DNA of 64,000 bases from Nitzschia sp. pyKryTriq1 (taxonomy: Eukaryota; Bacillariophyta; Bacillariophyceae; Bacillariales; Bacillariaceae): the NCBI GenBank assembly GCA_956465555.1, contig OY101130.1, forward strand, positions 434,001 through 498,000. The letters are read 5' to 3'. Below are positions 1-64,000 of the stretch, piece after piece. Positions within the stretch are counted from its first letter, which is position 1. The number at the start of each line of letters is the position of its first letter. The notes beneath the pieces are model-generated. The model was not told the DNA's origin. It saw nothing but the letters and a program-made list of their open reading frames with translations, and searched no databases. The position numbers and the translations under genes are program-made.

Positions 1-359
1 TTTCGCAGATGATCTTTCCTCTTTCAGGAACGTTTTCAAACGTTCGCCGTATGAATGACGACTCGAAAAGCGATCTGAATCGTCGTCGTCGAGCGCGGCG
101 GAGATAGACGAAGTAGAGAAATTCATGGAAGCAGACTTGGAGTTGTGAGGGCGGGCATATGATGTCATGTACTCGTAGAGCAGTTGATCTTGAATACGTC
201 TACTTTTAGATGGAGTCAGTAGAGCACAGTAGAGATGATAAAACCAAAGATGAATACAGCAGGGTTTTCTGACTTGAGATCCTGGCCCATCCCAAACGAG
301 ATCTTACCAATAGCATTCGTGTCGTCAATCCAACAGGAGACATAGAGAGGTCTCTCATA
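1..359 (-). CDS. Partial coding region running off the left edge
   Basis: Two overlapping minus-strand frames look coding. The first is open for 47 codons from 359 to 219. It reads as a polar stretch (YVSCWIDDTNAIGK) followed by a hydrophobic, membrane-segment-like stretch (FIFGFIISTVLY). The second is open from 303 to the window edge. After about 256 it reads TPSKSRR, then QDQLLYEYMTSYARP, then a Ser/Asp-rich tail typical of a cytoplasmic region. Read together they resemble one membrane segment, a basic stop-transfer and a cytosolic tail, with a one-base frame change or an unrecognised tiny intron near 216. A possible acceptor (CTAG) lies just upstream of the first frame, which would place an earlier exon inside the transporter tail, so the structure is unresolved. 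Family not recognised. It could also be a decayed gene. Confidence 0.35.
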
Positions 360-1941
360 CTAGTGAATGAAGTTCGATTTCCCCATCCTTCGGTGCCGAT
401 CGTCTTCGGGCACCACTCGCATCCTCGGCCACTGGCGTAACTTTCGAGCTTTCGTTCGGTTCCGACTGGGCGATAGGAGACAATGCCAAGGAGTATTGAT
501 CTTGCCGCTTCATTGCAAACGACATGATGACCCAAAAAAAGGAACATATCGCCCAAAACAAACTCGACAAGAAAAATAGATTGAATGCCAGCGCGTGGGC
601 CTTTTCTTGCGAAAGGCCAGGAACGTCTGCTTCCCCGCTCTCCGCAGCAGAATCACCTGTACCACCTCCTTTTGCAAGCATGTTGCTCGTGAGGTATCCC
701 ACGAGAGGAGCGCCAAAAATGGCCCCAGACAACTTCTCCAAGACAATCCAAAGGGAAATAATCTGAGCCCGTTCGCTCGTATTTCGAGTCAAATCAGCAC
801 AGATCGGTCGGAGAGCTCCGGATTGTGTCCAAGTCCCCCACAAATGAAAGGCATTGATCCACAAAAGCGCCCACGAAAAGTCCTCGGCAAACAAGTACAA
901 GCCATACAGTGGAATACCCCCGAGGACACTCACAAATGCCAACCAAATCCGGCCTTGTGTTCCCCATCGATGGGCTGTGTAGTCGCCAAGATACCCGCCT
1001 AGCCAGCCGCCAACCGTCGCGGTGAGTCCATAAGAGAATTGAATGGTAATGATTTGATGTTTGGTGAAACCTCTCCAATCCATCAGTAACAATAAAAAGC
1101 TCATCATATCCCATGGGGTCCCACCAAATACCCCTTGAGCGACCATGCACATAAAAGCAGGCATGCGGATGATGCGTTGTAGGATTTGACGCAGAGGCAG
1201 TTGGGGAGGTTCCACTTCGTCATCGTCAGATGGGTGTGATTCCTTGGTTCCGTAGGCGTGTGACGACGCCATCAATGATTGTCTTCGGAATGATGGGGAT
1301 AGAGTCTTCAAAGATAAGTAGCCCATCACCAAGGATCCCACTCCTAGTACGTAGTAGGGTGTTTCCCAGACATCGAGGTATACTACCGCCGCGGCGGCAA
1401 GGGTCCCTGCCAGCTTTTCACACAACAGCATGAGACCAAAGGCCCGACCCCGCATGGCAATATCCACCAATTCTACCAGTAGCGTTTGACTCAATGGCAT
1501 GATGGACCCCAAGGCGACGCCGACTAGCGCTCTAAATATGGCTTGCCCCACTATCGAGTGCCCAAAGAATGCAATTCCCATGGTCGAAAAGCCCCAGGAT
1601 CCACAGGCAATAGCCAGCAGAAAATGGACCTTGTTTAGCCCATACTTGTGCACCAAGAACCCCCATAGTGGCAAACTCAAGGCATATGCGCCATTGGTAA
1701 AGAATGAAAAATAACCTAGTGTCTCCACGTCCAAACCCAGCGTTTCGGAGAGCATTGGGAAGGAACTTGCCAGTAGTTGCTTGTCCGCCGCATCCAGCGA
1801 GTTTATAATCACCAGGACCGCAATGGGCAGGGTACATAAAGCGCTCTGGCTTGTAAAAAGGGCGAGCCAGTCCGACATGGTCTTTTGCTTGGTGGAAGAG
1901 GGATAGCGCAACTGTCGTCGATGGGGCGATCTCTTGTTCAT
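355..1941 (-). CDS. Major facilitator superfamily transporter, spinster-like
   Basis: Predicted 528-residue polytopic membrane protein with 12 hydrophobic segments in two sets of six, split by a polar loop rich in Asp/Glu/Ser (around residues 220-260). TM1 runs into VIINSLDAADKQLL, resembling the spinster/sphingolipid-transporter N-terminus. The TM2-TM3 loop GFLVHKYG matches the MFS signature G-x-L-x-D-x-x-G loosely. The acidic, Arg-rich C-terminal tail is probably cytosolic. The longest frame opens at a GTG (1995), so the first in-frame ATG at 1941 is preferred. An ATG 21 codons further in is also possible. Substrate cannot be told from sequence. The stop codon overlaps the open frame of the left-edge fragment. 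Confidence 0.85.
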   Translation of the reverse strand: MNKRSPHRRQLRYPSSTKQKTMSDWLALFTSQSALCTLPIAVLVIINSLDAADKQLLASSFPMLSETLGLDVETLGYFSFFTNGAYALSLPLWGFLVHKYGLNKVHFLLAIACGSWGFSTMGIAFFGHSIVGQAIFRALVGVALGSIMPLSQTLLVELVDIAMRGRAFGLMLLCEKLAGTLAAAAVVYLDVWETPYYVLGVGSLVMGYLSLKTLSPSFRRQSLMASSHAYGTKESHPSDDDEVEPPQLPLRQILQRIIRMPAFMCMVAQGVFGGTPWDMMSFLLLLMDWRGFTKHQIITIQFSYGLTATVGGWLGGYLGDYTAHRWGTQGRIWLAFVSVLGGIPLYGLYLFAEDFSWALLWINAFHLWGTWTQSGALRPICADLTRNTSERAQIISLWIVLEKLSGAIFGAPLVGYLTSNMLAKGGGTGDSAAESGEADVPGLSQEKAHALAFNLFFLSSLFWAICSFFWVIMSFAMKRQDQYSLALSPIAQSEPNESSKVTPVAEDASGARRRSAPKDGEIELHSLV

Positions 1942-2407
1942 GTAGCAATAAGATAAGCCAGCAGGGAACGAGAAAACGACCGCGTTTCGTCTCACTTCAA
2001 AACGTCAGATATAGCGTTTTACTACAGCTCATGGACTATACAGGATATTTTCCTGGACTTTGCTACAGTAGAAGCAACAAGGTTGCCTCCATCGAGGTGT
2101 AGAGTGAAAAGGGAGAAAAGAATAAGCCGGCATCTGTTGACTATGCGTTGAAGCGATTAGAATAAATCGAGCCAGAAAAGATCGCTTCGCGATGCGATCT
2201 CTCCCGCCCGCGCGCGCTCGGCTCGCTCGCTCTCGTCGGGGTCATTTGACTCGCTGGACCGAATTTTCATCGAGAAAGGGCTGGGGGAGTAGAGGTGATG
2301 CGTCTGTCGTCTCGTTCAAAGTACCAGACTTGCGCCGCGACAGACCCATCATCCATCACACCACTCACTCATCGCGGTTGAGGCTGCAAGAAGTACCGAA
2401 TGTAGAA
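1942..2407. other. Intergenic, between two minus-strand genes
   Basis: Upstream region of the transporter gene. It holds a GC-rich run (CCCGCGCGCGCTCGGCTCG) near 2207-2225 and no convincing coding frame or RNA gene. Confidence 0.5.
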
Positions 2408-4774
2408 CTACAAACAACAGTGTGGCAAGTCTTGTAGTGGGAGCTTTCCATTTTGTCGTGCTTGGGACTCTCGTAGATATTCCATGAGATGGAAAGAAAG
2501 TCTAGCCAGCGACGATTCGCAAGGGAGAGCTACTGCATCGACAATGCTCGCGGTGTGTTCCAGAAAAGATATTGGGTCCGATAGTAGAAGAGGCCCACTA
2601 CCTGGAAAAATATGAGCAGATACGGTACAGTTCCCAGGAAGTTTCGTCTGATGCGATGACGCGAGGACGTGACAAGAGGATGCATCTCGTTGCTGATCTT
2701 GTGGCACTAATTGCAAGATGTGATGGAGGCAGTGATTCAATCTCTCCTTTTCAAGGATTTTGTTTCCATTCAACAAGACGACGACAAGGGTTTGACTGAG
2801 TGGTCTCCTAGTAGTAGCTCCAGACTGATCATGACTTGACGAATGATAAGGCTCGGGCCACGGTGGTAGCAGGGCAGTTCGAAGGATCATACCATACAAA
2901 TAACCTTCTCCTTGTGAAAAGAGCTCGGAAGCCAGTCGTTGGGATGGTACCGTTGGTAGAAAACCTTTTCGTTCCAACTCTTGAATGGTCAAAAGCTGCT
3001 GTTCTGGTGAGGGTTTCAGTTGGACCACATCGGCCGAGGACTTCAGATCATCTGGTGGAGATGATATCATCCCCAGCAGGGGCAAAGCATCTGGCCGTAG
3101 TCTCACAGAACATTTTGCATCCTCGGGATGATGATTCCAAATGATTCGACGTCCGGTAACTAGAGCAACCACTACAGAATTTAGCACATCGACCCATGTA
3201 GGACAAAGCTGCTGGTGCTGTAAGGGACCCACCACTCTGAGCCACCGATTCGACGACAACGACGACGAAGAAGAAGACATGGTCATACGTCGTCGATGCC
3301 GCCAAAGGGTTTCGACGTGAGATTCGTTGACAAACCAGTGCACCATTCGAGTATTCAGACGGGATGAAAAGTGACGTCCATCCCCTATTTCCGTTTCGTC
3401 GGCCGCCAAATAGGTCGCCGCATAGACATCTAACCACTGAATGTTTTCTTCTTGACACCATTTCTTTTGAAGCTGATACAATTCCCAAGACCGAGAAGCA
3501 CTCATGTAGAGTAGACGCTGATAGAAATTGCGCTTTCCAAAATGTCGTTCCAGCTCGTTTACGGCTCCTTGGTGTATTTGTATCATGGGAACATGCACGT
3601 GCAAGGCCGTCGGTGACTTCCACATTATAGTCACTTTGGGGTAGGTTGTTCGAATGTAGGAAATGAGTTCGTGCCAGGCCTGGCCATGATCGTCCCATGT
3701 TTTTATTTCTCCCCCACTGACTTGGTCGGGTGTCAACACATCCCACACCGCACTCCCTAGCAATAACGCCGTGCGATCGGACTGCAGTTGACCCGTCTTG
3801 CCATAATAGTGAGTCAAATGGTCCTTCCACTGTTGAACTGTGGAAGTTTTTAGTGGCTTTCCAATATTGGTAAATCGAATTCCGGGAAGCGGCTTGAGAA
3901 GTTGTCGAAGGAGCGAGTCTCCGACAGGAAGAACCGATTCAAAGTCATTCAGGTTGAGTCGATTTCGATTAGTGCTGTTGGTGGCAATGGGGGGCTCAAA
4001 GGATCGAAGAGGCGGGCCCCGAATAAACGTAGTCGTCGAGTACTGAGCCACGGAATTCCCGCCCGCGGACCACTGGCCTTTGGTGGGCGGGCCCATCCGA
4101 CCAATTCCACAAGTGTACTGAAAATAGACAGTCAGGATACCTGTAGTCTTCCCCAGTAGACAGCTGGAAAAGGGACCACATTGAAAGTCCAAACGATAAC
4201 GACCGTTCTGCAAATCCATAATCCACGCTGCTGCCGTGAAATTCCCTGGATTGGGTTTGAATTTGGATGATGATTCGTTCACCAAGCTGCGAGTACTTTC
4301 AAAGGGCGGGTCGTCATGATCGAAACGAAAGATTGAGCTGTCCGTGTAAGTCACGTAAAATTCATCTCCTCCCACAGTCTTTGGAGCGCCATGCTCATCG
4401 AATGTTTGTAATTCCCAGTAAGGGCATTTTGGAATCAGCTGAACTTGACAAGTGGCCGAACAGGAGGAGAAAATCTCCTTGTAGGAGGACTGGCTCAGAT
4501 CGCGGCGCAAGCGTTCCGCCAAGGAGCCATCCGGTGTTTCGGGCAAGAACAAAGAATGGGTTCCAGGGCCGGAATCCAAGCATCCCCTCTTTGAGACATT
4601 GTACTGGGTATATGAAGGGAATGGCGGGGCGCTGTCAATGCGATGGTCAAGATCGGACGCTAAAAAGGACGACGGAGCGTGGAGGATACTGTTGTTGACT
4701 AAACTCGTGATCAAAAGCACGGCGAGGAACGCGATTAATGAAGATTTCGATCGCCATCGCCATCGTCGGAGCAT
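2408..4774 (-). CDS. Membrane-anchored SGNH / PC-esterase-like protein with extra C-terminal domain
   Basis: Predicted 788-residue type II membrane protein. It has a basic N-terminus, a signal anchor at about residues 14-30 (LIAFLAVLLITSLV), and a lumenal part with several N-glycosylation sequons. The region from about 100 to 230 has a beta-sandwich look (filamin-like). Then GDSLLRQ (about residue 286) and DGRHF (about 466) supply the nucleophile Ser and the D-x-x-H pair. These are the hallmarks of the PC-esterase family, which includes plant TBL/ESK polysaccharide O-acetyltransferases and animal CASD1. After a Ser-rich linker, a further 290 residues (about 500-788) look like a separate alpha/beta domain with GEGYLYGMILRTALLP; this resembles O-fucosyltransferase-type sequences only weakly. 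Start set at the first ATG, because the frame opens at GTG (4786). Likely Golgi and polysaccharide-directed, by inference. Confidence 0.65.
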   Translation of the reverse strand: MLRRWRWRSKSSLIAFLAVLLITSLVNNSILHAPSSFLASDLDHRIDSAPPFPSYTQYNVSKRGCLDSGPGTHSLFLPETPDGSLAERLRRDLSQSSYKEIFSSCSATCQVQLIPKCPYWELQTFDEHGAPKTVGGDEFYVTYTDSSIFRFDHDDPPFESTRSLVNESSSKFKPNPGNFTAAAWIMDLQNGRYRLDFQCGPFSSCLLGKTTGILTVYFQYTCGIGRMGPPTKGQWSAGGNSVAQYSTTTFIRGPPLRSFEPPIATNSTNRNRLNLNDFESVLPVGDSLLRQLLKPLPGIRFTNIGKPLKTSTVQQWKDHLTHYYGKTGQLQSDRTALLLGSAVWDVLTPDQVSGGEIKTWDDHGQAWHELISYIRTTYPKVTIMWKSPTALHVHVPMIQIHQGAVNELERHFGKRNFYQRLLYMSASRSWELYQLQKKWCQEENIQWLDVYAATYLAADETEIGDGRHFSSRLNTRMVHWFVNESHVETLWRHRRRMTMSSSSSSLSSNRWLRVVGPLQHQQLCPTWVDVLNSVVVALVTGRRIIWNHHPEDAKCSVRLRPDALPLLGMISSPPDDLKSSADVVQLKPSPEQQLLTIQELERKGFLPTVPSQRLASELFSQGEGYLYGMILRTALLPPWPEPYHSSSHDQSGATTRRPLSQTLVVVLLNGNKILEKERLNHCLHHILQLVPQDQQRDASSCHVLASSHQTKLPGNCTVSAHIFPGSGPLLLSDPISFLEHTASIVDAVALPCESSLARLSFHLMEYLRESQARQNGKLPLQDLPHCCL

Positions 4775-5158
4775 CTTAGATGACACACATTATCGGGTAC
4801 TGTACAATATGTCGTCAGTGTCTCAGCACAACACAAAATAGATTGAATAGAGGTACATAGAATAGAAGAGGTCATCCTGCCATCTGCCATCTGCGCCCAC
4901 ATCCCACCCGCATGCATATGGTCAAAACTCGCACACGCAATAGCATCGCAGTCCTGCGAGTCTGAGACTCGACTTGTGTCGTTTGGGTCAATCATTTCCG
5001 ACGGCGGGCAGGCAGCCATGCGGGGATGGCTCGATCCATGCGACTTGATTCAAAGTAGTAGGACCGGCCTACCGGTATACATTCATTCGTCCAAGACTAC
5101 CGATACTCACTCCTATAAGCGGAAGAATACAGCATGGAAAAATCTCTCACATTTTATT
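4775..5158. other. Intergenic, upstream of the SGNH-like gene
   Basis: 384 bp between two minus-strand genes. No coding frame or RNA gene recognised. It includes short AGACTCG-type direct and inverted repeats around 4956-4976. Confidence 0.4.
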
Positions 5159-6614
5159 TCAATCGCTCCGGCGTGTCTTTGCTATCCGAGATAGGTATTG
5201 ATGGGCTTGAAAATACACCGTCGTGTGAGCATCAATAATTGGCGTCCAATCGTCAGGGTTCCGAGGATATCCGCCTCCCATACAAATGACGAGTGGCAGA
5301 TCGAGGCGAAGAGCAAAGTCATATACCAGCTCATTTCGTCGTTGGACGCCTTGGGCCGAGATATCCATGCGTCCCAGTCGATCGTCTTTTAAAATATCCA
5401 CGCCTGCCTGAAAAAAGATCAAATCGTAGTGCTCGGGACCTGTCAACTTTTCAATCCGTCTCAACCAATGATGCAGAGTCGTAAGATAGGTCGAATCGTT
5501 GCAACCGATGGGTAGTTCAACATCTAGATCGGACTTTTGTTTTTCGGAAAAGTAGTTCCCTTCGCATTGAATGGAGAACGTCGATACATTGGGTTGATCT
5601 TGGAACAAGACAGCATTCCCATTTCCTTGATGGACATCCAGATCAATAATCAAAATGCGCTTCACCAGATCCGGATAACGTTCCAAGACCACATTGGCCG
5701 CCACCGCAATATCGGAAAAGACAGAAAAACCTTCACCATAATCGTAAAACGCGTGATGGGTACCTCCCGCCACGTGCGCCGCCCAGGGAGCCATCTCTGA
5801 CAAGCCTGTCGTGGAATGATGTTGTTGGTGTTGCTGTTGTTTGACGAGGAGTTCCTCACAGACACTACACGCCGCAGCCAAAGTCCCACCCACAGAACTC
5901 AGTGCTCGATCCACCCCTTGCCGACTCCAGGGAAATCCAACATTGCGTTGCTCGAGTTCCGTTTGATCTCCTTTCAAAAATCGTTGAATGTACTCCTTGC
6001 AATGAGTTGTCTCTAATTCTTCTACTGTCGCCAGAGGGGAAACCACGAATTCTGTGATTTAAAAGAATCAAGAAGAACGCATATGAGCCAACTAGCGCAT
6101 TGCATCCATCGTCACGAATCTTGTCGCTTCTTTTCTTTTTGGGACTTGTCAACACTGAAGAAATGGCCGTTATTTACTCACCACACTGGACTAACTCTTG
6201 TTCTTCTTTGGGTAGCTCAGAAATCCATCGTTGCAGCTGCGCTCGAACTTGAGCATACTTTTTCATTGGAAACCGGTGCCGAGGAGGCAAGTGAACTTCG
6301 TAAACGTCATTGTAGTATATTCGGAAAAAGGGCGTTTTGCTGGTTGCTGACGGAGGATGAACATCAGCCGTTCTTTTTTCATAACTGCTGGAAGAAAATG
6401 CCTCGGAGCGAGAAGAGGCGGAATAGAAGCGCCGTTCTCTTCGCCGTTTCCCTCTAGCGACTGCCCAGTCATCATGATTGTGCACATGAGACGATGTTGT
6501 GTGAAATAATGACAACGCCATGGCCGTTCGGCCAGGGATGCAGTGGCAGGTTAAACCCAGGAGTGCCGAAGAAAAGAAGGGAACGACGAAGAGTTGTGGA
6601 CGACATCTCATCAT
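5159..6614 (-). CDS. Histone deacetylase family protein (class IV-like), two exons
   Basis: Two exons, 6614-6182 and 6051-5159, join through a 130-bp intron (6181-6052; GTGAGT donor, CACAG acceptor) to give about 441 residues. Exon 1 carries a variable N-terminus and then the HDAC opening YNDVYEVHLPPRHRFPM. Exon 2 resumes in frame as EFVVSPLATVEE. Catalytic signatures are present: GGTHHAF (about residue 240), DLDVHQGNG (about 282), GVDIL (about 362) and GGGYP (about 404). These give the His pair, the zinc-binding Asp/His and the third Asp expected for a Zn-dependent lysine deacetylase. The sequence is closest in style to class IV / bacterial acetoin-utilisation-like members such as plant HDA2. 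The first 45 residues are hydrophobic and Cys/His-containing, so an organellar presequence is possible. A Gln/His-rich loop (about 225) is low-complexity. Confidence 0.88.
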
Positions 6615-7682
6615 TGCTCACTTTCCAGACTGTAAACAATGTCAGTAGTCTTAGCTCCAAGGAGGGATGGAATATTGTCTGTAATAGTCGCGTCTATTAT
6701 CCATCCTTTACGGCAACAACATCACGACCGGCGCCTGCGTCGTGATCTGAAGTGTGAGGTTCGACAAAAATACCGGTTCCAGTACAGTACCAGTACTGCG
6801 TACCGGTACGCTGTACGACTACGGTACCGTATACCTATCGGATTCGCGATGTACAGAAACAGTCCCAAATGGAAATCCAATCGGATGTAGCTCCGAACCG
6901 TTTTGGGAGCAAGGATAATTACCATCTTCATCGCGGAAGATACTATTCATGGTTGAATCTGTCAGTTCCAAGATTGATCGGTGAGGACAAGGATCCGATG
7001 CCAACAAGTAAAGTCACCAAAGTAGAAGAATAGCAAGTGTCATATGCTTGAGTTTGAGACAGAAGTTTGTTACTTTACTTGCCTCGGAAGAGCAGACGAA
7101 CTAGACGGCTAACACGCTAACACGAACAACACTACAGCGCGGGACCGCGAGGGCCTCTGTCGCAATCATGATGACCTGGGAGCGAGAGCTCGATCGCCTG
7201 TCAGATCTCCATGACCGCCGGGTGCTCGTACACATCACAAGACCACCACTTAACTCCTAGTACTCTGTCTTGTCCCATAACCCAGAAGCAAATATACGCG
7301 ACCATACTAACTCCTCTCTAGAGATTCATTCTGACATGATACAAATTATTCTTGCATAGTGTTTTAGCAAAGCATTGGATGCTGGTCATATTGGCAAGAA
7401 CAATAATAAGCCAAGCAAAGATGATTTGTAGTGCATACTGCTGCACACCTACCGATTGGATCAATCGGATCAGTCTGTACCATCCGGTGAGGTAGATGGT
7501 GTCAAAAAGAGATACGTGCTATCCTCCCCATTTTGAGATGGGTTCAAGAGGTAAACCCTTTTTCCATGTATCATACCATGATTTTCCAAGTAAAGAAGTT
7601 GAGATAAGCTATACACTACTCACTGCGCAGGATTGTCTTGTCGACGGTTGTGCGAGTGCGAATGAGTGAGCAAAGGAATCAA
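6615..7682. other. Intergenic, about 1.07 kb, with a GTACCGGTAC palindrome cluster
   Basis: No gene supported. 6765-6835 holds clustered GGTACC/CCGGTA/CAGTACTG palindromes. A short frame near 7168-7260 (MTWERELDRLSDLHDRR) looks faintly coding and could be a transposon or gene remnant, but it has no support beyond its look. Confidence 0.4.
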
Positions 7683-9059
7683 TTATGGTAGTGTCGTCGG
7701 ACTGGCGTTATTCTTGAGGTGCGGCGGCTGTACACTCCAAAGATGTTCCACAATCGTATCGACCACGCGGTCTACCGTGTCTGGATCGGCATGAAAATGA
7801 TGCGATCCTGGCAAGGTCCGTATCGTTCCCAATGGACCCAAATAGGTCTCGGCATGATCCAACCATTTCTTCGAAAAAGGCCAACCATCTTGAGCCCGTA
7901 ACCACAAAGTTGTCACCTTGCCATTCCGAAGAGACTTCCAAAAGTCAAAAGCTTGCTCCAGAGTATGCGCTTGTAATGCCGGCCAATACAATCGCGAATC
8001 GTGTCGAAATTCCCATCCTTGTCCGCCGTTGATTGCTGCCGCTGCTCCCGGCGCCAACAACGCCCAAACAACCATTTCCTTGGCCGCTTCGTAACTCAAC
8101 CATTGATTTCCCGGGCTTTTGACGGCTGTTTGTTGCCGGGTTCGAATGGCGTCGTCGAGTGTTTTGTATATTCGTTTCCTCTTTCGTGGTTGTGGTCGTT
8201 GGATTGGCATGATGGCTGTAGTGTCCTGATCGGAGGGTTTTCTTTTCGTTTGTTCTTCCGTCATTGTTGACGTTGACGTTAGGAGGTCAGTATTCCCAGA
8301 ATATCGCTTCACAATATGTTGTCGCAACCGACCCACTACTCGATTGGGACGTTCAAAATCAGGACCAAATCCATCCAGCAAAATCAATTGTTCCACATGT
8401 TCTGGAAACGCTCCTGCGTACAAAATCGATGCCATGGCCCCCATGGAATGTCCTATGACAGTAAAACCACGGCCGTCATGATGATGATGATGATGATGAT
8501 TCGTCCATTCCAGCAGCTGCACCGCTTGTGCTACATAAAAGACGATATCGCTAATCATCGAGTATGGTGGATGATCCCGTGATTTCCAACTGGATTGACC
8601 ATGGCCTGGAAAATCAATGGCCACCAGTTCGACGTCCAGCATTGTCGGATCATGATGACCATTCACCTCATCGTTACTGCGGCAGCCGCAATGCTGTCGT
8701 GAGGATTGAGCAATTCCACGTAACAGTCGCGGTGCCAAAGCCGCAAAGGACCGACAGTTGTCGAGAAACCCATGCAAACACAAAATTCTTCGAACAATAT
8801 TAGAAGTGCTGCTCGAACGGTGGTGGCTGATGATGTCCGTCTGATCAATTCCACCATTCCTACTGTTCGGCAGCGTAAGATGCTGCTGCTGCTGCTGTTG
8901 TTGCTGCTGCGGGAAAGACCGCCACTTTTGCCCTGTCAAAGTCATTCCATCGCTGCATTCCAATGAGAAATTTTGGACCATCACCAGGACGGTGTCAGTA
9001 TTGTCATTGCCACCACCGGCGCCACCGACAATCTCGGGCGGTCCAAGATTTTGCATCAT
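7683..9059 (-). CDS. Alpha/beta hydrolase (SERHL/MEST-like)
   Basis: Predicted 458-residue alpha/beta-hydrolase-fold protein. The oxyanion strand motif is LCLHGFLDN (about residue 94). DFPGHGQS follows. The nucleophile elbow is GHSMGA (about 205), then LLDGFGPD, and the catalytic His lies in GSHHFHADP (about 420). The spacing and the FPGHG/GHSMG/DGFGP pattern match serine hydrolase-like (SERHL) and MEST-type enzymes. Two homopolymer tracts interrupt it: poly-Gln at about 50-59, encoded by a CTG/TTG run at 8880-8911 on the plus strand, and poly-His at about 187-193 (ATG/ATC run at 8479-8500), just before the nucleophile. A Lys/Arg-rich cap insertion lies at about 285-300. Substrate unknown. 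No targeting sequence stands out. Confidence 0.85.
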   Translation of the reverse strand: MMQNLGPPEIVGGAGGGNDNTDTVLVMVQNFSLECSDGMTLTGQKWRSFPQQQQQQQQQHLTLPNSRNGGIDQTDIISHHRSSSTSNIVRRILCLHGFLDNCRSFAALAPRLLRGIAQSSRQHCGCRSNDEVNGHHDPTMLDVELVAIDFPGHGQSSWKSRDHPPYSMISDIVFYVAQAVQLLEWTNHHHHHHHDGRGFTVIGHSMGAMASILYAGAFPEHVEQLILLDGFGPDFERPNRVVGRLRQHIVKRYSGNTDLLTSTSTMTEEQTKRKPSDQDTTAIMPIQRPQPRKRKRIYKTLDDAIRTRQQTAVKSPGNQWLSYEAAKEMVVWALLAPGAAAAINGGQGWEFRHDSRLYWPALQAHTLEQAFDFWKSLRNGKVTTLWLRAQDGWPFSKKWLDHAETYLGPLGTIRTLPGSHHFHADPDTVDRVVDTIVEHLWSVQPPHLKNNASPTTLP

Positions 9060-9514
9060 AGATGTAGTCTCGGATAGTTTTGAAGACTACTCTTTCATAC
9101 AAGTACAAAAGGCATAGCGTATGGCCGCACATGCAATATGCAATGGCTTATTGCAAGAGTGTGCGGAGTGCGATGCGGCGGTGTGCGATGAAATAAGGCT
9201 GATTCGACTCATTCGAGCCCTTGGCCTCACTTGTACTAGAGGTGAGAAGAAGTCGTGGCGCAACAGAAACACCGCAGTAAAATTGATAACAACATAGTCG
9301 TCAAACATGAATTTTGAATATCTAGATATAGATGTTTTCACTCTGTGATGAGTGCTCATATTATGCTGTATGAGTATCTTATGAAAGAAAACATCCCCCA
9401 ATGGAAGTCAGTGAATAGGGTGATGTGGTGAAAAGTATTGTTGATGGGTGTTGTTTTGCTGGGTGAAAGTCGTCGTCGTCAGTCGGGGAGGGTGGGCACG
9501 TCCTGTACAAATTC
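9060..9514. other. Intergenic, 455 bp
   Basis: Between the 3' end of the LRR gene and the start of the hydrolase gene. No coding frame or RNA gene recognised. Confidence 0.4.
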
Positions 9515-11572
9515 TTAGTAGCAGACACAGCATGAACAGTCAACTAGGGGATCATCTCCTGCACACTCGGCAAACATGAATTGCAGGTAAATTTCATACT
9601 CCTCACGCCGCTCGTCGCGAACTTCACAGAGCGGTTCAAGAGTACCTGTAAACAGGTTGCCCTCCACCGTCAAGGCAACTTTAAAAAAACGAATCATGCA
9701 CGAGAGAGGTTGTGAGTTAGTCAGTCAGTCAGTCAAACTTTGATAGGGAGCATCGCGGGGTATTACCCTCCAAGAAAAATGCTTACCTAATCGCCTCAGT
9801 TCCAAGAGACTGTCTGCGGGCAATGGCCCCGACATGTTGTTGTTCTCCAACTGTAGTACTTCAAGATTCGTAATGCCGCCAATTGACTCTGATAGTGTGC
9901 CGGTCAATTGGTTGGTATTCAGGTCAATGGCAATCAAATCATAAAGAGTGAAAAGGGAGTTGGGCAGAGTACCCACGATCTCATTGTCATCGAGATCCAA
10001 AAACTTGAGCTTTGGCATTTCACCCAAGGCCTCCGGGATGGTTCCTGTAATCTTCATGTTGCCGTCCAAGAAAAATCCCTCAAGTTGACCGAATTCAAAG
10101 ATCTCCTTGATCAATTCACCATTCAAGTTGTTGCTGCTCAAGTCAATGGTGAGGACAGGGTAGTATGCATCAACACTTTCATCGCTTCTATCAGGAGAAT
10201 AGTCCTCTCCGCAGTCCAAACCATACCAAGCGCATTCGTTCGTGGCATCGAGCCACCGAATGGCTTCTTCCTCTTCATGATAGTCGTCTTGCAAACCTCG
10301 GCGTTTAGTCGGTCGATACTTGACAATGGCCTCCACGTCACCATTTGAGTCCGAAAGCATCTGCTTTAGGTTTCGGGAGTCACGAACATCTTCTACCAAG
10401 CAAATATCGGATTCATCAGAATCGCTCTTAGCACGACAGTTGTACCAGGATTGCCCACCGAATCTATAGTACAAAAGGGCCATTCGATAACGTTGATCGA
10501 TACGACTTTCTGAAGCGGCGCAGATGATTGCCTCGTCGATGTTGTCGATCCAATTTCTGGCCATGAAATATGGAGAGGAAGGGGTGACCAACTCCACTGG
10601 TTCACTGATCACACTCAAAACTGACAGAATGTCACGAGATCGCTCCAAGGGAGACATCCCGCACTTTTCCCTTATCCTGAGATCCCGGCTAAGCGGCTCG
10701 GTAGTGGGAGCATCAGTGGTCGGAGCCCCGGGCATGATTGTTGGAGTCGAGCTTCCAGTAGGCGCTGGCGTCCCCTCTGCAGGGGCGTCGGTACTTGATG
10801 GCGCTGAGCTTCCAGTAGGCGCTGGCGTCCCCTCTACAGGGGCGTCGGTACTTGATGGCGCTGAGCTTCCAGTAGGCGCTGGCGTCCCCTCTACAGGGGC
10901 GTCGGTACTTGTTGGCGCTGTACTGGGCACAGGAGTATCCGCTGCAACAGGGGCATCGGTACTTGTTGGCGCCGTGCTGGGCACAGGAGTATCCGCTGCA
11001 ACAGGGGCATCGGTACTTGTTGGCGCCGTGCTGGGCACAGGAGTATCCGCTGCAACAGGGGCATCGGTACTTGTTGGCACCGTACTGGGCACAGGAGTAT
11101 CCGCTACAACAGGGGCATCAGTAGGTGCTGGAGTATCCTCCACAACAGGAGCGCCTGTAGGTGCTGGAGTCTCCGCTGCGACAGGACCTCCGGTAGGCGC
11201 TGGGGTCTCCACTACAACAGGAGCACCAGTAGGCGCCAATGTCCCCACTACAGGAGCACCGGTAGGGGCGGGTGTTCCCACTACAGGGGCATCGGTAGGG
11301 GGCATGGACATGGACATGGACATTGACATGCTGCTGTCGCCACCAAATAGTTCTGGAATCTGCAAAAGCCTGATCAACTCGGCCGCGTCTTCTTCGTTGT
11401 TCAATCCGAGAAATTGCTGCTGCTGCTTACTTTCTTTCTCGCGGGCAAGGATCTCCTCGCGAGGGATCTCGAGGAAACTTTCTTTACGTCGAAGCCTTCT
11501 TGTGGATGGAATGGCGGCGACACTCCCCGTCACCAAGGCGGCGCAAGAGATAACGATGATTGCTGCCCTCAT
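9515..11572 (-). CDS. Secreted leucine-rich-repeat protein with Pro/Thr/Ala repeat stalk, two exons
   Basis: Exon 1 (11572-9787) and exon 2 (9678-9515) are joined across a 108-bp intron (GTAAGC donor; TTAAAG acceptor) and give about 649 residues. The join restores an LRR unit (ELRRLVALTVEGNLFTG). Order: signal peptide (1-20, ending SVAA); acidic/Gln segment; Ser-Met tract (SMSMSMSM, about 82-92); Pro/Thr/Ala repeats (about 93-294); a conserved diatom-type region with many Trp/Cys (to about 440); four to five plant-type LRRs (LSSNNLNGEL, LDGNMKITGTIP, LDDNEIVGTLP, LNTNQLTGTL, LENNNMSGPLP); Cys-rich tail. Extracellular or cell-surface location is likely. Diatom genomes hold many LRR proteins of this layout; the ligand is unknown. 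Reading straight through the intron gives an artefactual C-terminus. Confidence 0.85.
10735..11295 (-). repeat. Coding minisatellite in the LRR protein stalk
   Basis: Tandem units inside the coding sequence. About three 57-bp units encode DAPVEGTPAPTGSSAPSST (10750-10910). About four 54-bp units encode TDAPVAADTPVPSTAPTS (10910-11110). Shorter A-P-V-V-x-T-P-A-P-T-G units follow to 11295. Unit lengths are multiples of three, so copy number can change without frameshift. The Thr/Ser/Pro composition suggests an O-glycosylated, mucin-like stalk. Confidence 0.85.
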
Positions 11573-12434
11573 GGTAGGAGGTTCCTGCTTTCGTCGTCAA
11601 ACAAACAACAACAAATACTACAATGATATTGTAAACAAAACCAAAACAATGAACTGTTTCTCCAACCAAAGGAACTTCGTATGGCGAAAAAACACTTTCC
11701 CACCTCTTTTTGATGGTCGTTCCTCATTCCCTCCAATTGTTAGAGGTGCGAAAAATGTGAGACCGCTTTCTCCATGGGCAAGTCAGCTTATCCAGTTATT
11801 CATACATGTAGAAATGAGTCAAAGATACTTAGATGGATTTTGGACAAAAGCCAATAAAACCATGATAAAACTGCCCGGTTTGCGCGGGCATCGGATCGCA
11901 AACGTAAATGCAGTATCATCGATCCAGAATGACACGGTGCGCCACGCCGTGCGCCAACGGTCAGTTTTTCCTAAGTACACTAATTCTCAACGGATAGATC
12001 AGAACTGCGCGAGAGCACCAAAATACCTGTAAATAAACCTGGAATGGATCGAACCACTCGATTGCATCATTCAGTCACGCACTGAATCAGTCGTGTGAAA
12101 ACGCAGCGTGATGTTCTGGTTCTCAAGAATACATAGCTCTTGAAGCAAGATCGCGAGAGTGCGACCATGGCGTGAAGCGCGTGAAAGGGCAGCAGGTTCG
12201 TACCAGTACTGTCTGTAGAATGTACGTACAGAAATAAAAGAGAAGCGTGCTGCGTCTTTTCTGACCAATAACCAACAACAAAGGAACATACTATGTACCG
12301 GTATAGGAACGCATAACATTATTTTTGTTTTGTTTTGAAAAGCGCGGCTCTCGACCTTTCGTCTCTCCTTTTGCCACTCGAAAAATTCATTCGAGCAAGA
12401 CCTGACACACTGACCCGCTATAATACAATTATCG
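11573..12434. promoter_or_regulatory. Divergent intergenic region, 862 bp
   Basis: Lies between the starts of the minus-strand LRR gene and the plus-strand ABHD14-like gene, so it should hold both promoters. A small inverted motif GGTGCGCCACGCCGTGCGCC occurs at about 11937-11956. A long plus-strand open frame crosses into this region from the antisense of the LRR repeats and is not a gene. Confidence 0.4.
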
Positions 12435-13268
12435 ATGACGCAAATCATGTCGAAGCGTTCCAAGGAGAAAACAACCAGAAGCTCATCATCAGCATCGTCG
12501 CGGAACAATAAAATGGCTTCGGTTCTTTTGGGGATTGCGGGGATCATCTTGGCACTCTTTCTTTATTCCGCCAATGGAAATCATGCACAGGAAACAACGA
12601 AGGGGTCTGCTGTCGTGGAAGAAGTAGGGTCCAAACGTGCATCGTCGTCGGGATCCACGGAAAAAATAATAATCAGCAGCGGTAGTGTGAACAGTATTCC
12701 TTTCTACCACTGCGGCACGGAAAATAATATCAATGAAAACAAGCACTTGGTGCTTCTACACGGTGCCAAGTTCACCAAAGAGGATTGGAAGACCAGCGGT
12801 ATCTTGAAAAGTCTTTGCAAAGCGAAAGGCTTGTCTGTATCAGCCATGGATTTGCAAGTATCCGCCGGTCATCAAGAGCTCAAGACACTTTTAGCCTCCA
12901 TGAAAACGGAAGGAATGTTGAACACTCCGGTGACATTGGTCACTCCTTCCGCGTCAGGGAAAACCATTACGGATTGGATGACCAATGGAGATCTGACCGA
13001 ACTGCCCTCGTATATTTCCAAGTGGATTCCCGTGGCGGCTGGCTCTGTATCGAGTCCCAGTGACGAGCAAGTGGGCAGTTTGAAGGGCAAACTTTCCATT
13101 TTGGCGATTTATGGAAGCCGGGATGCCATGGGGAAAAGAGTGACGGAGCGACTCGCAGATTTGGCCAGCGCCGAAACCCTAGAGGTCGAAGGAGGTCACC
13201 CTTGTTATTTGGATAGTCCGGATGACTTTGTCTCGGCCATCTTTCGAAGCATGGATGTTTCCACGTAG
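12435..13268 (+). CDS. ABHD14-like alpha/beta hydrolase with N-terminal membrane anchor
   Basis: Predicted 277-residue single-pass membrane protein. It has a basic Ser-rich N-terminus, a membrane segment at about 31-48 (VLLGIAGIILALFLYS), then a short linker and an alpha/beta hydrolase domain. Landmarks are HLVLLHGAKFTKEDW (about 104), the nucleophile elbow TPSASG (about 170), an Asp in YGSRDA (about 226), and GHPCYLDSP (about 254) with the catalytic His. The GHPCYLD signature and the A-K-F-T-x-x-x-W oxyanion region are characteristic of the ABHD14A/B (CIB) family; ABHD14B acts as a lysine deacetylase on acetyl-CoA chemistry in mammals. Single uninterrupted exon. A second ATG lies four codons in. 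It shares a divergent promoter region with the LRR gene. Confidence 0.85.
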   Translation: MTQIMSKRSKEKTTRSSSSASSRNNKMASVLLGIAGIILALFLYSANGNHAQETTKGSAVVEEVGSKRASSSGSTEKIIISSGSVNSIPFYHCGTENNINENKHLVLLHGAKFTKEDWKTSGILKSLCKAKGLSVSAMDLQVSAGHQELKTLLASMKTEGMLNTPVTLVTPSASGKTITDWMTNGDLTELPSYISKWIPVAAGSVSSPSDEQVGSLKGKLSILAIYGSRDAMGKRVTERLADLASAETLEVEGGHPCYLDSPDDFVSAIFRSMDVST

Positions 13269-13590
13269 GAGATAGATAATTCGAGTTCAGATGGGGATCT
13301 TGAAAAGCTTACTGTACGTTCGCTGTACCAGGAACTTGGTCAATTGGTCCTACATGATACGCGACTTGACAAAAGTACGGGGTTCAAGTCTCCCTCAGGG
13401 GCGGGTTCCCACTACCGGTATGCATGGGGCAATAGCCAAAAACACTTCTTTTCACGCCCTCGTCTGTTATCTGGCACCAAGGAATAGTTCGAAGGTTGAA
13501 AGGTTATTCAGGCAGACGAATGCTCGTAAGTGTGTGTATCTAAACTTTTTGAATATAGCTGCATAGCATAGCTCGTTATGTTATGTCATG
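13269..13590. other. Intergenic between convergent genes, 322 bp
   Basis: 3' flanks of the ABHD14-like gene and the cyclase-PDE relic. Nothing else recognised. Confidence 0.4.
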
Positions 13591-16091
13591 CTAAGTCTCA
13601 TGAAAAAATATCATGCCCCCTTGTCGCCCATGGTTGCTGACCGTTCCAAATTGCTTGTTTCTCCTTGACAGCGGTTTCAATTTCCCCTTCTGATATCTTT
13701 CGATGTACCCCGCAACCATTTCCCTCCCGCGTCTACTCCATTCTTCTCGGTTATTTTCGGCGTAGTTGAGGTACTCATCACCCGACACCCCGAAGACACC
13801 GCATTCCTTCAGTCTCTTCGCGAGCGGAATGATGTAGAAATCAAAGAAGCCAAGCTCACCATCATACCATCCTTCCGAAGGATCTTTAGACACCCTTCCA
13901 TTTTCAAAGGCCTGGTAGCATTCCTGGAAGAACTTTTCGTTCCAGTGTGTGTAAATCTGCCAATGCTGCATGGTGTGTGAAACATCTGATGACTGGATAA
14001 AGTATTCAACAACAACGGTGGCCCGGCGATTTGTCATTTCATTGCAAGGTTTTGTCTCGTCTCCACATTCGACGTTGAACGCCAATTCCCATCGCTTCTT
14101 TCTCAATTGGCCAAGCTCTTTATCCATGACATCAGTAGCCAAGACAACGTTGACAAGAAGTTTGCGGAAGCTTTCACGCTCTTCCTGGGTGGTGTAGATG
14201 CACCGTCTTAGATCTTCGTAGCTTGGTTCCATGAGCAAGTCCCATGCGAGATCCAACGAGTTCTGCTCCGAGACACTCTTATCCCTGTACGCTTTTGCCA
14301 CGCCTTGACCTTCTTCCACCAATGTCGCATTGCTAACACCTGGATGATCAACATCATGGATCAAAGCTGACAGGATCACAGAGAACTGGATCATTGCATT
14401 GGAGGTGATGCCAAACGTAAAATCATTGAGCACTTCAGGAGCAGCCTTTGGCGTATAGCTCATACTCTGGTAGCAAATTTGATCAGGAGTTACCACGCGG
14501 GAGAGGAGTTTTGTGACTGATTGTGTGACGTGTGATGCATGCTGGAAATTGTGGAAGGGTTTACTGTCACGATACATCGATGCGATGGTGGCAACATAAT
14601 TCGTCAGCTGGTCGATTACTTTCTCTTCCAGGAAAACGGACGTTTCCGCATCTCTAAGATCGACGGCATCATTTTGTGTCATGGTGATGACTTCTTCGAC
14701 TTAATCCAAGACAATACTATCTGGTTTGGGCGGACGAATCTGCAACTTGCGCCAAGAGTCAAGGTCCAGAATCTGTCGTCCTCTCCTTCCTGCGATGAGC
14801 TTCTTCAATGGTTGAGAAAGGTTTTCAACATTCCACAGGACAAGACGCTGGGTAAGAGCGTCCTCACGCGAAGGCATTTCTTGTGAAACTGGGGCCTGGT
14901 CTGCGGAATTCGATTCCGACATGAAGGTCACGGCACTATCCACTCTCATTGATCCAGAAAGGCTACCATTGCTTTTCGTAGCCTCGGAATCGGATCCCTG
15001 GACGAACCAGAAAGTTTGCAGCTCGCCTTTTCCTTTCGCAAAAACTTTTGTCCCACGAGGCTTGATCCAATGTTCTTTGCCTCCTTTCACAATCAGCTCA
15101 GCTGTCTCCTTAGATAGTTGAATGCGATTCTTCATACCTGTGCTTTCCATACGGGCAGCAGTATTGACGGTATCTCCAAAGAGTTGAAATCGAGACTTCT
15201 CCCCTCTCAATACACCGGCAGTAACCGGGCCACTGATCGTGCAACGAAAATGGGTTCACGTTAGTTCGGCGAATTCTTGGGATTCTACATGGGTCGCGGA
15301 AGCTACTTACCTGTGCAGTCCAAAACGCATCTTCAAATCTGAAGTTCCTGGTCCGAGGCTCGTTTCTAGCTGGAATACCAACTTATTCATCGTTACCATG
15401 CACTTGTGTGCAAACCGGGCCACCACCTCAGCATGGTCTGGTCGTGGATTCGGGAGTCCAGCTACGGCCACGTACGAGTCCCCAATGGTTTCGACCTTGA
15501 ATACCTTCATTTTTCTTGCAATTTTGTCGAACGCGTTATACACGGTCTCGAGCAACAAAAACACCTGTGATGGTTCGCGGATAGAGGACCAAGCCGTGAA
15601 ACCTGCTAAATCGCCAAACATGACCGTCGTCTCAGGAAAGAGATCAGCAATGGGCTTCGAGCTTTGTGATGGTTGTCCATAGGGATTGGTTCCCATCCTT
15701 TTGTCCAGATCCTGCACTTCTTGCTCTTCGAGGAGACGGTCTCTCACGTTGGCAGGGAAGAGAGAGTTGATGATGGCACTGGACTTGTTGGCTGAAATCA
15801 TGACCATGGTCTGGCGTTTCTCAACGAAGAAATCGTAGATGCCAAAGACGGCTAGCGCGACCAACAAAACACCTGCCACAGCAATCGTGTAGGCTCGTGG
15901 ACTGTTGTCAGTGTGGTCCTCTTCGAATACTTCTGTTGGATACACACTCAAGTTGAACCCAAGTTGCGTAAACCTTCGATGCTAGAAGCAAATTCACTCG
16001 ATTTCACATAGTAATCGTACTCCGGATCGTGAAGATCGTTCGGACCCAAGTAATCGACCCGGGGACCGTTGATCTCGAAGGAAAACTGTTG
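13591..16091 (-). pseudogene. Receptor-type guanylate cyclase - cyclic nucleotide phosphodiesterase fusion, 5'-truncated and broken
   Basis: The layout is that of diatom receptor cyclase-PDE proteins. Remaining ectodomain end (16091 to about 15950): FEINGPRVDYLGPNDLHDPE. Membrane segment: YTIAVAGVLLVALAVFGIYD. Class III cyclase: FGDLAGFTAWSS, VETIGDSYVAVAG, then a 78-bp intron (15310-15233), then LFGDTVNTAARMES. PDE: HNFQHASHV, HDVDHPGVSNA, SDVSHTMQHW. The Glu of VETIGD favours GTP. Three lesions are visible. Most of the ectodomain and the start are missing. The frame shifts by one base between the ectodomain remnant and SVYPTEVF (about 15950-15990). An in-frame TAA (14703-14701) lies between cyclase and PDE; the PDE frame continues unchanged six codons before its first ATG. 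Catalytic residues of both domains remain, so decay looks recent. The alternative is two separate short proteins, or assembly error. Confidence 0.75.
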
Positions 16092-16178
16092 TCTCAAGTC
16101 GCATCAATGACGCAGTCAGTCACTCACTCACTCAGTAATGTTCACCTTCTACCACGAGTTCGTACTGAGTATAGACTT

Positions 16179-17989
16179 TCACAGCAATCCTTCCGTGCTT
16201 TGATTCTTGCGGAAATGAAAGTCTCGTACAAAATTGTCAAAGGCGACCCGATTGTCATTGCCATGTGTTTCGTTAACTGCCAAGATTTCGCCTAGAAACA
16301 TGATGGTCCAATTCTTATTGTCCGCAGCATATCCTCGGGGCAATCCAGCGCCTTGTAACAAGTTTTTGGCCTTCTCTTCTCCGTGGGCTTTGATAAATCC
16401 TCCAATCCATGGCCTAATATTGTCATCCGTTTCTTCGGCGTCTTGCGCCTTGAAGGCCCATCCTTCAAAGCTCCGTTCTCCGCCTCGTCGAGAATCGTCT
16501 CGAAAACTATAGGCTTCCCAGCTTCCTAAATAATGATTGATTCGTAATCCGGAATCCCAGTCATCTTTCCAAGGCGCCGTGCAAATGGTCTTGATGGGTC
16601 GATGTAGGGACTGTATCCGCGGAAATTTGTCAATACGAGAGACATCCAAAATAGATTTACTCAATCCATTCTTGACAAAGTCTTGTCGTTCCGCATGTTT
16701 GCGAAATCGAAGCGTATCTAATCGATCGGCATTGATAATTTGACTGCCGACTTGCTTTTGTCGTTCTTCCGGCGTACTTTCTTTGGCTCCAAACTGCAGA
16801 CGGGGACAGGAAATACAGGATCGTTGATAAAAGGGATGCCCCGCCGCCTTTTCTTGTTGGATATAGCGAATCAAGGCTCCGGCTTGTGCCGTGGTAGGAG
16901 GAGTGTGACTCGGTCGTATCCGTACCTTATCCGCATAGATGGACTCTTTCAAAAGTTTGGTTTCTCGGGCCTCCCAGGCTTCAAAGGCATCGCCACCCTT
17001 GTGATTATAATTCAAAAATTCATCCGTATCGATCAGGGTGACCCAGGTTCGATCTTGTTCTTTGCATCGTTGTAAACATGATTGATAAAAATTCTTTTGC
17101 CTGATCCGGTGCCGATCTCGTTTGACCTGCAATTCGGCATCGTCGGGTACTGCATTACGGGCAATATCGGCTTTTAAAAAATCAAAATCGTTCCATTCTT
17201 CAATCACCACGCCCATTCGTCGCCATCGATTCAAGACTGCCGTTGGTGACGTTCTACTCCGAGGATCCACCGCAATGATCAAATACCGTAAGGGTAGCAC
17301 ATGATAGTGATAGGCCATCCATTCAACTAAACGATGATTGTCGTCCTGATGAACGTAGTAGGCATAGTAAAAGGGTACGATGATTCATCGTGAATGTGAA
17401 GAGGAAAACAAACGGAACGAGAAGATGTGTGTAAAAGTAAGTGGCCAAACCAAGAATCATCCAAGGGACCATACCGACCGATTGGATTGATGGAACGTTC
17501 CAGGATGAATGAACAGCATTATTACATATTACTCACCATCACCAAGAGACAGGCCGAGAAGGTTTCAGTGCCATTGGAAAGAGGTGGATTGGGAATCGGT
17601 TCTTCCCGCAATCGGTCCACCAGCGTAGTGTCCTCCTCGTCCCCACCCAGCAGTGTGGCTGATGTCACTCCTTTGGACGATGGCTTCTTTTTGAAATTCT
17701 TCAAAGACGAGTGTATCGCATCATTCGCATCATTCGCATTATTGCCATTCCCAGCAGCATTGGAGTGTGGCAGTTCTTGAACCGAATGAAAGAAACTGCT
17801 CATCGCCACCACCAGGAGCAACACGAACAGAATAGGCAGGGGGCCTGCTGCATGGCGACCACTATTAGCACGCCGTGACACCGACAAAGAGGCACCGCTA
17901 AAATTACGTGTACTGGCAGCATCTCCTCCTCCCGAGGAAGCCGATGATCGCCGATCTCCTCCCTCTCGCCCAGCAGAGGGGACGGGCAT
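16179..17989 (-). CDS. Putative type II membrane glycosyltransferase (GT92/DUF23-like), two exons
   Basis: Exon 1 (17989-17537) and exon 2 (17345-16179) join in phase 0 over a 191-bp intron (GTGAGT donor, ATCAG acceptor), giving about 539 residues. The join reads SACLLVMDDNHRLVEWMAYHY, cut here by the intron after VM. A membrane anchor lies at about 50-70 (GPLPILFVLLLVVAMSSFF). The core has YLIIAVDPRSRTSPT and a D-x-D-like motif TLIDTDEFL (about 256), typical of GT-A-fold enzymes. The ACLLxMDDNHRLxEWxAYHYxxLP opening is the pattern of GT92/DUF23-type proteins (interrupted here only by notation). Likely a Golgi enzyme; donor and acceptor are unknown. The frame opens at TTG (18019), so the first ATG is used. 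It ends 88 bp from the cyclase-PDE relic. Confidence 0.7.
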
Positions 17990-18620
17990 GGTCGGTGCGG
18001 GACAGTAGTAGATGCACAATTACTGTAGTGTGTAAATTTTCGCTTGTACGGTACCTTAGTTTGTGTCGTCATGGCCTTTTTGCCGCCATTGTCGTCCGCC
18101 GTACAGTATTTTTTCTCATAATACTGTAGCGTGTTGTGCTCTGATACTTTTGGGGGATGGTACGAAGTAATAAGAGGGGTGGTTTTGGTTTCTTTATTTC
18201 TTGATCGTTTTCTGGACAGACAGCCAGATTAAATCGACTCAAATGACAATAAGGGGATGGATGATGAGCAGCAATGAGCACGTGCCCTCTCGTGCCTCCA
18301 CGTGGATTCAGCTCGTTCGATGTAGTCGTTCGCGCACCGCGCACCAAACCCATCAAAGCGAGATCAACCACCCACCATACACTGAATACTAATATCATAA
18401 CACTAATATCATCGCAGGATTTCGTTTCGCGAAGCTCGATATGATATTCTATGCTGTTGTTATTCTTCTATCCAAGCCTGATGCGTGCTGCTTCTCATAC
18501 TCTTAGAAGATTGCCGTCCCTGATCATCTTTGGATTCATTCATGATATTTAAGTAGACTGACTGAGTCGTCGCCATTATCTTGTCCTTCGTCTTTCATTC
18601 TTGAAGAACCTCCGCCGCAC
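17990..18620. promoter_or_regulatory. Divergent intergenic region, 631 bp
   Basis: Between the starts of the glycosyltransferase-like gene (minus) and the DEAD-box gene (plus). It contains a CACTAATATCAT direct repeat near 18389-18413. No gene or RNA recognised. Confidence 0.4.
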
Positions 18621-20675
18621 ATGTCTGCATTTGCAACAAACGAAAAGTTATTGCGGATAAAACCCAACGTTTCTTTGTGGAAAGTATCAACGATATTCCT
18701 ATTCATGATGATGATGATGATTACAATGAGACGAAATGGTGTTGTTTCGGCGTGGACCACCACCACCAAAACGATACGAGCAGTTGTATCACTGTCCACC
18801 ACCACTCGACGAGCTGCTCCTGGTGCTGTCGTTTTTCATCCTCGTCTTCTTTCTTCGTCTGCGTCTTTTCCTTCTTCGGTTCATCACCTGACGCCCCCCA
18901 CACTGTTCAGGAGTCCGTTCAGCACCAGTGCTCTATATCTCACCCACCCGAAGAAGAATGAGGGATATGCATTCTTGAGTTCCTCTCGCTTGGGATTTTC
19001 TTCAACAGCAGCAGCCAGAACAACCACACGTTTGTTTTCAACGACGACAACAAGCACCTTAGAAGGAGACAAAGAGGATTCTCTCTTTGCCAATGATGCC
19101 ACAACCTTTTCCTCCATAGGAATTCAAAGTCCTATTCTTTTGGAACGATTGACCAAGTTGGGTTTGGAACGTCCTACCAAAGTACAAGCTGGAACCTTTG
19201 CGAAACTGGCTCGATCGGACGACAATGTCGCTTCTGCTGAGGAAGAGGAGGAGGACGGCACTGGATTTGATGCAACCAACCAAAACAAGAAAAAATCAAT
19301 GCCCAGGAATGTGATTATTGGTAGCGAAACAGGCAGTGGAAAGACTTTGGCCTATCTGCTGCCATTGTTGGATGATATTTTGCAACAAAAACAAGAGCAA
19401 CAAGATGGACAACGAAATACGCTTAGCTATGACTATGCCCGTGCTGTTATTTTGGTCCCCAACAAGGAATTGGTCCAACAAGTCTTGCGTATGGCCATGC
19501 CCCTCTGTGGAGGTCCACAGTCGGTGATTTGGAGTGCAGGAACAACTGTCGACTCATCCTCTGGGGAATCATCTTGTCCCGAACATCAACTTGTCCGACT
19601 GGCAGTGTTACCCGGTGGATTGGCGGAACCTCTCGATTTCAAACCCTTTCGGGATACGGTGGCCTTAGGCGGAGGTACGGAACCATCTGTGGATTTGATT
19701 GTCTCGACCCCGGCAGCGCTTGGTCCACTCGCACTGTCACCCAAACACATTGACATGTTTGCCGATATCGAGACACTGGTAGTCGATGAGGCGGACATGT
19801 TATTGGATGGTGGGTACATTCGGCCACTGGAAAATGTCTTGATGGGATTCAAGCGAGCCGACCGATTGGATCCGTCCATGGGAGTTCCGCGTACCCAGCA
19901 TGTATTTTGTGCTGCTACACTTCCGGATATGGGTCTCAAGAGTGTCGATGCCTATCTGCTACGCAAGTTTCCCTACGCGGAACGAGTTCAAATGTCGGGG
20001 ATGCACAATGCCCGTCATTATGGCTTGAAGCAAGCCACCCAATGGATTGGCCCCGTGGAAACGAAGAAGGAGCGGATGGATCAGTTCGTAGAAATGTTGG
20101 AGACACCTGTAGAAGAAGGAGGTCTATTGGGGGAGAAAGTCATGGTCTTTTTGAACAGTGTCGAAGATGTCGAAGGGGCTCAATTCGCTCTGGACAAGGC
20201 AGGTATTTCTTCGGTTCCCTACCATGCCAAGATCAAATTGGATGAACGTTCCAAAGTGTTGGATCGCTTTCGACGATATGACAGTGCGTCGAGTAAGGAT
20301 GATGACTCTGTCTCGGTACTGGTTTGCACCGATCTAGCCAGTCGAGGACTAGATGTCCCCGGTGTCAATGCTGTGGTGCAGCTGCAATTCTCCGGGAACG
20401 TCGTATCACATTTGCATCGAATGGGTCGCTGTGGCCGCGCTGGACAACGCACGGGCCGCGGCATTGTCTTTTACAATGAAGCCGAAGCTGAACTTGTGCA
20501 GGTCGTCCAAGAAGCTGAAGATCAACAGGAACGAATGATTCTCGAAGGTGATGTCGATGATCAACTTGGAGATGATGACGGTGGTGCGGAATCAGGAAAG
20601 GTCCAAAAGGCCTTTTCGAGGAAACGAGGATTTACCAAGAAACGAAAAAAGCTCAAGCGGGAGGAGATACCATAA
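18621..20675 (+). CDS. DEAD-box RNA helicase, probably organelle-targeted
   Basis: Predicted 684-residue single-exon helicase. The Q-motif region (GLERPTKVQ) is followed by motif I SETGSGKT (about 236), Ia VPNKEL, Ib STPAAL, motif II VVDEADML (about 388), motif III AAT instead of SAT, IV VMVFLNS, V TDLASRGLDVPG and VI HRMGRCGRAG (about 598). The basic tail is KRGFTKKRKKLKREE. All ATP- and RNA-binding motifs are present. The N-terminus (about 26-50) has a hydrophobic Met-rich core, then VVSAW and a Ser/Thr/Arg-rich stretch. This fits a diatom bipartite plastid presequence with Trp at the cleavage site, or a mitochondrial one. The true start may be a later ATG among the Met run. It ends 64 bp from the convergent kinase gene. 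Confidence 0.9.
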   Translation: MSAFATNEKLLRIKPNVSLWKVSTIFLFMMMMMITMRRNGVVSAWTTTTKTIRAVVSLSTTTRRAAPGAVVFHPRLLSSSASFPSSVHHLTPPTLFRSPFSTSALYLTHPKKNEGYAFLSSSRLGFSSTAAARTTTRLFSTTTTSTLEGDKEDSLFANDATTFSSIGIQSPILLERLTKLGLERPTKVQAGTFAKLARSDDNVASAEEEEEDGTGFDATNQNKKKSMPRNVIIGSETGSGKTLAYLLPLLDDILQQKQEQQDGQRNTLSYDYARAVILVPNKELVQQVLRMAMPLCGGPQSVIWSAGTTVDSSSGESSCPEHQLVRLAVLPGGLAEPLDFKPFRDTVALGGGTEPSVDLIVSTPAALGPLALSPKHIDMFADIETLVVDEADMLLDGGYIRPLENVLMGFKRADRLDPSMGVPRTQHVFCAATLPDMGLKSVDAYLLRKFPYAERVQMSGMHNARHYGLKQATQWIGPVETKKERMDQFVEMLETPVEEGGLLGEKVMVFLNSVEDVEGAQFALDKAGISSVPYHAKIKLDERSKVLDRFRRYDSASSKDDDSVSVLVCTDLASRGLDVPGVNAVVQLQFSGNVVSHLHRMGRCGRAGQRTGRGIVFYNEAEAELVQVVQEAEDQQERMILEGDVDDQLGDDDGGAESGKVQKAFSRKRGFTKKRKKLKREEIP

Positions 20676-20739
20676 TAATAGATTGTTTGTGTTGGGTGTT
20701 GAACATGTATTTATTTTACTTTTACTAGTAGAGTAGCTT

Positions 20740-22167
20740 CTAGAAGCTTATTGGTCCGATACCTGTAGTCAGAAAGTAAGGATGGAATAGAATCTGGGTA
20801 ATCCTCAATCGTTTCCTGGGGTCGGTTTGTAGACACTTGGAAATCAAATCTCTCAGTTTGTCGTCCTCCACGGCACTCACATCTACTTCGAATTGGGGTT
20901 CTTTCAGAATTCGAGTAATGGCATTGTCATTCTTGCCCGCCCAGTACGATTTACCAACCGCCAATTCGTAAAGGAGCATCCCGTAGCTCCAACTGTCGTA
21001 TTCATAATTGACGATAAAATCTGGTCCAAGTCCCTTGGATACTGCTTGTGCGAATTCTGGTGGGCACGCTTCGGGGCTGTAATCGAAAGGGGGTCCCCCA
21101 GCGGACACTGCTGACTCTAGATCAATCGCTTTGATTCCTTCAATACTTCCCTCTCCCAACGAATCGGAAACGACCACAAAATTCTCCGCTTTGATGTCCG
21201 TCCAGACCATCCCATACGATTGCATGGCCTGAATACACTGAGCCAACGCCACGGCGGCTTGCCGCATGGCCTTGCCTTCGAGGCCTTGGTTTTGACGAGC
21301 ATCACAGAGCGCTCGAAGGGTCCGTTCTCCCGATTCCAACACCAACGCCCCACAGTTCTTGGCAAATCCTCGATTCCCTTGAGCGTCTTGAAGATAATCC
21401 AATTTTCGAACAAAGTTGTCCCGATAAAAGAGTCCCCCGGCGACCTTGTTGTACGTATCGTTTTCTCTCTCCAGACTTTCTGTCTTGTCCGAGATTTTGA
21501 CAGTCACGCGAGGACCAGTCGGCAACCCGTTTCGGTCAGCTCTGTAAGCATAATAAATTTCCGAGCGCATGGATGTACTCTTTAATTTCTGACCACTCAA
21601 CAGATATTTCCCATCGCCAATTGTTTTTCCATTAAGGTTGTATTTCTGTTTGTCGGCTGCCGATAGTGTCGGTGGTGCTTGTTGTTGTTGTTGTTGTGCT
21701 GCTTGGGCCATGGGTAACGGTGCTTTGATTCCATTATTGTTGTTGACGACTGCTGCTGCAGCTGGGTTCGCAGCTCTTCCAAGTCGGTACTTACTTCCCG
21801 AACGCGTTTCCACCAACTGATTGTCTCGAAGTGAGTTCAAGTAGTCATCCGCGAGAGGGCTTGTCGTAATCACATCCCCATTTGGAATGGTAGGATGATT
21901 TCGAACGACTCCAGTCACTGCCCCGTTTCGCTTCACTTCCCATTCATTGATCAACGGAACTGGGGCTGCTGCCAAAGGGGATACCAGCGATGGATGTCGA
22001 CGACCACCGAATTTTGACAGCGAAGAGAATTGCGCGGACGGCGTAGTCGGATGTACCACAAATGCCGATATCCTCTGGACGCCGCCGTCCAACAAGCAAA
22101 GGGTGAAACAGAAAAGGCCCAAAAGTGCTTGGCTGCTGTTACTGCTGCGTATCCCCATTTTCATCAT
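20740..22167 (-). CDS. Plastid-type divergent protein kinase
   Basis: Predicted 475-residue protein. A signal peptide with ISAFVVHP (about 36) matches the ASAFAP-type cleavage motif of diatom plastid proteins. A linker with poly-Gln (about 165-172) precedes a kinase fold. The ATP-binding Lys is in RVTVKISDK (about 219). The catalytic loop is WTDIKAENF (about 320), with the Asp, Lys and Asn kept but W-T replacing H-R. The metal-binding loop is DLES (about 347) instead of D-F-G. P-E-A-C-P-P-E stands where A-P-E is usual. YDSWSYGMLLYEL and DPRKRLRITQILFHPYF complete the C-lobe. Key phosphotransfer residues remain, so activity is plausible but regulation must differ. The frame opens at TTG, so the ATG at 22167 is used. 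An ACGTCA element lies about 175 bp upstream (22337-22342). Confidence 0.82.
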   Translation of the reverse strand: MMKMGIRSSNSSQALLGLFCFTLCLLDGGVQRISAFVVHPTTPSAQFSSLSKFGGRRHPSLVSPLAAAPVPLINEWEVKRNGAVTGVVRNHPTIPNGDVITTSPLADDYLNSLRDNQLVETRSGSKYRLGRAANPAAAAVVNNNNGIKAPLPMAQAAQQQQQQAPPTLSAADKQKYNLNGKTIGDGKYLLSGQKLKSTSMRSEIYYAYRADRNGLPTGPRVTVKISDKTESLERENDTYNKVAGGLFYRDNFVRKLDYLQDAQGNRGFAKNCGALVLESGERTLRALCDARQNQGLEGKAMRQAAVALAQCIQAMQSYGMVWTDIKAENFVVVSDSLGEGSIEGIKAIDLESAVSAGGPPFDYSPEACPPEFAQAVSKGLGPDFIVNYEYDSWSYGMLLYELAVGKSYWAGKNDNAITRILKEPQFEVDVSAVEDDKLRDLISKCLQTDPRKRLRITQILFHPYFLTTGIGPISF

Positions 22168-22841
22168 CAAGCAGTTGCGTCCTATAGGTGAAACTTCAAT
22201 AGTGACTGTATGTGTAATGTATCTCTAGATAGGGAGGAGCGATGTGTACTACAGTATTTTAATGCTGGGACCCGCGGATGATGAGTGAGTGATTGAATTG
22301 AATCGAATCGTCGGCTCTTCCCTCTCTTCTTGTCACGTCATGGTCGTCCAATAACTTCAAACTTATTCATCATCATAGAGACGCGATGAACGGATGAGAG
22401 ATGAGAGATATCTTTCGGCCATTTTCCGTTCAAGCGAAGCAAAAGCCGTCGTCACGCACAGTAGTCCATAGTGGGACGAGCGCGCGTGCGTACACGTACG
22501 GCTCTGACTCAATCACGCATCACGCGTGTATTTTAGGTCGTGCTCGTGATGTCACTCTCGAATCACGAATTCATCATCTTGAAAAAATTGAGTGTCACTA
22601 GACTATAGACTATATCTCACTCGATGAGGATGAGAGAGCGACGAGCGAGCGACTCCTCGATCCTCGACTCCTCATAGACTGTTGTTCGTCCTGCCCTGTA
22701 GGAGACTGTCGGTACGTACACTATAGTACTCAAAAAGGAAGATACTGTAGCCATATAAGAGATCTGAATTAGATTGACCTCTAGCTCAGCTAGCTAGACA
22801 TTCTACAAGGTCCATTCTTCCTACTCTAGAGTAGTACAGTA
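22168..22841. other. Intergenic, 674 bp, upstream of the kinase gene
   Basis: No gene recognised. Contains short alternating purine-pyrimidine stretches (GCGCGCGTGCGTACACGTAC at 22479-22498) and CTAGACTATAG/CTCGAC self-complementary runs at 22600-22800. Confidence 0.4.
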
Positions 22842-23603
22842 CTATCGTCTTGTTCCATACAGCTTGATGTCGAACACAAGATCTGGTTGGTAGGGGATAC
22901 GAGGATTGCAATAGAATTGCGCCCATCGTAGATAGGATCCATCCTCGATGGGTGGAATCGGTCCTATGGCGTTGCTATTCTCGAAGCATTTTGAGTTTGG
23001 AGCTGCCAATGCTTGATACCCCAAGGAAGATGGAATAATTACGCGACGAATGCCTCCTGGCAACATGGGCGGAATACCCTCTGCTTCATCCCCTAAAATC
23101 GCCTTTTCGATACCGGCAATGGTGGAGCCATCTCCTAGAATCCAGCGATACGGGGCGCCTTTATCTTTGGTGGTGTAGATCTGTGGAAATCTCCCAGCCG
23201 TAGAGGCCATGGAATAATCAATGGATACGGGATTTCCGATCTTGGCGGCTGGTCCGGATCCTGTTTTGGCGTCCGCCCATTTTAACCCAGACGATGGGGC
23301 TGTGGTCAGAGATAAACCATTGGGTTTGGCGGCATGGGATATAGATGGAAGAGAAAGGGCCGCCATCGTCAGCACGGGGCCGAATAAGAGAGCGGAACGA
23401 CGAGTAGTGACACTATTATTATCATTCTTGTCATGATCTTGCGGCAGAGGAGGAGGCGTCGGTGTGGTCGGCCTTGACTGCTGAAGTGCGTTTGTGCACC
23501 CTCCTACAGCCACCAGGAAAATGATGATGAATCTTGGTCGGAACATTGGAAAGACGAGTGTTGTCAAAGGTGGATCGTCATCGATTGAGAGATTATGAGA
23601 CAT
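22842..23603 (-). CDS. Thylakoid-lumen FKBP-type peptidyl-prolyl isomerase
   Basis: Predicted 253 residues. Order: a first hydrophobic signal (PRFIIIFLVAVGGCTNA, then LQ); a Pro/Ser/Thr/Asp linker; a second targeting signal with twin arginine TRRSALLFGPVLTMAALS ending in SHAA, as in Tat-exported lumenal proteins; then an FKBP-like domain (about 105-253). That domain shows DAKTGSGPAAKIGNPVSIDY, LGDGSTIAGIEKAILG and LPGGIRRVIIPSSLGYQ, and it ends with VFDIKLYGTRR. This order matches lumenal FKBPs of plants and algae, although several active-site aromatic residues are not obvious, so isomerase activity is uncertain. The frame opens at TTG and the next codon is ATG. A second start (MFRPRF) lies just before the signal. 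It faces the DUF1826 gene across a short divergent promoter. Confidence 0.85.
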   Translation of the reverse strand: MSHNLSIDDDPPLTTLVFPMFRPRFIIIFLVAVGGCTNALQQSRPTTPTPPPLPQDHDKNDNNSVTTRRSALLFGPVLTMAALSLPSISHAAKPNGLSLTTAPSSGLKWADAKTGSGPAAKIGNPVSIDYSMASTAGRFPQIYTTKDKGAPYRWILGDGSTIAGIEKAILGDEAEGIPPMLPGGIRRVIIPSSLGYQALAAPNSKCFENSNAIGPIPPIEDGSYLRWAQFYCNPRIPYQPDLVFDIKLYGTRR

Positions 23604-24007
23604 CAATCAAGAGATGCAAGGCGAAAGAATACATACTCTAGACAGCTACTGTGCCGGAATCATCGGAGACGACGATGCGAGAAATAATCGGACTTGCGAC
23701 ATGCCCGAGAACCGAGAAAATGGCCTACGTGCGTATGCTGCTGGGGGGGCCTATTTTTGGCGAAACAATCACAGTGACGCCTCTGTTGGGAAAGAATGAC
23801 GTCATCGATCACCCCTTTGGATGGATGGCGCACTTGGCGGCTATAATGAACAACGTGACATATTACTATTTCGATGGACGATGATCCATGCGATGCCGCA
23901 TCATGCGACGACGAGGTTGCTACCACAATAAGAAACAACCGTGTTCCATATGAGCTGTCCGTGTTCCAGCGATTGACGAGCTCTGATCTCATGAACCCAA
24001 GGACAGG
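23604..24007. promoter_or_regulatory. Divergent promoter with a TGACGTCA element
   Basis: 404 bp between the lumenal FKBP gene (minus) and the DUF1826 gene (plus), both apparently plastid-directed. It contains the perfect palindrome TGACGTCA at 23797-23804 and TGACGC at 23775-23780. These match the CO2/cAMP-responsive elements described for diatom carbonic-anhydrase promoters, which are bound by bZIP factors. Position, about 200 bp from each start, is suitable. Function is inferred. Confidence 0.4.
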
Positions 24008-24994
24008 ATGAAAATGACAAGGACAACGTCGAGAATGCAGCATTATTGGCTAATAGTACTGGCTCTATCGACCATCGCACTCGTCCCAGCAGCACACTCG
24101 TTTGTTCTCCAGCAGCAGCAGCAGCAGCAGCAGCAAAACCCACCGCACAAGACACCAACACAAGGGATTTTGGATGGGGATTGGACTGGGGCAAAATTGG
24201 CACTTCGGGAGAGGGACTGCTGTGTTGTATCTGTTCCTGGACTAGAGGCTCATGTCCAAGTATTGCAACAAGTACTGGCCGACAACGGGCCGGCCGAAAT
24301 CGATCTCCGAGCCCGAATACGTGTTCGATCATCGGCATACGACGACTGTCTCGAAGTGCGAAATTCCGTTGTTCCTCTTATAAAAGGAGGGCAAAATCAT
24401 GACAATAAGAATTCTTCCGATGATGATTCGTTCGCGGAAAAGGACCCATGCAGTGCGGCACTAGAGGAGCTTGCACGCGGCATGGCGTCGCTAGCCGATG
24501 GACCGCTGGAGGGTGTCGTGGAGGATGTCTTTGTTCGGATTGTTTGTGCGTCGGATTATAAGGCAAGGGATCCGCCATATCATACAGACAAAGCTCCATT
24601 AAGAGGGTATGTGACGCTTCGAGGAGTCGGGACTGAGTTTATGATGAGACCATGCAGTCCGATGGAATACATGACACTACGCACACTTGGGACGGGGGAG
24701 CCGACGAAAAGTCTACGACGAGCCGACGAGCTGGAATTTATTCTGATGAAGGGGGACTATCACGATGCCCCTAGTACCCCAACGCCTTTAACTATTGGTT
24801 CGTCTATGATATCCAAAGTATGGAAACGAGCGACCGCTTGCGTTCACCGTTCTCCTCCTGGAGGCGGGGGTCGACGTGTTATCGTTTCGTTCGATCTTGC
24901 TGATGGTGATGATGATCGCGAATGGTACCAGGCGGGTAAGAAGCGAGAATGGCGCAGTGGTATGACGCAGCGGAAATCGCATCTAGTAGCCTAG
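24008..24994 (+). CDS. DUF1826 family protein with plastid-type presequence
   Basis: Predicted 328-residue single-exon protein. Signal peptide LIVLALSTIALVPAAHSF with Phe at the likely cleavage point, then poly-Gln (about 37-45, a CAG run at 24111-24134), fits a diatom plastid presequence. The body has the DUF1826 landmarks DPPYHTDKAPLRGYVTLRG and GTEFM (about 198-222), then ELEFILMKGD and RRVIVSFDLAD near the end. In bacterial relatives the H-x-D and a later conserved His suggest a metal site; the function of the family is not established. An Asp/Ser-rich insertion lies at about 133-150. Shares its promoter region with the lumenal FKBP gene. Confidence 0.75.
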   Translation: MKMTRTTSRMQHYWLIVLALSTIALVPAAHSFVLQQQQQQQQQNPPHKTPTQGILDGDWTGAKLALRERDCCVVSVPGLEAHVQVLQQVLADNGPAEIDLRARIRVRSSAYDDCLEVRNSVVPLIKGGQNHDNKNSSDDDSFAEKDPCSAALEELARGMASLADGPLEGVVEDVFVRIVCASDYKARDPPYHTDKAPLRGYVTLRGVGTEFMMRPCSPMEYMTLRTLGTGEPTKSLRRADELEFILMKGDYHDAPSTPTPLTIGSSMISKVWKRATACVHRSPPGGGGRRVIVSFDLADGDDDREWYQAGKKREWRSGMTQRKSHLVA

Positions 24995-25280
24995 CATTAT
25001 AAAGTATTTTAAATTACGAAGAGCTGGTTCTCGAGGCTACTGGCTCTTGGTTCTCTCGTACCCCGAAGTAGAAATGCATCCACAATTCATCCGTCGGTCT
25101 GCTAAAAGGTTTGGCATAGAAGTCCAATATCTGTAGTAGTACCAGCTTCTCTCTTCTTGATGTTGGGTAATCCTTCCACACATCTATTCACAGGTGCATG
25201 AAGAATGAAGACTCTCTTTCTATGTTCCTTTGATCTTCTTCACCCAAGAACAAGAAAACAATGATATTCCGCGTTCGTCG
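24995..25280. other. Intergenic between convergent genes
   Basis: 286 bp of 3' flank for the DUF1826 and sirtuin genes. Nothing recognised. Confidence 0.35.
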
Positions 25281-26273
25281 TCATCGTTTCTTCGAAAGAG
25301 TCGTCCGATCCAAAAGCTCTTGACTTTTTACCGGCAACTGATCTTTCTTTGCCTTCAAATCCTCCAGCCACCCCAGTTCCTGAATCAGCTCTAAAAAGAT
25401 TCGATCGCAATCGCCTTGGGCAAAAAAGTCTCGTCCTGCTCCGTCCTTTCCGCTGTAATCAATTCCGAGCTCTTGACCGACTGGATCTGCATTGGCTACC
25501 ACCCGAATCGTCGTATCTGGAACCAATGAAACGAGACTGTTGGCAGGACTCACAACTAAGGACGTTCCGGCCACAATCAAAAGATCCAACGTCGGCAAAT
25601 CCTCACGTGTCCGTTGAAAGAACTCATCGGGGAGAGACCGGCCGAATAAGACCGTCTTGGGTTTGACCAAAGCTTGACCACATTGGGAACAAAGGATCGG
25701 CGTCGATTTTGAGGGACCTTGGTCCGGATGGTAGATATCTTTAATTTTTGATTGTACCTGTTCACAGAAGTCATTCAAATCCATGTCTGTACCACATCCT
25801 TCACAACTGACTTGAGCAATGCTTCCATGGACATTGACAAACTTATCGACCGGAATATCGCTGCACTGTCGATCGAGTCCGTCGATATTCTGCGTGTAAA
25901 TGCGAGTCAACTTGTTCGTTTTCGTGTGCAAGAGTTCGGCAAATCGATGTGCGATGGTTGCTTTCCATTGCTGTTTTTGAGTGCCCAAAATAAAGGGTCG
26001 TCGAACTTCCAGGTACGGAAAGGCGTTATTTTGAAAGACATCCCATGATACCACGTAGGTCGGATCCATTTCCATCCAGCGGCGTTGCTCGGGAGTTGCC
26101 GTCAATAAATCTGGACGCAAGGTGGCGTACATGCCCCCTGGACTACGAAAGTCGGGAATGCCACTGGCGACAGAGACCCCCGCTCCGGTCAACATGGCAA
26201 TCGATCGGCATTCCGGATTCAAAATGAGCTTGGCCAGACCGGCCATATCCACTGGAGCCGCGAGAACCTTCAT
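25281..26273 (-). CDS. Sirtuin, NAD-dependent protein deacylase
   Basis: Predicted 330-residue Sir2-family enzyme. The NAD-binding opening is MLTGAGVSVASGIPDFRSPGG, split here as GAGVS-VASGIPDFRSPGG (about 28-46). YTQNIDGLDRQC follows. The catalytic His is in NVHGS (about 146). A four-Cys zinc site is formed by CEGC and CSQC (about 158-196). LFGRSLPDEFF, VAGTSLVVSPAN and VVANADPVGQ complete the Rossmann part. Length and motifs match class I sirtuins (SIRT1-3 / Hst2 style). No clear organellar presequence when the first ATG is used; the longer frame starts at TTG and would add 18 residues. Confidence 0.92.
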   Translation of the reverse strand: MKVLAAPVDMAGLAKLILNPECRSIAMLTGAGVSVASGIPDFRSPGGMYATLRPDLLTATPEQRRWMEMDPTYVVSWDVFQNNAFPYLEVRRPFILGTQKQQWKATIAHRFAELLHTKTNKLTRIYTQNIDGLDRQCSDIPVDKFVNVHGSIAQVSCEGCGTDMDLNDFCEQVQSKIKDIYHPDQGPSKSTPILCSQCGQALVKPKTVLFGRSLPDEFFQRTREDLPTLDLLIVAGTSLVVSPANSLVSLVPDTTIRVVANADPVGQELGIDYSGKDGAGRDFFAQGDCDRIFLELIQELGWLEDLKAKKDQLPVKSQELLDRTTLSKKR

Positions 26274-26860
26274 GATGAAGATTGATGATTCATTCGTTTT
26301 CGCAACAGGTGGGGACGGCCGTGTCAATAATGGCAGAGGGGTAAAAGGAATGAATGTCTTGTCCTTTGACGATTGACGATTGCTGACGATGAGGCGATAC
26401 GAGTAGCGAGAGACGAGACGAGAATATGTGTCATCAGTGGGATATGCGGTCGATGAATAAATAAAGGGAAAAGATCCATTTTGAGACGACCACCGCGTAC
26501 GTTTTCTTATTTATTGTCGCGCGTCGATATTATGTCGACTTGTTCGACCGTTGGAGTGCGCAGTGCGCACCTCGCACCTCAGCACACAGCCGTCTTTGCG
26601 TCACGCGTCACACGCTCTTCTTGTACGCAGAAATAACAATGTTATACAATCCTCAGCGATGAAGATGAGGAATGGGCAGGCGTGCGTGCACCTTTCTCAC
26701 TCAACGCCTGCCGAACTGCGCTCCGACACCTTTTTTCCCGTCGGATGCAAGAATGAATAGAAGAAGATGACGACTCAAGAACGAAGACAACTTCGGTCAC
26801 AACAACAAAAACAAAACCAGAACATTTCAGTAACCCAAAAGAACAAGCACAACGTCCATC
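26274..26860. promoter_or_regulatory. Divergent intergenic region, 587 bp
   Basis: Promoters for the sirtuin (minus) and the small membrane protein (plus). Contains the inverted repeat GTGCGCAGTGCGCAC (26555-26569) and two GCGTCA motifs (26597-26608), reverse complements of the TGACGC-type element. Confidence 0.4.
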
Positions 26861-27511
26861 ATGAAGACAGCGGCCTCTAATTTCTTGCTTGCAACATCAA
26901 CCTTATTTTTCAACAGCCCACTGCTGGTCGCGGCTTCCGGCTCGTGTCCGAAGGTTGTGACAAGTCATGACGACTGCAGTGCGGCAATCTTTAGTGGAAG
27001 CGGATCGATTGTGACAACTTGTACCGAAGATAACAAGTTGACTGTGAGTGGCTCTTTTTCCACCATTAATGTTTTTGATGCGGATGTCACTATTCTTGCG
27101 GTTCCCTGCCTTATGGGCACGATTTGCTTTCGAAAGTACGGGCAAGAGATAGGGTCTCTTTGTGATATCGCCACCAACGACGCGGGAGCCGAATGTGGAA
27201 CTGCCGGATCCTACACGCTGAATGAAGTTAGTGCCTATGATCTTCCTGATGGCTCCATGAGTTCCGTGTATGGATCAGTGACAATCAAGTTGTTGGCGAA
27301 TGACGACGAAGAATGTGAAGGGGGGAAATTCATGCAAAGGTTCCAGAGCTCGTCCAACTTGGGCATGTCCGTTGTTCCCGTGGTGGGTGTGATGGGCCTG
27401 GTTTCCTATATGCGTCGGAGTCGAAGCCGCCGTCCCATCTTGAATTTGGAAGGCGGCGATGAGCAGTTTGTGGAAATGAACGACCTGCAATCAAGTGGAA
27501 CGATGGTGTAA
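26861..27511 (+). CDS. Small secreted/type I membrane protein, function unknown
   Basis: Predicted 216 residues. Signal peptide of about 25 residues (ATSTLFFNSPLLVAASG), an extracellular part with about ten Cys in a beta-rich looking domain (about 28-150), a weakly hydrophobic membrane segment (MSVVPVVGVMGLVSYM, about 173-188), a basic stop-transfer RRSRSRR, and a short acidic cytosolic tail. Single exon. I do not recognise a family; the pattern suits a diatom cell-surface protein. It lies 345 bp upstream of the arylsulfatase K-like gene on the same strand. Confidence 0.75.
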   Translation: MKTAASNFLLATSTLFFNSPLLVAASGSCPKVVTSHDDCSAAIFSGSGSIVTTCTEDNKLTVSGSFSTINVFDADVTILAVPCLMGTICFRKYGQEIGSLCDIATNDAGAECGTAGSYTLNEVSAYDLPDGSMSSVYGSVTIKLLANDDEECEGGKFMQRFQSSSNLGMSVVPVVGVMGLVSYMRRSRSRRPILNLEGGDEQFVEMNDLQSSGTMV

Positions 27512-27855
27512 GAAGTCGTAACTGCCTATGGTGTGTCTGGTGTGTACGTGTAATGTATGCCCGCCATCCTTAGTGTACGAAATATATGTCTTCTTTGGAG
27601 TCTATCGTAGTCAATAGAGTACAGAATAAATAACATCGCTGACACTGTGGATCTAGCTAGAGATGATGACGCCTGCATCCTGCATATCATCCGCCTGAAT
27701 GAATAATCATCAATCGACCACATCGACCGGAAAGCCCCCCCCAACGGTCGCACATCACACCCATCGCGCAGCACGCAAGATCCCAAAAAAATGTGCAGCA
27801 CCTCGACCTTAACTCTGTTCTTCATAGACCCTCTACCCTCTACCTTCATGTAAAG
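27512..27855. other. Intergenic, upstream of the arylsulfatase gene
   Basis: 344 bp. No gene or RNA recognised. Probable promoter and 5' untranslated region of the sulfatase gene. Confidence 0.4.
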
Positions 27856-29922
27856 ATGAAGATGCGTTTCCTTTCTGGTTACCTGTTACTGCTGCTCCCA
27901 TTTTGGATAGTTGGGTGTGCCGCGGAAGGCGCTTCCGCGTCCTCGTCATCCCAGCAGCAGCCCAACATTGTCTTTTTGGTCGTCGAGTCGACCGATGGGA
28001 GGACGTGGCAACGAGGATACCAAGACGATGTGATTCCTCTACCGAACCTTCGTAAGCTGGAAGACAAAGGTGCCACTTCCTTTTATCGCCACTATTGTAA
28101 CTCGCCGGTCTGTTGTCCCTCTCGAGCGTCGTTTTGGTCAGGTAAACATCCCCACAAAATCCCGCACAATCAATCACATGCTACTGCCAGTGATGATGAT
28201 GAGGAGGAAAATTATCCAGTCAACGGAGTGTGGAATAATTTTGAAGGATTGCCCGAGAATTACTCGAAAACCATGTTTGATGTCTTGCAAGCCAACGGAT
28301 ATACCACACGGTTGAGTGGCAAGGAAGATTTTGTGACGGGCGGCCATTCGTTGAGCGTTCGAATGAACGCTTGGACGATGTATGCCGACTTTCCTTACAA
28401 TTTGACACGATATGAACCATGGGCGGAAGAGACTGCTGTCTGCCGCGAAAACGGAACCATTACGCCTACCGATCCCATTACCCCTCAAGAATCTTCTTCG
28501 CACAAGGGCGACTGGAAGGACCTGAATGAAACACTCGACTGGATTCGACAGTATCATCATCAACGAAATCATGACGACAGCACGGAGACGACTACTACTA
28601 CTACCACCACCGAAAAGCCATTCTTTGTCTATCAGGGTATGAATATTGTACACCCGCCATATCATACGAGCCAGTATTGGTTGAACAAGATCGACAATTC
28701 CAAGATCCAAGTTCCTGAATGGCCCGAATCTCTTCACGACTTGCACCCCTGCGATGTCCACATGAGCATGATCAAAGGATGTCTACCCATATCCGCGGAA
28801 GACGTGGCGCACACTAAATCAATTGAGCGCCGTCGGGAAATCCGACGTATCTATTATGCCATGATTGCCGAATTCGATGCCATGGTTGGACGATACATGG
28901 ATACGATTGACGAATTGGGTTTGACTGCAAATACAGTGTTTGTCGTGACTTCGGATCATGGAGATATGCAAATGGAACACGCTCAATTTTATAAAATGAG
29001 TCCCTATGATGCCTCCAGCAGTGTCCCTTTGATTATTTATGATCCTCGACGAATTTTTCCCCAAGAAGAAGAGCCTAAGAAGAATCGAGTCATCAATGAC
29101 ATACCCACGCAGCATATTGATCTCTTCCCTACAATGTTGGAGTTGGCAGGGGTATCCCCAGAGAGTGATTCAATTCCAGATGACTTGGATGGATACTCAC
29201 TAGTTCCGTTTTTGGATGATCATCAATCTTTGAAAGACAAGGCACGGATAATAAGCACCAATACTGCTGCTTCTTCAAGTAGTAGGAATCTCCGTGTGGT
29301 GGATGCTGACGGTAAAGACAGCACAAAGAAGATTGAAGGCGAAAGACCACCTTTCGTCGTAGTGCAATATCATGGAGATGATTCTCCAATGAGCTGGTTC
29401 GTCATCGTGCAATCATTTCCCTGTATGGAGAAGATGAATCATCATCATCATCACGAGCGTCAAGATTCGACTGCAGGGTCGTCGTCGTCGTCAGCATCAG
29501 CCTCCTCCGACTGTATGTACAAACTGGTTATTTGGGGGACGGGACAGCAAGTGGATTCGCAACTTTTCGATCTGACCAATGATTCCCACGAAGGCGTCAA
29601 CCTCATTCATGATGCCGACTATGAGTTGATCGTTGGAGCTCTGCATTCGAATCTACAAAGCGTGGTGGAGTATCCAGCAGTCGCACTAGATGTCGCGAAG
29701 TACAATCGAGATAGCTTCCTTAGATGGAAAGATCAAAATCCCTCGAATTGGACAGAGATCTTGAACTCGACAGGTGTTCACTGGCATCAGAGCTGGGAAC
29801 GAAATTCAAAACAGGCGATGGCTGCCATCGACGAGTGGCTGGCGAGTAAGGATCCTGCTCCCATTCAAGGATGCCGTCGGGAAATGGCATGGCCTCCAAA
29901 TGAAAAGGAGAGCGACGAGTGA
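27856..29922 (+). CDS. Sulfatase, arylsulfatase K-like
   Basis: Predicted 688-residue secreted sulfatase. The signal peptide (FLSGYLLLLLPFWIVGCA) is followed by PNIVFLVVESTDGR. The formylglycine site is SPVCCPSRASFWSGKH (Cys at about residue 85). GVWNNFEGLP, then SGKEDFVTGGHS, NIVHPPYHTSQYW and SDHGDMQMEHAQFYKMS (Asp/His at about 370) follow. The E-S-T-D-G-R opening, CCPSRASFWSG and the MEHxQFYKMSxY signature are those of arylsulfatase K, the lysosomal 2-sulfoglucuronidase of animals, rather than the usual D-D opening. About ten N-x-S/T sites are present. Low-complexity Thr and His/Ser insertions lie in loops. The frame opens at GTG (27793), so the ATG at 27856 fits the signal peptide best. 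Substrate in a diatom is probably a sulfated uronic-acid polysaccharide (inference). Confidence 0.9.
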   Translation: MKMRFLSGYLLLLLPFWIVGCAAEGASASSSSQQQPNIVFLVVESTDGRTWQRGYQDDVIPLPNLRKLEDKGATSFYRHYCNSPVCCPSRASFWSGKHPHKIPHNQSHATASDDDEEENYPVNGVWNNFEGLPENYSKTMFDVLQANGYTTRLSGKEDFVTGGHSLSVRMNAWTMYADFPYNLTRYEPWAEETAVCRENGTITPTDPITPQESSSHKGDWKDLNETLDWIRQYHHQRNHDDSTETTTTTTTTEKPFFVYQGMNIVHPPYHTSQYWLNKIDNSKIQVPEWPESLHDLHPCDVHMSMIKGCLPISAEDVAHTKSIERRREIRRIYYAMIAEFDAMVGRYMDTIDELGLTANTVFVVTSDHGDMQMEHAQFYKMSPYDASSSVPLIIYDPRRIFPQEEEPKKNRVINDIPTQHIDLFPTMLELAGVSPESDSIPDDLDGYSLVPFLDDHQSLKDKARIISTNTAASSSSRNLRVVDADGKDSTKKIEGERPPFVVVQYHGDDSPMSWFVIVQSFPCMEKMNHHHHHERQDSTAGSSSSSASASSDCMYKLVIWGTGQQVDSQLFDLTNDSHEGVNLIHDADYELIVGALHSNLQSVVEYPAVALDVAKYNRDSFLRWKDQNPSNWTEILNSTGVHWHQSWERNSKQAMAAIDEWLASKDPAPIQGCRREMAWPPNEKESDE

Positions 29923-30067
29923 GAAAGAGGACGACTGGTACGAGACGATCTCCACTTAAAGAGCTAACAACCTGCTTCTTTCTTGATGCTGCGGAACGTT
30001 TCTCTAATGTAGTACCTCATTTTTTCGTAGCTATCATCTCTTTATGGTATGCTCTACTACTCTACTA

Positions 30068-30144
30068 GTATATCGTAAAGCAGCGAAAAAGTGCACTGTC
30101 TATTTTAGTTGCTACATTGACGGTTGAGAGCAATTAATCTCTCT
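30068..30144 (+). repeat. Recurrent interspersed element, copy 1
   Basis: The run TATCGTAAAGCAGCGAAAAA, followed by GTGCACTGTCTATTTTAGTT and GACGGTTGAGAGCAATTAAT, recurs inverted near 60706-60788 and, more diverged, near 51241-51322. Here it lies about 150 bp beyond the arylsulfatase stop codon. Confidence 0.6.
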
Positions 30145-30171
30145 CCCGCCGGAACGATACCATCCACTCCA

Positions 30172-31102
30172 GGGACCTTCGGGAATTCGCTAAAAATGGC
30201 GAACTCGTTCGACCTCCGACCGTGTCCTTTCTCCCCGAACCGACGACTCATTGGAGCTTTTCCTGACGTGTTTCGGGTCTTTACGGAGAACGGGTCAGCC
30301 GCGGTCGAACGAGTTCAACTTATTGATAGAATGCGCGGTAAAAGAAGCGTTTTGGTATTGTATCAATTTTTCAACGTACCAGCGCATCGCTAAAAGTTCA
30401 ACAAAGTTTAAACGCGGTTAACCGCGGTCAACCGCGGTTAACCGCACGGTCAACCGCGGTTAACCGCGGTCAACCGCGGTCAACCGCGTTTGAACTTGCG
30501 CTCCACCCTTAGAACAAGTTTCACGCAGTATCATGTTAATCTCTCTCTTCGACACAATAAAAGCAACCGACAACAAAGCTCATGGCACATTATGTTTCAC
30601 TTCAAGTAGTACTAGTAGTACTAGCTCAGCTACTAGTAGTAGTGGCAGCTAGTACTGGAATTGTACTTAGTACTAGTAGTACTACTAGTAGTAGCTGCTA
30701 CTCTAGTAGTAGTGGCAGTTAGTACTGGTACTGTAGTAGCACTGGCAGTGGTGTTAGTAGCGCTACTACCGGTAGTACTTTATCGGCGGTCGTACTACTC
30801 GTACCTTGACGGTCATCGTCGTGCGCAAGTTCAACCGCGGTTAACCGCGCGGTTAACCGCGTTTAAACTTTGTTGAACTTTTAGCGATGCGCTGGTACGT
30901 TGAAAAATTGATACAATACCAAAACGCTTCTTTTACCGCGCATTCTATCAATAAGTTGAACTCGTTCGACCGCGGCTGACCCTTTCTCCGTAAAGACCCG
31001 AAACACGTCAGGAAAAGCTCCAATGAGTCGTCGGTTCGGGGAGAAAGGACACGGTCGGAGGTCGAACGAGTTCGCCATTTTTAGCGAATTCCCGAAGGTC
31101 CC
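30172..31102. mobile_element. 931-bp foldback element with about 250-bp inverted arms
   Basis: The left arm starts GGGACCTTCGGGAATTCGC at 30172. The right arm ends with its reverse complement at 31102. The arms match almost base for base for about 250 bp; one visible difference is GAGAACGGG versus GAGAAAGGG. Each arm then runs into tandem CGCGGTTAAC/CGCGGTCAAC palindromic units (30413-30490 and 30835-30870). The centre (30605-30790) is TAGTACTAG-type self-complementary DNA. A 68-codon frame is repeated on opposite strands only because of the inverted arms; no transposase is present. I could not see a clear target-site duplication (flanks CCACTCCA and AGACAGTC). This fits a non-autonomous foldback or MITE-type element. 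Confidence 0.8.
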
Positions 31103-32051
31103 AGACAGTCCAATTGATTGACTCAATGGACTCTTAGTAGTCTTTTCTACCCGAGGTCCCTTCCCTCTCTAGCGACTACGAGTAGTAGAAGAATTGGACC
31201 ATTGGCTCACCAAGAGACACTTTATGCAGTGTTCTTGATAAGCCTTATTCCAATTTTCAATAAGCCCCAGAACAATCCTGCTTGCACACAGGATAACTAG
31301 CTACAGTTCGTACTTCGTTCTACCACTACTGTGGTGCAGTAGGCCCTACAGGTACCTGGTACCACGTTGTTAAAAAGTAAGAGAAGGAAGTGCCACATTG
31401 TTTTGGGGGCCATCTGCGCCTTCTTCAAAGGAAGCAGAACATGCAGGGGTCATCATCGATCTGTTCTTTTCAAAGAAACTTCCACCGATGACCGCAACAG
31501 TACCTGGTACCGTACGAAGAAGTTCCGAAGAAGTGGAGTTAGCGGGAGGCTATGACCCATCCGGGCATTAGAATATTTTTGTTCTTCATCACGCACGAAC
31601 CTTAAGTAGACCCATCACGTGAATCAAGGTGCGCACATAAAGGTGGTTCGCAGCACCAGTACGTACGTACCGGTAGTCGGGTAGGGTCTACTAGTAGTAT
31701 GTGCCGGTACGGCAGGAACACAAGCTCAAAAGGAGCTTGACGTCGGATGTTCTTCTCCATATTTTTCGTTGGGCCTTTTTGACATTTAGGGTGTCCGGGG
31801 ATCCAAGAGAACTTTTTTGTTTCCCTTCTAAAACGTTGTTTTACTTTCTCGAGATTCCCGAGATCCCCGATGTCCCCGGCTGCCTTGACACATTCATCGT
31901 TTCGCCACACCCCAGCATAGATGACCAGATGGTGTCTTTTTATGGCCGCAAGCAGCAGCTTTTGTCGTCCGTCGAACGAAAAAAAGATCACAACTTCGAC
32001 AACTGGTCATTTCTGCAAATCAAGCATCTGCGAACAACTCCTATCGACACC
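31103..32051. other. Intergenic, 949 bp, upstream of the globin gene
   Basis: No gene supported. Contains GGTACCTGGTACC/CGTACGTACCGGTA palindromic runs (31349-31363, 31500-31515, 31660-31675). The stretch from about 31700 is an open plus-strand frame that ends inside the first globin intron and is probably 5' untranslated sequence. Confidence 0.4.
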
Positions 32052-34357
32052 ATGCCAAAAGTAAGTGTGTTATCAACGTTCAAAGTGAATGCCAAGCTTA
32101 GTTTCCTCTCACCATGTACTCTGGGAATCGTTATCTCGTCAACTGCAGCTTGAACTGTCCGTCGAAAAATCGAAGCTGGTCATAATTGACTGGGAAAAGG
32201 TCAAGGCGCTTGATGACTATGAAGGGACCAGCGGAAAGATCCTCTTTCAGCATCTCTTTGAAAAATGCCCTGAAGCTAAGCCACTTTTCGGGTTTTCGCT
32301 CTCGGCAAATCCTCGTTCTGAATACCTCCTCAAGAGTAAAAGATTTGCTCGCCATTCCAAGTTTCTCATCAAGATGGTCAACAAAACGGTTGACATGCTT
32401 GGTGCCGAGACGACCAGTGATGACGAGCATGGTCGCGGACAAAGACTCACTGACGTTTTGACCGAACTTGGACGAAAGCACGTCGCTTATGGCGTCAGGC
32501 CCGAGTACTTTCCCTTCATGACTGAAAGTTTGTTGGAAATGCTCAAAGAAACCATCGGAAATCCTGAGGAAGAAGCTTGGAAAGATGTCTTCAACTTTCT
32601 GATCGTTCAAATGACAGCTGGTTACACCCGTATCCTAAAGGGAACAGCTGCAGACAAGGACAAGGGCATCTGTATTGCTGCGTGGGACCGGCTTTCCCAG
32701 CTCCCCGAATACAAGGAAAAGGGCGGAGTCGTTCTCTTTCAACAGTGAGTCGTCGTCGAGGTGCAGTCACAATTCTGTTTGGGTATATTTGCTCTCTTTG
32801 ATCAAAACTCAACTTTTTCTCTGTCTTTTGCAGTCTTTTTACCATCTGCCCTGAAACCAAGCCCTTGTTTGGTTTCCCCATTGATATTGATCCTAATTCG
32901 AAGCACCTTCTCGAAAGTAAGCGATTCGCTCTTCACTCCACATTTTTGATGGAAATGTTGGAAAAGACGATTGGAATGCTGGGTCTAGAAGACAGAGTTT
33001 TGACGAAGGAGCTGATTGAATTGGGTCAAAGGCATGTTGCCTTCGGTGTCAAGGGAGAGTACTTTCCCTTCATGACCAAATCCCTCATTCACACGCTCAA
33101 GGAACTACTGGGGGATAACTTTTCGAAAGAAGACGAGTCGGCCTTTGACATTGTCATGGCCATGTTGATCGCTGACATGGTCCGTGGTCAACGTACCGTG
33201 GACAAGGATCTTGCGGGGTACAAGAAAGAAATCGTGACCAACAGTTGGGCGAAACTTAAGAAGATCCCTGACTACCAGAAAGAAGGAGGCATTCTCTTGT
33301 TTCAACAGTGAGTCTCGTCGTCTGTTTGTTTTTCTCTGCTGCAATTCCGTTCTCACCCTCGTCAATCTTGCCAATCAGTCTATTTGAGCTCTGCCCAGAA
33401 TCCAAACTCTTGTTTGGCTTTCCGGTAAATATCGACCCGAAATCGGATTCACTCTTGACCAATAAGCGTTTCCTCGGTCATGCATCGTTTTTGCTGGGCA
33501 TGATTGAAAAGACCGTTGATATCCTAGGAGAAGACGATGACCATCTTGAGAAAACCCTGATTGAGCTGGGCAGGAAGCATATGACTTATGGTGTCAAGCC
33601 AGCGTACTTCCCATTCATGACCCAAGCCATCATCAAGATGTTGCAGGAAAAGCTCGGCAGCGACTTTTCGGAAGAAGATCGAAAAGCCTGGAGAGATATC
33701 TTGGCTCTATTGATTGCTGATATTATCAAAGGAGAGAGGACGCTTGATATGGGACTTGCGTCTACCAACAAGAACATCACCAGCAAGAACTGGGAAACGC
33801 TTTCGGCGATTCCAGATTATGACGAAGTTGCCGGTCTCGCTGTATTTGAAAAGTACGTAGATATCGCGTGCGGCGTGATCTTTCGCTTCGCATCTGTTTT
33901 CCGGATCTAACCCTTGCTTTTACCCTTGCTTTATGACTCTTGTTTTGCTTTCATCAGGTTGTTTGAGATTTGCCCAGAATCCAAGCCACTTTTCGGATTC
34001 AAGCTGGACTTCGACAATAGGGAAATTCGTATGAGTAAGAGAGTCTTGGTCCATGCGACGTTCATCATTGAGATGGTCGAGAAGGCTTTGCAAATGCTTG
34101 GAAAGGACGATGCTGAGCTCGCTGAGTTTTTGGAAAATCTTGGTCGAAAGCACATCGCTTACAAGGTTACACCTCAGCACATGCCCTTTATGGCGGATTC
34201 CATCGTACATATGCTCAAAGAGACGATTGGAAAGGACGGCAAGTTCTCCAAGGAAGACGAACAAGCCTGGACGATGGTTCTTGCCGCGTTGGTTGCGAAC
34301 ATGTCCAAAGCTCAACGAGAAATGGAAATGATTGAGCTCTCGAAAACTTTGGAGTAA
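32052..34357 (+). CDS. Four-domain globin (tandem neuroglobin-like domains), five exons
   Basis: Exons 32052-32060, 32149-32744, 32834-33307, 33379-33852 and 33958-34357 give about 650 residues; introns are 88, 89, 71 and 105 bp, all GT-AG. Each domain has a Trp in helix A (IDWEKVK, AAWDRL, NSWAKL, KNWETL), a C-helix Pro with CD1 Phe (CPEAKPLFGF, CPETKPLFGF, CPESKLLFGF, CPESKPLFGF), a distal-region His (FARHSKF, FALHSTF, FLGHASF, VLVHATF) and the proximal F8 His (LGRKH, LGQRH, LGRKH, LGRKH). LGRKHxAxGV strongly recalls neuroglobin. All four haem pockets therefore look functional. No signal peptide, so it is probably cytosolic. The three inter-domain introns are phase 2, six residues before the C-helix Pro, the classical B12.2 site. 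Role could be O2 storage, NO dioxygenation or sensing; not decidable here. Confidence 0.88.
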
Positions 34358-35036
34358 GAAGGGGGGAATATTGATATCCAGAACATGTGGATCGTGGTTA
34401 CATCTTTTGAATAATAGTCAGCTACTGCATGTACCGGTAGCTCCATCCAGTTAATTATTTCATTTAAAAAAAACTAGGCAATGTAAAATAACATATCCTC
34501 AGTAACAACATCATTTTGTCGTATCACAGGAGACAACTCAACTCTAGTAGGGACTGTTGTTCTTTCACATTACGAAGATGATGCACTTTGTTCACCATGA
34601 ACTGAAGACTACTGCCGGAGCAGTCTTGAATAAGAGCTTTCTCTCTCTCTCTCTCTACTACTACTAACTAACTAACTAACTAAATCACTGATTTATCGTA
34701 TTAAGTGCTCTACAGTTGGCTGGAGCGTAACGACAGAGCCTCGGGGCTCTTTGAATTCGGGCTCGACGGATGGAGCGTATCCACCTCGTTTGCTTCGAAT
34801 CGAAGTACTACCAAAAACCTAGTGTCGAAAGGTATAGAGGAAGGGCATCTGGTGACCAAACTGCCTTCGCCCAACCAATTACTCAAGGCGATCACGATCG
34901 CCGAACTAAAAGATCTCGTCGGGGAAAGCGACGAAGTGCGTAACGTGTACGGATAGACGTCTGCCCGTCGTACTGAATCCAAGTAGTCATAAGGACATTT
35001 GACAGGGTCACCTTGGATCTTGACATCCAGCCATCA
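34358..35036. other. Intergenic, 679 bp, with a short orphan frame
   Basis: 34640-34683 is a simple CT/CTAA repeat. A plus-strand frame at 34705-34956 (83 codons, containing KGIEEGHLVTKLPSPNQLL) has a protein-like composition and may be a gene or transposon remnant. I recognise no family. Confidence 0.3.
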
Positions 35037-35079
35037 GGGACACCCGGCGAAAAGAAATTTTGTCAGCCGTTGAGAATTA

Positions 35080-35339
35080 CCCCTTAGGCGTCAAAAGCGA
35101 ATTGCGAATTTTGCTATGATCGCCAAAGCAATTAAATCCAAAAAGGGCAACAAATAAAAAATTGCTATTATCGCCAAAGCAATTAAATGCAAAAAGGGCA
35201 ATAAATAAAAAGTTGCCATTATTGCCAAAGCAATTAAATGCAAAAATAGCAATAAATAAAAAGTTGCCATTAGTGCCAAAGCAATTAAATGCAAAAATGG
35301 CAATTTTAGCAATTATTGCCCTTCCGAGCGGTTGAGGGG
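35080..35339 (+). repeat. 260-bp tandem-repeat element, copy A
   Basis: Starts CCCCTTA and ends TTGAGGGG. Inside are about four units of 55-58 bp built on GCCAAAGCAATTAAATGC, AAAAAGGGCAATAAAT and AAAAAGTTGCCATT. The subterminal AATTGCGAATTTTGC and GGCAATTTTAGCAATT are roughly inverted to each other. Same order and orientation as copy B at 38004-38262. No coding potential. MITE-like. Confidence 0.75.
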
Positions 35340-35392
35340 TGGTGTCACCACGTGCGTCATGGTCACACGTTTTCTTCTTTCAAAAATCAAAA

Positions 35393-37036
35393 ATGACACT
35401 GACTACCAGTCGTCGTCACCGCAGTCACCACCACCTGCTGGGTCTCCTTCTATTGGCATCCACTGTTTCTTCGTCGGATGCCTTTGTGGGTCCTTCCAAC
35501 ACTCGAGGAGTGGCTGTTCTTCCCAGTAAGAATAATAACAACAACAACAAGAAGAAATCAAACATCGTCGTCGTGGGTGGGCGGCCCATCCCGTCTGTCG
35601 CTCGCTTCCAACCAAACAACGCCATGTCCCGGCTCGACGATCAAGATCGACCGCGCCGACGAGACCGTTTTCAACGTGGCATGTAAGTTAGTGGCTGCTG
35701 CAATGACAATGATGAGAATGAGAAGTCACAGTCATATTGTCTTGTTGGATTGATTGATTGATCTCACTATAATTTTCGTTATCATTGTCATTTCTCTCAG
35801 TCTCTGCAAGGTCGGATTTTCGAGTCCCCGAAGAGCCTCCCAGCGCAAGGCATTGGAGCCTCTTCAAAATAAAAAAGAAGGACGACAACGAAGAAGAAAA
35901 AGAGGATTCTTCTAAATTTCCGTCGCTGTTACCTTACTTTTCCAAACCGGCGTGGGTCGAACCCTTGTCGCAAAAGGTGGAAGCCCTCTCGACACGCGTC
36001 GACGAAATTGTCACACAGCAGGTCTGGGAAAAAATCCCTTCCAATATCCGTCAGGCCCTGACCCAGATTTGGGAAACCGTCGTCGGATGGTTTCCCGCCT
36101 TGCGGTTGGCGGTCCTGAGTTTTGCGACGGGTGCCGTCTTGACCTTGGCAGCCATTTTAGTGCCCGTATATTCCAGCGTTGAGCGAGCCGGTGACACTCT
36201 TTGAAACCATTCTTGCGGATCTCGAAATGGGGTATGTGGATCCGGTGGATACCAACAAGTTGTTTGAAACTGGGATCAGCGCCATGTTGCGATCTTTGGA
36301 TCCTTATACCGAATTTGAAGCGCGAGAAGAAGCGCAGCAAATGAATGAGGGCATCATGGGAAAATATGGTGGCGTCGGATTGGTAATTGCAGGAGTCACA
36401 CCGAAAGATGTGGCGGCCATGAAGAGTATCGCACCGACGACGACGGCGAATCCATCGCCAGCAGATGCAAGTGTGGAAGGTAGCAAACTGTTGCCCAAGG
36501 ATGCCATTGAAGATAGTGCTCGACTACAGGATGGAGACGATGTATCCAGCAGCACTGTTTCCATGGATCCCGATGACGAAGAAGCGGCAATGAGTCTCCA
36601 AGCACGCAAGGAACAAATCAAAGCCTTTGAAAAAGCCAAGGCGAAAGGGATTCGCGTGGTCAATGCCTTTGAAGGATACGCCTTTGATTATGGTATGCGT
36701 GTTGGGGATCGATTGCGGGCCGTCAATGACTTGGAGGTCACTCCGGAAACTTCTGTCGAAGATGTGCGAAATGTATTGCGAGGAGAGCCTGGTAGTCTGG
36801 TCACCATTCATTTTGAAAGAGAAGGCGTGGAGGGTATCCAAGCTGTAACCATGCCTCGACGAGTCGTTCAGCTTCGAGATGTCAAATTGACTACCTTTCT
36901 GGGAAATCCTGCCGATGGTATTGGATACATTTCGCTTTCGGGTTTTGCTGCCAATGCGGGCGCTGAAGTCCGACAAGCGATTCTAGCTCTGGAACAAGCC
37001 GATGTTGTTGCGACTCGTCATTGGTTCGGATGCTAA
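35393..37036 (+). pseudogene. Truncated, frameshifted C-terminal processing peptidase (S41 family), plastid-type
   Basis: Exon 1 (35393-35681) encodes a diatom plastid presequence (LLGLLLLASTVSSSDAF, then VGP). An intron of about 110-130 bp follows (GTAAGT donor at 35682; acceptor ambiguous near 35800-35810). The second block (to about 36190) has a membrane segment LAVLSFATGAVLTLAAILV. The frame then shifts: the peptidase continues one frame over as SEPVTLFETILADLE, SLDPYTEFEAREEAQQ, GKYGGVGLVI, a PDZ domain with GDRLRAVNDLEV, and GIGYISLSGFAANAG. The sequence stops being peptidase-like after AILALEQA at about 37000, so the catalytic Ser/Lys half is absent. Normal family members act on photosystem II D1 precursor or other lumenal proteins. 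Truncation plus frame change make this a pseudogene. Confidence 0.75.
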
Positions 37037-37189
37037 AATCCGGTTGTTGTTTGTTGTTGTTTCTGACATCAGCGGTACTGGTACCGTATTACCTGGACTT
37101 GTAGCGTTGTTCGTCTCCCAGTCAAAGCGAAAATTCATCATTTCCAATACCACTTTTGCTACGGTCGTACGCCAGCATCTATCCCCGGC

Positions 37190-37773
37190 TGGAGCCTGAG
37201 TATCAAAATCTTCGCAAGTGCATCTTTGCAACCAAGGCCGACATGGACTTGTTCCGCAAGTTGGTAGTCAATTGTGTCATCGCGACAGATATCTTTGACA
37301 AGGACCTCGGTCAATTGCGCAAATCGCGATGGGAGAAGGCTTTTGCAATCGAGAATAGCAGCAGCCAGTCCGAATTTGATATCAATCGCAAGGCAACCAT
37401 TGTCATTGAGCATGTGATTCAAGCTTCAGATGTCGCTCACACAATGCAGCATTGGCATATCTACCAGCGATGGAACCAACGTCTTTTCAATGAAATGTGC
37501 CAAGCCTTTCAAGACGGAAGAACCGAGACCGACCCCTCCTTGGGCTGGTACAATGGCGAATTGTGGTTCTTTGATAACTACGTCATTCCGTTGTCCAAGA
37601 AATTGAAGGACTGCGGAGTTTTTGGGGTCTCGAGTGATGAATATCTTTCCTATGCTCTGGAAAATCGCAAGGAATGGGAACGAAAGGGGGAATCCATCGT
37701 CCAGGCGATGGTGGGGCAATATTTTGGCCATTCGCCAGAACTGCCCGTGTTGGAGCTTGACGGGGAGCCATAA
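37190..37773 (+). pseudogene. C-terminal half of a cyclic nucleotide phosphodiesterase
   Basis: Open frame starting at about YQNLRKCIFATKAD and running through NCVIATDIFDKDLGQLRKSR, then ASDVAHTMQHWHIYQRWN, GWYNGELWFFDNYVIPL and a normal C-terminus. It aligns by eye with the same half of the PDE in the cyclase-PDE relic at 13591-14682 (LATDVMDKELGQLRKKRW). It lacks the HNFxHA and HDxxHPG metal-binding motifs and any start, so it cannot be an active PDE. It begins about 190 bp after the peptidase sequence breaks off, joined head to tail on the same strand. Confidence 0.8.
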
Positions 37774-38003
37774 TTTGGCCTTGTTCTGAAGAAAAGTGAA
37801 ATCTCTGGTGGGGGTATGTTGATAGTAGATACTGTCATCGTTTGCATCAGTTCTCTGGTTTGCATCTCCCCTCTACTAGCTATACGGTAGTAGAGATGGT
37901 TTCACTGCGCGTAGTTTTTAGTACCGGTAGAGTAGTCTCTGCCTTCTCCTCTGTGCCTGCTCTACTTCTCACCTCCGCCTACGAATCCTAGAACGAGGTC
38001 TGA

Positions 38004-38262
38004 CCCCTTAGCGTGGAAAGCGAATTGCGAATTTTGCTATTATTGCCAAAGCAATTAAATGCAAAAAGGGCAATAAATAAAAAGTTGCCATTATTGCCAA
38101 AGCAATTAAATGCAAAAAGGGCAACAAATAAAAAGTTGCCATTATTGCCGAAGCAATTAATTGCAAAAATAGCAATAAATAAAAAGTTGTCATTATCGCC
38201 AAAGCAATTAAATGCAAAAATGGCAATTTTAGCAATTATTGCCCTTCCGGCTTCTTAAGGGG
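38004..38262 (+). repeat. 260-bp tandem-repeat element, copy B
   Basis: Starts CCCCTTA and ends TTAAGGGG, 259 bp, same unit order as copy A with scattered substitutions (for example GCCGAAGCAATTAATTGC in one unit). Short terminal inverted repeat CCCCTTA. It lies immediately inside the right GCCGGGTGTCCC end. Confidence 0.75.
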
Positions 38263-38434
38263 CCGTAAAATTTTGACTGCCAAAATTTCTCAATGCCGGG
38301 TGTCCCAGGGGCCGTTCTATCGAAGCGTCGGTCCGGGCAATTTGTCGGTCGATGTCGGTCCGACCTACAAGTCACCCGGATATAGGGCCTTGGGGACCAA
38401 CATCTCGACCGACAATTGTCGGTCCCGGAGTTGA

Positions 38435-38872
38435 CTTCCACGACTGCAACCTTGGCGGCTTCATGGCCAATGCGAACATGAACATGAACATGAACATGAA
38501 CATGAACATGAACATGAATCATCATCCAAATCATCCACACCCCTTCTTGCTCATGGCGGCGGCTTCAGCGGCAACATTCTATCCCCAACAACATCCATTG
38601 TACGCCGCCGCCGCAGCCGCAGCAGTGAAGACAAGGTTCGGAAGAAGTTGAGCGATGATTTGATGCGAGCGGCACGACGACCCCGAGAACGACGAACCAT
38701 TGAAATGGATCGGAAACGGGCTCTACGACGGCAAGAACAACAAAGCATTGATTTTGATTTTGTTCTTCCTCGTAACGGGCGCGCACCAATGAAATCGGTC
38801 GACGACAGACGGAAGATTCGCATGAGTCGTCCTGCTGCGATCTCGTTGTTCTGCGACACCACGCGCGTCTGA
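38435..38872 (+). pseudogene. Headless 145-codon open frame, possible 5'-truncated gene
   Basis: Open without ATG near its start. It reads through a (GAACAT)7 microsatellite (38474-38515, encoding Glu-His repeats) into a basic, charged, coding-looking stretch: VRRRRSRSSEDKVRKKLSDD, RPRERRTIEMDRKRAL, RQEQQSIDFDFVLP, ending DTTRV. It begins about 130 bp to the right of the inverted GCCGGGTGTCCC end, so the 5' part of a gene may have been removed there. No family recognised. It may also be a real short gene with an unseen upstream exon. 38307-38434 shows no clear feature. Confidence 0.3.
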
Positions 38873-39017
38873 ACGACGGGGAGGTTTGACACTGCTCTTG
38901 CCGGTATCGACAACGACAACGACCATATGCATGGCGTCCAGCCCAGCGTCGGGCAACTAAACGAACTCTAAATACTCCATAGGTATGCATCAACATTGAC
39001 AGCAAAGCAGCAGCATC

Positions 39018-39557
39018 ATGTCCGAAACTGAAACCGAAGGCTACATCAAGACAACGACTCACAACTTTGTGTCCCGCAAGGCGCAAGTTGACGGCGCCAA
39101 ACAAGTGGAAATCAAAGGCCGATCGATTCTTCAAGAGGGGGTCCACGTCCGGGGAGACTTGGCCATCGTCCGCCTTGGACGTTATTGTGAAATTGACTCG
39201 AATACCGTCTTGGAGCCTCCGGTTCATCCCCTCGACAAGTCGAAACGAATTCCGCTGGTGATTGGAAGTCATACGCGCGTCGGCCGGGATTGCAAAATTC
39301 AGGCAGCCGCCATTGGATCGATGGTGTGGATTGGGGATCAAGTCACGTTGGGACCAAGAGTGATTATCAAAGACAACTGTATCATCGAAGACAATGTCTC
39401 ACTAGGAGCTGACACCGTCGTCCCGCCCTTTTCAAGGATTTCCGCCAGTAACCCAATGCTTCCGTCTGAATTGCCGCCAAGCATGGCAGCTCATATGCAA
39501 GAAGTCTCTTTGGATCGATATCAAGAGTTCCAGCGGGAAGAACGGGAACGGCAGTAA
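39018..39557 (+). CDS. DCTN5: Dynactin subunit 5 (p25)
   Basis: Predicted 179-residue left-handed beta-helix protein of hexapeptide repeats. Typical p25 features are TTTHNFVSRKAQVDGAKQVE near the N-terminus, RGDLAIVRLGRYCEIDSN, a loop (PPVHPLDKSKRIPLVIGSHT) and IGDQVTLGPRVIIKDNCIIE. Length fits the family (about 180). p25 pairs with p27 in the pointed-end complex of dynactin, which links dynein to cargo such as endosomes. Single exon, ATG well supported. The tail is Arg/Glu-rich (QREERERQ). Presence is in keeping with a eukaryote that keeps cytoplasmic dynein. Confidence 0.92.
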   Translation: MSETETEGYIKTTTHNFVSRKAQVDGAKQVEIKGRSILQEGVHVRGDLAIVRLGRYCEIDSNTVLEPPVHPLDKSKRIPLVIGSHTRVGRDCKIQAAAIGSMVWIGDQVTLGPRVIIKDNCIIEDNVSLGADTVVPPFSRISASNPMLPSELPPSMAAHMQEVSLDRYQEFQREERERQ

Positions 39558-39816
39558 TTTAAGTGGAATGCTATAATATCAGAATGCTGGATTGAGGAGC
39601 GTGCTATTGTGGTATAGCTGGCGCTCTAGAGTGTCGAGAGCCAATGCTTTTCCATCTGGGAGTACTTGTCATTTCCGTGCCCGGAAACCTCTATCCAAAA
39701 AAAGCCCGACCACATTTCACCTTTTGTACAATGCCGCTCTCTAGAGCAATGAGTATCCGAAAGAAGATGGGAATTCATTATTATTCTTAATGTTGAACGA
39801 TGAATAACTTCTCTCT

Positions 39817-42800
39817 CTAAGAAATGATACAGTTCTCGTCATCGCTTTCGCGGGAGGTCGATACGGTTGGTTGCGTTGAATTCGATCCTTGTTCCAATCC
39901 CATCAATTGGGCCTTGTCTTTCACGGGGCATTCTCCCTCTGGAAGGGCGGGCTCTACTGATTCGGCTGCTTGCCCTAACTCTGTCTTGTGGACCGCTGCG
40001 GTGGGGGAAGCTTCCGCCTCGTCAGCGGGAGCCTCGTCATTTTCCAATTTCGTCGGCTCGGCACTTCCTTCCTCATCATCGTCTAGGCCAGAAACGACCG
40101 ACATTAGATCATCATTTTGCTCGTGGTAACCTTCATATTCTTCGTCGTGAGCTCCTTCTTCGTGTTCGGCCAAACATCGGAGCAAAATAGAAAGGTTAGA
40201 GATTGCCTCGTGCTTTTCGGTTTTGCTAGGCCATGGCTGTTGAAGCGCCAGGGTCATGGCAAGCATGCCACCGGCGTCGCTCAGCTCCTTCAGACGAAGT
40301 TTGTTGTCCATACACAGATTGGCAATTGTTCCAAAGGCCTTGGCCTGAACCATCATATTTGTGGAATGTCGGCTCATAGACGCGCAGAGGACTTGCACGG
40401 CACCTTCCGCCTCGTCGGTTGCTCCACGATGCCGAGTAATGTTTGCCAACGCGGAACAAGCAGCTTGGTGCACGTCCCCGTCGACTTCGAACTTCTTCAT
40501 GGCATCCAAAATTGCAGCGATTCCGCCCATTTCGCTGATGATGACTTGCGTGTCCGGGTCCATAGCCATTCGGTCCAATGCGGCGCATGCATTCACCTGA
40601 ACGGGTGCAGCATCTGGGTGAGCCTCCATAGCTCGAACGATTCCCATGACACCACCACACTGGACAATCTTGGCCCGGTACTTGCTACCCCTGGAAGCCT
40701 CGTTAACAATACGTCCCATGGCTTCTTCTACGACTTTAGCGTCCTTACTCCAAATATCCTTTCGCAGCAAATCGGAGACGAGCTTATTATTTTTGTCAGA
40801 AGACGCAGATGCCCCACCCTTGCTCGTGGCGGAACGATGGCTACCAGTGACGGAAGAACCGAGCTTGCGGCTACCACGCCCGCTATCGTTGCGACTTCCA
40901 TGCATGCTGCCATTGGGCGTGCCCTTGTTGCTGCTGGCTTTGGCAGACAAATCGGAAGGCGGCTTCCTTTCAATCGTGGTAGGTGGCGCCGTTGGTGGTG
41001 CCTTTTTGGCGGATGGTTCCACGTAGCTCTGGTCAAATGTCAGCTGCGTCATTTCATCGTCCGAGAGGTGCTGAACAGTTATGGTTGGTTCCTTCGCGAT
41101 TTGTGGCGTGTTGAACATGCGACTGCTCATCAAATTGACAGTGGCATGGTGAATCGGGGTAGTGCTTGGTTTATACTGCGAGCTCATGTTGTTGTCGTCG
41201 ACAGTTTCTTCGACAGTCAACTCCATAAAACTCTGTTCCACAGTGATCTCATCGTACTGAGTTTCGTTGTCGAACGACTTGTCGGCAGTTGCCACCTCCT
41301 GAGTTCCTTTCAGTAGTGATGTGGCCTTTGAGGGGGGGACGTGACCCAGGACACTTTCTTCGATCGTGTACTCGCTGTAGTCGTCACCATCGTCCACAGG
41401 CAGATCAGCCCCTCCTAGCCGTTGTTGCAAGAGCGCGTCAAATGCCATGAAGCTATTCCGCAATTCATTGTGAAGTACTGGAGGATTCTCGCTTTCGGTG
41501 GCGTCTGCTGTAACCTGAACATGGGATGGAGCTTGTGGTTCCTCTACCAAGTTGATCTTGAGTTTTTCATCTGCTGATGCCTTTGTGGGCGCCATAGTGG
41601 CAGGAGGCGTGGATGCTTCTTTCGATTCCAATTCCGATGCAGGACCCACTTCGTTTTCGTTGGCACAAGTCGCAGCTTCCTTCGCAGCAGGGCTAGGCAA
41701 TACTGACGATTCTGGTGTTTCCTCCACAGGTACCGGTGGTAGTTCAGGAGTGTCGTTGACATGATCTTCTTTCTTTTCCTCCGAAATGGCAGTAGCTGAA
41801 GAAGAAGAATCAACTTCGTTCTGCTCCGCCCCTCCATCCCCCGAGCTTTTGCTTTCCCTTTTGTTGGCGAGTCTTTGCTTCCACTTGAGACTCTTGCGTC
41901 GACCCCGGGGAGTAAAATCTTCCGAAGGACTGTCACACGGCTCCAGAGCACTGGGGCTGTCCAACGCTGGAGGTGTTTGGGGTGGTAGGGGAGGCTTGGA
42001 AGGCTCGTCCGTTTGCGGAGGAGAATCAGCAGCACTGGAATCTTGGATGGTAACACTTTTTCTTTTTGCCAGCCGATCTTTCCACTTGCTCGCCTTGCTC
42101 TTCTTTTTGCCTCCTTGAGACGGTGATTCTTCTTTTATATTGTTCGACGACGGTGACTCAGCAGCAGATGATACTGTTGGTGGCACCGCTGTGGTATCCT
42201 GTGGCTGCGCACTCTGCTCAGTCGTCGGTGTGTTCCGTGCGGTTTCAGAGGCTTCGGTTCCTTTTAACAATGTTTGTTCTGCTTGATCGTTACCGTCGGC
42301 AGTTGGAGGGGCGCTCTCGGTCGTTGGCGTCGTGGGGATGACTTCTTCCGTCGTGTGGAGTGCGACTTGGGCTGCTGTTTCTACAATTTGTGGTTGTTGT
42401 GGTTGTTGCGCTGCTGGCTCGAAGACTTTCGCTTCCTGGGTAGGTGCATCCGCCGAGGAGTGGTCGTGGTCGCCAATTTGGGCAGTGGTTGGCGCTGCCG
42501 GCATTGTCGTCGCATCTTCTTTGTTTTGAGTCTCTTGAGATGATTTTGGTTGGCTACTTGGAGTAGTCGGCAGGGTCACTTGCTCCTGGTCGCGAGACGT
42601 TTCTTCCACAACCACCACTGGCTGCTGCTGCTGCTGCTGCTGTTCTTGATCTTCCTCTGTGTGTGTGTTACTTCCAAAACTCAATGCCGTCAGCAAATCA
42701 TGGATACCCCCCGTCGTCGTTTTTGTTTCTATTTCTTCCTGTGGAATTTTATGACTAGGACTCTCGTCAACGTCGTCATGGTCATTGTCATCCCCATCAT

Positions 42801-44466
42801 CGGAACTGACGCTATTCGTGTTGATGGGCGAAATGAATTTGATACTGCTGTCGTGCTCTGACTGCTGGTCTTGCAAGAGCATCATAGTCATCATCTTGGC
42901 CGGTTCTTCTTGCTCCTCAACTGTGGTTGATGGTGGTGTTCGTGGTGGTGGTGGTGGTGATGATGGTGCTGGTGCTGGTGTTGCTGCAGTCTGGCCGCCT
43001 TCTACGACATGAAAGTTTCGAGTGGATAAGAGTGAGACGGTAGCCGAGAGTTCCCGCGAGAGCCGACTCCGTTGCATGCGTGTATATGCCGTAAAATATT
43101 CATTTTTGGGAAGTTTGGGTGGATCCAGACCCGCCCTTCCGAGTGATGTGATGGTGTAGCGTTCGTTGGGATCAATGTGTTTGGGAAAGGTGGATTCCAG
43201 GGATTGGATGAGTAATCGGCGATTGGCTTGGATACGAGTTTCTTCTTTGCGTGTAGGAGAAGAAGGGAAGAAAGCAGAACAGAGGGAGCGGACAGACGTG
43301 ACTGAATGCATATCGTCATCGTCGTCTTCATCGTAATTCAGGCGCTCAAAACTTGTCTCACAATGGTCATCCAGTTGCTTTTTAGTAGCTCTCATATCGG
43401 CAATTACAGTGGCCACGGCAGCAGTAGTGGGCGAAAATGGATCATCGCTCTCGTCGTACTCTTCTTGCTCCTCTGCAGCATCGGCAGCAGCAGTGGTCGT
43501 CTCGAGAGAACAATGTTCCTCTTCTCGCAACGCCTGATTGAGGGTCAATGTTAATTCTGCAATCGCACTCTTCTTTCGAGCCATGATTGCTGCTGGTTCT
43601 TCGGTGTCTTCTTTCCAATCTTGAATAACGCCCGGAGTCTCTTCCACGACATCTGTCAAATCAATAATACCTGGGATGGGTTCTTCTTCTTGGTGTTGGG
43701 ATGATTCAATCTCCGTTGTAGTACTAGAAGTATTTCGGAATCCCATGACAGCTTTCTCCGACGCATTGTCGTTCGACTGTCCGCCCTTGGAGACTTCGTC
43801 CTCGGCGCCGCCGCCGCCCACCAAGCTGCCAAAGATGGAATCATCATCATCATCATCCTCGTCTTTGCTTTCCAGATCATCTGCAGCTTCGGGGACCGTC
43901 ACTCCACTCAATGCAAAGACTTGCTTGCGCTCTTTCATTTGTTGCTTCCACGAACTGGTCGATCGCTCGACACCCTTTCCTTTCTTCAACATGACATCGA
44001 CTCGCCAGGGCCTCGATTTGCTAGCAGCACCAGAAGCACTAGAAGGAGACCTTCGTGGAGATGTCGACGATGACGTCGAAGTTGTAGCAGCACGTCTCGG
44101 TGGAGAGGACGCTGCTGCTACTACTGAAACTGATGTGGATACTGCTATTGATGTTGTGGCTGTGGCTGTGGCTGTTGTTGTTGCTCTTCCTTTGTTGTCT
44201 TCCCAGGGACTGTACTTTCGGGCTCGTTCTACGGCTAGTTTTTCATCAATTTCAAAGCCTAGATCCTCCTCCTCATCGTAATCATAATCGTAGTCGTAAT
44301 CGCAGCTATCACTACTAGGAGGAGCGCAATCAAAAGGATGTTCTTCGTTGCTGTGGTTGCTGTTGTTGTATCCTTCAATCATTTGTCGTCGATCACTCCA
44401 AGGGTCGTGTTGCTGATGGTGCTGCTGCTGCAAAGGCTGCTCTAACAACTCATCATCGGGCACCAT
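39817..44466 (-). CDS. Very large disordered protein with C-terminal armadillo repeats
   Basis: Predicted 1549 residues in one exon. The first 1200 are low-complexity: acidic Asp/Glu runs, Ser, Thr/Pro/Gln stretches and poly-Gln (about 610-616). Short basic motifs punctuate it: SSWKQQMKERK (about 172), KASKWKDRLAKR (about 790) and KSLKWKQRLANK (about 859). Two acidic motifs read DDYSEYTIEES and DEITVEQSFMELTVEE. From about 1225 to 1422 lie four or so armadillo-type repeats (CGGVMGIVRAMEAH, VNACAALDRMA, QAACSALANITRH, QAKAFGTIANLCM), a fold for protein binding. The acidic tail has further Asp/Glu runs. Such architecture suits a scaffold or cytoskeletal adaptor. No enzyme domain. Function unknown. 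Confidence 0.8.
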   Translation of the reverse strand: MVPDDELLEQPLQQQHHQQHDPWSDRRQMIEGYNNSNHSNEEHPFDCAPPSSDSCDYDYDYDYDEEEDLGFEIDEKLAVERARKYSPWEDNKGRATTTATATATTSIAVSTSVSVVAAASSPPRRAATTSTSSSTSPRRSPSSASGAASKSRPWRVDVMLKKGKGVERSTSSWKQQMKERKQVFALSGVTVPEAADDLESKDEDDDDDDSIFGSLVGGGGAEDEVSKGGQSNDNASEKAVMGFRNTSSTTTEIESSQHQEEEPIPGIIDLTDVVEETPGVIQDWKEDTEEPAAIMARKKSAIAELTLTLNQALREEEHCSLETTTAAADAAEEQEEYDESDDPFSPTTAAVATVIADMRATKKQLDDHCETSFERLNYDEDDDDDMHSVTSVRSLCSAFFPSSPTRKEETRIQANRRLLIQSLESTFPKHIDPNERYTITSLGRAGLDPPKLPKNEYFTAYTRMQRSRLSRELSATVSLLSTRNFHVVEGGQTAATPAPAPSSPPPPPRTPPSTTVEEQEEPAKMMTMMLLQDQQSEHDSSIKFISPINTNSVSSDDGDDNDHDDVDESPSHKIPQEEIETKTTTGGIHDLLTALSFGSNTHTEEDQEQQQQQQQPVVVVEETSRDQEQVTLPTTPSSQPKSSQETQNKEDATTMPAAPTTAQIGDHDHSSADAPTQEAKVFEPAAQQPQQPQIVETAAQVALHTTEEVIPTTPTTESAPPTADGNDQAEQTLLKGTEASETARNTPTTEQSAQPQDTTAVPPTVSSAAESPSSNNIKEESPSQGGKKKSKASKWKDRLAKRKSVTIQDSSAADSPPQTDEPSKPPLPPQTPPALDSPSALEPCDSPSEDFTPRGRRKSLKWKQRLANKRESKSSGDGGAEQNEVDSSSSATAISEEKKEDHVNDTPELPPVPVEETPESSVLPSPAAKEAATCANENEVGPASELESKEASTPPATMAPTKASADEKLKINLVEEPQAPSHVQVTADATESENPPVLHNELRNSFMAFDALLQQRLGGADLPVDDGDDYSEYTIEESVLGHVPPSKATSLLKGTQEVATADKSFDNETQYDEITVEQSFMELTVEETVDDNNMSSQYKPSTTPIHHATVNLMSSRMFNTPQIAKEPTITVQHLSDDEMTQLTFDQSYVEPSAKKAPPTAPPTTIERKPPSDLSAKASSNKGTPNGSMHGSRNDSGRGSRKLGSSVTGSHRSATSKGGASASSDKNNKLVSDLLRKDIWSKDAKVVEEAMGRIVNEASRGSKYRAKIVQCGGVMGIVRAMEAHPDAAPVQVNACAALDRMAMDPDTQVIISEMGGIAAILDAMKKFEVDGDVHQAACSALANITRHRGATDEAEGAVQVLCASMSRHSTNMMVQAKAFGTIANLCMDNKLRLKELSDAGGMLAMTLALQQPWPSKTEKHEAISNLSILLRCLAEHEEGAHDEEYEGYHEQNDDLMSVVSGLDDDEEGSAEPTKLENDEAPADEAEASPTAAVHKTELGQAAESVEPALPEGECPVKDKAQLMGLEQGSNSTQPTVSTSRESDDENCIIS

Positions 44467-45000
44467 TTTGCCTTGAAATCAAGCAAACAATCAATTGAAA
44501 CAACGGCGACTATTGATGATTGATGTGATTGATCTTTCTCGTAAGAATTACCGTGGTGTTCCGATAATAATAAAACAGTACCCTACGAGTGCGTAAGAAA
44601 CGGCTCGACAAAAACAATTTCTCGCAGAGCGAAACGGAAACTCCTCTCGTTTTTTCTCCATGGTCAGTCGATCGATGACGGCGCGAAGGCCGCCATACCA
44701 CCGCGCCACGAGTGGTGGGTGCGGGTGGGTGGTTCGTGTGGTGAAGCGATGCCGGCCGGCGGCATTGAAAATTTGGGCGGGCCTGCCGATGATGATGCGC
44801 CTTTGGCCTTTGGCAAATTTCAAACCAATTAAAAATACAATGTCGTGATGATGTCGTATCACACACAATGTGCTCGTTGTAAACAATTTCTTTAGTGAAA
44901 AATATATATGAAAACTATTATCGCGAGTCACTCACATGTGCATGCCAAAGGCCAAAATTGGCCACGATTATACGTTGGATCGGTTAGATTTGATTACCGA
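44467..45000. other. Intergenic, upstream of the armadillo-repeat gene
   Basis: 534 bp. GC-rich stretch GCCGGCCGGC at 44750-44760 and a CCAAAGGCCAAAATTGGCC palindrome at 44945-44963. No gene recognised. Confidence 0.4.
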
Positions 45001-45550
45001 GTATTCCTGGGGATACCCCGGCCACGTAGGTAGCGTAGTGTAAGCTTTTTACAAAAAGAGCACATTATCGACTAAAATATCTCGATCTGGACAGAATAAA
45101 CGAAATAAAAGTGTAAGCGGATGCAATAAAAGTGTAAGCGCAGTGTCAAAACTAAACATTATCAGTCAAAACTCAATATTATGAGTGAAAATGGGCATGA
45201 ACGCTTCAATTTTACGAAAAGTGCCCTTTGTTTTGGCGCTCTCAATTGTGTCGAGCGGAATGCTGCCGCCGATCACCAAACAACACGGATTAGCCAAACC
45301 ACCAATGCTGTCTACTTCAACAGCCAAATATGACAACTCCCATGATGGAATATTTTTGTTGGAGCGCACCATCTGGCGACGAGGTTGTTCGGGAAGCATC
45401 TTCAAGGATCCTTGAATTTCATGCGCGTTAAAATGTGATCCTTGATAAAGCATTTTCTACGCTTAACGCACAGTGGAATTCTTTCTTTTTCTTCCTTTTT
45501 CCTTTATAAAATTTTAGCTACCTACGTACCCGGGGGTAAGCCGTATTCCT
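45001..45550. mobile_element. Small hAT-like MITE with 8-bp target-site duplication
   Basis: GTATTCCT occurs at 45001-45008 and again at 45543-45550. The 534 bp between them begin GGGGATACCCCGGCCACGTA and end with TACGTACCCGGGGGTAAGCC, imperfect inverted ends of about 26 bp that share ACGTAGGTAGC. The interior has AATAAAAGTGTAAGCG direct repeats (about 45104-45139). A 95-codon minus-strand frame (45453-45166, with MLPEQPRRQMVRSNKN) might be a transposase or captured-gene remnant. No complete transposase. An 8-bp duplication is the hAT norm. Confidence 0.75.
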
Positions 45551-46133
45551 TCATTCTTCGTCTTCTTCCATTCGATGGAGTCGAATTTGGCGGACGGCCG
45601 GCGGCGGTGGGCGGGCGGTGGCGCAGCGCGCGGATGGATGGGGGGGGGGTTGTGTCTCTGCGTTTTGGGGGGCCACTCAACTTGATAAACTAACCAAACC
45701 TGTTCATCCCTGTCCCTGTGAACCGCTGTGCGTGACCTCTGTGCTACCGGTACATAGTATGTACTCGACTGTACACCAGTACCCGCCGGTAAAGTACTTA
45801 CTGGTACTTGTACCAGTAGCTGTGACCCTTTTTGATACGATCGAAGATCGCATGCATCATCGTGCATCGTTCTTTTTTACCGATAGGTTCCGTTCCAGAT
45901 TTGCTTGCAAGTTGAATTTTTTTATTGCGTTGTACACTTCTTGCTTCCCGAGTTGGTTGACACTCTTTCCTTCCTTCCTGCCTTCCTTCTTTCCTTCTCT
46001 ATCTACTGCTAGTAGAGTTACTCTCTTCCAAGATTGCACTGCGAAAAGTCATCTTCAAAGCAATAAGATCTATCCCCTTTCCTCCCTGTGTTGATACTAA
46101 TTCTTGATTCATTCCACCAAGTGCCGATCTGAG
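45551..46133. other. Intergenic, upstream of the Cys-rich surface protein gene
   Basis: 583 bp. Contains a GTACCGGTAC-type palindrome cluster at 45748-45824 and CTTCCTTC runs at 45967-45995. No gene recognised. Confidence 0.4.
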
Positions 46134-47249
46134 ATGAGGAGGGACAGCATCACCGCCAGTCTCCTTTCTGGTTCGTCCCAGCAACAAGTGCTATTGCTGC
46201 TGTTCTTGGCAGTTGCATGTACTTGTCCTAGTGGTACTTTTGTTAATGCTGCTACTACGACTCCATTCGATCCCTCTCGCTATTTGTGTCAACAACCCGG
46301 AGGTGTGGCAGAATGTACCGAATGTGAAGCCGTTTGCGAAAACACGTGTTTGCAAGACTACTTGACCTGTGGACCCGCCTTGACGACATGCCAAGGAATC
46401 AAGGCCGATTGCGATGACGATTGTCAAGTGGATCATCGATTGTGTGAACTTGTGGCAGGACTTCCCACAACTTTCACCGCGCCAACATCAACATATGTTT
46501 CCAAATTTCCCGCCTCGACGTGTCCGGCGTTGGAAATTATCACGGCCTGCAGTGGAACCGATTTTGAAGGACTCTTGACGGGAACGTTTATTCCTGTGGA
46601 AGCCCCTACCACATGCACCACAGGTACTACAACGGATAGCGAGACGACCACTGACGGCACTGGCGAAGGATTGGCCAGTGTCTTGAGTGGTGAAACACCC
46701 TTATATCGCACCTGGTATCCGGATTCATTGGACGAAGCCAACCTACAATTCCGGTACACCTATTTGTATCGGACTGGAAATGTCCAATGGGCCTTTCGAC
46801 GCAATGTGGTGAGCATTTGTGATCCACTACCCGAATCATCATCATCATCCACCGCGGACAGAAATACCTTGACGGGGACGGGAACATTTATTGCCAGCGT
46901 GATGCAGCCTCATTTGGGTACAGCTGGATCCATCTTGTGTAGTGGGAATGCTGTTGGTGGACAAGTGTTTGTGGAAGAAACGCCACTGGGATTGTGTTGC
47001 ACGACGAGTGGAGAAGGGAATGCATGTGGTGGTGATGCGGGGTTGTCGCCGGGTGGAGCACCTGCTACGACGAATAATGCTGCCCCCGCTGGCACGCCAA
47101 CAACTCCTAATGGGGGCACGCCCACCAGCACTCCCCCAGCAGGATCATCGAGTGGGGCCAGCAGCAGTACTACCCATTTTATTTCGTGGTTCTTTCTTCT
47201 ACCAGTGGTGGCATTTCTTGTCCAGGCTTCGAGCGGGCTCTGTTGGTAG
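46134..47249 (+). CDS. Cys-rich secreted protein, probably GPI- or membrane-anchored
   Basis: Predicted 371 residues. Signal peptide (VLLLLFLAVACTCPSGTFVNA) precedes an N-terminal Cys-rich module (about 45-110) with CTECEAVCENTCLQDYLTC and CQGIKADCDDDCQVDHRLC. These suggest two or three disulfide-paired helices. A Thr-rich linker, a second globular part with LYRTWYPDSLDEANLQF and NVQWAFRRNVVSICDP, and a Pro/Thr/Ser/Gly-rich stalk (about 305-340) follow. The C-terminus is hydrophobic (FISWFFLLPVVAFLVQASSG) with almost nothing after it, as in GPI-anchor signals. I recognise no family. Diatom wall or surface protein is the likely class. The frame opens at TTG (46104), so the ATG at 46134 is used. 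Confidence 0.75.
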   Translation: MRRDSITASLLSGSSQQQVLLLLFLAVACTCPSGTFVNAATTTPFDPSRYLCQQPGGVAECTECEAVCENTCLQDYLTCGPALTTCQGIKADCDDDCQVDHRLCELVAGLPTTFTAPTSTYVSKFPASTCPALEIITACSGTDFEGLLTGTFIPVEAPTTCTTGTTTDSETTTDGTGEGLASVLSGETPLYRTWYPDSLDEANLQFRYTYLYRTGNVQWAFRRNVVSICDPLPESSSSSTADRNTLTGTGTFIASVMQPHLGTAGSILCSGNAVGGQVFVEETPLGLCCTTSGEGNACGGDAGLSPGGAPATTNNAAPAGTPTTPNGGTPTSTPPAGSSSGASSSTTHFISWFFLLPVVAFLVQASSGLCW

Positions 47250-47374
47250 CAAACAGCAGTGGGATCTTATGTCTTGTATTTTCTTGAGTTGATTTATTAT
47301 AGTTTTGTTTGTATATTACTATTAGTCTATTGGTCGTCGTCATAGTTGGTGATGATGGAAGATGGGGACATTTC

Positions 47375-49516
47375 CTATTCGCTAGAAGTTGTTGTGATTT
47401 CTACGGATGATTGCACCATATCATTATCCGCCGATGATGATGACGATGATTGTACAAGTTCCACTTTGGTCCGTTGTTCCAAGCGACAACTGTCGCCTTG
47501 ACATTGAAATAAACGTTGCAATTTGAATTGTAAGGCTTGAATCAGCAACGGGGATACGTTCCGTATCAAATTGTGCATTTCGTAGGGATCTCGATCCAGA
47601 TCAAACAACTCTTGTTCCAGGGGAGGACGCGTCGCATTCCAATCGTATCGGGAATCCCGATATTCCATGTATTTCAAATTCTGAAGCAAAAAGTACTGAT
47701 GGTGGCTGCTGGAAGAGGGAGTAGGTCGCAACTGCGTCAACGCCCTCGAAGGCCCTTCATTCCTCTGCCCTGCTCTTGTCCGCTTGGCACCATCACGATC
47801 GCCAATGTCTTCGGAAAAATCGTACAAATACATCCAATGTCGTTTCATCGTGGATGATGATTCTTTGTCCTTGTCGTTTCTTATTTCTTCGTTCTCCTCC
47901 TCGTCCTGTTCCTCATCATCATCATCATCGTGAGGCTGCATCATTCGCAATGCCAAAAAGCTATGATTGTAGGTATCGATCGTATGGTTGTATCGAAAGA
48001 CGTTGCCCAGACTCAGATATTCAATCAATAGGGAAGAATGAGAAGAGGCGGAAGTGCAATGGTGGTCGGAGATGTGGTCCTTGCTGCTCTCGTCATCGTC
48101 CTCGTCGTCCAAAATACATGACGCCAAATTGGTTCCATCCATAGTGCTAGGTACATTATCACTCCTCGTTGTTTCTTCTGTACCGACATTAGTATGCTGG
48201 CGGGCGAATCCCAACAAGGTTGGCATGAGATTCACATGGGTTGACAAGAGGGAGGAGGTAGTATTGGGTCGAATCTTGGGGCCACGAATCATCATCGGAA
48301 CACGGATATCATTTTCATAGGGATGCAGTTTGCACATGGGCATGCGAAATTGTCCCAATCGATATCCATTGTCACTGGTAAAGACAATATATGTATCATT
48401 CAAAGTACCACTACGATCCAGTTGGTGGATCAGATCCTCTACCAAATCATCGACACTCAACAAGGTCTTGAGGCGGGATACGTAGAGAGCATCGACCTGC
48501 TTGGCTTCCTCGTATGTCAATGGCAGCTGATTTCGCACGATCCAATGATGATCCGGAGCCGAATAATTGTAGTTGGGAGTGCGAGGAGCAAGTTCTTCGG
48601 GGATGGTAGCATTTTCGTACCAGGGCGCTGGAATGGAAAGAGGAAAGTCGGGTCCGTCCAAAATGTGAGGAGCCTTGACCGAAATGAGAGCCAAAAAGGG
48701 TCTCCGTTTTTGTTTCGGTTGCTGCTTTTCTACATGTCGCTGGATCCATGCCAAACTGGAATTGCCAATGATCGCAGTGGAGTAACAGGGCATGCCCGTT
48801 GTCTTGGTGCAATTGTTAAAAGTGACGGGTCGAGGCGATTTTCCCGTCGTTCCTCGGTTTCCGACCGTAAAGGTTGGATCATTGTAGACTCCTCCCCCAT
48901 TGATTAACATTTCGTCGACTCCATTTGGAAGAAAATCGGTGGGATTGGCGTTGTTCAGGTGCTTTCCAAAGATTCCAACTGTGTAATCCAATTGTTCGAA
49001 ATATTTCGCGAAATAGTCTCGTTGGTAAAACGGGTGCGAGGCGTTGGAAGACACATCGATATGCATGCATCCTTTTCCTGGATCCAATCTTGGCAGTCGT
49101 AAATTGTGATTCATTTTCCCTGTCAGCAGCTCGGCCCTAGAAGGACAACAGACGGGAGTCTGAACGAACCAATTGGTAAATGTTTTTCCCTGCTCTCCGA
49201 TGAGCTTCCTCGTCCGACGCAACGTGGAAGCGTGTGTTCCGCCTAATGTCCAATCGAGGTCATCGGTCAGAATGATTACAAAATTGGGTTGTTGTTTGGG
49301 CGGCGGCTGCTGCCGCTGCCGATGGTTTGGCAGGGGCGGCGACGGCTGCCTGCCCTGAAAAGCGCCATCGTCGGTCTGGTGTGGGTCCGACGTCGAGGTA
49401 GGGGCACCGGACACGGGTGCGAGTAGGAGTAATATCGTCCACCAACGCAGGATCGCGTCTAGTGCAGCAAATTCTTGAGTCGCGCCATTATTTTTTCGAG
49501 AAGTGTGGATTTTCAT
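47375..49516 (-). CDS. Sulfatase, N-acetylglucosamine-6-sulfatase-like
   Basis: Predicted 713-residue secreted sulfatase. Signal peptide (WTILLLLAPVSGA) precedes the metal site NFVIILTDDLDWTLGG and the formylglycine motif TPVCCPSRAELLTGK (Cys at about 121). GIFGKHLNN, ISVKAPH and FTSDNGYRLGQFRMP, with the Asp-Asn metal ligands, follow, then KLHPYENDIRVPMMIRGP and LFDLDRDPYEMHNL. The Asp-Asp opening and G-F-R-M-P-x-x-K arrangement resemble GNS/extracellular Sulf-type enzymes, which remove 6-O-sulfate from glucosamine; the diatom substrate is unknown. Acidic Asp/Glu-rich and His/Ser insertions interrupt the C-terminal third. Convergent with the Cys-rich gene, 125 bp apart. Different sulfatase subfamily from the one at 27856. 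Confidence 0.88.
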   Translation of the reverse strand: MKIHTSRKNNGATQEFAALDAILRWWTILLLLAPVSGAPTSTSDPHQTDDGAFQGRQPSPPLPNHRQRQQPPPKQQPNFVIILTDDLDWTLGGTHASTLRRTRKLIGEQGKTFTNWFVQTPVCCPSRAELLTGKMNHNLRLPRLDPGKGCMHIDVSSNASHPFYQRDYFAKYFEQLDYTVGIFGKHLNNANPTDFLPNGVDEMLINGGGVYNDPTFTVGNRGTTGKSPRPVTFNNCTKTTGMPCYSTAIIGNSSLAWIQRHVEKQQPKQKRRPFLALISVKAPHILDGPDFPLSIPAPWYENATIPEELAPRTPNYNYSAPDHHWIVRNQLPLTYEEAKQVDALYVSRLKTLLSVDDLVEDLIHQLDRSGTLNDTYIVFTSDNGYRLGQFRMPMCKLHPYENDIRVPMMIRGPKIRPNTTSSLLSTHVNLMPTLLGFARQHTNVGTEETTRSDNVPSTMDGTNLASCILDDEDDDESSKDHISDHHCTSASSHSSLLIEYLSLGNVFRYNHTIDTYNHSFLALRMMQPHDDDDDEEQDEEENEEIRNDKDKESSSTMKRHWMYLYDFSEDIGDRDGAKRTRAGQRNEGPSRALTQLRPTPSSSSHHQYFLLQNLKYMEYRDSRYDWNATRPPLEQELFDLDRDPYEMHNLIRNVSPLLIQALQFKLQRLFQCQGDSCRLEQRTKVELVQSSSSSSADNDMVQSSVEITTTSSE

Positions 49517-50281
49517 GAAGGCACTTTAGAGTTGTGGTTCCCAGTTGTAGGTTGTCGAGAGAGGAGAGAAGAGAGTGGTATCCCATATCCCATCCATACC
49601 CGCCTGTCGACAATGAGAATGCGGTGACACACGAGTAATAATAATAGCCAAAATCCAAAGGGCCGCAAACCGCAAAAAGATCGCAAATCATCACGAACCG
49701 ATAGCGGGCTGGAAAATCGAATCGGAGGGATCGAAGATATCAAAAAGCAGTCGTAGGAATCATCTCGAATCGAAAAGGCTACGACGAAGATAGGCTATGC
49801 ATATGCTCTTTGCCGTGCTTGTTCTTTCTCTCTCCGTCTCATTGGTTTCCCACCCATCACGCTCTATCATAGATCTGTCGCCGCCGCTGCATGCCGCTAT
49901 CTCTGCTATTGTTCGACGAAATAGAGTAGAGTGAGTAGTGAGACTGGATCCTTTACAGCAGTAGGCTCTCGGCTGAGGCCACCAGGCCCCCTTGATTTCT
50001 TTCGGGTCGGATTTGTCGAATGGGACTGACACGTGACTGACTCACTCTCAGCCTCGCAGCTCATGCGCGCAGCCTCGCATTCGCATATGAAGACCTGAAA
50101 AATGAAAAACCATCACGCAACGACACAAGAAGTAGTGAAGGCAATGACGGGCCGCAAAAGAAGGACGAGACATATGGTCTAATACGGTGGTAAGAGCATC
50201 CTCGTCCTCATCCTCATTGTTCATTTATTCATTCATTGATTTATTATAATTTCGTCGCAGTACTCATCACAAACAACAACA
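49517..50281. promoter_or_regulatory. Divergent intergenic region, 765 bp
   Basis: Between the sulfatase (minus) and the cyclophilin-like gene (plus). No RNA gene or clear motif. GCGCGCAGCCTCGCATTCGC-like direct repeats around 50055-50085. Confidence 0.35.
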
Positions 50282-51184
50282 ATGAAAACGGTGAAGAATA
50301 ATTTCTTTCAAGATTTGGATGCACGAATGCGACGGGCTGTACAGCAAGAAAGTCGAAGTTTGTCATCATCATCAAAGAAGAAGAAATCCCAAGGGCGATG
50401 TTGTCTACTGTTCATCATGCTATCACCAGTGGTAGTGGTATTGATGATATTATATGTGATGAGCATGTACAACGCCATGGTCCATTACGACGAGCAACAA
50501 CAAAAGCTTTTGCGATTGGCTGAACACGAGGAAGAAAACGCCAAACGAGAGCAGCAACTGTTACGGAAACGTCAAGCAGATGTGGCACGATTGGCAGCGG
50601 TGGGCGGTGGTACCGCCGACAGAGATGAGAAACTCGTAGTGTTAGATGGTGCTCTTGCGACGCTGGTTCTGACAACTTCGTTTGGACCGATTCGGATTCA
50701 GATGAGACCCGATTTATCCGAGGGTTCTGTGGATTACATTCATCGACTCGTGGAGTCCAAAGCAGGGTGTAAAAGGTGCAGCTTTTATCGTGCCGAAAAG
50801 CCTGGTATTCTACAAGGTATCATGGCGGCGGCGAATAAACAAGAAGTTCCTACCAACGAACAGCTTGGTTCCTGTCCTCCTGGCGATAAAGAGGTCATCA
50901 AGAACGAGTGTCCCAAACACGATCCCAACTGTGGTTGTCACGGACCATTAATGACGAGAGGGAGTGTGGCATGGGCGGCAGGTCAAGCGGGAGGACCTGA
51001 CTTTTTCATTGACGCCTACAAAGGACCCGCCACGTGGTGGGGTACGCAGCATACCAATTTTGGCTTTGTGGATGACCCAGCAAGCATGGCGATTGTGGAT
51101 CAGATTTTGAATTTGCCGGTAGCCGAAATGGGAGGGTTGCATTATTTGAAAGATACAATACCCTTTACAATGGCCTTGGAATAG
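50282..51184 (+). CDS. Membrane-anchored cyclophilin-like protein
   Basis: Predicted 300-residue type II membrane protein. It has a basic/Ser-rich N-terminus, a membrane anchor at about 42-63 (LLFIMLSPVVVVLMILYVMS), a coiled-coil-like Glu/Gln/Arg segment (about 70-103), then a diverged cyclophilin fold (about 120-300). Visible landmarks are LTTSFGPIRIQMRPDL, FYRAEKPGILQG (in place of FxRxxxxFxxQGG), MTRGSVAWAAGQAGGPDFFI and QHTNFGFV. A Cys-rich loop (CPPGDKEVIKNECPKHDPNC, then GC) is inserted before the core. The active-site Arg is plausible, but Phe and Gln positions are altered, so prolyl isomerase activity is doubtful. Similar membrane-bound versions occur in diatoms and plants as Golgi/ER proteins of unknown role. 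Confidence 0.75.
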   Translation: MKTVKNNFFQDLDARMRRAVQQESRSLSSSSKKKKSQGRCCLLFIMLSPVVVVLMILYVMSMYNAMVHYDEQQQKLLRLAEHEEENAKREQQLLRKRQADVARLAAVGGGTADRDEKLVVLDGALATLVLTTSFGPIRIQMRPDLSEGSVDYIHRLVESKAGCKRCSFYRAEKPGILQGIMAAANKQEVPTNEQLGSCPPGDKEVIKNECPKHDPNCGCHGPLMTRGSVAWAAGQAGGPDFFIDAYKGPATWWGTQHTNFGFVDDPASMAIVDQILNLPVAEMGGLHYLKDTIPFTMALE

Positions 51185-51604
51185 AAGCAGGAGGGTACCG
51201 GTACACGTAGCTAGGGAGTCGAGGACGAGGGTAACTCATTAGCTCTGCCTTCGGCGCAAGCGAGAAAGGTAGTCCCAGCAGATAAATTGGACGACGCACT
51301 TTTTCGCTGCTTTACGATATACTTTCGGGTAGTAGCTAACTAGTAGAGAGACTAGCTCCTACTCTAGAGTAGACTCTCTCAAGCTAGACAAGTAATGTCT
51401 CTTTCTCTAGAGCTAGCTATTGAAGAGAAATTTTGCAGGTTCATATTCGTACACGTAGTGTTTCCTCTACCGGTAGTTTACATCTGCCTGGCTGTTGGGT
51501 ACGGCCTGTCGTCGACCGCTCATTGTGTGAGTCGCATCTCTCTAGAGTGTTGTACTGTGCGGTACTGTACTGCTGTTTCCAACTTTGATATTTCTCTCTC
51601 TAGT
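51185..51604. other. Intergenic between convergent genes, with repeat copy
   Basis: 420 bp. Holds copy 3 of the recurrent element (51241-51322) and many CTAGAG/CTCTAG self-complementary runs (51340-51420). Confidence 0.4.
51241..51322 (-). repeat. Recurrent interspersed element, copy 3 (diverged)
   Basis: GCACTTTTTCGCTGCTTTAC then GATATA is identical to the inverse of copy 1 and to copy 2; the rest (GATAAATTGGACGAC) is only partly conserved. It lies about 60-140 bp beyond the stop codon of the cyclophilin-like gene. Confidence 0.5.
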
Positions 51605-52624
51605 CTAATGGTAGCGAGCGAGTGGTCCACCTGGCTGAAGGCACACAGTGGGTGGATCAAAATCAAACAGGTAGTAGTCCATTGCGTAAAACCGGCACAA
51701 TTCTATCAGGGTCTGATCCCTGAGCAAATCTCTTCGGGCAGGAAACTTCTCTGCCTTGACCGTGTTCGAACTTGCGTCTCGACTTTTGACCTCATCGGAA
51801 AAGTCCTTGAAACCCGCAATTTCCAGGACTGGCCGTAACTCCGATAGATCACCCACCATTGTGACGTGATCGTCAATTGCTCGATTTTCGTTCATCATGT
51901 AATTGGCTTGCGGAAAGGCGTGAGTATGGCAAGACAAATCTGGTTCGGGGTACGTAAAATCTTTGACCTCGTTCAAGAATGCTCGTACCCGAAAGTCGTA
52001 TTCCCCATCCAGCCAGTTCAGTACTGTATGGTGGTGAATCGCTTGGTATTCGGTGGTGTTCTGGAGCTGTCGGAATCCACATTCGGCCCATGCCGACAAA
52101 AATCGATCAATGGGATCCCGAACAAAGGCGACCCATTCGCGTCGCTGAATTTCAGTGTTATTGAGATCCCATTGCATATCACCGGCCAGCGCCGCAACTG
52201 TAGTTCCGCCACACTTCCAGATATGCAAAAAGGAGAAGGTCTCCGAAACGATAATGGCCGCATATTGATCGAGTTTGGCTTGAAAACGAACCAAATAGTC
52301 AAACTTTGAGGTAATACGGTCCTTTCGCGCCAGGAATTTCCTTTGGTGAAGCAATGATCGTTCCGCTGTGTGAGCTTCCATTTGATCATAATACACATTG
52401 TTTTCGGGGGCTGGAAACTCCTCCTTCTCGATGGGCGGGTCCAGGATGGATGGAGTTCGGACAGACTCCACGCCTCTCAAGCTCGCCGAGAGTTCCTCCG
52501 ACACGAAAACCGTTGCTGTTTGAGAACTCAGGTATAAGACAGCAAACACTGACATGATCATATATGCGACGAGAGACGCTCTACCGATCCATCGACACAT
52601 TTCAAGGATTTGTATCGTCCTCAT
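51605..52624 (-). CDS. Carbohydrate sulfotransferase-like type II membrane protein, paralogue 1
   Basis: Predicted 339 residues. Membrane anchor at about 12-31 (SLVAYMIMSVFAVLYLS), then a stem and a catalytic domain. Sulfotransferase-2-type motifs: FLHIWKCGGTTV (about 133-144) as the 5'-phosphosulfate loop and FVRDPIDRFLSAWAECG (about 168-184) as the 3'-phosphate site of the PAPS donor. The C-terminus ends LIELCRFYAMDYYLFDF, PPTVCLQPGGPL. The fold class is well supported; acceptor unknown, presumably a Golgi glycan. The longest frame opens at TTG; ATGs at 52624 and 52600 are both possible. Shares the whole domain plan and the same tail with the gene at 53662-54627, so the pair arose by tandem duplication. 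Confidence 0.82.
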   Translation of the reverse strand: MRTIQILEMCRWIGRASLVAYMIMSVFAVLYLSSQTATVFVSEELSASLRGVESVRTPSILDPPIEKEEFPAPENNVYYDQMEAHTAERSLLHQRKFLARKDRITSKFDYLVRFQAKLDQYAAIIVSETFSFLHIWKCGGTTVAALAGDMQWDLNNTEIQRREWVAFVRDPIDRFLSAWAECGFRQLQNTTEYQAIHHHTVLNWLDGEYDFRVRAFLNEVKDFTYPEPDLSCHTHAFPQANYMMNENRAIDDHVTMVGDLSELRPVLEIAGFKDFSDEVKSRDASSNTVKAEKFPARRDLLRDQTLIELCRFYAMDYYLFDFDPPTVCLQPGGPLARYH

Positions 52625-53661
52625 AAAGGGAACTAAAATGGATATTTGGCTTTGTGGCTTCTGTCGGCCGGATTGAGGAGCTGCGCTGTACAAAGAATAA
52701 AATGCAGTGGTTGTGTCTCTGGTCGAAAAGGCGTTTCCCAGCGTGTGGTTTCAGTGGTGATCCGGTGATGATAGAGAGCCAAAGTTCAAGATGATGATAA
52801 CAATAAGAAATGGGAGAAGCAACCGCCAGAACCCACAAAGCGACACCTCAAAACTCAAAACCACAAATCACCCATGACCCATGCATGCAAATTCGAATTT
52901 ACTGTTGGGTTCTTCATTGCAACAAACCGACCGATCGGAGTACGTGGCACGATGCATGCGGCGCGTGGGGATGGCGCGGATTGTTATTTAGAGTATACGT
53001 AACCAAAGATATTCAATCTAAGCGCCCGCCGGCCAAAGCACACACATACTCTAATGTGTCTTTACAGCTTGTTTACAGTACCAGTACTGTACCTGGTACC
53101 AGGTACCATACCGATACGTCATCACACCATCCCGTCTATTTACCGGAAGACTACTATACCGTAGTACCAGAGTACCTTCGACCTACTTTCGTTTACAGTA
53201 GTAGTAGTACCTCTCTCTCTACTAGTAGAGAGAGCTCTCTAGTAGAGTAGTACAGAGAGTAGACTCTGTCTACTAGAGTAGAGAGAGGACCTGGTAGTTC
53301 TTGGTAGTAGGCCTATCTTGGGACTTGTACCTGTCCATACAGTACAGCGTGTTTCCCATTCTCCGTACTATTATCGCCCACCAATGCGGCGGACAGCATC
53401 CATCATTCTGCTGTCCTCGAACAGCACCAGCTATGGTACCAGCAACAGAGCGGATACTTGAATAATCCTCCTCAAAGCCATGCTGGGCTTGTTCTACGAA
53501 TGCGAAAAGAATATCTCACAGGAAGTGTGCCTCTATTTTAACAGTTAGCTTGTTGGGCCAGATGGCTCTAAATGAAAATTATGAATGCACGGTCTTATCG
53601 AACAAGTACCGTACTGTCTCAGTTGGTCAAGTCTGACCGATGATGATGTGTGTTATGAATT
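52625..53661. other. Intergenic, 1.04 kb, palindrome-rich
   Basis: Between the sulfotransferase paralogues. 53071-53120 is a run of CAGTACTG, GGTACC and CCTGGTACCAGG palindromes. 53195-53295 is dominated by CTCTCTACTAGTAGAGAG-type hairpins. No gene supported. Confidence 0.5.
53195..53295. repeat. Nested CTCTCTACTAGTAGAGAG palindromes
   Basis: An 18-bp perfect palindrome centred on ACTAGT near 53213-53232 is followed by GAGAGCTCTC and by GAGAGTAGACTCTGTCTACT-type imperfect hairpins. Confidence 0.7.
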
Positions 53662-54627
53662 TTATAAAGTTTTCTCGAGTGGACCCCCAGGTTGAACGCA
53701 GATTGCTGGAGGATTGAAATCAAACAAGAAGTAATCGATGGCATAGAACTCGCATAGCTCTAGGAGTGTACCGTCCGAAAGAAGTTGGGGCTTTGACTCG
53801 AAATAGTATTTCTTGACCAAGTCTTCAGTGGCATCTCGCCCGACCAAATCGCCTCGTCCCATTCGTAGTCCAGCAATTTGCATAATCTCTCTCATCTCTG
53901 AAAGGTCTCCCACCAATCGAACATGGTCATCAATGTGGCCAGTTGAATTTAGCATGAAGTTAGCCTGTGGGAATGCATGTGTATGACACGACCGAAGTGG
54001 CGGTAAATAATCCTTGACTTCTCTCAAGAAAGCACGGACTCGAAAGTCGTAATCTCCTTCGAGCCAAGTGAGCGCACTGTATCTCTCTTCTCCTTTGAAA
54101 TTGATTTCACCTTCGTATAGTCGCACTCCGCACTCTGCCCATGCTGACAGAAAACGCTCAATCGGATCGCGCAGTAAGGCAAGCCATTTCCTTTGTTGAA
54201 TTTCTTCGTTTCGGAGCGGTTGTTGCTGCTCTAACGTCAATTCTTCCACAGTGGTACCACCACACTTCCAGATATGAAGAAAAGAGTAATTCGCCGAAAC
54301 CTTGATCGCTGCGAATTTCTTCACGACAGGCTGGTATCGAGAGGCTGCGTCAAATATCTCTGGGATCTGTGCTTTCCTCGAGATGAATTTCCGGTAATGG
54401 TCCATTGAGCGAGTCGCCTCCAGGGCAGACATTTTGTCGAATATTACATCACCCACGACTTCAGGAAATTTCGACTGATATGCTGTCGATCCGTAGCGAA
54501 TACCTTGGACTCGTTCTGAGAGTAATTTAGATGAAATATCGTGGGCCTCAAAACTCAGGTGTAATACGAGTAGGCAAAAAATTATCAAACTTGCAACAAA
54601 GACCAGTCTCCTTGTCGAAGTCGACAT
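53662..54627 (-). CDS. Carbohydrate sulfotransferase-like type II membrane protein, paralogue 2
   Basis: Predicted 321 residues. Anchor at about 7-26 (LVFVASLIIFCLLVLHLSF). The catalytic domain carries FLHIWKCGGTTVEEL (about 117-131) and LLRDPIERFLSAWAECG (about 150-166), the two PAPS-binding motifs. WLEGDYDFRVRAFLREVKDY, then SCHTHAFPQANFMLN, match paralogue 1 closely. The end (LCEFYAIDYFLFDFNPPAIC then VQPGGPL) is also shared. ATG at 54627 is the frame start. Golgi location and a glycan acceptor are inferred. Differences from paralogue 1 are greatest in the stem (residues 30-110). Confidence 0.83.
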   Translation of the reverse strand: MSTSTRRLVFVASLIIFCLLVLHLSFEAHDISSKLLSERVQGIRYGSTAYQSKFPEVVGDVIFDKMSALEATRSMDHYRKFISRKAQIPEIFDAASRYQPVVKKFAAIKVSANYSFLHIWKCGGTTVEELTLEQQQPLRNEEIQQRKWLALLRDPIERFLSAWAECGVRLYEGEINFKGEERYSALTWLEGDYDFRVRAFLREVKDYLPPLRSCHTHAFPQANFMLNSTGHIDDHVRLVGDLSEMREIMQIAGLRMGRGDLVGRDATEDLVKKYYFESKPQLLSDGTLLELCEFYAIDYFLFDFNPPAICVQPGGPLEKTL

Positions 54628-56793
54628 GTTGGCGGATCTGAATCAATCGGTAGCGTGTGTACTTCAGAATCAACTATTGTAGGTTTCCTTGAATGATGGA
54701 GCGATTCTGATGATGGTTGTCAGTGGATCGTACAGCAGTTGAAAAAAAAAATTATTTCTTCTTGCGGGTTAGTTGTGGGCTCGCTCATCACACAGATCAC
54801 AGACAGTTTTAATCGAGAAAGCCAACTAATAATCAAAGCCACGCAAGCACGGCCCAAGCCACGAATTAGGCTACTATTCCCCGCGTAAACATTGGATCTT
54901 GCTTTGGATCGCCAGATCGATACCTTGTGTCGCCTGCCCTTCATGTGTGTGTCGAGCCGGCATGTAATTTCGCCGTTAGAGGAGAAGAATCGAGACATCG
55001 TTGATATTCATTTCTGTTTACGATACATCCCTTCAAAGCCGGGCGAGCCCTCTATTTTCAAACTTTCTCTCCCCCCGTCCCCGTGCGTCTGCCCATCCAC
55101 CGTGTGCATCCGATCTGCAAACGGCGACAGCAGGAAGTACTGTACCGGTACCGGTACCTTGCCGGTACTTGTACTGTATCCTAGCTGTTCTTTTTCGGCT
55201 TTTCCTTTTCTTTTCTCGGAACAATTGACCCCTGCTGTAATCTCTACTCGAATTCCGGAGTACGGAGTAGTCTACAAAGTAGAGAGACCTTAGCGGAGAG
55301 TGCTATTTGCCCCTTCTACCTTGCTTCTACTATGGAAGTTCGGTACAAGCATAGCATGAAGTTTCGATTCTTTACCTACCGGTAGACGACAGCGTTTGCT
55401 AAATTTGTTAGTCTAGTAGACGTATTGTTGCCTCGTTGAATACTCTGCGATTTCGTGCAACAAGTATGATTGATAGAAAAGAATTTATAAAATGGAATGC
55501 ATTCGATCATAAAGGGATTCTGTCATGACCTTAATGATGCCGCTTCCCCCTTGGCAGAGTGCGATCGAAGGCTTCTATCGAGGAGTCGCTAGTACTGTCT
55601 AATACCAGTATCGCTCGCCGAAGCCCCCGTCACGAATGGCAGAGTAGTATAACCGTCATGCCATGAACAGGGAAAAATCATCGAATACTCCACTTGCTGG
55701 CAGAATCTCGTGTGTTATCCGCGAGAAGCAAACCCTTCTTACTCAAGCTAGATGTAGTGGCTGTCCTACAAGGCGGGGCAAGAGTCGCATACTGTAGGAT
55801 CTTAGAGCGAAGATTAAATTATTGTCGGCGACCGTCATAGAGTGCGAGATAATTGAAATATCGTTTTCGGCTCTCCAAGATGAATATCGACTACGTGCGG
55901 CTTTTCGCGTGGGCCATCGATGATCTGCTGATTGCCGGCTTCGAAATACATCCTGCTTGGAGGTCGGCTCTGGTGGTGGTAGTGGAGATTATTATTACTT
56001 GGAATATTTATTTGATTTGATCGACCTGGGTTTGAAGTTGGATTAGGCACCGAACCCAGCTACAAACGAGCAAATGGGAATCGCGCGATGATAGAAGATG
56101 AATGATCTTAACTGTTGAAGTACCAGGTACTGTACTGGCACGGTACTTGTACTGGTGTGGCGATGATTGATGATTGATCACGGGTTTGCAATTGGATCAG
56201 CGATCATCGAGTGGGAACAAAGCGATGGCTGATGATGAATAGCCGGTGCGATACACACCGGTACCGGTACCGGTAGTCTCTACTCTCTGGTAGTAGAGTA
56301 GTGGCGAGTGGCGATAGGTGGCGATGATGAGATGTTCATGACCATGCTGATAATTATTCTACCGGTATCCATACGAGTAGACTATGGTACTGGAAAATCC
56401 GCCGTTATGCGTGATCGGAGTAGCCCCATCCGGGACAACTGGATCTGATGAAACACCGCTCGCCTTGCCACTTGCCGTTGGCGTGCCTGGCGTTCCCCGA
56501 GTGTAAAATCGCCGAAGTGAGATTCCCCAGCGAGCCGGCCGAATTATCAAAATTTACAGTTCGGTATTTATAAAAAACCAAAAGAAATAGCACCCTTATG
56601 GTTACTTAGAAAAGCGTTAGTTTAGCGAGAGCTCGCCGAGCCACCAAAATGGAAGTGGGGTCACGAAAATCAAATGGATCGCTGATCAAGCACCAAACAG
56701 GAAAATTCCACCATCGCAGATCTCATTTATGTCGAACTGCAATTTATAAAGCAGATTCTTCAAAGCCAACCAAGTTGAAACAACACTTCAGGG
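54628..56793. other. Large intergenic region, 2.17 kb
   Basis: No gene supported. GTACCGGTACCGGTACC-type clusters occur at 55137-55175 and 56253-56275, and CCAGGTACTGTACTGG at 56121-56136. A minus-strand 71-codon frame (56050-55835, with SNNNLHYHHQSRPPSRM) is not convincing. The last 200 bp are the probable promoter and 5' untranslated region of the downstream mosaic protein gene, with a TATAAA-like run at 56746-56751. Confidence 0.4.
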
Positions 56794-59700
56794 ATGATTT
56801 TTGATAAGCTAGCTCTCCCTCTGGTACTCCTCGCCTCGGTGGAATTGTCTTCCGGGCTTGGGGGTGGACCCTTACGAAAACTTCCAGGTAAGGGAGGAGG
56901 CTCAAAAGAAGACAACAGAGAGAAGCTTCACCAGTTCACATTCGATGTTAAATGGAGTAAACCATCATCAAAGAATGGTGGTGAGGACTTCGACAAGAGA
57001 GTTGATGACTTCCTCCAGGACATTCTTTTGGAATCCAAGGCAGATGAAGAAGAAACAGAATCCACGGAGGAAGAGCTCGTCGTCGAGGAAGAGCCTGTCG
57101 TCGAGGAGGAAACTATTGTTGTTGAGATAGATCCCGATGTTGGTGAGAATACCATTGTCGTCGAGGAAGAATCTCTCGTCGAGGAGGAGCCAGTTGTCGA
57201 GGAAGAGCCCGCCGTAGAGGAAGAGCCTCTCGTTGAGGAAGAACCTGTCGTTGAGGAAGAGCCCGTCGTGGAGGAAGAACCGGTCGTAGCAGAAGATAAA
57301 GACTTTGTCTTCGACTTTACAAACAGTACTGGAAACTACACCGCCGACTATGTCGAAACTGTGGGCAACATGACCGGAAACTATACCGCCGACTATGTCG
57401 AAACTGTGGGCAACATTACCGGAAACTGGACTGGCGACTTTCTGGAAACTATCAAGAACATTACTGGAGACTGGAACATGACTGGAAACTGGACTGGAAA
57501 CTGGACTGACTTTATCGAACGAACCAACAGCACCGGAAACTGGACTGGAAACTGGACTGACTTTATCGGGGGACTCAACAGCACCGGAAACTGGACTGAC
57601 TTTTTGGATGGAGTTGAAATTGACACCAATCGCACCGGTGATTTCGTCGTCAATGAGACCCTCAATGGACGTCGTCTTGGGTCCTTTTACAGAAACGAAG
57701 TAAACTACATCCGTGTCGACGATGAGGCTGTTGACCTCCGATTGAACTGGCACACCGATGAGAACATGATGGGTGGCCACGACAAGTATTTCATCAACCC
57801 TGGTATGATGTTTGTTGACAATGAAGACGGAACAACAGAATGGGTCCGTACCATCCGTTACCATTCAACCGGCGGATACTCGAACGGGGTCACCAGCTAT
57901 GAGGGAGAGCCAGTGAATGAAGGCGTTTGGGTGTACTTTACTTCGATCCTTTTGGGATCAGAGGAGTTCACCGGTGATCTTTCGGGCGGCTTCGATGATG
58001 AAAGTATTGCCAAGTGGGGAATCCAAAGAGGGGCCTCTCTATCTGTTGCTGACAAGCACATGCTTTCCAACGAAGATACCTACAGTGCATGGGAAGACCT
58101 TTGCGAGGCGAAACCTGGTTACCTTCAGGAGAAACATGTGCTTACTCGCAAGAAGACTACCGGTGCTGAGGACCCAAAGCTATTTATGTTGCCTTCCAGT
58201 ATGAATGAACGATCTCGCTGGGCTGTCACTTTCTCTTCGTACCCTCCTGTCCACTCATTGGAAGGCGTTTCGTCTCTTGATGACTGCAAATGGAGCGACT
58301 ACAGCAAGTTCCAGATGTATCTTGCCCCCGGTGGCGAACAACTTGCTCACGGAATCGACACTCCTGCCCACCGTCTAAGCTGTGGAAGCATCACAGACCA
58401 TGAAAAGAACTGGATCGCTTTCGATTACGAAAATGAACTCTACTACGTCCAAAACGTTCAACCTCATGTTGTTGTCAAGGTCAATGGGGAAGATGGAACG
58501 TGTGAAAAGGTCTTTGAAACGTCTTCGCCTTACCTTGAGGCTCTTTCAAACCGCGTCTCTGTTCGTGGATCGGCCACTGCCTTCCGCTTGTCTGACGACG
58601 AATACGTTGCACTGCTTCACACCCATGACGACTATTCTCGTGAACCATACACCACCCGAGCCTACACATTTGAGGCTTTTCCTCCATTCCGTGTGCTACG
58701 CGTCTCCAAACCCTTGAAACTTCAGAGCTCTGGCCTCGCATTTGCGTCTTCTTTGACTGCCTACCAGAATAAGATAATGGTCGGATATGGCGTTGCTGAC
58801 CGCGAGTCTCGTGTGATGGTAATGTCCCGTGACTACTTGGAGAAGCAATTCGAGGGAGACTGTGACGGAGCTGTTGATCGCTTGGTCGGACGTTCCGGTG
58901 AAACCTGCGCGGAAAAGGTCGTTGCGTTGTTGCTCGGAGAGGAGATGATGCCTCCCCGCCGAGCCATGAACACTGTTGGCATGTCTTACATGGAATGCCG
59001 TGGGTTGCTTGATCACAAACAATGCGACCCAGAGATGGTTTTGAAGGTCAGCCGACACAACGAAGCGACCAACTGCAACGAAGCCTTTTCCCGAATTGCG
59101 GCTGGCGCAACCTGCAGTGGCCGTATCAAGTGGATCGTCGAAAACACTGACAACGACGCTGCAGAAGCTTTCCGCATGGTTGCTGATGAATTCAAGGTGT
59201 GCCGGGATGTCATTTCGCTTGGATGCACAGGTGACGATCTTCACTTCCCTGAAACTACATGCAAGCCTGCCCTCTTCAATACTTATGAGACCACTGAGCC
59301 GGCTATTCTTTTGTCGATGACTCATGCCGATCAAGGAAGCCTTGAACCGATGATCAAATGTTCCGGTATTTCTGCTGCACGAGGTGCTTGTGAGAACAAG
59401 GATGTCGAGATGTGCTTGGAGGAAGGAAAGTTCCACTTGGTCAAGAGCGGTCCTTACACTGCCCATTCCACTGTCGCTGTCATTCGTGAGGCAGCCGCCA
59501 AGGTTGCGCGTCGCCAACTGGATGATGCCGTACCCAAGGTGATCCTGCACACTCGCAATCCCCTTGAAATTGTATTTGATGACGTCATTGCAACATTGGC
59601 AGATAAGGGTGTCATTATCCCTGACAGCAAGGTTGACATCTATGAATTCCAAGAACTTTCGCGAAATGCTGACAACCACGCCATCATTCTACGATCAATG

Positions 59701-60150
59701 GTCGAGTCTGCTGTTCGAAATATTCGAGAGTGGCAAGTCATGAAGACTTTCATCGACAACCCTGCTTATGATATTCTCATGGTAACAGATGAAGAGCTCA
59801 GCGACAGATTGTTGCAGCCTTCAATCATGGCTGAAATGAGCCGCCATCTTGGTTTGACTCCTGACCACAACGTCATCCTTGATGGCCTTCAGGCATCTGA
59901 GACCATGTATGTGAAGCGAAACGACCCCGATTACATGAAGTCAAATGACTTCTTCCTTGAGTCGTCGGCTGTTCACCTTCAATATATCTGCCACTTGATG
60001 GAAATGGCCCCCATGTTCTTGGGAACAACTGTCCAACAAGGTTACGGTCGTGAGATCGGTATCTTGACTGAATACTGCGTCGGATTCGACGAGGAATGGA
60101 TTGTCACCGCTGGTGAGAAGATCTTTATTGGCTTCTCTGAAACCATGTAA
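56794..60150 (+). CDS. Secreted mosaic protein: acidic repeats, dense N-glycosylation sequon array, beta-propeller-like domain
   Basis: Predicted 1118 residues, one exon, after a signal peptide (LALPLVLLASVELSSGL). Residues about 85-167 are E-E-E-P-V-V repeats. About 170-290 holds 17 N-x-S/T sequons, largely as T-G-N-W-T / T-G-N-Y-T units. From about 300 to 690 the sequence has GH130/mannosyltransferase-like propeller features: GAEDPKLFMLPS, GSATAFRLSDDEYVALLHTH, SSLTAYQNKIMVGYGVADRE. The Cys-containing C-terminal region (700-1118) has VILHTRNPLEIVFDDVIATL and ends GEKIFIGFSETM; I do not recognise it. Codon use is more biased to C-ending codons than in neighbouring genes, suggesting high expression. 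Cell-wall, mucilage or adhesive protein is a reasonable guess; catalytic activity is unproven. Confidence 0.8.
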   Translation: MIFDKLALPLVLLASVELSSGLGGGPLRKLPGKGGGSKEDNREKLHQFTFDVKWSKPSSKNGGEDFDKRVDDFLQDILLESKADEEETESTEEELVVEEEPVVEEETIVVEIDPDVGENTIVVEEESLVEEEPVVEEEPAVEEEPLVEEEPVVEEEPVVEEEPVVAEDKDFVFDFTNSTGNYTADYVETVGNMTGNYTADYVETVGNITGNWTGDFLETIKNITGDWNMTGNWTGNWTDFIERTNSTGNWTGNWTDFIGGLNSTGNWTDFLDGVEIDTNRTGDFVVNETLNGRRLGSFYRNEVNYIRVDDEAVDLRLNWHTDENMMGGHDKYFINPGMMFVDNEDGTTEWVRTIRYHSTGGYSNGVTSYEGEPVNEGVWVYFTSILLGSEEFTGDLSGGFDDESIAKWGIQRGASLSVADKHMLSNEDTYSAWEDLCEAKPGYLQEKHVLTRKKTTGAEDPKLFMLPSSMNERSRWAVTFSSYPPVHSLEGVSSLDDCKWSDYSKFQMYLAPGGEQLAHGIDTPAHRLSCGSITDHEKNWIAFDYENELYYVQNVQPHVVVKVNGEDGTCEKVFETSSPYLEALSNRVSVRGSATAFRLSDDEYVALLHTHDDYSREPYTTRAYTFEAFPPFRVLRVSKPLKLQSSGLAFASSLTAYQNKIMVGYGVADRESRVMVMSRDYLEKQFEGDCDGAVDRLVGRSGETCAEKVVALLLGEEMMPPRRAMNTVGMSYMECRGLLDHKQCDPEMVLKVSRHNEATNCNEAFSRIAAGATCSGRIKWIVENTDNDAAEAFRMVADEFKVCRDVISLGCTGDDLHFPETTCKPALFNTYETTEPAILLSMTHADQGSLEPMIKCSGISAARGACENKDVEMCLEEGKFHLVKSGPYTAHSTVAVIREAAAKVARRQLDDAVPKVILHTRNPLEIVFDDVIATLADKGVIIPDSKVDIYEFQELSRNADNHAIILRSMVESAVRNIREWQVMKTFIDNPAYDILMVTDEELSDRLLQPSIMAEMSRHLGLTPDHNVILDGLQASETMYVKRNDPDYMKSNDFFLESSAVHLQYICHLMEMAPMFLGTTVQQGYGREIGILTEYCVGFDEEWIVTAGEKIFIGFSETM
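57060..57290 (+). repeat. Coding repeat encoding E-E-E-P-V-V
   Basis: About ten degenerate 18-bp units of the type GTCGAGGAAGAGCCTGTC give V-E-E-E-P-V. They form a strongly acidic, probably extended stretch ahead of the sequon array. Confidence 0.8.
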
Positions 60151-61084
60151 AGTTGATGGAGATTGAATCCCAATATACTACCTGTAACAGCAGAAAGAGA
60201 ATACTGCACTGTATAATATCAGAGTAAAGTAATAATACACATCATTCATTCCATCATGAATCATCACCAGGGCGTTCAGAAGAAATATAGCAAGTACTAT
60301 AGAGTAGGACCGCTGTTTGTCGAAGTCGACATGGGTGCCGTACCGTACCTGATGATACATACCATGTACCGTATCACATCAGTTGCCCTGTAGACGTCGA
60401 GAGTCGGTCTCGGGCTGCTCAGTCTGATCACGATACCAGGTACAGCCCCATACCTGTTATCGTACGACCATGGTGTGTTTCTCATGTGGTACAGTACTAG
60501 TACTGTATAATGTGGGTTTTGGCGGCATCGTGTACTCGTAGTATACTAGCTACCGACCGTAAAGTGCTCTCCTCGCGTCCTCGCTCTCCCTACATGGTAG
60601 TACTTCTCTCTAGAGTAGAGAGTTTGAGAGGGGAGATTTCTTCGTACTCTATCACCGGAGTAAGTCGTAGACCAGAACGAGTACATAGGGAGCATTACTC
60701 TACTAGAGAGATTCATTGCTCTCGACCGTCAAGGTAGCAGCTAAATTAGACAGTGCACTTTTTCGCTGCTTTACGATATAGTAGAGTAGTAGGAAAGAGG
60801 GCGATCATGGAGCAAGTCGGACAAGTCGAACAACCACCTATTCTTCATTCTCGCAGTCAGCGCTATGATGATACGGTACACTGGGGAGCTGCAACAGCAT
60901 ACCGGTATGCATCAGATTCGCGATGTTGATGCTCCAACGTGTCTCGTTTCTCATAGTCTAGCTAGAATGGTACGAATGCACGTAAAATATTATCTGACAT
61001 TACAACCAGGAAGCCATCCATACTAAATCGTCGTTCAGAGTACGTAGTAGAGGCAAGATTATTTGGTAACACAGGACGGCGTCG
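60151..61084. other. Intergenic, 934 bp, with a recurrent element
   Basis: GTACC palindromes at 60335-60370 and 60430-60506, CTCTAGAG hairpins at 60606-60622, and copy 2 of the recurrent element at 60706-60788. No gene supported. Confidence 0.45.
60706..60788 (-). repeat. Recurrent interspersed element, copy 2
   Basis: Reverse complement of copy 1 at 30068-30144 with only a few substitutions across about 75 bp (CCGTCAAGGTAGCAGCTAAA then TTAGACAGTGCACTTTTTCG, CTGCTTTACGATATA). Confidence 0.65.
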
Positions 61085-62296
61085 ATGATATCCACGGGCC
61101 CATTCGCAGGCGGTCGATGGTTGCTGCCATGGTTCGGGATTTTGTGGATATCGGCGGTCATGTCGCACCATCACGTCGTGGTCTTGGCAGAGACTTCCTC
61201 TCCTGCGAGAAGAAGCACAATCGATGTCCCATCGATGATTCAAAAATGGTCAGTGGTGAGACTTCCGAAACAAAAATTCCAAGCATCGCGTCATTTGAAA
61301 ATGAGTGAAGAGAAAGCTCCAGATGAGCTCGATTCCATTGAATTGACCCCCAACCAAGTACTGGTCCACGTCGAGGCCTTTTCTATAGACGCCTTTCTGC
61401 GAACCTTGTTGGACGAAGGCTCCTTCCATTATTCGCTCAAGGTTGGGGACACAATGAGAGCTGCAGGGTATGGGACTGTGGTTCGAGCCGGTTCCAATCA
61501 AGCCTACAAAGTTGGATCGAGAGTTGCGGGGGTGCTACCAGTGACCAACCTGGCTGTAGTGGAGAAATCACCCTTTCTTTTGTCAATGGCGCCCTTTCCA
61601 GGCGTGCCACCGTCACTCTACTTGGGACTGCTGGGAAATTCTGGTCTTAGTGCGTATATTGGAATTTTCTTGGCTGCCACGAAACCACCGCAGAAAGGGG
61701 AAACTGTCGTCATCAGTGCCGCGGCAGGCGGGGTCGGAACTTGTGCAGCACAAATGGCGAAACTAACAGGCGCCAGAGTGGTTGGAATTGCTGGTGGCCC
61801 TGACAAGACTGACTTTCTTCTGAGGGAGCTCGGACTGGATGCGGCTGTTGACTACAAACATCCCACGCAGTCTCTCGAGGAACAACTGGCTGGGGCATGC
61901 CCCGATGGTGTCGATTTCTTTCTGGACAATGTCGGAGGCGCCACATTGGATGCGGTTCTGGATAAGATCAATCAAGGTGCGAGGGTTGTCATTTGCGGGG
62001 CAATCTCTCAATATGATACAGGGAAGTTGTATTCCAACCCGCAAGGTCCTAAAAATTACCTCAAACTAGCCGAGCGGAGCGCCACAATGTCCGGATTTGT
62101 TCTCGGGCACTTTTTGAGCTCACCCAAGAACCTCATAGCTGCTACGGCTTACATTTTATGGCACTACTTTCGAGGGAATCTGAAATCCTTCGTGCAAGTA
62201 GAGAGGGGATTGGACTCCTTTGGTGCGTCGCTAGAAAAGCTCTTGAACGGGAAGAATACCGGCCGTCTGCTTGTCGATGTCACTGGTAATCTATAG
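61085..62296 (+). CDS. NADP-dependent MDR-family oxidoreductase (prostaglandin reductase / CurA-like) with signal sequence
   Basis: Predicted 403 residues. The N-terminus (WLLPWFGILWISAVMSHHHV) looks like a signal peptide. It is followed by a medium-chain reductase: SVVRLPKQKFQASRH, VLVHVEAFSIDAFLRTLLDE, GSRVAGVLPVTNLAVV, LLGNSGLSAYIGI, then the Rossmann motif SAAAGGVGTCAAQMAKLTGA (about 207-226), GARVVGIAGGPDK, DNVGGATLDAVL and VVICGAISQYD. GLSAYIG, AGGVG and DNVGG with no zinc ligands place it with the zinc-independent alkenal/prostaglandin reductases (PTGR, CurA, plant 2-alkenal reductase), which reduce alpha,beta-unsaturated carbonyls. Those are relevant to diatom oxylipins, by inference. 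An ATG without the leader (LKMSEEKAPDE) could give a cytosolic form. Confidence 0.85.
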   Translation: MISTGPFAGGRWLLPWFGILWISAVMSHHHVVVLAETSSPARRSTIDVPSMIQKWSVVRLPKQKFQASRHLKMSEEKAPDELDSIELTPNQVLVHVEAFSIDAFLRTLLDEGSFHYSLKVGDTMRAAGYGTVVRAGSNQAYKVGSRVAGVLPVTNLAVVEKSPFLLSMAPFPGVPPSLYLGLLGNSGLSAYIGIFLAATKPPQKGETVVISAAAGGVGTCAAQMAKLTGARVVGIAGGPDKTDFLLRELGLDAAVDYKHPTQSLEEQLAGACPDGVDFFLDNVGGATLDAVLDKINQGARVVICGAISQYDTGKLYSNPQGPKNYLKLAERSATMSGFVLGHFLSSPKNLIAATAYILWHYFRGNLKSFVQVERGLDSFGASLEKLLNGKNTGRLLVDVTGNL

Positions 62297-62525
62297 TTCT
62301 TGTTCTGCGTTTTAGACATGGCTCTATCCCAAATATAGGTGTATTTTTTCATTGTTGAAACATCGTTTTTGTGCCTTTCAACCGTCGCCACTCGCCACAG
62401 GAGTCATTTCCAGCCTCCAGACGCGAAGTCTGATGATTTGTAGGTCAGATAATAAAACTAAGTACAGTAGTACAGTAGAGCCAAGAAAGTCGTTTTTTCG
62501 TATTCATAACTACATCTCGTTGTAA

Positions 62526-63446
62526 TTACATTGTTGCTCCAAGGCTATAGTCGCAATTTTTGCCCTCCAGTCGGTCCAACAGACTCGAAAAGTTTCTTGT
62601 CGCCGTACCGTCGCCCTTCTCCTTGGCTCGTAAATCAAAACTACGTCCTGCGTATACTTCGGGAAACCGTAACGACTCCAGCATGACTTGCGCGACATCT
62701 TCTCTCGGGACCGTTCGGGATTCTGTGCCATCCATGTTATCATCCACGCCGGCGACCAACTCACGCTCGCCACCCGGTTCATTGGTTAGACCTCCAGGGT
62801 GGACAATGGTATATGTAAGCTTGGGTGCTTGTTCCATCAGATATACTTCAGTTTTACGTTTCCATTGAACAATCATTCCACCTGATACGGTGCCATCAGG
62901 ATTGACTTTCTTGCCAAGGTTGTTGAGAGGATGATCGGGGTTGGTTCCACCCATGGTCGAACACAAAACGACATGAGTTCCTGGAGGGCACGCATCGATT
63001 TGATTCTTCTGTCCTATCCAATCTACCGCTTCGGGATCTCCGTGGGGAAAAGCAAAGACGGGTCGGCCTGTATCAGGATTGATTTCTTCCGTCGGGGCGG
63101 GTTTGGCGGATGTGCAAATGCAAAAGGCATACAGGTTGTCTCCTCCCGCGACTTGCACAGCGGCCTTGATGGCGTCTGGGTTGGTCACATCTGCGACAAT
63201 CACATTGAAATCGGGGACACCCGACTTGACCAATTTCTGTTTTGATTCTTCACTTCTGACCAAGCCCAGGGGTTGGAATTCCTCCGGCAAGGCCAAGAGT
63301 TTGCGGAAGAGTGCCTGACCCGTTTGCCCGCCGGCACCCGTAACAACTACCTTTTTTGGTGCTGTTTGGGCTGCCAGTGCGCACGTTAAATGTACTGACA
63401 TCATGGTAACTGCGATTTGAAAAATCTTCCTGTAAGTCGTTGACAT
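62526..63446 (-). CDS. NmrA-like atypical SDR (NAD(P)-binding) protein
   Basis: Predicted 306 residues from the ATG at 63446; the open frame extends upstream to a GTG and passes another ATG at 63557. The N-terminus (IFQIAVTMMSVHLTCALAAQT) is a probable signal or plastid-ER leader. The Rossmann fold opens KVVVTGAGGQTGQALFRKLL (about 30-49), the G-x-x-G-x-x-G of atypical SDRs. VIVADVTNPDAIKAAVQ, HVVLCSTMGGTNPDHPLNNL and YTIVHPGGLTNEPGG follow (the HPGGLT replacing the usual RPGxL), then PREDVAQVMLESL. No Y-x-x-x-K catalytic pair is obvious, as usual in this class. Close in style to plant chloroplast NAD(P)-binding SDR proteins (At5g02240-like). Probably a redox-sensing or reductase protein. Confidence 0.83.
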   Translation of the reverse strand: MSTTYRKIFQIAVTMMSVHLTCALAAQTAPKKVVVTGAGGQTGQALFRKLLALPEEFQPLGLVRSEESKQKLVKSGVPDFNVIVADVTNPDAIKAAVQVAGGDNLYAFCICTSAKPAPTEEINPDTGRPVFAFPHGDPEAVDWIGQKNQIDACPPGTHVVLCSTMGGTNPDHPLNNLGKKVNPDGTVSGGMIVQWKRKTEVYLMEQAPKLTYTIVHPGGLTNEPGGERELVAGVDDNMDGTESRTVPREDVAQVMLESLRFPEVYAGRSFDLRAKEKGDGTATRNFSSLLDRLEGKNCDYSLGATM

Positions 63447-64000
63447 AATGAAACAAAAACTGATACTGTAGTTGATGTATGCGCGGTCAATGTCCTCTTG
63501 GGAAGGTGTCGAATAATGAATAATGCAATGTGATGGATGGAATGCGAGAGGGAACATAAGTGATGGTAGCACATCCCCCGCAGCGGGCAAAATAACGACC
63601 ACAAACTTGAAACTGATCCGAGAAGCCGACGACCATCACGCAATGAGTCAGTCGATGATTTCGGGTGTTTTGATTGGATGGTTGGATCCATATCCACGTC
63701 TGACTTCAAAGCTTGTTCAACAGAAGATTGGGATGACAGCATGGAGTCGTTTGGGTCGAAGATCCGAGCGAGCTTGCCCGGTTTTCGCAGCATCATCTGT
63801 TTCCGTTTTGGGTCCTCTACGATACATAGGTACCTGTACGGTACTTGTGGAGAGGAGTCCCCAGTCCCCAGCATCATCAATCATCATCCTTGTCGTTCTT
63901 ATTCTGAAAAGGAACAGGTGTTCATACATCGAACATCGAACGACCCACAGTGCTGTCCGATACAGTATGACCTTGAATATCTCCCGTACAACTTGTGAGA
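63447..64000. other. Right-edge intergenic sequence, 554 bp
   Basis: Upstream of the SDR gene. No convincing gene. TACCTGTACGGTACTTGT-type palindromic motif at 63831-63848. Confidence 0.35.

Follow-up and report, generated by a model that had tools for sequence, protein, structure and literature searches.

According to a 2015 paper, only invertebrates and prokaryotes were known to have functional globins built of tandem domains, and the examples it names include the tetra-domain extracellular globin of Branchipolynoe scale worms, the nine-domain haemoglobin of Artemia, the multidomain globins of Daphnia and the two-domain globins of Barbatia and Ascaris (PMC4503718). Further cases are a Chlamydomonas protein whose two globin domains seem to be truncated 2/2 ones (PMC1457004), and the algal proteins EKX33177.1 and EKX39126.1 of Guillardia theta, with three globin domains each (PMC4101818); multidomain globins are thus not confined to animals. 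The locus described here is, with high probability, a genuine diatom gene for a four-domain globin (with four complete domains in one reading frame it belongs to the tandem globins, defined by at least two), and, judged from its predicted splicing, this one gene would make a 74-kDa intracellular polyglobin of four complete 3-on-3 haem domains. As a joint explanation, the gene, its duplication history and its inferred hexacoordinate O2/NO function form an account that we regard as moderately probable. No report of a four-domain tandem globin in a diatom was found in the literature searched, a search that subscription papers mostly lay outside.

The window (the whole 64,000-nt stretch of DNA analysed, bases 434001-498000 of contig 16) belongs to a 40.65-Mb genome in 20 contigs, in which eight silicon-transporter matches (PF03842, seven of them at E below 1e-261) bear out the diatom host. 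On the plus strand, at 32052-34357, five exons and four GT-AG introns are predicted to join in a single frame of 1953 nt that encodes 650 amino acids and a stop (about 74 kDa, pI 5.8, computed from the sequence); the splice model was derived from sequence alone. Exon 1 (32052..32060) holds the start codon and encodes no more than MPK, and is followed by an 88-nt phase 0 intron after codon 3 (32061..32148). By splice model, Pfam and domain alignment, exon 2 (32149..32744) encodes globin domain 1 (residues 7-170, 32158..32649, also delimited by the fold search of its model) together with helices A-B of domain 2. Introns 2 (32745..32833, 89 nt), 3 (33308..33378, 71 nt) and 4 (33853..33957, 105 nt) are modelled in phase 2 at position B12.2 of domains 2, 3 and 4, respectively, and delimit two symmetric phase 2-2 exons of 474 nt each: exon 3 (32834..33307) and exon 4 (33379..33852). 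Each begins in mid helix B of a domain (domain 2 in exon 3, domain 3 in exon 4), runs on to its helix H and ends with helices A-B of the domain that follows (domain 3 and domain 4, respectively). Exon 5 (33958..34357; splice model, Pfam and alignment) runs from mid helix B of domain 4 to the stop codon. In the domain alignment, domains 2, 3 and 4 occupy residues 171-328, 329-486 and 487-650. The start Met stands 17 residues ahead of the helix-A Trp, a distance about matched in the single-domain paralogues C5 and C13c, and an alternative in-frame ATG is present at 31929.

Since this genome does have adjoining single-domain globin genes (spaced by about 3.2 and 3.5 kb in two pairs of contig 13 and by about 2.6 kb in a pair of contig 9), the locus might be read as several such neighbours instead of one gene. 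We consider this extremely improbable and reject separate genes on the ground that the exons straddle the domain borders: at the end of each of exons 2-4 stand the first helices (A and most of B) of the following domain, in the same frame and uninterrupted by a stop codon, so that any of domains 2-4, taken as a separate gene, would start without them. No exon is devoted to any one of domains 2-4 or contains it complete, and the gaps between exons are introns of 71-105 nt. If retained, intron 2 or intron 3 would end translation at an in-frame TGA at its donor; a transcript break or alternative splicing within the gene is possible. Taken together, the frame, the introns and the straddling exons uphold the original prediction of one gene with four globin domains, and its span and five exons for about 650 residues are the same as in our splice model.

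The spliced protein contains four Globin stretches (PF00042, E 1.9e-65, 219.1 bits against a cut-off of 22), the four genomic pieces match the same Pfam family singly (E 3e-13 to 2.4e-17), and, with a limit of E 0.001, a Pfam scan of the whole protein returned no family besides Globin. The domains (158-164 residues, pairwise identity 40.5-50.6%) follow head to tail with almost no linker and compare in length with this genome's single-domain globins, at 159 and 162 aa for the two that were measured. Domains 2-4 lack an insert of 9 residues that lies between helix E and helix F of domain 1. Helix-A Trp and CPE are common to all four, and the alignment with neuroglobin shows that each keeps Phe-B10, Pro-C2, Phe-CD1, His-E7 (residues 72, 236, 394 and 550) and His-F8 (residues 114, 269, 427 and 583). 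The helix-A Trp, CPE, CD1 Phe and two His claimed beforehand for the four domains are all in place, and what had been termed a 'distal-region His' is the distal His by alignment, since it falls on neuroglobin His-E7. A PF00042 score above the curated cut-off, with His-F8 and Phe-CD1 in 4/4 domains, assigns the protein to the 3-on-3 globins. A truncated globin is a poor fit because the protein matches PF00042 (the four PF01152 matches in the genome all lie away from this gene), and a flavohaemoglobin is ruled out, as no FAD/NAD reductase domain is fused (only Globin matches, E up to 0.001). Between domains, differences are lowest at second codon positions (0.25-0.31) and highest at third ones (0.56-0.71), a pattern that fits long purifying selection on the domains. 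A functionless, decaying gene, or a mere haem-storage protein, is very improbable, given that frame and pockets are intact in all four domains despite deep divergence.

Searched against solved sequences, the four-domain profile matched neuroglobin best (1.4e-15) and class-1 non-symbiotic haemoglobin at 3.9e-15. Fold evidence covers domain 1 as a whole domain and the exon-4 unit. The model of domain 1 (built from 4 sequences; moderate, pLDDT 61.4) has its helices in globin order and finds neuroglobin as its best fold match (E 1.2e-5, TM 0.66/0.74), with neuroglobin and cytoglobin entries on top (TM by query length 0.61-0.72); for this domain the model thus displays the globin fold. Exons 3 and 4 each encode an androglobin-type order (helices C-H followed by A-B), while the whole protein has the normal A-H. 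The permuted order of androglobin is a 2012 assignment, and a 2024 paper relocates helix C (PMC11077535). Modelled alone (pLDDT 63.6, 3 sequences), the exon-4 unit gave no significant fold match against PDB (best E 0.29 over 78 columns, with an aligner that follows chain order), a result that, at the level of a predicted model, speaks against a single exon as a stand-alone globin.

The most informative feature of the gene, absent from the original prediction, is the repetition of its introns. Each of introns 2-4 interrupts, in phase 2, the same homologous codon, which precedes CD1 Phe by 12 residues; this codon corresponds to B12.2, since the neuroglobin alignment is free of gaps from the intron residue to CD1. 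Intron 1 of human beta-globin splits Arg30 (B12). In the accounts consulted, B12.2 is described as ancestral and common to many animals and even plants (PMC3485006, PMC7457136). Domain 1 of the polyglobin is without it. In 12 of the 14 other globin genes of the genome (15 genes in all, grouped by us from 22 genome matches) the first intron is best modelled as phase 2 at the B12.2 codon, with splice sites taken as GT-AG pairs in hand-set windows and scored against a profile of the polyglobin's own domains, a scoring that favours gap-free joins. In two divergent globin genes (C3:2636268 and C2:3746697) the match runs through one open frame. The recurrence in 12/14 genes suggests that the single-domain globin ancestor of the lineage most likely carried the B12.2 intron. 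In diatom globins we found no report of B12.2 introns, the same literature search applying.

In a tree of 18 domains from this one genome and one neuroglobin (the two divergent genes and the contig 14 gene, whose later intron had no model, being left out), the four polyglobin domains, D1-D4, formed one clade (support 99/99, also in re-run trees with the long-branched single-domain row C3b handled differently); their branches are long, and the tree gives no firm branching order for D2, D3 and D4. As a separate observation, the contig 14 globin gene (L018 4241-4968) yielded no GT-AG later intron or frame near helix F in the windows tried, and is possibly damaged or oddly spliced. The single clade indicates that D1-D4 arose by duplication inside one lineage, and, together with the length of exactly 474 nt common to exons 3 and 4, it substantiates the repeated duplication proposed at the outset; gene conversion could make the domains seem closer kin than they are. 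On this reading, a single-domain globin with a B12.2 intron would have fused in frame with a tandem copy, and the unit would then have multiplied, most simply via unequal crossing-over between B12.2 introns, each such event adding one symmetric 474-nt phase 2-2 exon. Domain 1 would have lost its B12.2 intron later or, alternatively, could have joined by another route.

Contig 12 of the same genome carries adjoining three-domain and two-domain globin genes (L009 1720-6393, minus strand; 648 and 470 aa as modelled), which resemble the polyglobin in their tandem globin domains and in the B12.2 intron of their first domain, but differ in their long low-complexity linkers, intronless later domains and separate grouping in the tree. 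As a group, their domains, among which C3b falls, received support of 78/61 with C3b inside, 78/89 without C3b and 100/100 without C3b and neuroglobin; in the last case the polyglobin and contig 12 sets adjoin at weak support (63/65). In AU tests, D1-D4 and the five contig 12 domains as one clade gave p 0.003 with C3b forced outside, p 0.21 with C3b inside and p 0.12 with C3b removed, and by the latter two values the joint clade is not rejected. Because each set groups with itself, the two genes seem, from these sequences, to have multiplied their domains separately; gene conversion within each gene could produce the same tree picture.

Skipping of exon 3 or of exon 4 would leave an open frame of 492 residues in each case, and skipping of both a frame of 334 residues. 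Since these exons are symmetric (phase 2-2) and their junctions fall on the same codon, the skipped forms would consist of complete domains only, and since the frame is kept, splicing could set the domain number. A wider proposal is speculative and, in our judgement, unlikely: the polyglobin would be a globin of adjustable valency, and the sharing of B12.2 by animals, plants and diatoms would mean that the last common eukaryotic ancestor had a globin gene with this intron, at which globins are multiplied to this day.

Globins with Phe-B10 and His-E7 tend to be hexacoordinate. The pockets of the polyglobin are like those of neuroglobin and class-1 plant globins, which suggests hexacoordinate haems: Phe-B10, His-E7 and His-F8 would provide four hexacoordinate (bis-His) haems with high O2/NO affinity, and the protein, whose N-terminus shows no signal-like sequence (by eye only), would act in the cytosol as a multivalent NO dioxygenase or an O2/redox buffer. 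With complete haem ligands and no visible signal-like N-terminus, the intracellular O2/NO binding originally proposed is plausible. For Phaeodactylum it is reported that two other globins rank with the strongest nitrate-sensitive genes, and conversion of NO to nitrate is proposed for them (PMC6779911), which makes NO dioxygenation a natural first guess for the polyglobin. Counting against such a function, the globin domains have no reductase domain fused to them, and a partner NO synthase had no match anywhere in the genome.

The same four intact pockets per chain might instead serve, as those of animal multidomain haemoglobins do, to store O2 at several sites, the protein being a reservoir and not an enzyme; animal multidomain examples are linked to hypoxia in the source cited above (PMC4503718), and the authors of the Seminavis robusta genome, where they discuss globin genes, tie them to benthic oxygen gradients (PMC7335047). 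This reading is possible, if rather unlikely: the polyglobin's Phe-B10 and His-E7 resemble those of hexacoordinate globins, and the want of a visible secretion signal also counts against it. Hexacoordinate globins are poor simple O2 stores, and a single cell requires little O2 transport. A gas or redox sensor, in which a Cys at C1, beside Pro-C2, couples thiol state to haem ligation, is a further reading. This Cys occurs in 4/4 polyglobin domains and in 0/14 other diatom domains aligned, and the protein has a single additional Cys (178). Nevertheless, no output domain was detected by Pfam in the 650-aa protein, and the C1 Cys, seen in one gene only, could be structural; we deem a sensor quite unlikely, and regard the C1 Cys of the four domains as a possible redox handle. 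An intracellular, O2/NO-reactive and probably hexacoordinate polyglobin is the most likely reading of the inferred function.

Just downstream of the globin gene, at 35037-38306 of the window, lies an element of about 3.27 kb with 314-bp end modules, which contain 51-bp arrays (35111-35304 and 38034-38227) and, by eye, short inverted termini. About 99% alike, these modules recur at C2:1376424-1380138, C16:194820-197756 and C4:3061507-3062771, two of the three copies having different insides and one a shortened inside. In the cargo of the downstream element there are a CtpA-like PDZ part, a PDEase_I fragment (37105-37773) and, by eye, a stretch resembling a presequence, and we consider the element a candidate gene-fragment-capturing transposon. 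The fragment is related to the PDEase_I at 13591-15981 (minus strand), where nucleotide cyclase and PDEase_I pieces follow one another in the manner of a cyclase-phosphodiesterase fusion. Upstream, the interval 30172-31102 (about 930 bp) is a foldback element whose two arms, 255 bp each, are 100% complementary; its arm has at least 45 genome matches, including both arms here, and a number of them form facing pairs. The adjoining open frames at 51605-52750 and 53662-54642 (minus strand), alike by eye and the second with a weak Sulfotransfer_2 match, are perhaps a tandem pair. Scans of the window for tRNA and Rfam families gave no matches.

Searches with the four-domain profile confirmed none of 75 pattern stretches in a collection of viral contigs (viral_contigs) and none of 69 in one of bacterial and archaeal contigs (genome_contigs); as these are not diatom collections, absence there is uninformative on other diatoms. 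Among described proteins, neuroglobin and class-1 plant haemoglobin are the best sequence matches, and neuroglobin is the best fold match. Phe-B10, His-E7 and His-F8 are shared with neuroglobin, as is the B12.2 intron of domains 2-4 (PMC3485006, where it is described for neuroglobin). Nevertheless, both relatives are single-domain proteins, whereas the polyglobin has four domains, and, unlike them, has Leu/Ile at E11 and Cys at C1. The polyglobin gene has neither of the introns E11.0 and G7.0 that vertebrate neuroglobin genes carry besides B12.2; of this intron set, only B12.2 is present, in domains 2-4.

Taken together, our models point to one unicellular alga whose tandem globins have two, three or four domains, the four-domain one keeping all haem ligands. 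The repeated B12.2 intron offers a clear record of chain growth and adds a stramenopile point to the question of intron age, and, as some diatoms can be cultured and edited, the need for four haem sites per chain is open to testing. In Seminavis robusta, globin-like families are reported, one of them pennate-restricted and expanded as tandem genes; the expansion described there is of genes, in contrast to the domains within one chain seen here (PMC7335047). The three-domain proteins of Guillardia theta differ further: as described, they exceed 1000 residues, have a putative cytochrome b5 N-terminal region and mostly carry a hydrophobic residue or Met at E7 (His in the diatom polyglobin), and the introns named for them lie at other sites, none at B12.2 (PMC4101818). 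The animal multidomain globins, on the other hand, arose like the polyglobin by duplication of complete domains in tandem within one chain, and that of Branchipolynoe also has four; they are mostly extracellular (Barbatia being intracellular), in contrast to the diatom polyglobin with no visible secretion signal, and its origin is presumably separate from theirs.
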